Shown: positions 1-26,784 of the stretch, in pieces
Numbering within the stretch: position 1 is the first letter of the stretch
How the letters are laid out: every line of letters starts with the position of its first letter
Virus record (IMG/VR): IMGVR_UViG_3300025087_000274
Location: 1-26,784 of that record
Strand: one strand, 5' to 3'
From: a virus
DNA: 26,784 nt
Made by a program: the position numbers and the translations under genes
The notes under the pieces: generated by a model
What the model was told of the DNA's origin: nothing
The model's input: the letters and a program-made list of their open reading frames with translations, nothing else
Database searches by the model: none

Positions 1-201
1 CTTTCTGGATATTATGAAGATGTTAATATGTTGCCATACTACAATAAATATCCAATGACAGAAGAATTATTCGTTCCTATGGACTGGGAGAAGAAACTTT
101 TCTACGCTGAATGTACAGACAATTGGCGAAATGCTCACGATCTAGCAATGTTTCGACTGTTTGATTTACTTCGAAATAAAATTTTAAGTTGGTCTGACTA
201 A
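1..201 (+). CDS. Unknown protein, C-terminal fragment (cut by window edge)
   Basis: An open frame runs from the first base to a TAA at 199-201 and encodes about 66 residues rich in Tyr, Trp, Leu and Asp. The start lies outside the window. The fragment shows no transmembrane segment, cysteine cluster or motif I can name. It reads in the same direction as the small genes that follow, and the next start is only 11 nt downstream behind a good SD (AAGGAG), so it is probably the upstream member of the same operon. Function unknown. Confidence 0.7.
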   Translation, partial: LSGYYEDVNMLPYYNKYPMTEELFVPMDWEKKLFYAECTDNWRNAHDLAMFRLFDLLRNKILSWSD

Positions 202-212
202 AAAGGAGAATT

Positions 213-440
213 ATGGACACCACCAATCATGTTCTGCTCGACTTCATTGCAAGTCATCCGAATAAGTCTCATTTTCGAGTTCGAAACGCTGTAAAAGTTT
301 TGGAAACTGAGATTAGTGAATTGCGTATTTATACTTATAAAAATCGGAGGGAAACTCCGAAAGTTTGTTCTATGATGAATCAGCGAGCAAACTACTTAGA
401 AAAACGATTGAGGGAGGCTTTGAACAATGTTGGTTACTAA
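213..440 (+). CDS. Small unknown phage protein (75 aa)
   Basis: ATG start with SD AAGGAG about 6 nt upstream. The 75-aa product is basic and looks helical, with many Arg, Lys and Glu residues in the second half and no cysteine cluster or membrane segment. Its 3' end overlaps the next gene by 14 nt in a different frame, which suggests translational coupling. I do not recognise the family. Location in an early-type gene block, ahead of replication genes, makes a small regulatory or host-interaction protein possible, but nothing in the sequence shows it. Confidence 0.7.
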   Translation: MDTTNHVLLDFIASHPNKSHFRVRNAVKVLETEISELRIYTYKNRRETPKVCSMMNQRANYLEKRLREALNNVGY

Positions 441-639
441 ATTTATGGAAGAGATGGATGCTGCTTTAAATTATCAGTATCTAAGCCTAGATCAAAGATC
501 AAGAATTAGACGCGTCTTAGAAGACGCTTATCGTTCTGGTTATAAGGATTGTTTTCTGCAAATGAACGGAGAAGATATTTCTGAAGATTTTGCAGAAGAT
601 GATTTGAGCAGGGAAGAAGAAAGAGATTGGGAAGATTAA
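427..639 (+). CDS. Small acidic unknown protein (70 aa)
   Basis: ATG start preceded by GGGAGG inside the upstream gene, so translation is probably coupled. The 70-aa product is helical. Its C-terminal third is strongly acidic: of the last 25 residues more than half are Asp or Glu. The start MLVTKFMEEMDAAL and the following segment look like an amphipathic helix. No known domain is recognised. An acidic small phage protein of this type could be a DNA mimic or host-inhibitor, but this is only a guess from composition. Confidence 0.7.
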   Translation: MLVTKFMEEMDAALNYQYLSLDQRSRIRRVLEDAYRSGYKDCFLQMNGEDISEDFAEDDLSREEERDWED

Positions 640-642
640 ACT

Positions 643-1137
643 ATGAAACATTATTTAGTTAGTTGTGAGGATTCAGAAGAAGCCATTGACCGAGTCCTAG
701 AGATGGATGATTATGGTTTTGAAATCGTTGAAGTTCCAGATGACTTTTACAATCTACACTTCTCTGACAAGAATGATTCTTTGGAAACCATTACCTTACC
801 GAAAATGAAGAACCTTTTTGATCTTGGCTACGGAATTGAAATCGTAATTGATGACAGCGAACATGAAACGTATGCCAAAGTTCTGGATACGGGGTGGACT
901 GTTGTTCTTTGTAATGGATTGAAGTTTTCTGTTTGTGGCATTGATACAGATAAGGAATATTCCGATGTTTATGAAATTGAAATTTCTGGAAAAGATTTTT
1001 TAAGTGAGAATCTTTCTCTGAACACAGATGAAGAAACAGATTTGACACAGAATTTCATATTTTCAGAAGGATTGATTGGAAAAGGCGTTCCTTACGATTT
1101 CAAGATTATCAGAGTAATTTCACCCTTGACAAAATAA
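643..1137 (+). CDS. Unknown acidic protein (164 aa)
   Basis: ATG start 3 nt after the preceding stop; only a weak SD is visible (GGGAAGA), so coupling to the upstream gene is likely. The 164-aa product is acidic and appears mixed alpha/beta, with no signal peptide, no transmembrane helix and no obvious catalytic motif. Its last codons overlap the -35 box of the promoter at 1126, so this gene ends a transcription unit and the next promoter starts inside it. Family not recognised. Confidence 0.75.
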   Translation: MKHYLVSCEDSEEAIDRVLEMDDYGFEIVEVPDDFYNLHFSDKNDSLETITLPKMKNLFDLGYGIEIVIDDSEHETYAKVLDTGWTVVLCNGLKFSVCGIDTDKEYSDVYEIEISGKDFLSENLSLNTDEETDLTQNFIFSEGLIGKGVPYDFKIIRVISPLTK

Positions 1138-1154
1138 GTCTTTTATGGTACAAT
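1126..1154 (+). promoter_or_regulatory. Strong sigma70-type promoter P1
   Basis: Consensus -35 TTGACA (1126-1131), 17-bp spacer, then extended -10 TGGTACAAT with TACAAT at 1149-1154. The spacer ends TTTTATGG, as in the promoters at 7784 and 11312. It sits at the 3' end of the 164-aa gene and directs transcription into the structured leader at 1155-1384. Confidence 0.85.
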
Positions 1155-1384
1155 GATTTTGGAGATTGAGATAACTTCAATATCTTTTTAGGAAAAACTA
1201 ACCCTAGCTACAGTTGTGGTAACGGTCTTGAATCGACAAGATATGGCTTATGGTCGGAGGGTTAGTCTGGTGATCAGATATATTTATACTTTATTTGTTT
1301 GAATTATCATCTGTTCACCAATGCTAGATGTGACGGAAGGTTACGTATTCTAGTCTATCGTAACACAATTTGAAAGGAGTAAAT
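1155..1384 (+). ncRNA. Structured non-coding leader or small RNA
   Basis: About 220 nt without a plausible reading frame lie between promoter P1 and the next gene. Three hairpins can be drawn. H1 pairs 1197-1205 with 1258-1266 (9 bp, ACTAACCCT/AGGGTTAGT) and encloses a smaller hairpin, TCTTG/CAAGA at 1226-1241. H2 pairs 1268-1279 with 1309-1320 (11 bp with one T-T mismatch). H3 pairs CTAGA (1324) with TCTAG (1349-1353) and stacks on GTGAC/GTTAC with a GGAAG loop; an alternative H3 pairs GTTACG with CGTAAC (1340-1364). No U-tract terminator follows, so it may be a 5' leader controlling the gene at 1385 rather than a separate RNA. It does not match a tRNA or any riboswitch core that I can recognise. 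Confidence 0.5.
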
Positions 1385-1747
1385 ATGATTCACGAAAATG
1401 GAAAGATTATTTTTAAGGGCGACAAAGTAATTACCAGATATGGAAATCTTGTATTTGATTTTGAAAATAAGCACAAAGCATATGTGAATTTATCAAAAAA
1501 TATGATGCTTTTATTTTTGATGAATTCCGTCAGCAATCTTCAAGCAGAATGCGCCGGTAAGATTGTATCAAACAAATATGACCTTATTGAACTTGAAAAG
1601 TTAAATCGCATGTGTGTTTACGCTGCGAAATATTTTCATAAAGTTATTCCGAATGAAGCGGTTCTGAATACCCAACAAGTAAGAGTTTGCATTGCCTTTA
1701 TTGAGTGGTTTGATATGTATCGTGAAAACCTACAGGAAGAAGATTGA
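1385..1747 (+). CDS. Unknown protein behind structured leader (120 aa)
   Basis: The ATG at 1385 is chosen over an upstream in-frame TTG at 1370 because the SD AAAGGAG (1374-1380) lies just ahead of it. The 120-aa product starts with a beta-rich segment (IHENGKIIFKGDKVITRYG) and continues with helices, including a hydrophobic MMLLFLMNSV stretch too short and too polar in its surroundings to be a confident membrane segment. Four cysteine or histidine residues are scattered without a zinc-ligand pattern. It is followed at once by the nuclease-like gene at 1749. Function unknown; the long leader suggests its expression is controlled. Confidence 0.7.
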   Translation: MIHENGKIIFKGDKVITRYGNLVFDFENKHKAYVNLSKNMMLLFLMNSVSNLQAECAGKIVSNKYDLIELEKLNRMCVYAAKYFHKVIPNEAVLNTQQVRVCIAFIEWFDMYRENLQEED

Positions 1748-1748
1748 T

Positions 1749-2228
1749 ATGAGTTCTTTCGCTAAAAAACTCAGAGAAGGCAGAGTTTGGGAAACTAAAT
1801 TCGCAGAAAGATTACAGGCGAAAGGAATATCCTGTGAAGTTTTTCAGGACGAAAACGGAACTCAATGTGTAAAAGTTGAAGACAAAGATTGCGCCTGTCC
1901 AGATATTGTGGTTTACAACAATGGACAAGAAGTTATTCTTAGAATTGAAGTAAAAACACTACAGAAACTCTATGATGGATTTGGTGTAACCATTCCCGTA
2001 ACGCACTTTGAGGATTATATTACAATACAGAAATCAGATAAGATACCAGTCAGAATTGTATTCTACATCATTGGTTTAAAAGAATGGTATTGGAACACTT
2101 TAGATAATTTGAATGAGAGTAAGTCTAGCTTAGGAAAAGCATATTTTCCAGGCGATAAGAGAGAACACTATGTTTGGCGCGTTGAATATCTCGAAACTGA
2201 CTTTTCTTCTTTCTATTCCGAAACCTGA
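1749..2228 (+). CDS. PD-(D/E)XK-type nuclease-like protein, copy 1
   Basis: The ATG at 1749 is preferred because it immediately follows the stop of the previous gene and has AGGAAGA upstream; the frame is open further upstream only inside that gene. The 159-aa product has the order helix-rich N-terminus (about residues 1-25), a beta strand, CPDIVV (near residue 50) and RIEVKTL (near 68), then a long segment ending in a WYWNTLDNL motif. The PD...EVK pair fits the catalytic core of the PD-(D/E)XK superfamily (Holliday junction resolvases, restriction-type enzymes), with Asp and Glu-x-Lys as metal and catalytic residues. It is clearly paralogous to the product at 14800-15315, which keeps the same CPD, EVK and Asn/Asp-Leu positions. 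Target and biological role are not shown; a recombination, resolvase or DNA-degradation role is inferred. Confidence 0.6.
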   Translation: MSSFAKKLREGRVWETKFAERLQAKGISCEVFQDENGTQCVKVEDKDCACPDIVVYNNGQEVILRIEVKTLQKLYDGFGVTIPVTHFEDYITIQKSDKIPVRIVFYIIGLKEWYWNTLDNLNESKSSLGKAYFPGDKREHYVWRVEYLETDFSSFYSET

Positions 2229-2299
2229 TAGTTTTTGATAGTGAAATCACCCTTGACTTTTATACTTGTTTTGATTTGAAAAGAGTATAAATATAAAAC

Positions 2300-2381
2300 C
2301 GGGAAGTGCTGGAATTGGCAGACAGGCATGACTTAGAATCATGCGTCGAAAGGCATAAGGGTTCGACCCCCTTCTTCTCGA
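2300..2381 (+). tRNA. tRNA-Leu(UAG)
   Basis: The 82-nt sequence folds as a class II tRNA. Acceptor CGGGAAG/CTTCTCG includes one G-T pair. The D-loop contains AATTGG, and the anticodon stem CATGA/TCATG carries loop CTTAGAA (anticodon UAG). A variable arm GTC-GAAA-GGC and T arm AAGGG-TTCGACC-CCCTT complete it. The 3' CCA is not encoded. Confidence 0.9.
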
Positions 2382-2398
2382 CTGGGCAAAACTGACCC

Positions 2399-2427
2399 TT
2401 GACAGGATTTTGAAAGTGTGATAGAAT
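2399..2427 (+). promoter_or_regulatory. Strong sigma70-type promoter P2 (tRNA/hsp20 unit)
   Basis: CCC followed by -35 TTGACA (2399-2404), 17-bp spacer and extended -10 TGATAGAAT (TAGAAT 2422-2427). It lies between the tRNA-Leu and the next tRNA, so it likely drives that tRNA, the Hsp20-like gene and downstream tRNAs. Confidence 0.8.
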
Positions 2428-2442
2428 TAGGAAAGTTAGATC

Positions 2443-2539
2443 GGGTGTATAGCTTAAATTCAGGTGAAAGCCTCTCTCTTATAAGGAGAAGACCCTCGCA
2501 AGGCACTAAATAGTAAAGGTTCGAATCCTTTTACACCCA
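2443..2539 (+). tRNA. tRNA-like gene, probable Ile(UAU), with oversized variable region
   Basis: Acceptor GGGTGTA/TACACCC is perfect. D arm is GCTT-12 nt-AAGC with GG in the loop. Anticodon stem TCTCT/GGAGA (one G-T) holds loop CTTATAA, so the anticodon reads UAU (codon AUA). T arm AAAGG-TTCGAAT-CCTTT is canonical. The total is 97 nt because about 25 nt lie between the anticodon and T stems, with two tiny hairpins (CCT/AGG, ACT/AGT). Isoleucine tRNAs normally have a 5-nt variable loop, so identity is less certain than the fold. Confidence 0.65.
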
Positions 2540-2585
2540 CTACGGAATAGAGGAACAATAATTTATAATTTTGGAGGAAAATGAT

Positions 2586-2948
2586 ATGACTACACTTTAC
2601 GATTTTTTCACTTCTGATAGTTATTGGTTCCGTCGCCCCTTTCACGAAAGTCGGGGGTATCAGACAATCGAAAAAGATGGCAAATTGCTGGTGGTTATGA
2701 ATGCTCTTGGTGTCAATAAGGAAGATGTCAATATTGATGTTGATGCAACCGACAATCCAAACATTCAACTATTGAAGGTTTCTGCTTCTACTAAAAATGA
2801 GAGTTTGGACAAATTATTTCAGTTCTCTACTTCATTTTATGTGAAGTCTTTGAGAGAAGTAGAATGGTTCTTGGAGAATGGTCTACTTACTGTTGAATTG
2901 ACTTTCAATGAGCCTGTAAAGCCTTCTGTGAAGGTTATTAGCAAATAG
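2586..2948 (+). CDS. Hsp20/alpha-crystallin-like small heat-shock protein
   Basis: The ATG at 2586 is chosen because GGAGG (2573-2577) lies 8 nt upstream; the in-frame TTG at 2571 overlaps that SD. The 120-aa product has the Hsp20 pattern: N-terminal aromatic segment, then a beta domain with ALGVNKEDVNIDVD (near residue 40) and a C-terminal WFLENGLLTVEL motif (near 100), equivalent to the conserved ENGVLTV strand of alpha-crystallin domains. Known members are ATP-independent holdases; phage versions (for example in cyanophages) are thought to assist virion or replication protein folding. The gene lies between two tRNA genes and shares their transcript. It is short at the C-terminus and lacks a clear IxI tail motif. 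Confidence 0.7.
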   Translation: MTTLYDFFTSDSYWFRRPFHESRGYQTIEKDGKLLVVMNALGVNKEDVNIDVDATDNPNIQLLKVSASTKNESLDKLFQFSTSFYVKSLREVEWFLENGLLTVELTFNEPVKPSVKVISK

Positions 2949-2979
2949 TTTATTTCATTCCTCTATTCCGTAAAAATAT

Positions 2980-3052
2980 TCCCAGGTAGCTCAATGGTAG
3001 AGCAATCGGCTGTTAACTGATTGGTTTTTAGGTTCAAGTCCTAATCTGGGAG
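2980..3052 (+). tRNA. tRNA-Asn(GUU)
   Basis: Acceptor TCCCAGG/TCTGGGA (one G-T), D stem GCTC/GAGC, anticodon stem ATCGG/CTGAT with loop CTGTTAA (anticodon GUU), and T arm TTAGG-TTCAAGT-CCTAA form a normal 73-nt tRNA. CCA is not encoded. Confidence 0.92.
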
Positions 3053-3058
3053 CCTTAT

Positions 3059-3132
3059 GCACTCGTAGCTCAATTGGAGGAGCAGTGGCCTTCTAAGCCA
3101 AAGGTATGCAGGATCGTCCCCTGTCGAGTGCG
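3059..3132 (+). tRNA. tRNA-Arg(UCU) with non-canonical T loop
   Basis: Acceptor GCACTCG/CGAGTGC is perfect, D stem GCTC/GAGC is normal, and anticodon loop CTTCTAA gives anticodon UCU (codon AGA). The anticodon stem has 4 bp plus a G-A apposition. T stem GCAGG/CCTGT closes a loop ATCGTCC instead of the usual TTCRANY. It is 6 nt downstream of tRNA-Asn, so both are probably co-transcribed. CCA is not encoded. Confidence 0.8.
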
Positions 3133-3176
3133 CTAGTACGAAAAACAACACACTACAGAAAGGAAAACAATGAAAA

Positions 3177-3512
3177 ATGAGAAACAAAATTGTTATTTTA
3201 TTATCTGGCCCTCCAAAGGCCGAAAAACAACTAGATAGGCTTCTTTCAGAAAAGGGTCTGAAAATTTGGAATTGCAGACCGAAAGGCTTCAGTTCCTATG
3301 AATATGCCGAAAAGCAAATTCATAAATTTGAAGAAGATGAATTAATTGAACTAATGTTAATTCATGTTGGCCGAAGAACAAAATTGGCAAGAGAACTAAA
3401 AGACGATTTTGGTTTGATTCATTTTGGAATGGGGGTTAATGAAGGTGCTGATATTGTTTGTGATCCAGAAATGGTTATTCAGAAAATTTCAATTCTTAAA
3501 GGAGAAAATTAA
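3177..3512 (+). CDS. Unknown protein with degenerate P-loop-like start (111 aa)
   Basis: The first strand-loop, IVILLSGPPKAEKQLDRLL (residues 5-23), resembles a nucleoside-kinase P-loop, but the GxxxxGK(S/T) signature is not intact, so ATP binding is doubtful. The rest is alpha/beta with a GMGVNEGADIV segment near residue 82. The start is not fully settled: the SD AAAGGA is better spaced for an ATG at 3170, but that frame closes after 22 codons, while the ATG at 3177 opens a 111-aa frame that runs exactly into the ATPase gene at 3513. It may be a nucleotide-metabolism or recombination accessory protein; this is inferred from position only. Confidence 0.65.
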   Translation: MRNKIVILLSGPPKAEKQLDRLLSEKGLKIWNCRPKGFSSYEYAEKQIHKFEEDELIELMLIHVGRRTKLARELKDDFGLIHFGMGVNEGADIVCDPEMVIQKISILKGEN

Positions 3513-4532
3513 ATGGCATTAGAACTTAAAAAGGCTCAACGTAGTCGGGCGTATTTGCGTCTAGGTATGTCTGCGCCTAGTGGTGGGGGTAAAACTCTCG
3601 GCTCTCTGTTGATTGCTTACGGTCTTCTAAAACAGAAGTACCCCAAACTTTCTTCGGAAGAACTTTGGGAAAAAGTGGCGATTATTGATACCGAAAACGG
3701 CAGCGGTGAACTCTATGTAAACAAGGTTGTAGATGATCTTCGGATTGGCGAATACAATGTTGTTACTTTGACCCAACCCTTTACCGCAGAAAAATATGTT
3801 TCAGCAATTGAACTATGCCAGGAAAACTTCATTGAAGTTTGTATTATTGATAGCACTACGCATCTTTGGGCTGGTCAGGGCGGTTTACTGGAACAGCAAG
3901 GTACTGCCACTAAGAAGAGTGGGAACAGCTATACCGCTTGGCGTGAAGTTACCCCAATGCACAATCGTTTTGTGGATGTTATGTTGCAATCAAAAATGCA
4001 CATTATTGCAACCATGCGTTCTAAGACAGAATATGTTCAAGAAAAGAACGACCAGGGTAAGACCATTGTAAAGAAACTCGGTATGAACCCAGTTCAACGA
4101 GATGGGATGGAATTCGAGTTTACTACTTTTTTGGACATTGATAGTGAACATACCGCTTTTGGCAGCAAGGATCGCACCTCTATTTTCGATCAAAAATATG
4201 TGAAGATTACACCTCAAGTTGGCAAAGACTTGATGAAGTGGTTGGATGAAGCTGTAGATACTGAAAAACAGGTCGTTGCCACAAAGAAAAGTGATGAAGA
4301 ACGGCGAGAAGAAGAAGAAAAAAGTCTAAAGGATTTGCAAGAAAAAGCGATTAGTCTCATCAAGGAGCTTGGCGGTTCAAAGAATGATGAATTGATGAAG
4401 ACTGTAAAATCCCATGTTGGAGAATCGGGTAATCCCAATAAGATCAAGTCCGTTGAAACTCTAAACAATCTAATTGTTGCTTTGGAAGTTTTGGTTTCAA
4501 ATAAGGTTTCGAATAAAAAGGAAAAGGAATAA
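3513..4532 (+). CDS. Sak4-like RecA-fold ATPase (single-strand annealing/recombination)
   Basis: ATG with SD AAAGGAG (about 7 nt upstream), starting directly after the previous stop. The 339-aa product has a Walker A APSGGGKT near residues 21-28, a VAIIDTENGSGE strand (near 54) and a Walker B-type VCIIDSTTHLW (near 110), then a RecA-like core with MHIIATMRSKTEY (near 165). A lysine- and glutamate-rich C-terminal tail (about 250-339) follows. This matches phage RecA-fold ATPases of the Sak4 type, which bind ssDNA and anneal strands together with a phage SSB. The next gene (4 nt away) encodes an SSB-like protein, supporting this. The exact subfamily cannot be fixed without a profile search. Confidence 0.7.
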   Translation: MALELKKAQRSRAYLRLGMSAPSGGGKTLGSLLIAYGLLKQKYPKLSSEELWEKVAIIDTENGSGELYVNKVVDDLRIGEYNVVTLTQPFTAEKYVSAIELCQENFIEVCIIDSTTHLWAGQGGLLEQQGTATKKSGNSYTAWREVTPMHNRFVDVMLQSKMHIIATMRSKTEYVQEKNDQGKTIVKKLGMNPVQRDGMEFEFTTFLDIDSEHTAFGSKDRTSIFDQKYVKITPQVGKDLMKWLDEAVDTEKQVVATKKSDEERREEEEKSLKDLQEKAISLIKELGGSKNDELMKTVKSHVGESGNPNKIKSVETLNNLIVALEVLVSNKVSNKKEKE

Positions 4533-4535
4533 ACT

Positions 4536-4979
4536 ATGTCTCTAAATATTGCCGATGGTCAGCGAGTTCGTGTTTGGGGCGTCTTTGAAGATAAGGGAAA
4601 ATTCGCAGTTGTAAAACTTGGTTCCTCCCGTAAAGATAAGAAAAGCGAAGAATATGTTGCTAGTGATTGGCTTGCAAATTTTGTTGGTAAAGCCTACGAA
4701 AAACTTCAGGATTTAGAAATTCCTGATAAGGGCGGCGTTACCATCTTTTTGAAGGGTGCAACTTTCGCTAAAGAAAAGTATACCGATAAGAACGGCGATG
4801 TTCAATACGCAAAGACTCCGAAATTCACGGTTTTCAATTTCTCAGAAAGCGAAGATGAACCTGCGGAATCTTCTAAGAAATCTTCCGCAAAGAAGACTTC
4901 GCATCCTAAGTTTGAGCAGGATGATGACGAGCCATTTTCCAATGAGGTTGAAGATAAGGAAGAAGAACTTCCGTTCTAA
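4536..4979 (+). CDS. Single-stranded DNA-binding protein (SSB-like), copy 1
   Basis: ATG with AAAGGAA upstream, 3 nt after the ATPase gene. The 147-aa product has an OB-fold-like N-terminal region of about 105 residues (strands around VRVWGVF, FAVVKL and VTIFLKGATF). It is followed by a Ser/Lys/Asp-rich linker and an acidic tip ending EEELPF. Bacterial SSBs end in a similar acidic tip with a terminal Pro-Phe, which docks partner proteins such as primase, nucleases and recombinases. A paralogue with the same VVKL core and a terminal DIPF tip, broken by a frameshift, lies at 13976-14346. Role: coating ssDNA during replication and with the Sak4-like ATPase. Confidence 0.75.
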   Translation: MSLNIADGQRVRVWGVFEDKGKFAVVKLGSSRKDKKSEEYVASDWLANFVGKAYEKLQDLEIPDKGGVTIFLKGATFAKEKYTDKNGDVQYAKTPKFTVFNFSESEDEPAESSKKSSAKKTSHPKFEQDDDEPFSNEVEDKEEELPF

Positions 4980-5004
4980 CTCACAAGAAAAATAACTGGT
5001 AAAA

Positions 5005-5036
5005 TAGGCCGAAGGGATTCGTTTTCCTTCGGCCTA
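5005..5036 (+). terminator. Strong hairpin, possible terminator or processing site
   Basis: An 11-bp perfect stem, TAGGCCGAAGG (5005-5015) with CCTTCGGCCTA (5026-5036), encloses a 10-nt loop. It lies in the 66-nt gap after the SSB gene. No U-tract follows (AATATT), so it may be a weak terminator or an RNA-stability hairpin between the SSB and primase-helicase genes. Confidence 0.6.
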
Positions 5037-5069
5037 AATATTAGAATGAGAGGTAATAAAGGTGAAAAT

Positions 5070-6992
5070 ATGCTGATCCCAAAAGAATTACTTATTGAAG
5101 CTAAAGAAAAATATGGAGAAAAAGCGGCAACCTTGATTGCCAAAGATTTAGAGATTGAAGGATGGGACGAACTTTCCATGAAGGGTTGTTGCCCATTTCA
5201 TCGAGAAAATACGCCTAGTTTTATTTGGAGCAATAAAGATTTTGCTTTCAAATGTTTTTCTTGTGGAAAGAGATATGGCATTTTAGATCATTATATTGGA
5301 TTTTATAAATTGTCATTTATCTCTGCCGCAGAAAGACTGTTGAGTGAAGAAGGAATTAAGTTTTCTTTCTCTGAAAAGGGATTGAAAACAGACAAGGATT
5401 ATAAATATCCGAAATATGACTTTTCTGAAGATAGATCAAAGGTTGAGGAATATTGGAAAATTCGTGGAATTTCTAAAGAAACTCTCGATTACTTAGACGT
5501 TCAACAAGACTCTCGCGGAAACACCGTTTTAAATTATTATGACACCGGGGATGTTTTAACGATGGTTAAATATCGACCATCCAGAAAGGTAAACAAAGGA
5601 GAGGATAAGTTTTGGGCGCAAAAAGACGCCTCTACTAAAAATATTTTATACAATATGAATCGCATTAATCCAGAGAAGCCTCTCTGTATTTGTGAAGGCG
5701 AAGGTGATCTGATTTCAATTATCGAATCTGGCTACCTGAACGCAGTCTCCGTTCCGTTTGGGGCAGGAAATTACAAATGGATTGAGGAAAATTTTGATTG
5801 GTTGGAACAGTTCTCGGAAATCATTGTTTGGTCAGATAACGATAAACCTGGATTGGACATGCGAAGAGAAGTAACTTCTCGGCTTGGGGCTTGGAGAACG
5901 AAATATGTTGATCTTCCCCTTCAAATTGATAGTGGGGAAAGACTGATTCGAGTGAAAGATGCCAACGAAGTTTTATATAACTTTGGCAAAGAAAAAGTTC
6001 TTGAGTTTATCGCAAACGCACAGCAAGTAGACGTACAGAACGTTGTTGATTTGAATGACGTAGAGGATTTTGATATCGAAAGTTCACCGGGATTGTTCAC
6101 TGGAATCAGCGGATTGGATGACATGCTTTATAAATTTGTTTTTGGAAGCGTAGTTCTAATAACTGGTCGGCCAGGAGCGGGAAAATCGTCTTTATTAAAT
6201 CAACTTTTTGTTTTGCAGCCACTAGATCAAGGCCAAGATGTCTTTATTTTCTCAGGAGAAATGCCTAAACCAATCCTTCGCTCTTGGATTTATTGCCAGG
6301 CTGCTGGTAGAGAGAATATTTCCATGAAAAACAATCATATCAGATCGGTAAAACCTGTAGTAAAAGCAAAGATTAAAGATTGGGCAAAAGGAAGAATCTG
6401 GGCATATGACAACGAAGACGATAATTCCCTCGTTAGTATTCTGAATCGAGCGGAAACGGTTGTTCGCAGATTTGGAGTGAAAGTTGTCATTTTTGATAAT
6501 CTTACAACCATCGGGATAGACGGAACAAATGATACTAACACTTGGCAAAAACAAAAAGAATTGATTATTAAATTGAAGGGTTTTGCCGCCAAATTCAACG
6601 TTTTAGTGGTATTAGTCAGCCACCCAAAAAAACCCGGAATTGGATCGGACAACAGACTTAATTTGTATGACATTGCTGGCTCTAGTGACATCGGAAACCT
6701 TTCTCAGTACGCGATTGCGGTACATAGATATTCAGATGAAGAAAAAAGGGGTAGGCCCGGTAAAAAAGGAGGAGAACCAATCGAGCATGACCAAAGAATC
6801 TCAATCATCAAGAATCGATACACCGGAACTTTGGGAAGCGTTAATGTATATTTTGATGTTCCGTCTCTTAGGTTTTATACTGATCCCCAAGAACTTTGGA
6901 AGAGATATGCTTGGAACACGGATGATTCGCCATTGAGAACAGATGATCCAAACGTTCATATAGAAGAACCGGAATGGGCAGAGGATGAATAA
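5070..6992 (+). CDS. T7 gp4-type primase-helicase
   Basis: The ATG at 5070 has AAAGGTG 6 nt upstream; the in-frame ATG at 5046 has no SD. The 640-aa protein has a CHC2 zinc finger (C41, H44, C62, C65), which recognises template in DnaG-type primases. A TOPRIM domain follows, with E209 in ICEGEGD and D256/D258 in WSDND. The C-terminal half is a DnaB/RecA-fold helicase: GITxG-like entry, Walker A GRPGAGKS at about 366-373, Walker B VVIFDN near 472-477, and LVSHPKKP near 514. The order zinc finger, primase, helicase is that of T7 gp4, where the protein unwinds the fork and makes primers for the lagging strand. It is followed 2 nt later by the nuclease gene. Confidence 0.92.
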   Translation: MLIPKELLIEAKEKYGEKAATLIAKDLEIEGWDELSMKGCCPFHRENTPSFIWSNKDFAFKCFSCGKRYGILDHYIGFYKLSFISAAERLLSEEGIKFSFSEKGLKTDKDYKYPKYDFSEDRSKVEEYWKIRGISKETLDYLDVQQDSRGNTVLNYYDTGDVLTMVKYRPSRKVNKGEDKFWAQKDASTKNILYNMNRINPEKPLCICEGEGDLISIIESGYLNAVSVPFGAGNYKWIEENFDWLEQFSEIIVWSDNDKPGLDMRREVTSRLGAWRTKYVDLPLQIDSGERLIRVKDANEVLYNFGKEKVLEFIANAQQVDVQNVVDLNDVEDFDIESSPGLFTGISGLDDMLYKFVFGSVVLITGRPGAGKSSLLNQLFVLQPLDQGQDVFIFSGEMPKPILRSWIYCQAAGRENISMKNNHIRSVKPVVKAKIKDWAKGRIWAYDNEDDNSLVSILNRAETVVRRFGVKVVIFDNLTTIGIDGTNDTNTWQKQKELIIKLKGFAAKFNVLVVLVSHPKKPGIGSDNRLNLYDIAGSSDIGNLSQYAIAVHRYSDEEKRGRPGKKGGEPIEHDQRISIIKNRYTGTLGSVNVYFDVPSLRFYTDPQELWKRYAWNTDDSPLRTDDPNVHIEEPEWAEDE

Positions 6993-6994
6993 AA

Positions 6995-7780
6995 ATGTCT
7001 AGTTATGATTTCATTCTCGACAATATGCGTTATTCCTTTTCTTCTGTCACAAACTTTGAAGGTTGTAAGCAGAATTTTTACTTAACTTACATTGAATCAG
7101 AAGAACGTAGACAAAATTGTTGGGGCCAATTTGGATCATATTGTCATCTTATCCTAGAAAAATACTTCTCAGGTGAACTAGAACACTCAGAGTTAAAAGA
7201 TTTCTATATCAGTAAATATACAGAAAATGTATATTTACCGTTTCCGAGATTTATCAAAAATGCTGCTGAGAACTATTATAACAATGGATTGAATTTCTTT
7301 GAGAATTTTACCTTTGATAAAACTCTATGGGAAATATTGCTGATCGAAGCAGATATAAAAACTGAGCATAACGGAATTAAGTTGACAGTAAAGCCCGATC
7401 TAGTTCTTAGAGAAAAATCAACCGGAAAGAATATTCTGATAGATTTTAAAACCGCAAATGGATATAAAGCCAACGGAAAATTAGACTCCACCAAAATGTT
7501 GAATTATTTGCGGCAATTCTACCTCTATTGTTATTTCGTTTGGCAAACTCAGGGAATTGCGATTGATGAAATTCATGTCTGGTTTATTGTAAACGGTAAA
7601 ACTCACATTGAAATATTTGATCCAGTGAAAGCACAAGAGGCTGTTGAATGGTTCTTGGGAGTAATTGAAGAAATCAATCAAGAAGAAGAATTTGTTGGGA
7701 ATACGAGTAACGGCAATAAATTTTATTGCGAAAACCTATGTAGTTTTGGTGATGGAACCTGTAAATATTTCTCAGGTTGA
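6995..7780 (+). CDS. RecB/Cas4-like PD-(D/E)XK exonuclease with putative Fe-S cysteines
   Basis: ATG with GAGG about 11 nt upstream. The 261-aa protein carries the RecB-type nuclease motifs: GSYCH around H51, KPDLV with D135, and ILIDFKTA with D150 and K152, the metal-binding and catalytic residues. Cysteines at C24 and C245, C249, C256 bracket the domain, with C-x3-C-x6-C near the C-terminus. This is the arrangement used by Cas4 and AddB nucleases to hold a 4Fe-4S cluster, although the spacing is not classical. Such phage proteins process DNA ends in recombination or replication. It sits between primase-helicase and polymerase. Fe-S binding is an inference. Confidence 0.8.
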   Translation: MSSYDFILDNMRYSFSSVTNFEGCKQNFYLTYIESEERRQNCWGQFGSYCHLILEKYFSGELEHSELKDFYISKYTENVYLPFPRFIKNAAENYYNNGLNFFENFTFDKTLWEILLIEADIKTEHNGIKLTVKPDLVLREKSTGKNILIDFKTANGYKANGKLDSTKMLNYLRQFYLYCYFVWQTQGIAIDEIHVWFIVNGKTHIEIFDPVKAQEAVEWFLGVIEEINQEEEFVGNTSNGNKFYCENLCSFGDGTCKYFSG

Positions 7781-7783
7781 CCC

Positions 7784-7812
7784 TTGACAAAACCAAGATT
7801 TTATGATAGAAT
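7784..7812 (+). promoter_or_regulatory. Strong sigma70-type promoter P3
   Basis: CCC followed by TTGACA (7784-7789), 17-bp spacer ending TTTTATGA, and TAGAAT (7807-7812) with TGn in front. It begins just after the exonuclease stop and drives the tandem small paralogues and DNA polymerase. Confidence 0.87.
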
Positions 7813-7848
7813 CCTAGTTGATTGATATACAAGTCATTTGACTAGGAT
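7811..7848 (+). promoter_or_regulatory. Inverted repeat over the P3 start site
   Basis: ATCCTAGT (7811-7818) and ACTAGGAT (7841-7848) are perfect 8-bp inverted copies 22 bp apart. The left copy overlaps the end of the -10 box, so a transcript from P3 would contain only the right copy, while read-through RNA would contain both. A T-rich run (ATTTTATTTT) follows, so a weak terminator-like fold of read-through RNA is possible. Confidence 0.5.
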
Positions 7849-7870
7849 TTTATTTTCACTTGGAGGAAAT

Positions 7871-8062
7871 ATGTATAACACGTTGGACGATGCGCTGAAG
7901 TTTGCCGAGAGCGAATCTAAATTTACCGGAGAATATGTTTACGTTTCATATAATCGAAGCGGCGATTGGTTTTTTGTAAGTGAAGGATACTATCCCGATG
8001 AAGAAACTGGGGGATGGGATTTGAATCCAGTTGCAATCTTTAATTCGGGAAAAGAAGTTTAA
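7871..8062 (+). CDS. Small paralogue family protein A (63 aa)
   Basis: The ATG at 7871 has SD GGAGG (7862-7866) 4 nt upstream; upstream in-frame triplets lie in the leader. The 63-aa product starts MYNTLDDALKFAE, has a YVYVSYNRSGDWFFV beta hairpin and a conserved GGWDLNPVAIFNSG ending. The next gene encodes a close relative with the same layout, so the pair arose by tandem duplication. The predicted fold is one helix followed by a small beta sheet. No function is known to me; small beta proteins expressed just before polymerase might modulate replication or host functions. Confidence 0.75.
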   Translation: MYNTLDDALKFAESESKFTGEYVYVSYNRSGDWFFVSEGYYPDEETGGWDLNPVAIFNSGKEV

Positions 8063-8075
8063 CTAGGAGTCTAAA

Positions 8076-8276
8076 ATGTACTCTACATACGAACAAGCAA
8101 TGAACGAAGCTATTAAAACATCAAAATCATTGAAAGATCGTCGGATATATGTAAATTATAATTTAAACAGTGGGTATTATACCGTTACCGTCGAGTATTA
8201 TGAAGAAAATCTAAACGAGGGATGGGATAATGAGCCGTATGCTGTGTTTGTAAACGGAGTTGATATTGATGCCTAA
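8076..8276 (+). CDS. Small paralogue family protein B (66 aa)
   Basis: ATG with SD AGGAG 8 nt upstream, 13 nt after its paralogue. The 66-aa product starts MYSTYEQAMNEAI and carries a YVNYNLNSGYYTVTVEYY sheet and an EGWDNEPYAVFVNG ending, matching copy A position for position (MYxT start, YVxYN, GWDxxPxAxFxxG). The last 8 nt overlap the polymerase gene, and its 3' end holds the polymerase SD (GGAG), so translation is coupled. Function unknown. Confidence 0.75.
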   Translation: MYSTYEQAMNEAIKTSKSLKDRRIYVNYNLNSGYYTVTVEYYEENLNEGWDNEPYAVFVNGVDIDA

Positions 8277-10848
8277 GTACGTTTATGACATTGAAGTATT
8301 CCCCAACTTCTTTTGTGCAACATTTGAAAGTGTTGATACCAAAGAAGTTCGATCTTTTGTTTTGTTTGATGGAACTGATGAAACGCCAGCAATGAAACAG
8401 TTTCTATCACAAGAAGATTTAATTCTAATTGGATACAATAACCTAGAATATGACGGTGCTGTTTTAGCAGCCATGTTCAATACCGAAGTAAACATTCCAG
8501 AAGAAATATTCGATCTATCATCTTCTCTCATCTCAGATTCTTCCAGATTTGACGGAAGAATTAGAAAGATTAGAACGGCCAAACGATCTTGGAAAGATGT
8601 TGATCTGATGAAGATCATGGCTTTTGATGGCCTTACTGGTTTGAAACAGGTTGGTATTAATCTGAATTGGTATAAAATTCAAGACTTACCTTTGAATTAC
8701 GACGCCACAGTAAAAGAATCAGATGTAAAAACAATTTTGTCATACAACTTAAACGATGTTCAGATAACTAGAAAATTGTTTGATAGAATTCAAGATAAGA
8801 TAAAACTGAGAAAAGATGTTGGAGAATTGTTTGGTGTAGACCTTTCTTCCGCAAGCGATAGTAAAATGGGAAATCTTATTCTGGAAAAGCTATACGTTGA
8901 AGAATCGGGTATAGAATTATCTAAGCTCAAGGGTCTTAGAACAACCCACTCTCGTTTACTGGTTGGATATTGTCTTGGAAGCGGAATCGAATTCAAAACA
9001 AATCGCCTGAAGAGAGTTAAGCGAGAGGTAGAAAATACTTTGGTTCGGCAGGAAAAGAATTTCGGATATACCAAAGTGTTTGAATTTGGTGGAACTTCAT
9101 ACAAAATGGGTTCTGGTGGATTGCACAGCGATGATGATCCTAGAAAGTTTGTATCCGATTCAGAATACATAATTAGAGATTGCGACGCGAGTTCATACTA
9201 TCCTAGCATGATGATTAAGAACAACATTCGACCAGCACATCTCGGAGAAGATTTTACAAAGATTCTGACTAAACTTACACAAGAACGTATTGATGCCAAA
9301 AAATCTGGAAATAAAGTAAAAGCTGAAGGATTAAAAATTACTATTAACTCAATTTTTGGTAAGCTAAACAGCAGCACATTTTGGCTAGAAGATGCTCAGG
9401 CACTTTTAGGTGTAACTGTTTCGGGTCAATTGTATCTTTTGATGTTGATAGAATCGCTGGTATTGGCGGGTATTCGAGTTATCTCAGCTAATACGGACGG
9501 TATTGTTTCTAAGATTCCCCGCAATCTGGAAAGTAGCTATTTTGAAGTTTGTAAAGAATGGGAACAATCAACCGGATTTTCTCTCGAATATACTGATTAT
9601 GATTTATATGTTCGATCTGACGTTAACAATTATGTTACCAAAAAACCAGATGGGAAAACAAAAGAGAAGGGTCGATATTTGCGAGAAGTAGAACTCAATA
9701 AAGGTTATATCCATCCGATTGTTCCAAAGTGTATGTACGAATATTTTATCAACGAAAAACCCGTAGAAGAAACTTTGAGATCATCCCATGATATTTTCGA
9801 CTTTTGTATTTCTCAGAAAACTGGTTCTGACTTTCAACTAGAATACCATAAAGAAGATGGATCGGTAATTAACTTACAAAAGAATAATCGTTTTTATGTG
9901 TCTGTAGGTGGAGGAACGCTCATCAAGCGGCATAAGGTTCGAGGTAATGAAATTGGTCTTATGGTTGGTAATAAAGTTAGAATTTTGAATGACTATGATG
10001 ATCGAGTTCCTTTTGAAAACTACGACATAAACTACGAATATTATCTATCTGACGTATTAAAATACATTGAAAAGATAAAAGATGACGATTACGAATTCAT
10101 TCCGTTTGTAGACGATGAATTTCTCGAAATGCCAAAATCAGAAGCAGAAGAACAGGACGCTACAGACAGAGAAGAACTTCTAAACAAGTTGGATGGTATA
10201 AAAAACCTAAGCAATCAGGTTGTCGGCAATCTGATTCGCCTGCAAAGAGAGTTTGAGGGTACTGACTTTTTGGAAATGTTAATTTACGCCGAAGATAATG
10301 GTCTAGTTTCATCTAAGTTTGAAGACCTTATTCTGGTGAATTATTTTTCAAAGTATGGAAAAAATAAACGTTTACTGACAATCTTTGAGGAATTTCGCAA
10401 AGGCAAGAATAAATATACTGCCAAGTTAACTCAGAAATCAAAGGATAAGCGTATGGAAGAACTGCGTAAGTTATACAGCGAACTCCCAAACGAATCCCTC
10501 CCCATTGGACATCAGATCGGAGCCAATGTGGTTATCTTAGGAAGAGTCGCTTCTACTTTCAAACTCAATCCGAAGTATGTTTATGTCAATAAAATTGAAA
10601 TCAAATATTCTCCAAAGATTGAAATTTACTGTTTGGCTAAAGGAACTACAGCAACGTTGAAAATTAGAAAGAACCTCTTTGAAAACAATCCTATCAACCC
10701 AGGAGATATTGTTTTGTGTAAATATTTTGAAAAGAAAAACTCTGTTCGTAAAACCGAATCTGGTTGGGAAGATATTCCTGACAAGTTTGATATCTGGTTA
10801 ACTGGATATGAGATTGTCAATCCCCAAACGTTGAAAGAGGAAGAATGA
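8269..10848 (+). CDS. Family B DNA polymerase with 3'-5' exonuclease
   Basis: The ATG at 8269 (MPKYVYDIE) has GGAG 9 nt upstream; the in-frame TTG at 8260 is too close to that SD. The 859-aa protein has an N-terminal exonuclease with Exo I D7-I-E9, Exo II around N57/N58-D62 and Exo III Y159-x3-D163. Polymerase motifs follow: A, DxxSxYPS with D306; B, KxxxNSxFG with K356, N360 and G364; and C, ANTDG with D410. Motif C usually reads DTDS; here the first Asp is Asn408. The C-terminal 400 residues (acidic linker, then a KLTQKSKDKR-like region and beta-rich end) are unusually long. It is the replicative polymerase, expressed with RNase HI. Confidence 0.9.
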   Translation: MPKYVYDIEVFPNFFCATFESVDTKEVRSFVLFDGTDETPAMKQFLSQEDLILIGYNNLEYDGAVLAAMFNTEVNIPEEIFDLSSSLISDSSRFDGRIRKIRTAKRSWKDVDLMKIMAFDGLTGLKQVGINLNWYKIQDLPLNYDATVKESDVKTILSYNLNDVQITRKLFDRIQDKIKLRKDVGELFGVDLSSASDSKMGNLILEKLYVEESGIELSKLKGLRTTHSRLLVGYCLGSGIEFKTNRLKRVKREVENTLVRQEKNFGYTKVFEFGGTSYKMGSGGLHSDDDPRKFVSDSEYIIRDCDASSYYPSMMIKNNIRPAHLGEDFTKILTKLTQERIDAKKSGNKVKAEGLKITINSIFGKLNSSTFWLEDAQALLGVTVSGQLYLLMLIESLVLAGIRVISANTDGIVSKIPRNLESSYFEVCKEWEQSTGFSLEYTDYDLYVRSDVNNYVTKKPDGKTKEKGRYLREVELNKGYIHPIVPKCMYEYFINEKPVEETLRSSHDIFDFCISQKTGSDFQLEYHKEDGSVINLQKNNRFYVSVGGGTLIKRHKVRGNEIGLMVGNKVRILNDYDDRVPFENYDINYEYYLSDVLKYIEKIKDDDYEFIPFVDDEFLEMPKSEAEEQDATDREELLNKLDGIKNLSNQVVGNLIRLQREFEGTDFLEMLIYAEDNGLVSSKFEDLILVNYFSKYGKNKRLLTIFEEFRKGKNKYTAKLTQKSKDKRMEELRKLYSELPNESLPIGHQIGANVVILGRVASTFKLNPKYVYVNKIEIKYSPKIEIYCLAKGTTATLKIRKNLFENNPINPGDIVLCKYFEKKNSVRKTESGWEDIPDKFDIWLTGYEIVNPQTLKEEE

Positions 10849-11315
10849 AATCAAAACAAAAACCAGTTTTAATTTACTGTGATGGTTGCTGTAAAGGCAA
10901 CCAAAACGAAGAAAACGTTGGAGCTTGGGCTTATCATATAGAATATTTCGGATACATCGTAGAAGATTCTGGAATAGCAGAAAACACAACTAATAACGTC
11001 ATGGAACTACTTTCTTGTTTAAAAGCACTTCAAAGAATCAACAACCCAAAAGGTTTCAGCTTTACTGTTTATTCAGACTCCCAATATCTAGTAAAAGGAA
11101 TAAACGAATGGTCTAAAAATTGGATTAAAAACAACTGGATCAATGCTCAGAAAAAGAAAGTAGAAAATAAAAACTTGTGGATGGAGTTATTACGTGAAAT
11201 CAAACGGTTTGAGAACATTGAATTTATTCAAGTTAAAGGCCACTCTAATAATGCTGGCAACGATAGGGTGGATGATCTTTGTAATATTGCTGTAAAGGAA
11301 CGTTTTGGGGGTTGA
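10845..11315 (+). CDS. rnhA: Ribonuclease HI
   Basis: The ATGA overlap with the polymerase stop shows translational coupling. The 156-aa product has the four carboxylates of the type 1 RNase H active site: D13 in YCDGCCKG, E54 in NNVMEL, D78 in YSDSQYL and D143 in DRVDDLCN, plus H133 in VKGHS. It hydrolyses the RNA strand of RNA-DNA hybrids, so it probably removes primers made by the phage primase. The basic loop WSKNWIKNNW is the handle region of the E. coli type. Its last codons hold the -35 box of promoter P4. Confidence 0.93.
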   Translation: MKSKQKPVLIYCDGCCKGNQNEENVGAWAYHIEYFGYIVEDSGIAENTTNNVMELLSCLKALQRINNPKGFSFTVYSDSQYLVKGINEWSKNWIKNNWINAQKKKVENKNLWMELLREIKRFENIEFIQVKGHSNNAGNDRVDDLCNIAVKERFGG

Positions 11316-11340
11316 CAAAATATCACTTTTATGATATACT
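11312..11340 (+). promoter_or_regulatory. Strong sigma70-type promoter P4
   Basis: TTGACA (11312-11317), 17-bp spacer ending TTTTATGA, and TATACT (11335-11340) with TGn in front. It overlaps the RNase HI stop codon. An ATG at 11331 lies inside the -10 region and so cannot be the start on a P4 transcript. Confidence 0.85.
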
Positions 11341-11359
11341 CTTTCTATCAACTAGAAAG
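11341..11359 (+). promoter_or_regulatory. Inverted repeat over P4 start site and Shine-Dalgarno
   Basis: CTTTCTA (11341-11347) and TAGAAAG (11353-11359) are perfect 7-bp inverted copies with a 5-nt loop. The right arm is the beginning of the SD AAAGGAG; extending the stem with CTC against GAG would bury it all. The left arm sits between the -10 box and the expected start site. Confidence 0.55.
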
Positions 11360-11369
11360 GAGAGAGAAA

Positions 11370-11588
11370 ATAAAGATACAATATTGTTGTGATTTTGAAG
11401 GGGCTGAAGGAACCTGCGATGTTTGTGGGACTAGGGTGATCTTAGAAGACGGCGATAAAGTTTTACCAATTACTTGGACGCGCAATAAACGCGATGAGAA
11501 TTTCGAAATTACCGAGGAAACGATTAGGATTTGGAAAGTGACTTGTCCAGGATGTAAAAATGATCTGGAATGCGAAAAGGAAATTTAA
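11370..11588 (+). CDS. Zinc-ribbon-like small protein, probable ATA start
   Basis: A strong SD (AGAAAGGAG, 11354-11362) is followed after 7 nt by ATA at 11370; no ATG, GTG or TTG lies in frame nearby on the P4 transcript. A start at the ATG 11331 is unlikely because it falls in the -10 box. From ATA the product is 72 aa. It contains CDVCG (near residue 19) and CPGC (near 63), two CxxC knuckles that would form a zinc ribbon. Proteins of this kind often bind nucleic acid or protein partners. The stop overlaps the next ATG by 1 nt. The ATA start is odd and might reflect a base error. Confidence 0.65.
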   Translation: MKIQYCCDFEGAEGTCDVCGTRVILEDGDKVLPITWTRNKRDENFEITEETIRIWKVTCPGCKNDLECEKEI

Positions 11589-12685
11589 TGAATAAAATTT
11601 TTATTCCAAAAAAGATTAGAATTGGCTACCAGGAACGAAAAGATACTTATACCGGAAAACTGGCTTATGTAATCTACTATGACGAAAAGGGTAAAATTCG
11701 AAAAGAACCCAGTTGGAACAACTGGCGAAATGATAGCATTGAGGCTGATGAATATGAGAATCTGCCAACAGAAGGATTCGTTCTAAACAAAAAGGTGGGT
11801 GATTACTCTGGTGATTGGGGGAATCATCGTCAAGCCTATTCAAGAGTTTATGACCCAAGAGGGTTTGAATTTGAAATTACAATCGAGAACCTTTTATATA
11901 TTCTTGAAAATACAAGTTCTATTAAAGGCAAGGGATTAGAGGGCGAATTTGTATATGGTTGGGATGGTGGCGATTTACTTCTAATTCCAACATCTTCGCC
12001 AGATTATGTTAGACTGACTGAGTATTCTGATAAGAGAAATAATCCTGATAAAATCAACAAGAAAAATATCGTCTTAGGTGCTACCTATAAAAACAAGAAT
12101 GATGAGAATTTGATTTATTTGGGATATTTTGATTACTATGATTACTATTCTTGGCGAGAAGACAAGAAGATTGTAAAACGTTTTTGCTTCGCAAAGTTTG
12201 AAAATGGCAAAGTTACCGAGTGGAAACACTATTCTTCTTTATCCTCAATGATTGAATTTGTTGATAGCAAACCTCATTCCGAATATCCCGAAATCATGGA
12301 AGCCCTAGAACATCAAACCTTTTATTCTCCTCTCGATCCGAGCAAGTATGAATATGAGGTTTTAACAGCAGAAGAATTGATCAAGCACAATGGGGATTAT
12401 TATAATTACTGGAACAACAAACTTCAGGCCATTGTTGCATTAGACGGAACTTTGTATGATTGTGAAATCGAAGTCAACACAAGGGATTACAGCTCCAAGA
12501 CTCTTAGAGAATTTACCAGTTGCAAAATGTATCCCGTAGAAAATTATTATGGAGTAAGTAATCGACTGCCCAGCCAATATACAAGCGGTTGGACAACCAG
12601 TTGGACAACACTAGGTGATTTGATGTCCAAATATAAATTTGTTCGTGTAACCAAAAAATACTTAGCAAACGGAAAATCGGCATAA
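11588..12685 (+). CDS. Conserved phage protein of unknown function (365 aa)
   Basis: ATG at 11588 with AAAAGGAAA upstream, overlapping the previous stop by 1 nt. The 365-aa product opens with KKIRIGYQERKDTYTGKLAY and contains segments such as YDPRGFEFEITIENLLYILE, GLEGEFVYGWDGGDLLLIP and ATYKNKNDENLIYLGYFDYY. From memory similar sequences occur in many large phages without an assigned function. It is rich in Tyr, Trp and charged residues and is predicted beta-rich, with no catalytic motif I can name. A tandem SGWTTSWTTL repeat near the C-terminus is also visible in the DNA. Cytosolic, no membrane segment. Confidence 0.8.
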   Translation: MNKIFIPKKIRIGYQERKDTYTGKLAYVIYYDEKGKIRKEPSWNNWRNDSIEADEYENLPTEGFVLNKKVGDYSGDWGNHRQAYSRVYDPRGFEFEITIENLLYILENTSSIKGKGLEGEFVYGWDGGDLLLIPTSSPDYVRLTEYSDKRNNPDKINKKNIVLGATYKNKNDENLIYLGYFDYYDYYSWREDKKIVKRFCFAKFENGKVTEWKHYSSLSSMIEFVDSKPHSEYPEIMEALEHQTFYSPLDPSKYEYEVLTAEELIKHNGDYYNYWNNKLQAIVALDGTLYDCEIEVNTRDYSSKTLREFTSCKMYPVENYYGVSNRLPSQYTSGWTTSWTTLGDLMSKYKFVRVTKKYLANGKSA

Positions 12686-12699
12686 TAAAGGAAAATAAA

Positions 12700-13116
12700 A
12701 TGTCTGAAAAAATTTCAAATGATGATGTAATTTTACAGTTGAAGTCTAAGATTGACGAAAAGAAAGCTCTATTGAAGGCGACTGAACGCTTCACGCCTGT
12801 AACAAATTGCTCGCTGGAATTGGATGGACAACGCTATAACTTAAACGTTATTTCAAAAGAACAGATTGTTTATCTTATGGTAAAGTTAAATTCTTTACTG
12901 ATGTCTGCTGCAAAGTTAAACCTACAGAACGAATTTCAAATTTCTGGTTTCTCTTTGGCTGACTGGATGCAGGATTTGACTTCTCGGATGGCGATTGTTA
13001 ACCGAAAAGCAGAGCAAGATAAGCTGCGCCTACTGGAAGAAAAGTTAGAATCTCGCTTATCCAGCGATAAGAAAATCGAACTAGAACTTGCAGAAATCTC
13101 TAAATTACTGCAATAA
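12700..13116 (+). CDS. Unknown helical protein with coiled coil (138 aa)
   Basis: ATG with SD AAAGGA about 7 nt upstream. The 138-aa product begins with a coiled-coil-like helix (residues 8-28, ILQLKSKIDEKKALLKATE), a small beta segment (LELDGQRYNLNVIS), and then long helices ending in a heptad-rich region (about 95-138: EQDKLRLLEEKLESRL). No cysteine motif, signal peptide or membrane segment. It resembles an oligomeric scaffold or adaptor by composition only. Family not recognised. Confidence 0.75.
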   Translation: MSEKISNDDVILQLKSKIDEKKALLKATERFTPVTNCSLELDGQRYNLNVISKEQIVYLMVKLNSLLMSAAKLNLQNEFQISGFSLADWMQDLTSRMAIVNRKAEQDKLRLLEEKLESRLSSDKKIELELAEISKLLQ

Positions 13117-13127
13117 AAGGAGTAAAA

Positions 13128-13298
13128 ATGACAAATTCACCCGATAAAATGAGGCTTTTAGCAAAGCTGTCACAATTGCTTTTGGACTATGAAAACGCTC
13201 ATCCAGAAGATAGCGTTGAACTTCAGATTTACTTTCATGAAGATAATGTCGGAAAGTATGTTTGGAACCACGAAACCCTTTTCAACAGATTTGAATAA
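13128..13298 (+). CDS. Short unknown protein (56 aa)
   Basis: A 56-codon frame with ATG at 13128 and SD AAAGGAG 7 nt upstream, closing with TAA at 13296-13298. It lies 11 nt after the preceding gene and 15 nt before the next, on the same strand and without other coding in the gap, so it is a genuine operon member. The product has an amphipathic helix (MRLLAKLSQLLLDYENA) followed by a polar HEDNVGKYVWNHETLF tail. Function unknown. Confidence 0.7.
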   Translation: MTNSPDKMRLLAKLSQLLLDYENAHPEDSVELQIYFHEDNVGKYVWNHETLFNRFE

Positions 13299-13313
13299 TC
13301 AAAGAAAGGTTTT

Positions 13314-13700
13314 ATGACTTCAATAAAAATTGATACACTTAGACGAAAATATAATTCGGAATGTCTTCTGGAAGTAAAAGCGGCTCTAGTTAGAAATAAC
13401 CATCCTGAAAAAGAAGACTATTCCAAAAAAATAGATAACATCTTGTCTCGATCTAAAAACAGGGAAATGAACATTAGGGCAATTATGGAAGCAAAAGAAA
13501 TTGTTGAAGAAGTAAAAGACTATTTGAAAACTGATGAAGTATTAAATTTAGAATCGATTGTTTCTAAGTTGCCAATTCTGCTCTTTAGTTCAAACGAGAA
13601 CATTGTCTATTTCTATTGGGTAGATGAATATGGCGCAGTTATGTACCAATATGGAATGCAGACTGCACCGATTAGTATTTTGAAAAGGCTTGTAAAATGA
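13314..13700 (+). CDS. Unknown protein (128 aa)
   Basis: ATG with AAAGG 5 nt upstream. The 128-aa product is helical for the first 80 residues, with many Lys and Glu residues and a KSKNREMN segment. It ends in a beta-rich part, IVYFYWVDEYGAVMYQYGMQTAPISILKRL. The final ATGA overlaps the next gene start, showing coupling. No family recognised; no membrane segment or zinc motif. Confidence 0.7.
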   Translation: MTSIKIDTLRRKYNSECLLEVKAALVRNNHPEKEDYSKKIDNILSRSKNREMNIRAIMEAKEIVEEVKDYLKTDEVLNLESIVSKLPILLFSSNENIVYFYWVDEYGAVMYQYGMQTAPISILKRLVK

Positions 13701-13885
13701 AAATCAAAGTATTCTGTTCTTTTGATTTTGATGTAGAAGTTACAGACCTTTTAGAAGTCAATAAAGTTATAAACCTAGCAGAAAATAGTTTTACTGGATT
13801 GACCTTTTATGACGATGATGGCAACGAGTATAACACTAAAAATCTTTCTGTGCAATGGGATTGGGAGAATGGGGCTTTATCGTAA
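13697..13885 (+). CDS. Small acidic beta protein (62 aa)
   Basis: ATG overlaps the previous stop by 4 nt (ATGA), indicating coupled translation. The 62-aa product has alternating hydrophobic strands (KIKVFCSFDFDVEV), a helix (VNKVINLAENS), and an acidic DDDGNEYNTKNLSVQWDWE end. Function unknown. It closes this transcription block before the 90-nt gap at 13886. Confidence 0.7.
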   Translation: MKIKVFCSFDFDVEVTDLLEVNKVINLAENSFTGLTFYDDDGNEYNTKNLSVQWDWENGALS

Positions 13886-13916
13886 AATAACGATGGCTTT
13901 GCAATTAATCTTGCAT

Positions 13917-13945
13917 TTGCAATAACTATTGCAGAATTGGACAAT
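13917..13945 (+). promoter_or_regulatory. Possible promoter with internal palindrome before the broken SSB gene
   Basis: TTGCAA (13917-13922), 17-bp spacer, then GACAAT (13940-13945) is a weaker sigma70 match ahead of the SSB copy 2 start. A 16-bp palindrome, TGCAATA-AC-TATTGCA (13918-13933), lies within the -35/spacer, and further TTGCAA/TTGCAT copies occur just upstream (13909-13920). It could be an operator overlapping the promoter. Confidence 0.35.
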
Positions 13946-13975
13946 AAAAACAATTAATTTTGTAAGGAGAAAATA

Positions 13976-14346
13976 ATGGCTATCAAATTCAAAGATCAGT
14001 ACGCACCTTCTGGTCTATCTTTGAGCAGAAAGAAAATTGCCTGGTTGTAAAGTTATCAACCAGCGAATTGAATCAGGATGGTGAACGGGAATACAGCGAC
14101 TGGTTCGCAACGGTGTTCGGCGCTGCTAACATCACTAAGTTTATGAGTTATCAGGAAAGAGACTTTTTATCCATCTCTGGAAAGATGAAACGCAATAAGT
14201 ATAAGAAACAAGATGGTACAAACGGTTGGCGGCAGGAGTTGATCGTCTACGGGGTAGAAAAGCATATTCCCAAGCAGAAGGAAATTCAACCAGAAGTTTC
14301 AAACGTTCAGCCTCCTGATAATACTGTGTGGGATATTCCCTTCTAA
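13976..14346 (+). pseudogene. SSB paralogue (copy 2), apparently frameshifted
   Basis: An ATG at 13976 with SD AAGGAG starts MAIKFKDQ and stops early at 14048-14050. The -1 frame then reads on with SVRTFWSIFEQKENCLVVKL and continues without a stop to 14346. It shares the VVKL core, spacing and Asp-Trp-Phe region with the SSB at 4536 and ends WDIPF, the acidic SSB-type tip. Joining D-Q to V-R-T needs one extra base near 13999, so a 1-nt deletion or sequencing error is the simplest reading. An intact product would be about 123 aa. The frame from a TTG at 14068 would lack the first OB-fold strands and has no SD. Confidence 0.7.
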
Positions 14347-14376
14347 AAAGTGGGATAAATGTGGGATAACTATCCC

Positions 14377-14405
14377 TTGACAATTTCTCCTTTCTGTGGT
14401 ATTAT
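14377..14405 (+). promoter_or_regulatory. Strong sigma70-type promoter P5
   Basis: CCC followed by TTGACA (14377-14382), 17-bp spacer and extended -10 TGGTATTAT (TATTAT 14400-14405). A palindrome GGGATA-AC-TATCCC (14363-14376) abuts the -35, and a direct repeat GTGGGATAA lies just before it (14350-14369). Confidence 0.82.
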
Positions 14406-14422
14406 TATTGCAGAAAGGAGAA
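14385..14422 (+). promoter_or_regulatory. 12-bp inverted repeat bracketing the P5 -10 box
   Basis: TTCTCCTTTCTG (14385-14396) and CAGAAAGGAGAA (14411-14422) are exact inverse complements with the -10 box between them. The right arm holds an SD-like AAAGGAG, the left arm its complement. An RNA started at P5 (about 14411-14413) lacks the left arm, while read-through RNA could pair both arms. Confidence 0.7.
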
Positions 14423-14447
14423 TTTATTTAACATGGAGGAATCGGCA

Positions 14448-14807
14448 ATGAAAGAAGAATTAGCAATGGCCTCAATTGGAAAATTGGTAGAGTTATCCGA
14501 TTTGTGTAACTTTCATTTTTTGTTTGGAATGAGCGCACAAAAATATACTCCGAAACAAGGCCGACATATCAAAAATCTCTTTCCAGTTTTGGTAAAATTC
14601 ATTCAAGACAATAGGGATTACATTACAGGAAACACAGAAATTGGCAATGGTATAAGGTTTGAATCTCGCCTAGAAAGGCTTCTTCTCTGTTACGAAACCC
14701 TTTTCTCAAAAATTGAGGAGTGGGAAAGAGACAACGGTAGTGAGAATTTTGTTGAAAATACTCGATCAGAATTTAGAAAAAAACTGATAAAAAACATCTA
14801 TGGTTGA
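14448..14807 (+). CDS. Unknown helical protein (119 aa)
   Basis: The ATG at 14448 has GGAGG 8 nt upstream (14435-14439). An in-frame ATG at 14433 has AAAGGAG 12 nt away and is the alternative. The 119-aa product is predicted mostly helical, basic in the second half, with KYTPKQGRHIKNLFPVLVKF and a Leu-rich RLERLLLCYETLFSKIEEW helix. No motif I recognise. Its end overlaps the next gene by 8 nt, coupling it to the nuclease paralogue. Confidence 0.7.
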   Translation: MKEELAMASIGKLVELSDLCNFHFLFGMSAQKYTPKQGRHIKNLFPVLVKFIQDNRDYITGNTEIGNGIRFESRLERLLLCYETLFSKIEEWERDNGSENFVENTRSEFRKKLIKNIYG

Positions 14808-15315
14808 TCAAAAGAAATTAAAAAAGGGAAGGATTGCTGAGGATTTAGTTTCCGCCCTTCTAAAGTTAGAAGAGTATTATGTTGATCGATATTCGCTATA
14901 TGATGAAAACGGAAACGAATTGGCACAAATAATTTCAATTCAAGACCAATCATATATCTGTCCAGACTTAGAAGTTTACCATGATTCGTCCAGAACAATG
15001 TTTTTGATGCGAGTTGAAGTAAAAAGTTTATCATCCCTATACACAAAATACAAGTTGAAGGGAAAATATTTGACAGTTAAGAAATATCAGTTCGATAGCT
15101 ATTACAGGCTCCAAAGAGACGAAGAGGTTGAATGCAGAATCGTCTTTGTTGTTGGCGACAACCTTCCGATGGAGTACGATATTTATTGGGCTAGATTGAA
15201 TGATTTGGAAAACAGCGAATTTCTTGTTTTGGACGCATATGGAGATGGGGAAGATTATCTTTTTGATATTTCTGTTTTCAACAGAGGAATTGATGAATAT
15301 TTTTTGCCGTTTTAA
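14800..15315 (+). CDS. PD-(D/E)XK-type nuclease-like protein, copy 2
   Basis: ATG overlapping the upstream stop. The 171-aa product is a clear paralogue of the protein at 1749: KKGRIAE at the start, YICPDLEVY near residue 53, FLMRVEVKSLSSLY near 71, RIVFVVGDN and YDIYWARLNDL near 130-145. The Asp of CPD and the Glu-x-Lys of EVK are the expected metal-binding and catalytic residues of this superfamily. Both copies lie just behind small genes of unknown function in separate operons. Role in DNA processing is inferred, with no direct evidence of substrate. Confidence 0.6.
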   Translation: MVDQKKLKKGRIAEDLVSALLKLEEYYVDRYSLYDENGNELAQIISIQDQSYICPDLEVYHDSSRTMFLMRVEVKSLSSLYTKYKLKGKYLTVKKYQFDSYYRLQRDEEVECRIVFVVGDNLPMEYDIYWARLNDLENSEFLVLDAYGDGEDYLFDISVFNRGIDEYFLPF

Positions 15316-15326
15316 GGAGGTAAATT

Positions 15327-15581
15327 TTGCTCTTATTAAGTTTAGAAGATTTTGAAGGTTATAAGAATAAACTAGATGAAGAAATGTGTCAACACCATAA
15401 TCATTATGGAGAACCAAAAAAATATCCATGTAAAGTTTATTCCGAATGGATAGAGTGGAACCAAAGTGAATTATATGACGAATATCACCACAAGTTTATT
15501 TATTTAATGGACATTGTGTGTCCTGATTGCGGTCATAAGACGCAGTTTTGGCCTGAGATTGATGAGGAATTTTTCAAATGA
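15327..15581 (+). CDS. Small Cys/His-rich protein, TTG start (84 aa)
   Basis: TTG start with SD AAGGAGG 6 nt upstream. The 84-aa product has HHNHYG after CQ near residue 22, a Cys near 34 and a CPDCGH knuckle near 66. This is compatible with a zinc-binding fold but not a textbook zinc ribbon. Acidic C-terminus (EIDEEFFK). It overlaps the next gene by 4 nt (ATGA). Function unknown. Confidence 0.7.
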   Translation: MLLLSLEDFEGYKNKLDEEMCQHHNHYGEPKKYPCKVYSEWIEWNQSELYDEYHHKFIYLMDIVCPDCGHKTQFWPEIDEEFFK

Positions 15582-15835
15582 AGAAAGACAAATTGATTTT
15601 ACAAGATAAAGAATCTGCTAAATATGTTGCTGGTTTTAGCAAAGAATCTTTGACTTTGGTTGATGAACCAAATCTGGCAAAAGATTTTTCCAGACACATC
15701 TTTAAAGGGTTTTTGAAATTGTATCTTGGCAGATTATGGAAAAAGAACTTACGTTATGTGAAATTAGCAGAGATGCAAACTTTTACCAAGAGAAGTAAAA
15801 CTTTAGCAGATTTTGATAATATGAAAATTGGATGA
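15578..15835 (+). CDS. Unknown basic protein (85 aa)
   Basis: ATG overlaps the previous stop (ATGA). The 85-aa product is Lys-rich, helical, with LARDFSRHIF-like helix (residues 34-44) and GFLKLYLGRLWKKNLRYVKL. The basic helix might bind nucleic acid, but this is unproven. Its stop is 2 nt before the methyltransferase ATG. No family recognised. Confidence 0.65.
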   Translation: MKKDKLILQDKESAKYVAGFSKESLTLVDEPNLAKDFSRHIFKGFLKLYLGRLWKKNLRYVKLAEMQTFTKRSKTLADFDNMKIG

Positions 15836-15836
15836 A

Positions 15837-16499
15837 ATGAAACTTCTAAATATTGATAATTTACTTTTTCAAACCGATGAAGAACATGATCTGATCTATT
15901 GTGATATGATTTATGAAAATACTGATTTTTCATGGGCTTTTAAGTACAAAACATTTCTAAAAGAAAACGGAATATTCATCGTTCAAACCGATTGGCATAC
16001 TGTTTCAGAGATAGATAGTTTTATCAAGATGCTGGGACTTACTGTAGTAAATCATCTCGTTCAAAAATGTGAGTGGGGCAATCATCCACGAAATAGATTT
16101 CATCAATGCTATGACGACATCTTGATCTATTGTAATGGAACAAATTGGAATTTCTTTTCTGATAAAATTCAGGTTCCAAAAGCAACTGCAAACACTAAAT
16201 TAAATCCATCTGGCAGAATGACAAAAACGGCAACGGCCTGGATTGACGATGTTGTACTAACAACCAGCAGCAATGAGCGAGTAAAAAAATCAGACGGCCA
16301 CTTGGCTCGCTGGCAAAAGCCATTAAAACTCTATGATAGAATTATCACTCCGTTTGTGAGAAAAGCTGATAAAATTCTTGACCCATTTATGGGAGTTGGT
16401 TCTCTTGGAAAGTGGTGTAAAATGAATGAAATGGATTATACTGGAATTGAATTAGATTCTGAAATTTTTGAGTTGGCAAAGGAGAATATCGGTGTATAA
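15837..16499 (+). CDS. DNA methyltransferase-like protein with degenerate catalytic motif
   Basis: The ATG at 15837 follows the previous stop; the in-frame TTG at 15828 overlaps the previous gene. The 220-aa protein has the beta/gamma-type order: the catalytic motif IV region near the N-terminus (IYCDMIYENTDF, near residues 22-33) and motif I, which binds S-adenosylmethionine, near the C-terminus (DPFMGVGSLGKW, about 181-192), followed by GIELD. Motif IV normally reads (D/N/S)PP(Y/F); here it is D-M-I-Y, so the Pro-Pro is absent. It may still bind DNA or SAM, or have shifted chemistry. It overlaps the next gene by 8 nt, suggesting coupling with nucleotide genes. Confidence 0.75.
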   Translation: MKLLNIDNLLFQTDEEHDLIYCDMIYENTDFSWAFKYKTFLKENGIFIVQTDWHTVSEIDSFIKMLGLTVVNHLVQKCEWGNHPRNRFHQCYDDILIYCNGTNWNFFSDKIQVPKATANTKLNPSGRMTKTATAWIDDVVLTTSSNERVKKSDGHLARWQKPLKLYDRIITPFVRKADKILDPFMGVGSLGKWCKMNEMDYTGIELDSEIFELAKENIGV

Positions 16500-17454
16500 A
16501 AATGATTATGATCATTTTCATGTAGTTCCACGATTTGGAAAGTCTGATCTTTCTAGTAGAACAGAGGTTTCTTTGGAGAGTGATTTTCTGGGGTTATACC
16601 CAATTTTTTCATCTCCAATGAAAGGCGTATCGTGTCCTGAATTAGTAATCGAAATGGGAAAGAATAAATGCTTTGGTATTCTTCATCGTTTTGATACTTT
16701 AGAAAATCGAAAAGAATCTATTTGGGAAGTTCAACAATCTGGGGTTAGGTTTGGCGTAGCAATTGGTGCAAACAATTTTGTCAACGAAGAATATGAGATT
16801 GCAAAATTTGCGGTAGAACATGGCGCTGACGTTTTGTGTTGTGACATTGCTCCAGGCTATTTGAGCGTTTTGGAAACCGTAGGCTCTATCTTGCGGCAAG
16901 AATTTCCAGAAGTAAAGTTGATGGCTGGCAATGTCATTACTAGAGATGGTTCTGAATTTTTGTCAGAATGGTATGATTTTATTCGCTTAGGAATTGGGAA
17001 TGGATCAAATTGTTCCACTCGAAAAGTTAGCGGAATTGGAAGAAATACGCTGGTTGCCCTCAATGATTGCTATGACATTCCTGGTCTGATTTGTGATGGT
17101 GGTTTGACTGAACCGGGATATGTTGTAAAGGCATTTTCTGCTGGTGCTGATTTCGTTATGTTGGGAAGTCCAATTGCAAACTCTTTAGAAGCAGACAACG
17201 ATGGAACTCTGTTCGGAATGGCGAGCTTGAGAAATCATCTCGAAACAGGCAAAGAAGTAAAATCTATTGAAGGGTATGAAACAATTTTGGAAGGTGATCG
17301 TAGACCTCTAAAGGATATTTTGGATGAATATATCTGGGGTATCAGATCGGCTTGTACAATTTTAGGAGCTTGGAGTTATAAAGAAATCGAAGAACGTTCG
17401 TTCTTAGAATCAATCGATGGATCATTTCGATTAGAGAAAAAGGAGATGGAATAA
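16492..17454 (+). CDS. guaC: GMP reductase-like protein (IMPDH/GMPR family)
   Basis: GTG at 16492 with AAAGGAG 7 nt upstream is chosen over a TTG at 16468 that precedes the SD. The 320-aa TIM-barrel protein has the IMPDH/GMPR flavin-free core: PIFSSPMKG near 37-45, CCDIAPGY near 116-123, the catalytic loop GNGSNCSTRK with Cys174, then DGGLTEPGYVVKAFSAGADFVMLGSP near 202-227 and a GIRSACTILGA segment. The last two match GMP reductase more closely than IMPDH. That enzyme uses NADPH to convert GMP to IMP and ammonia. It is next to ribonucleotide reductase and MazG-like genes, so a role in tuning purine pools for DNA synthesis is likely. Confidence 0.72.
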   Translation: MYKNDYDHFHVVPRFGKSDLSSRTEVSLESDFLGLYPIFSSPMKGVSCPELVIEMGKNKCFGILHRFDTLENRKESIWEVQQSGVRFGVAIGANNFVNEEYEIAKFAVEHGADVLCCDIAPGYLSVLETVGSILRQEFPEVKLMAGNVITRDGSEFLSEWYDFIRLGIGNGSNCSTRKVSGIGRNTLVALNDCYDIPGLICDGGLTEPGYVVKAFSAGADFVMLGSPIANSLEADNDGTLFGMASLRNHLETGKEVKSIEGYETILEGDRRPLKDILDEYIWGIRSACTILGAWSYKEIEERSFLESIDGSFRLEKKEME

Positions 17455-17802
17455 ATGGAAGAATTTCAACCTGAACCAGTTGCCAATAATAGTGTTCCAA
17501 CTTGGGATTTGGTTATTGAAGATTACAGAAGTCGTCCCGAACATTTTTTCACAGAAGATATTATTGAAGAAATGAAACGCAGAGACAAGATCGGTATTGA
17601 AAGATATAAGATTCCTTTACAGCCTTTTAATGGTAGAGATAGTTTGAAAGACGCTCTTGAGGAGGGGCTAGATTTTTTGGCATATTTAAAGAACGCTATT
17701 CAAGAAGGTAGAGACGTTGACAATAATCTTAGTGATGTTTATTGGCAACTATTTGATTTGGTAGAAATTGTAAAAATGTTAATGGTAGATAAGGAGGAAT
17801 AA
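17455..17802 (+). CDS. Helical phage protein, possible MazG-like fold (115 aa)
   Basis: ATG at 17455 directly after the GuaC-like stop. The 115-aa product contains VPTWDLVIEDY (near 13), a region of Arg and acid residues, and a repeat-free helical pair NGRDSLKDALEEGLDFLAYL (near 60-79) and DVYWQLFDLVEIVKML (near 93-108). The (E/D)xxDxxxY spacing recalls all-alpha NTP pyrophosphatases, although the full motif set is not present. From memory similar sequences occur in other phages, where they are usually left unnamed. Neighbours act on nucleotides, so it may do the same. Confidence 0.6.
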   Translation: MEEFQPEPVANNSVPTWDLVIEDYRSRPEHFFTEDIIEEMKRRDKIGIERYKIPLQPFNGRDSLKDALEEGLDFLAYLKNAIQEGRDVDNNLSDVYWQLFDLVEIVKMLMVDKEE

Positions 17803-18603
17803 GTGTTTGTAGAAAAGAAACCAATTTCTGATGTTGCAATGAATATCCTAAAGAAGCGTTATTTTTCTCCAGGGGAAACCACCTGGAATGACGTTACGAA
17901 TAGAGTAATAGATTATGTTCTTGAGGAAAACACCGAAGATAAAGAACTTACCAGGGAAATGATGCTCAACAGATATTTCATTCCCAATTCACCTTGCCTA
18001 GTAAATTCCGGTAGAAAAAATGGAGGTCTTTTAGCTTGCTTTGTTGTTGGCTTTGAAGATACCATTCAAGAAATTTATAAAACCAAGTTGGATTTTGCAC
18101 TAATTGCTAAGAAGGGTGGCGGTTGCGGAACTACCCTATCTCACATTAGGCCAGAAAATTCTCAAGTGGAAGGTTCGGCTCACGGATACGCCGGTGGGCC
18201 TATCAAATTTTTCGATACAATTTGTCACGATATGAAAGCCATGACCCAATCTGGTTTTCGAGAAATGGCAATGATGGGAACAATGTCTGTCTATCATCCA
18301 GACATCATTAAATTCATAACAGCAAAAGAAGAAGAAGGAAAGATGACAACCACAAATATCTCGGTTGTTGTAGATGATGAGTTTATGAGAAAGGTTGTAA
18401 ACAAGGAAACATATAAAACTTACTTTGATTTTGAATCTGGAAGAGTTTATTATGATGAGTATAATGCAGATGATATTTTTAATATGATTATTGAAGGCGC
18501 TTGGAAAAACGGAGAACCTGGCCTGATTTTTTTTGATAGCATAAACAACAATACCCCATACCGTTATGCTGGTGTAAAAATTGAAGCAAGCAATCCATGC
18601 GGT
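17803..18603 (+). CDS. nrdJ: Class II ribonucleotide reductase NrdJ, exon 1
   Basis: GTG start with AAGGAGG 5 nt upstream. Exon 1 encodes residues 1-267 of a spliced 561-aa adenosylcobalamin-dependent (class II) reductase, which makes deoxyribonucleotides. Seen here: an N-terminal region typical for NrdJ, Cys in LLACFVVGFED (near 73), KKGGGCGTTLSHIRP (near 103-117) and the catalytic NPCG (264-267). The Cys of NPC is the radical-transfer cysteine. The reading frame without splicing runs on into the intron and stops at 18619-18621, giving a truncated 272-aa protein. Joining 18603 to 18831 restores NPCGEQPLPP. Confidence 0.9.
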
Positions 18604-18830
18604 AAAAGTTTGCCGCATTAAAATCGGGTAATATCGGTGAAAATCCCTAGAGGATAACGCCGACATAAACTGTCCAATTTCGCAAGGTGGGCAGTCATGC
18701 TAGAGCATAGAGGGTGAATAAATATAATCCCTCCAAGAGTATCCGAAAGGCGAAAGCCTTAAAACATATGCCGAACTTTATGGCGACATAAAGAATTGAG
18801 AGATAAAAAACTCTCAAGATAACAAAATTG
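18604..18830 (+). ncRNA. Group I intron in nrdJ (no endonuclease gene)
   Basis: The 227-nt insert fits a compact group I intron. P1 pairs exon TGCGGT with internal guide GCCGCA (18612-18617), giving a U-G at the 5' splice site after 18603. The 3' splice site follows a terminal G at 18830. P10 can pair GTTT (18608-18611) with exon-2 GAAC. A core follows with CGGTG/CGCCG around ATCC/GGAT, CTGTCC/GGGCAG, GAGGG/CCCTC and a GNRA-capped AAGGC/GCCTT (18747-18760). A CTTTATG/CATAAAG hairpin with a GCGA loop (18776-18793) and TTGAGAG/CTCTCAA (18796-18817) complete it. No reading frame for a homing endonuclease fits. Splicing rejoins NPCG and EQPLPP in frame. Confidence 0.85.
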
Positions 18831-19715
18831 GAACAACCTCTACCGCCGAATGGTTCCTGCAACTTAGGTTCAATTGATATTTCAAAATTTTTAGACGATG
18901 AAAATAAGTTTCAATGGAAACTGTTTGAAAAATCTGTAAGGTTAGGAGTTAGATTTTTAGATGCAGTAATTGATAAAAACGTATTTCCAACTCTGGGCAT
19001 TGAGGAAGTGTCCAAGAAATCTCGTCAAATTGGTCTTGGTATCATGGGTCTTGCAGACTACTATCTTCGAAAGCAAATATCTTATGGCTCAGATCGAGCT
19101 TTAGCGAAACTAGAACAAGTTTTAGAATTCATGTATGAAATCGCAGAAGATGAATCCATAAAGATGGGGCAAGAGTTTGGGGTTCCCGAATGGTGCAATA
19201 ATCTTCCAGTCCCAAGAAGAAACATTACTCTGCTTTCGATTGCTCCTACGGGAACCATCAGCCTGATCGCCGGATGCAACAGCGGAATTGAACCCGTATT
19301 TAGTGAGATCACGGTTCGCAATGATAAAACCGGAAGCTATCAATTCGAAAATGACTTGGCCTCCAAAGAATATTTTAGATGTGCCGTTTCCGCCAATGGA
19401 GCAAGGGAAGTTTCCTGGGAAGAGCATGTAAAAACTCAGGCTTCATCTCAAAAATTTGTTGATTCTGGCGTTTCCAAAACGATCAATTTCCCAAACCACA
19501 CTCAAAGAGAAACAGTAAAGAAAGCATTTATTAAAGCCTGGGAAATGGGTTGCAGGGGAATTACTGCTTACAGAAACGGCTCTCGCAAAGTAGAAGTTCT
19601 AAGCCCAAAAAACGTTAGAAAAGATAAGTGTCCACAGTGTGGCGAACAGATATTGAAATTTGAAAATGTTAAAAAGTGTTCAAAGTGCGATTGGTCTATG
19701 ACCATTGAGGAATAA
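18831..19715 (+). CDS. nrdJ: Class II ribonucleotide reductase NrdJ, exon 2
   Basis: The frame resumes at GAA with EQPLPPNGSCNLGSIDIS, so the conserved catalytic NPCxE motif is restored with Glu268. It includes GLGIMGLADYYL, IAPTGTISLIAGCNSGIEPVF and GCRGITAYRNGSRKVEVLS, normal late motifs of NrdJ. The C-terminus is a zinc ribbon CPQCG-CSKCDWS, as in B12-dependent reductases. This spliced gene makes dNTP precursors without a separate radical protein, so it is useful to a phage. It continues into the MazG-like gene, 2 nt downstream. Confidence 0.9.
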   Translation, partial: EQPLPPNGSCNLGSIDISKFLDDENKFQWKLFEKSVRLGVRFLDAVIDKNVFPTLGIEEVSKKSRQIGLGIMGLADYYLRKQISYGSDRALAKLEQVLEFMYEIAEDESIKMGQEFGVPEWCNNLPVPRRNITLLSIAPTGTISLIAGCNSGIEPVFSEITVRNDKTGSYQFENDLASKEYFRCAVSANGAREVSWEEHVKTQASSQKFVDSGVSKTINFPNHTQRETVKKAFIKAWEMGCRGITAYRNGSRKVEVLSPKNVRKDKCPQCGEQILKFENVKKCSKCDWSMTIEE

Positions 19716-19717
19716 TT

Positions 19718-20083
19718 ATGTATAGTTTTTATGATTACATTACAGATTCTAAAAGAACTAGAGCAGAATTAGAGACAGATCAAGAAAATAATTTTCATAT
19801 GCTTTTAGGTATGCTAACGGAACTTGGAGAGATGTCAGATGCCTTCAAAAAGAACTTGGCATATAAAAAACCCCTAGATTGGGTAAACGTACAAGAAGAA
19901 TTAGGAGATTTGATGTGGTATGTTGCTGGATTTTGTGAGATAAACGATTTAGATTTTTATGCCATTCTTAGAAACAACGTAAAAAAATTGAAAACTCGTT
20001 ATCCAGAGAAATTCAACGAAGAAGATGCAATCAATCGTAATCTTGACAAAGAAAGAATTGTTTTGGAAGAGTTATCAAAGTAG
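19718..20083 (+). CDS. MazG-like nucleotide pyrophosphohydrolase
   Basis: ATG with GAGGA about 8 nt upstream. The 121-aa product has the all-alpha NTP pyrophosphatase signature: LLGMLTELGEMSDAFKK (about 29-45) and VQEELGDLMWYVAGFCEIN (about 58-76). ExxEx...ExxD acids in these helices bind the magnesium ions. The family hydrolyses (d)NTPs to (d)NMP and pyrophosphate, acting on wrong or host-signalling nucleotides. Position last in the nrdJ transcription unit fits dNTP pool control. Substrate cannot be told from sequence. Confidence 0.8.
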   Translation: MYSFYDYITDSKRTRAELETDQENNFHMLLGMLTELGEMSDAFKKNLAYKKPLDWVNVQEELGDLMWYVAGFCEINDLDFYAILRNNVKKLKTRYPEKFNEEDAINRNLDKERIVLEELSK

Positions 20084-20096
20084 TTCAAAACAGTAT

Positions 20097-20134
20097 AAAT
20101 AACGGTTGTACCTAAATTGGTACAACCGTTATTT
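20097..20134. terminator. Bidirectional terminator between convergent units
   Basis: A 16-bp perfect stem, AAATAACGGTTGTACC (20097-20112) and its inverse complement (20119-20134), with a 6-nt loop TAAATT. T-rich sequence follows on the plus side and A/T-rich sequence (read as T on the minus strand) precedes it. It separates the plus-strand nucleotide genes from the minus-strand tail genes. Confidence 0.9.
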
Positions 20135-20145
20135 TATATTAAATT

Positions 20146-21615
20146 TTAAGCCAATAAACCAATGTTTTGTAGAGCCTGAACAACTTGTTGAATTGTATAG
20201 CCCCCAAAGGTGCTATCAACATTTACAGCAGTACCACCGGCATTTTCAGTAAATGCCGCTTCCGCTACGCCAGTTGTCGGTTGAACAATTGGGGTTGCAT
20301 TCCACACAGATAGTTTTTGAGAAGTGGCAGTACCAATTTTAGTACCAGTTGTGGTGTCAAACACAATGTCTGTAGCGTCATCAAATTCCAGATCGCCGTC
20401 TGCCTGAACCAACAAGGGAGTACCAGTATTTGTTTGCCACTCAAACAGATTTCCAGTCTGAGACGCAGTTCCCTTTACTCTCAAAGGTACGCCAGCGTCA
20501 TCCTGAGAATAAATTGTTATGCCCGCTGTTGCGCCAGAGAATACGCCGTAGATCAAAGGGGTTGCCGTGTTGGAGTTGGAAATCCATAGTTCATTCTGCG
20601 TTGCGTTGGTTTTACCCGCCTGATAGCCGATTACGACAGACCCGTTGAGTCTGGTCGCTCCCTCTCCGGCTTCATAACCGATAACAACGGCGTTTTCCGT
20701 AGAATACAAAGAACTTCCGGCGTTTGCAGCAGCAGTATAACCCAGGATGACCGATTTATTTAGAATGGAGTTTGCGGTTGGACTTGCGGCCTGATAACCC
20801 GCAATCACGTTCCAACTTCCGGCAACTCCGGTTGCAGCCTGATAACCAACTCTGACATCACTAGTTGAAGACACTCCTAAGTCAATATCTGCGCCAACCA
20901 AAACAGATTTTGCAATTCTGCCGCTATCTCCAGAATTCCACCCAATAACAACGTTATAGTCATCATTGGTTGTCATTCCAACAGAAGAGAGGGCATTGTG
21001 TCCAATGGCAACGTTACCAATGTTCACATCGCTACCAGGAGTTGCCCCATATCCAAGAGAAACACAATCTTGATAATGGGCGGCAACATTATCCAAAACC
21101 TTGCCAATCATCATCGACTCGTTGGCGTTCTCATAACTTAAATCGGAATAAAAAGTTGGACTGGCAAGCCTGTATTTTGTTCCGTCGAAATATAAGATAT
21201 AATTTTTTTCTGCAAATAGTTCTCCGGGCATAACATCAGTCTCATCTTGCCTAACAACCTCTACTGCGCCAAGAGAGTTAATGTTGATGCTCATTGGATT
21301 AGCACCACCATCTCCGGCGTAGTCAAAATCAAGGTTTACAAGGAGTTGGGAATTTGTGTAAGTTGTTAAAGCACTCACACCCGTTGCCGTGTAGTGGTTA
21401 CTGGTGCTTTTCAGTAAAGAAACTCGGATCAGACCTCTTACATTACCGAGTGCGGAAATACTAAGATCATGCTGATGCAGGGCTCCATCAAGAATGTTCA
21501 TGTTTGACGTTAGAGCATCGCCGCTTTGAGCCAAACGATAGTCTAAAAATGTTTGAGTGGCGTCTGTGGTGCTATTATACAGAGCCAAATTGTAATACGT
21601 GGATGCGCTAGGCAT
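20146..21615 (-). CDS. Tail fibre with beta-roll repeats
   Basis: ATG with GGAGG 6 nt upstream. The 489-aa protein is the last gene of the tail unit. It has an N-terminal segment (STYYNLALYNSTTDATQTFLDYRLA) typical of phage fibre attachment regions, and a mixed beta part to about 165. A block of eight roughly 15-30-residue repeats follows with core NVxIGYxA (about 168-335: NVAIGHNALSS, NVVIGWNSG, SVVIGYQAG). Such repeats form left-handed beta rolls or trimeric beta structures in fibre and adhesin tips. The C-terminus (DIVFDTTTGTKIGTATSQKL ... YTIQQVVQALQNIGLLA) resembles known fibre trimerisation ends. It probably binds the host surface. Confidence 0.8.
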   Translation of the reverse strand: MPSASTYYNLALYNSTTDATQTFLDYRLAQSGDALTSNMNILDGALHQHDLSISALGNVRGLIRVSLLKSTSNHYTATGVSALTTYTNSQLLVNLDFDYAGDGGANPMSININSLGAVEVVRQDETDVMPGELFAEKNYILYFDGTKYRLASPTFYSDLSYENANESMMIGKVLDNVAAHYQDCVSLGYGATPGSDVNIGNVAIGHNALSSVGMTTNDDYNVVIGWNSGDSGRIAKSVLVGADIDLGVSSTSDVRVGYQAATGVAGSWNVIAGYQAASPTANSILNKSVILGYTAAANAGSSLYSTENAVVIGYEAGEGATRLNGSVVIGYQAGKTNATQNELWISNSNTATPLIYGVFSGATAGITIYSQDDAGVPLRVKGTASQTGNLFEWQTNTGTPLLVQADGDLEFDDATDIVFDTTTGTKIGTATSQKLSVWNATPIVQPTTGVAEAAFTENAGGTAVNVDSTFGGYTIQQVVQALQNIGLLA

Positions 21616-21636
21616 TAAATCCTCCTATAAAAAACA

Positions 21637-22137
21637 TTATGAAGCAACTTTATCTAAATCGCCAAGTTGCTGAAAATCCATGTCGGCCAGAGTATCAGCG
21701 TCATAGTCATCTAAAACATATAATATTCCGACAAAAATATCCCAAGAAATATCAACAACCGGAATAACTAGAGCGGTTGAAACAATCTGATTTAGGGTCA
21801 TTTCAGGAGAAATCGCCAATCCGCTACTCACAGCTATGCTAAATTTCTGTATCTGACTTAGAATGATGTCAAAACTCGGAACCGGAATGGATATGACATA
21901 ATTTTGTGGCATAACATCCATCTGAGGAATCAAAAATTCTGTGTTGACAACAATGGTCGGAATAGTCAGAGATACTTCGAGTCTTTTTATTAATTTCATG
22001 TCGAAAGACAAATTAATGCTCGGAACTTGAAGATTTAGCAGCCATGTCGGTATGATATTTAGATCGCCTATAACACTGAAAATCTTTTCCGTTATCGCTG
22101 TAACAGTAAAGGTTTTCGATGTGTTGATGGTTGGCAT
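21637..22137 (-). CDS. Unknown probable structural protein (166 aa)
   Basis: ATG at 22137, 2 nt after the preceding stop on the minus strand; there is no good SD, so translation is probably coupled. The product is hydrophobic and beta-rich, with many Ile, Val and Pro residues and a repeated (I/V)P rhythm (LQVPSINLSFD, LTIPTIVVN, ISIPVPSFDIIL). It ends acidic and helical (LDDYDADTLADMDFQQLGDLDK). No signal peptide and no domain I recognise. Its place among tail genes suggests a virion or baseplate component. Confidence 0.65.
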   Translation of the reverse strand: MPTINTSKTFTVTAITEKIFSVIGDLNIIPTWLLNLQVPSINLSFDMKLIKRLEVSLTIPTIVVNTEFLIPQMDVMPQNYVISIPVPSFDIILSQIQKFSIAVSSGLAISPEMTLNQIVSTALVIPVVDISWDIFVGILYVLDDYDADTLADMDFQQLGDLDKVAS

Positions 22138-22139
22138 GT

Positions 22140-22544
22140 TTAGTTAGTCATCGAAATGTCGATGGCCCCAATTTCAAATCTAACAACGGTGTCGGTTTGA
22201 ACATTTTTACTAGAGGCTAAAGCCTGAGAAAACCAAATATTTCCCGCGCTTGCGGCATCTGCCAAGAAAACGTGAGTAATTGTACCCCAATTTCCGGTGC
22301 TTATTGCAAATTCTACGGCGGTGAGGTTACTCAGAGTTCCATTTGCGGCAGTATCCCAGTTTGTTTTGTTGTTTGTGACTGCAACTCTAGCATAACCCAT
22401 TGCTACTGGCTCGGTTGACCCCGTGCCATTTGCCGCAATTGCAGTAGTAGAAAGACCGACATATAAAGTTCCAGGAACAGAATAAGCCGTTGATCCGAAG
22501 TTTAAATCCAAAATTTTATTGGACGCGTAATAAGTAATAGCCAT
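22140..22544 (-). CDS. Probable tail/baseplate structural protein (134 aa)
   Basis: ATG with AAAGGAG 8 nt upstream. The 134-aa product has the recurring phage pattern YVGLSTT, ANGTGSTEPVAMGYARVAV, NNKTNWDTA, GNWGTITHVFLADAASAGNIWFSQAL. From memory such sequences are common in phage tail or fibre-adjacent proteins of Gram-positive and actinobacterial phages. Predicted beta sandwich, no membrane segment. Likely a virion component close to the fibre; exact role unknown. Confidence 0.7.
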   Translation of the reverse strand: MAITYYASNKILDLNFGSTAYSVPGTLYVGLSTTAIAANGTGSTEPVAMGYARVAVTNNKTNWDTAANGTLSNLTAVEFAISTGNWGTITHVFLADAASAGNIWFSQALASSKNVQTDTVVRFEIGAIDISMTN

Positions 22545-22556
22545 TTTTATTCTCCT

Positions 22557-22916
22557 TTATGCGACTGGAACAATTTTGGGAATAATTGTGATTATTCCTT
22601 GAACTGGCCTTTGCTCGTCTGCATTTATATCTATTAAAATCGGTTGGTGAATATACTTTCCTGATAATGAGGCAGTATTTTCATCTAAGTTAATATAAAA
22701 ACCATTTGTAGATTCTATTGTTCCAGTTAAATCAAGAGTCGGAATTCCTTCGTGCGCTCTGCCAACTGGAGCAATTTGCCATTTACAAGTAAATGAGGAA
22801 ATATCAATAGCAGCGCCAGCAGAATCATAGAAGTTAAAATGCAAAGTGTATTTTGTTCCAGCGACAAAAGAAATTTCCTCCAAATTGTTAATTGAGCTAT
22901 AAGATGTATAAGACAT
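22557..22916 (-). CDS. Probable baseplate beta protein (119 aa)
   Basis: ATG with GGAGG about 7 nt upstream. The 119-aa product is beta-rich: SFVAGTKYTLHFNFYDSAGAAIDISSFTCKWQIAP, then SGKYIHQPILIDI and QGIITIIPK. This resembles the N-terminal module of phage upper baseplate (BppU-type) proteins, where a strand pair describes a ligand value with default and expression. The match is from pattern only. It lies between the Tal-like and fibre-region genes, in keeping with a baseplate role. Confidence 0.6.
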   Translation of the reverse strand: MSYTSYSSINNLEEISFVAGTKYTLHFNFYDSAGAAIDISSFTCKWQIAPVGRAHEGIPTLDLTGTIESTNGFYINLDENTASLSGKYIHQPILIDINADEQRPVQGIITIIPKIVPVA

Positions 22917-22927
22917 TGCTTGTCCTC

Positions 22928-25738
22928 CTATGACACGGCAAGACCGTTGATAAATTGAACTCCGCTAATTGTTCCGTTGTATCCAGATTTTCCGACTGAC
23001 GAAAACACAAAATTATAAGCAGGGTTAAGGTATATGTAGCCGCCCAAAAACAAACCAGAAGAATTAATCGTAATTGCCCCTCCTCGCGTTCTCATCTCTA
23101 TTGTTGATCCGGCATATATGTCTGCAACACCAGTAGCGGTAGCTTGCATTGTAACGTCAGCCCATTCTAAAACAGTTCCATAAATCCTTCCGCCTTCAAT
23201 ATATGTTCCGTAAATCTGAAAACCATTGATTGAACCAGCGTTGATCTTTTCGGCATTAATGGACACGATGTTTTCATTTGTAATTACGTTTCCGTGAAAA
23301 CTGTTTGCCCAAATGTCACCAGAAAACTTTGCGGTTGATCCAGTTATTTCTAGTCCCCCAAACTTCAGATTTCCGTTGCTGTTGATGTATAATTCTTCGC
23401 CTTTTTTAAAGCCAAATTCGGTAAGTTCCCACCCACCAAAAGTACCACTAGTGGCAGAGATGGAACCAGAAAACGTTCCTGTTGCTCCTGCTAAATTTCC
23501 AGCAAAGTTTAGATTTCCTGTTCCATCAACAAAGAACGTGGGGTTCCATGTTCCTTCAGGTTTGGATTCTATTTTTATGCCAACAGAAGGATCAAGAACA
23601 ATTCGAGTGTCATTTTGTTCAATCGTAAAACTGGCATTTAAAAGAGTTGCCCCATTTTCATCTACAGTGAAGGTGTTTGCGTCGTTTGAAATAATAAGAT
23701 TATTTGCCGCCACTAAGTGACCAACCAGATAATCAGCAACAACTCCAAATTGTTCGGAACCATCTGGATCGTCTTCATTCATTTTTATCTTACCGATAGC
23801 CAAGCCCGCACTATTCCAAGCGTCATTTGTAAACGCAAGAATGCTGCTGGTCAGCCACACTTGAGTATCTTCATATCCAGTAACAGTCCCATTTACATCA
23901 AGAATTGCCTGGCGACCCTTTAACCCGTTCTTACCGATTGTGATTTCTTGATTATCAGAATTTATTAGTTGATTATTAGCAGCGTTCAAAGCAGAAGTTA
24001 TAAATGTTGTCACATCGTTTTTATAATCAGAAGTCCAGTCATTCCATTTTAATTTATCAAACGAAACGCTCTTTCCTGTTTTTACGATTTGACCCATCAA
24101 GTCAGAATAAATAAATGACCCATTATCTAGTCTTAATCTATTGCTAAAAGTTAAAGAAAAATCAGAAGGATCATCTAAGTCCATTGAAACTTCAAGTAAA
24201 ACCGCAGTTATTGTGTAATTGTCGCTCAACTGAATTGTTACCGAGTCTCCGAGTTCTAGTTGATCGGTAAATTCTTGATACTCTAGTAAAGCGGTAAAGT
24301 TGATTGCCTCAGTATTAAACTCATATCTGGGTTGAGACACTCTTCCAAGCACCATTTGAGCCTGATCATATAGCTCTTGAGCCTGATCTTGAATTTGAGC
24401 AGCGGTCATTATGTCCGTTTGAATGATATTTTCATTCAGATAAGTGTTTTCGAAAATAAAAGAATGTAATTCAATTAATTGCGAAGGCGTGAAATTTTGA
24501 TCAAACGAAACAGTTTCATTAATGACTACTATCTGTGCTAAGACAGAATCAATTTCTGATTGTTTGGCGGTGATATCTTCATTTTTACCATCAACCAAAG
24601 ATTGGTCAGAAAGCAAAATCGCATTCGCCGCCGCTATGTCTTCACTGGAAGCATTCTGCTCGATTAAGCCTTTTAAAGTTGTTTCATCTGCAACATAATT
24701 TCCCTCTAAGGTTGTCAGTTCGGTTTCCAAAACTCCCATTTCTGTGTTTTTTTCTCTCAAAAGAGTCAGAAGTTCAGAATATGCAGATTGATAAGAATCC
24801 AAAAGAATTTGCCAATTTGTTACAGCGGCAGATAAATCATCTCCCATCCACCCATTTTCTACATAATAGTCAAAATTATAAATGACGTTTGTTCCGAGAG
24901 GATTTACTGATCGAATGTCTAAGTCATTTCCGCCATAAACATACAGAGCGGTAGAAATCTCATCCGATATTTCTTTAAATTTTCCTTCTTTTAGAACGTT
25001 GTCGAAACTAAGAAAGATAGATGTATCATCTACAACATTGTCTATTAGTTCCGCAGATATTGTTTTGTTAACTGTATCAAACGTAAACACGCAACCAAAA
25101 GTTTGTTCTACGTCATTCATCAGAAAGGAATAAATTGTTGTATCAGAAACATCAAAACTTCGTTGTTTTGTAGATAATTCTCCGTCTATCGAACCGATAC
25201 TCCAGCCTGGCAGTAACAATATAATTTGACCCATCAAGCTATCTTCTGGTGTAACGGCGCTATAAAACTGCCATTGGCCCCCAAACGCAGTTAATTTTTT
25301 GTATAAAAGTTCTCCCTCTAAAGAAACACATTTTACTTTTTTTATTGGCGTTGCACCATCAAATTCGTCTTCGGCTTCCAAGATAGTAAAATATCCAAAA
25401 TTCTCAACTTTTACAAGTCTTTTGGACTTCAGATATGAAAACGCAGATGTGGGTTGCACAACAGCGTCAATATTTCCCAATATTTTTCCATCAAGTTCTT
25501 CTAAGGTTAAGGCATCATAAGCACCAAGAGTTATTTCTGTTACGATTGGTTCTGATGGCGATCCAGAATTTATTGACTCTGGATAGTCGAACTCCAATTC
25601 TGAAAGAGCGTTGAATTTCCAATTCAATTTAGTGTTATAGCAAACGGCATCCAGAGATAGAAGTTCTTCTTTGTTGGGATTACACAGAATTATATATGGT
25701 TTTTCCAATTGATTCATGAAGTCAAAATTTACAATCAT
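22928..25738 (-). CDS. Tal-like tail tip/tail-associated protein (936 aa)
   Basis: ATG with AAGGAG 7 nt upstream. The first 270 or so residues resemble the ring-forming hub domain of prophage tail (Tal, gp44-like) proteins, with repeated beta segments such as VKVENFGYFTILEAEDEFD. An alpha-helical coiled coil follows at about 303-410 (EKNTEMGVLETELTTLEG), then a second beta domain with LELGDSVTIQLSDNY (about 494-508) and a beta-rich tail (about 640-936) with GTFSGSISATSGTFGGW and GGxI-type patterns. It is placed directly after Dit, as in Gram-positive siphophages. It probably closes the tail tube tip and extends towards the host cell. No catalytic peptidase or hydrolase motif is seen. Confidence 0.8.
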   Translation of the reverse strand: MIVNFDFMNQLEKPYIILCNPNKEELLSLDAVCYNTKLNWKFNALSELEFDYPESINSGSPSEPIVTEITLGAYDALTLEELDGKILGNIDAVVQPTSAFSYLKSKRLVKVENFGYFTILEAEDEFDGATPIKKVKCVSLEGELLYKKLTAFGGQWQFYSAVTPEDSLMGQIILLLPGWSIGSIDGELSTKQRSFDVSDTTIYSFLMNDVEQTFGCVFTFDTVNKTISAELIDNVVDDTSIFLSFDNVLKEGKFKEISDEISTALYVYGGNDLDIRSVNPLGTNVIYNFDYYVENGWMGDDLSAAVTNWQILLDSYQSAYSELLTLLREKNTEMGVLETELTTLEGNYVADETTLKGLIEQNASSEDIAAANAILLSDQSLVDGKNEDITAKQSEIDSVLAQIVVINETVSFDQNFTPSQLIELHSFIFENTYLNENIIQTDIMTAAQIQDQAQELYDQAQMVLGRVSQPRYEFNTEAINFTALLEYQEFTDQLELGDSVTIQLSDNYTITAVLLEVSMDLDDPSDFSLTFSNRLRLDNGSFIYSDLMGQIVKTGKSVSFDKLKWNDWTSDYKNDVTTFITSALNAANNQLINSDNQEITIGKNGLKGRQAILDVNGTVTGYEDTQVWLTSSILAFTNDAWNSAGLAIGKIKMNEDDPDGSEQFGVVADYLVGHLVAANNLIISNDANTFTVDENGATLLNASFTIEQNDTRIVLDPSVGIKIESKPEGTWNPTFFVDGTGNLNFAGNLAGATGTFSGSISATSGTFGGWELTEFGFKKGEELYINSNGNLKFGGLEITGSTAKFSGDIWANSFHGNVITNENIVSINAEKINAGSINGFQIYGTYIEGGRIYGTVLEWADVTMQATATGVADIYAGSTIEMRTRGGAITINSSGLFLGGYIYLNPAYNFVFSSVGKSGYNGTISGVQFINGLAVS

Positions 25739-25747
25739 TTTAACTCC

Positions 25748-26548
25748 TTAACTAACTTTCTTTGGTGTAGAATACGACATTTCCAAAGAAGAAAACGAAC
25801 TAGAATAAAAGAGTCTATTTAACCCAGGAACCAGTCTCAAGAAATTTTTATTGAAATTACCCAAGCGATTCAGCAAACTGTCAGATGCTAAGATTTTAGT
25901 TTCTCCATTGATTGTGATCGTTTCAGAAGCATTCAACCCCGTAAACTCGAAATTTCTAGCATTGTCTGAAATGTTAATGATTGAAACATCATCTCCGAAA
26001 ATATTTGTTGTAAATTCGACGTTTGGATAAATGTAGGTTGAAGAATCTGTTTCATTATAATGATAATATACGTTTCCAGAAGGATAGCCTGCGGGAGCGG
26101 GTGCGCTCGCAGTAAAGGAATATGTTTTTTCAAACTCCCAAGCCCAGGGAGCATCGCAGACAACCGTAGCAGAAAACCCTCTAACAATATTCCCAACACG
26201 CTTGATCTGAGGATTGGTCAAAAAGCAATTGAAATAAACCGTGTCCATATCGGGTTGCATAATTTGTAACTTTCGATACGTTTGAGAGCCAAACAACCAG
26301 CGACTAGCATTGGCGGCTTCGGAGGCATCTAATTCGGTTGGAGTATTGAAGTGTACATCAAATTCCAAAACAGGTGATTGCTTTACTCCCAAAAGATAAA
26401 CCTTCGGTCTTCTGTAAATACTTTCAGTCATTAGTTCAACGTCATTTGAGGCATTAGTAGAAACATCGCCCCCCTCAGGACTACTAATTAATATATTGAA
26501 AAACTCTGAAGGTTGATCCGAAATAGTAAAAGATCGTCCGTAGAACAA
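25748..26548 (-). CDS. Distal tail protein (Dit)
   Basis: Starts at TTG (26548-26546) with SD AAAGGAGGT 5 nt upstream. The 266-aa protein opens with FYGRSFTISDQPSEFFNILIS and contains EFDVHFNTP (near 60-68), RWLFGSQTYRKLQIMQPDMDTVYFNCFLTNPQI, and GFSATVVCDAPWAWE (near 128-143). That is the N-terminal ring-forming domain of Dit followed by a galectin-like beta part. Dit is the hexameric hub that joins the tail tube to the tip proteins. Gene order tape measure, Dit, Tal supports the assignment. The TTG start is unusual but its SD is the strongest in the tail unit. Confidence 0.85.
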   Translation of the reverse strand: MFYGRSFTISDQPSEFFNILISSPEGGDVSTNASNDVELMTESIYRRPKVYLLGVKQSPVLEFDVHFNTPTELDASEAANASRWLFGSQTYRKLQIMQPDMDTVYFNCFLTNPQIKRVGNIVRGFSATVVCDAPWAWEFEKTYSFTASAPAPAGYPSGNVYYHYNETDSSTYIYPNVEFTTNIFGDDVSIINISDNARNFEFTGLNASETITINGETKILASDSLLNRLGNFNKNFLRLVPGLNRLFYSSSFSSLEMSYSTPKKVS

Positions 26549-26576
26549 TTTGTACCTCCTTTCACAAAAGATGTTT

Positions 26577-26602
26577 GAAGAGGGGCTTTTAAACCCCTCT
26601 TC
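26577..26602. terminator. Hairpin between tape measure and Dit genes
   Basis: GAAGAGGGG (26577-26585) and CCCCTCTTC (26594-26602) form a 9-bp stem with an 8-nt loop. A T-rich tract (GTTTTAT) follows only on the plus side, so as a terminator it would work best on rightward transcripts. On the minus strand (direction of tail genes) it is a hairpin lacking a clear U-run, so mRNA processing or partial attenuation is possible. Confidence 0.5.
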
Positions 26603-26621
26603 GTTTTATACTTAATTATTA

Positions 26622-26783
26622 TCATGTGCTAAAACTGTTTGTTTGTCTGAGAAATCCACGTTTTAACATGGTGCTATTTAATTTTTCAACAGCGGCGTTC
26701 AAAAGTTTTTCAACGTTTGGCATAACTGAAGAATCTAAATTTCCCTCAACGTTTAAAAGTTTATCTATTTTTACGCTTCCGGA
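26622..26783 (-). CDS. Tape measure protein C-terminus (cut by window edge)
   Basis: Reading leftward from the right edge, a 53-residue frame ends at TGA (26624-26622). It includes VEGNLDSSVMPNVEKLLNAA and a basic KRGFLRQ end. The pattern VxGNxD..VMPxVEKLLNxAVEKLN is like the C-terminus of siphovirus tape measure proteins, which set tail length. Position upstream of Dit in the tail order agrees. Most of the gene is outside the window, so the identification is inferred. Confidence 0.6.
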   Translation of the reverse strand, partial: SGSVKIDKLLNVEGNLDSSVMPNVEKLLNAAVEKLNSTMLKRGFLRQTNSFST

Positions 26784-26784
26784 A

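Follow-up and report, generated by a model that had tools for sequence, protein, structure and literature searches.

Why three promoters of a phage-like genome should each lie inside an inverted repeat, with a left arm at or before the transcription start and a right arm beyond it, is the question raised by IMG/VR viral record IMGVR_UViG_3300025087_000274, analysed here as the whole stretch of 26,784 nt (the window). The genes of the window include a phage B-type-related DNA polymerase, a primase-helicase, RNase H, ribonucleotide reductase and MazG, and the minus-strand genes, by inference, look structural. No close relative emerged from scans with the DNA polymerase, helicase and IMPDH-like protein, for which the best identity was 43%, and there was no megablast match. 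The ribonucleotide reductase is encoded in two parts (17803-18621 and 18828-19715, plus strand) that match the same Pfam family and are separated by about 210 bases between NPCG and EQPLP; an Rfam search of this gap gave no match, and a small intron is possible. The plus strand carries five promoter-like sites, P1 to P5, each with an exact TTGACA, a 17-base spacer, a TG and a near-consensus -10 (TTGACA-N17-TGNTANNNT). With 11 of 12 consensus matches plus the TG at every site, all five have the strong sigma70-like character of the phage promoter-terminator motifs (PeSLs) discussed below. Their start sites are predictions, placed about 7 bases past the -10.

1126-1154, plus strand: P1 promoter, TTGACA-N17-TACAAT, no notable hairpin over its start (longest-stem test)
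2399-2427, plus strand: P2 promoter, TTGACA-N17-TAGAAT, within a tRNA cluster, likewise no notable hairpin over its start
7784-7812, plus strand: P3 promoter, TTGACA-N17-TAGAAT and a TG; start predicted near 7819
11312-11340, plus strand: P4 promoter, TTGACA-N17-TATACT and a TG; start predicted near 11347
14377-14405, plus strand: P5 promoter, TTGACA-N17-TATTAT and a TG; start predicted near 14412

Downstream of P1 lie some 220 non-coding bases (1161-1384, plus strand) that are predicted to fold into a multi-branched structure (z -2.5); they open with a small hairpin and a U-run and matched no Rfam family. Phage replication and metabolism genes surround P3 to P5. The original prediction placed inverted repeats at 7811/7841, 11341/11353 and 14385/14411, with AAAG(GAG) in the right arm at P4 and P5. 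All were found at these positions, and this observation is partly confirmed: the repeats are real, but their strength is unequal. The hairpins and the adjoining Shine-Dalgarno (SD) elements are as follows.

7805-7854, plus strand: P3 hairpin, arms 7805-7821 and 7838-7854, -23.1 kcal/mol, z -6.0, terminator-like
7862-7866, plus strand: SD GGAGG serving ATG 7871; not part of the P3 stem, yet harder to open in read-through RNA
11339-11366, plus strand: weak P4 hairpin, 8 bp + 2, covering part of the SD, without a U-run
11356-11362, plus strand: SD-like AAAGGAG, with the in-frame ATA 11370 following after 7 nt
14385-14422, plus strand: P5 hairpin, 17 bp with G-U pairs, -22.9 kcal/mol, z -6.4, followed by UUUAUUU
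14414-14420, plus strand: SD AAAGGAG, 12 nt before ATG 14433, predicted to be hidden in read-through RNA
14435-14439, plus strand: alternative SD GGAGG, 9 nt before ATG 14449, outside the hairpin and not hidden

At P3 the left arm begins just 5' of the -10 and reaches about as far as the start, and the right arm lies within, and is then trailed by, a U-rich stretch. The longest Watson-Crick stem over the predicted start is 9 bp (p=0.006 against shuffled downstream sequence), and counting G-U pairs the stem comprises 17+4 bp. The two small ORFs that come after P3 (7871-8062 and 8076-8276, plus strand) resemble each other as paralogues. At P5 the left arm sits in the spacer between the -35 and the -10, the right arm holds AAAGGAG, and the tip of the hairpin is the -10 itself, with four of its bases in the loop and two paired; its longest Watson-Crick stem, 12 bp, was reached in 0 of 2000 shuffles. 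Upstream of P5, a short ORF at 13976-14346 (plus strand; MAIKFKDQYAPSG...) hits a stop and another frame carries on as an ORF with the SSB-like tail DNTVWDIPF; the break may be a frameshift or a contig error. An intergenic, short and degenerate tandem repeat of period 18 with TTGCA palindromes lies at 13886-13933.

The promoter thus sits within a hairpin clearly at P3 and P5 and weakly at P4, given the predicted starts. The P4 left arm is placed between the -10 and the start, the whole stretch folds with -11.8 kcal/mol (z -2.6), and its longest Watson-Crick stem of 7 bp (p=0.24) is at chance level by length. That stem length speaks for chance or base composition as the origin of the repeats, a reading that is refuted for P3 and P5, where the shuffle tests contradict it, but not for P4; the masking ranks of all three sites and the recurrence in other phages, both given below, also weigh against it, and as an account of the three repeats together it is hardly credible. 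No ATG follows the P4 SD. The only in-frame candidate is the ATA at 11370, from which the Zn-ribbon-like ORF would begin (M)KIQYCCD; this ATA may be a rare start codon or a contig error. The same contig encodes a tRNA-Ile with anticodon UAU at 2443-2540. No phage homologues were found for the proteins encoded after P4 and P5, so homology does not settle their starts.

The original prediction further held that longer, read-through RNA could fold and hide the SD, while RNA from the local promoter would be translatable, and proposed folding the two. SD opening costs were calculated for RNA begun locally and for RNA carrying 60 upstream bases, with p values against shuffled upstream sequence. The SD was costlier to open in the read-through form at all three sites: the cost rose from 2.6 to 6.5 kcal/mol at P3 (p=0.034), from 0.6 to 7.1 kcal/mol at P4 (p=0.008) and from 0.2 to 13.7 kcal/mol at P5 (p=0.002). 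The P5 values are those for start 14433, and masking there holds only for that start because ATG 14449 has its own SD outside the hairpin. By read-through opening cost the three SDs take ranks 1-3 of 26 starts in the window, the highest value among the 23 others being 5.5 kcal/mol, and the local costs were stable whichever start was chosen. The predicted starts leave the left arm mostly or wholly untranscribed. In silico, the hidden and open states are supported at P3, P4 and P5; the P3 SD itself, however, lies outside the stem. As a positive control, T4 gene e rose from 4.0 to 14.3 kcal/mol, and RB49 modB gave a further case (1.7 to 10.0 kcal/mol, p=0.017). T4 soc, the second positive control, was not detected, so the method is an incomplete predictor.

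In T4 gene e and I-TevI, a late promoter lies inside a hairpin that sequesters the ribosome-binding site (RBS) (PMC3014915, PMC2988022). The anatomy of the window is like that of gene e, with a promoter in a hairpin, a read-through SD that is predicted to be hidden and a local RNA without the left arm, and the computed opening energies are similar. This likeness favours a timing switch of the kind originally suggested, in which local and upstream promoters would act at different times and the downstream genes would stay silent until the local promoter fires. Gene e, however, depends on phage late promoters for its temporal effect, whereas P3 to P5 share the sigma70-like elements of P1 and P2 upstream; all five promoters are near-consensus, P3 to P5 showed no sign of another promoter class, and two of the hairpins are terminator-like. 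An early/late switch is therefore not indicated, and we regard it as very unlikely.

P5 was the strongest terminator-like match in a scan of the window. U-rich runs lie 3' of the stems at P3 (UUUUAUUUU-like) and P5 (UUUAUUU), and both stems resemble a terminator of the window's own, used here as a yardstick.

20092-20140, no single strand: bidirectional terminator between convergent gene blocks, AT-rich stem, imperfect U-run

By sequence and fold, P3 and P5 therefore look like terminating stem-loops; P4, where a U-run is absent, does not. These resemblances suggest a pure overlap of promoter and terminator, in which P3 and P5 would stop transcription coming from upstream and the following unit would begin inside the terminator, with the SD overlap at P5 incidental and P4 noise. 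Such composites have been described in T4-like phages as PeSLs (Comeau et al. 2014, as cited in PMC4503421), and the window is like them in joining a strong sigma70-like promoter to a stem-loop. In RB49, hairpins enclose the -10 at several promoters, some with a U-run, and at modB the hairpin also holds the SD with a U-run after it. In contrast to P4 and P5 of the window, most of the RB49 stems seen leave the SD outside, modB being an exception, and no T4-like core genes were noted among the window genes examined. PeSLs reportedly form cassettes in variable regions of T4-like genomes and mediate gene shuffling. The missing U-run at P4 speaks against a pure overlap, as do findings in the other phages described below; we consider it rather unlikely.

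Viral contigs were scanned with a pattern that combines TTGACA, a CTCCTTT within the spacer and a downstream AAAGGAG. The pattern was found in 62 stretches of the viral collection, compared with 18 when the left arm was reversed, 3 when the -35 was scrambled and 22 when the arms were swapped; the swapped-arm matches were nearly all hairpins without a -10 and almost never lay at promoters. Some of the 62 are the same locus repeated, and 21 are distinct among those passing a stricter filter. A -10 was present in 44 of the 62, an ATG lay 5-13 nt after the SD in 42 of these 44, and the right arm in those stretches begins at -1 to +7 relative to the predicted start. Matches in the genome collection were sorted by pattern features alone, with prophage and host origin pooled. 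At the same loci, promoters without the motif had 5 sites with at least 6 bp where 1.6 were expected. A broader test covered 0.95 Mb in 19 records with 80 gene-leading promoters, overlapping copies having been removed by sequence: stems of at least 10 bp occurred at 15 of these promoters against 1.3 expected, and 7 of these, as we read the list, are not motif matches. Prevalence in this set is biased because each of the 19 records was chosen for at least one motif match; the extra sites were unselected. One 205-kb viral record, G002 (L283, L281), has at least five promoters with arms of 12-16 bp that hold the SD, some of which reach or touch the start codon.

Stems of at least 9 bp were found at 33 promoters, and in 27 of these the SD lies inside the right arm, which argues against termination as the whole function. 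The SD is closer to the start at hairpin promoters (5 versus 11 nt), and their SD-ATG spacers are richer in U (0.54 versus 0.30, p=2e-5). The U-rich spacers, which also speak for a pure promoter-terminator overlap, suggest that one element serves both as terminator and as RBS mask. Hairpin promoters lay downstream of co-directional genes in 26 of 31 cases and other promoters in 51 of 72, a difference that was not significant (p=0.22), and co-directional placement was dropped as proof of insulation. Among marine Synechococcus and Prochlorococcus phages, those with similar mazG or halogenase genes gave matches that stop short of the promoter, mazG in the named phages adjoins the upstream gene without a gap, and no named homologue of the mazG and halogenase sites was obtained.

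The dyads overlie the -10 or the spacer, as palindromic operators bound by a repressor or an activator might. The original prediction had thought a common DNA-binding operator less likely, and this judgement stands, because the arm sequences differ between P3, P4 and P5, which share no recognition sequence, and because imperfect pairs across phages are G-U rather than A-C. At the 33 hairpin promoters, flanked mismatches comprised 9 G-U and 0 A-C pairs, and first mismatches 24 G-U against 6 A-C, a count to which the promoter's conserved TG may contribute. Across phages the arm tracks the SD, and swapped-arm repeats, as noted, are almost never at promoters. We judge operators to be extremely improbable.

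Further evidence for RNA pairing came from a phosphoesterase-like gene behind one motif match, whose homologues were gathered by protein and not by motif. Their arms are CTCCTTTCCA/TGGAAAGGAG, CTCCTTTCCGT/ACGGAAAGGAG, CCCCTTTCCAT/ATGGAAAGGGG, GCCTTTCT/AGAAAGGC and CTGCCTTC/GAAGGCAG. Across the alignment of nine sequences, 97% of cells are paired and 8 cells are double-changed; the covariation score was equalled in 0 of 500 shuffles, and slid structures score lower. Many homologues are without the promoter altogether and one, L357, has a broken version. Judged from the alignment, support for this family keeping its hairpin through compensatory changes is good but not overwhelming, because the sequences are few and related. 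The family retains the pairing without a U-run, so that masking, and not termination, would be the simpler reading there, a further point against a pure promoter-terminator overlap.

A comparable arrangement is known from a mobile element. In Tn10/IS10, an inverted repeat at one end of the transposase-encoding element reportedly straddles the promoter start, so that RNA started outside hides the RBS. The repeats of the window likewise straddle the promoter start such that outside-started RNA is predicted to mask the RBS. However, the Tn10/IS10 element shields one gene, whereas the window has several phage operons with different arms at each, and no transposase was found among its gene families. 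Tn10 is reported to protect itself against promoters outside the element (Davis et al. 1985, as cited in PMC2965389). In the literature covered, which was largely open-access, reports bearing on such a promoter class came only from T4, PeSLs and insertion sequences. P3 to P5 share parts of T4 gene e, PeSLs and Tn10, and as a variant of these they join a sigma70-type promoter and arms that differ at each site with putative termination and predicted masking.

We propose that P3, P4 and P5 are probably insulated promoters inside inverted repeats. Insulation by termination together with RBS masking is more probable than an early/late switch because P3 and P5 are terminator-like, the P3 SD lies outside the stem and P1 to P5 are all of sigma70 type; with this preference, the original interpretation is partly supported. 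At each site the left arm would be promoter DNA and the right arm leader. RNA started upstream would carry both arms and fold, and the folded read-through RNA would either stop at the U-run, as at P3 and P5, or have its SD masked, as at P4, P5 and, more weakly, P3. RNA started locally would lack the left arm, have little structure and be translatable. The downstream gene would in this way be tied to its own promoter, although the upstream gene ends directly at that promoter or at most about 31 bases away. The repeats, their strength, the computed masking and the recurrence with compensatory change in other phages are observations; from them we infer the start sites, termination, the effect on translation and the purpose.

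We put at even odds a broader reading, in which phage sigma70 promoters with the complement of the downstream SD in their -35/-10 spacer form a widespread class. In such a class the same stretch of about 45 bases would serve as terminator, promoter and RBS, translation would need a local start, and the arrangement would have arisen repeatedly in unrelated phages. To our knowledge, promoters with the SD complement in the spacer have not been described as a class. If this proposal is true, one short element would end or silence incoming RNA and start translatable RNA, and packed phage operons would stay independent without spacer DNA. It would supply a testable rule, that translation requires a local start, and a compact design for insulated promoters. 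Read-through RNA would then not imply protein, and the reading of phage RNA-seq would be affected accordingly.
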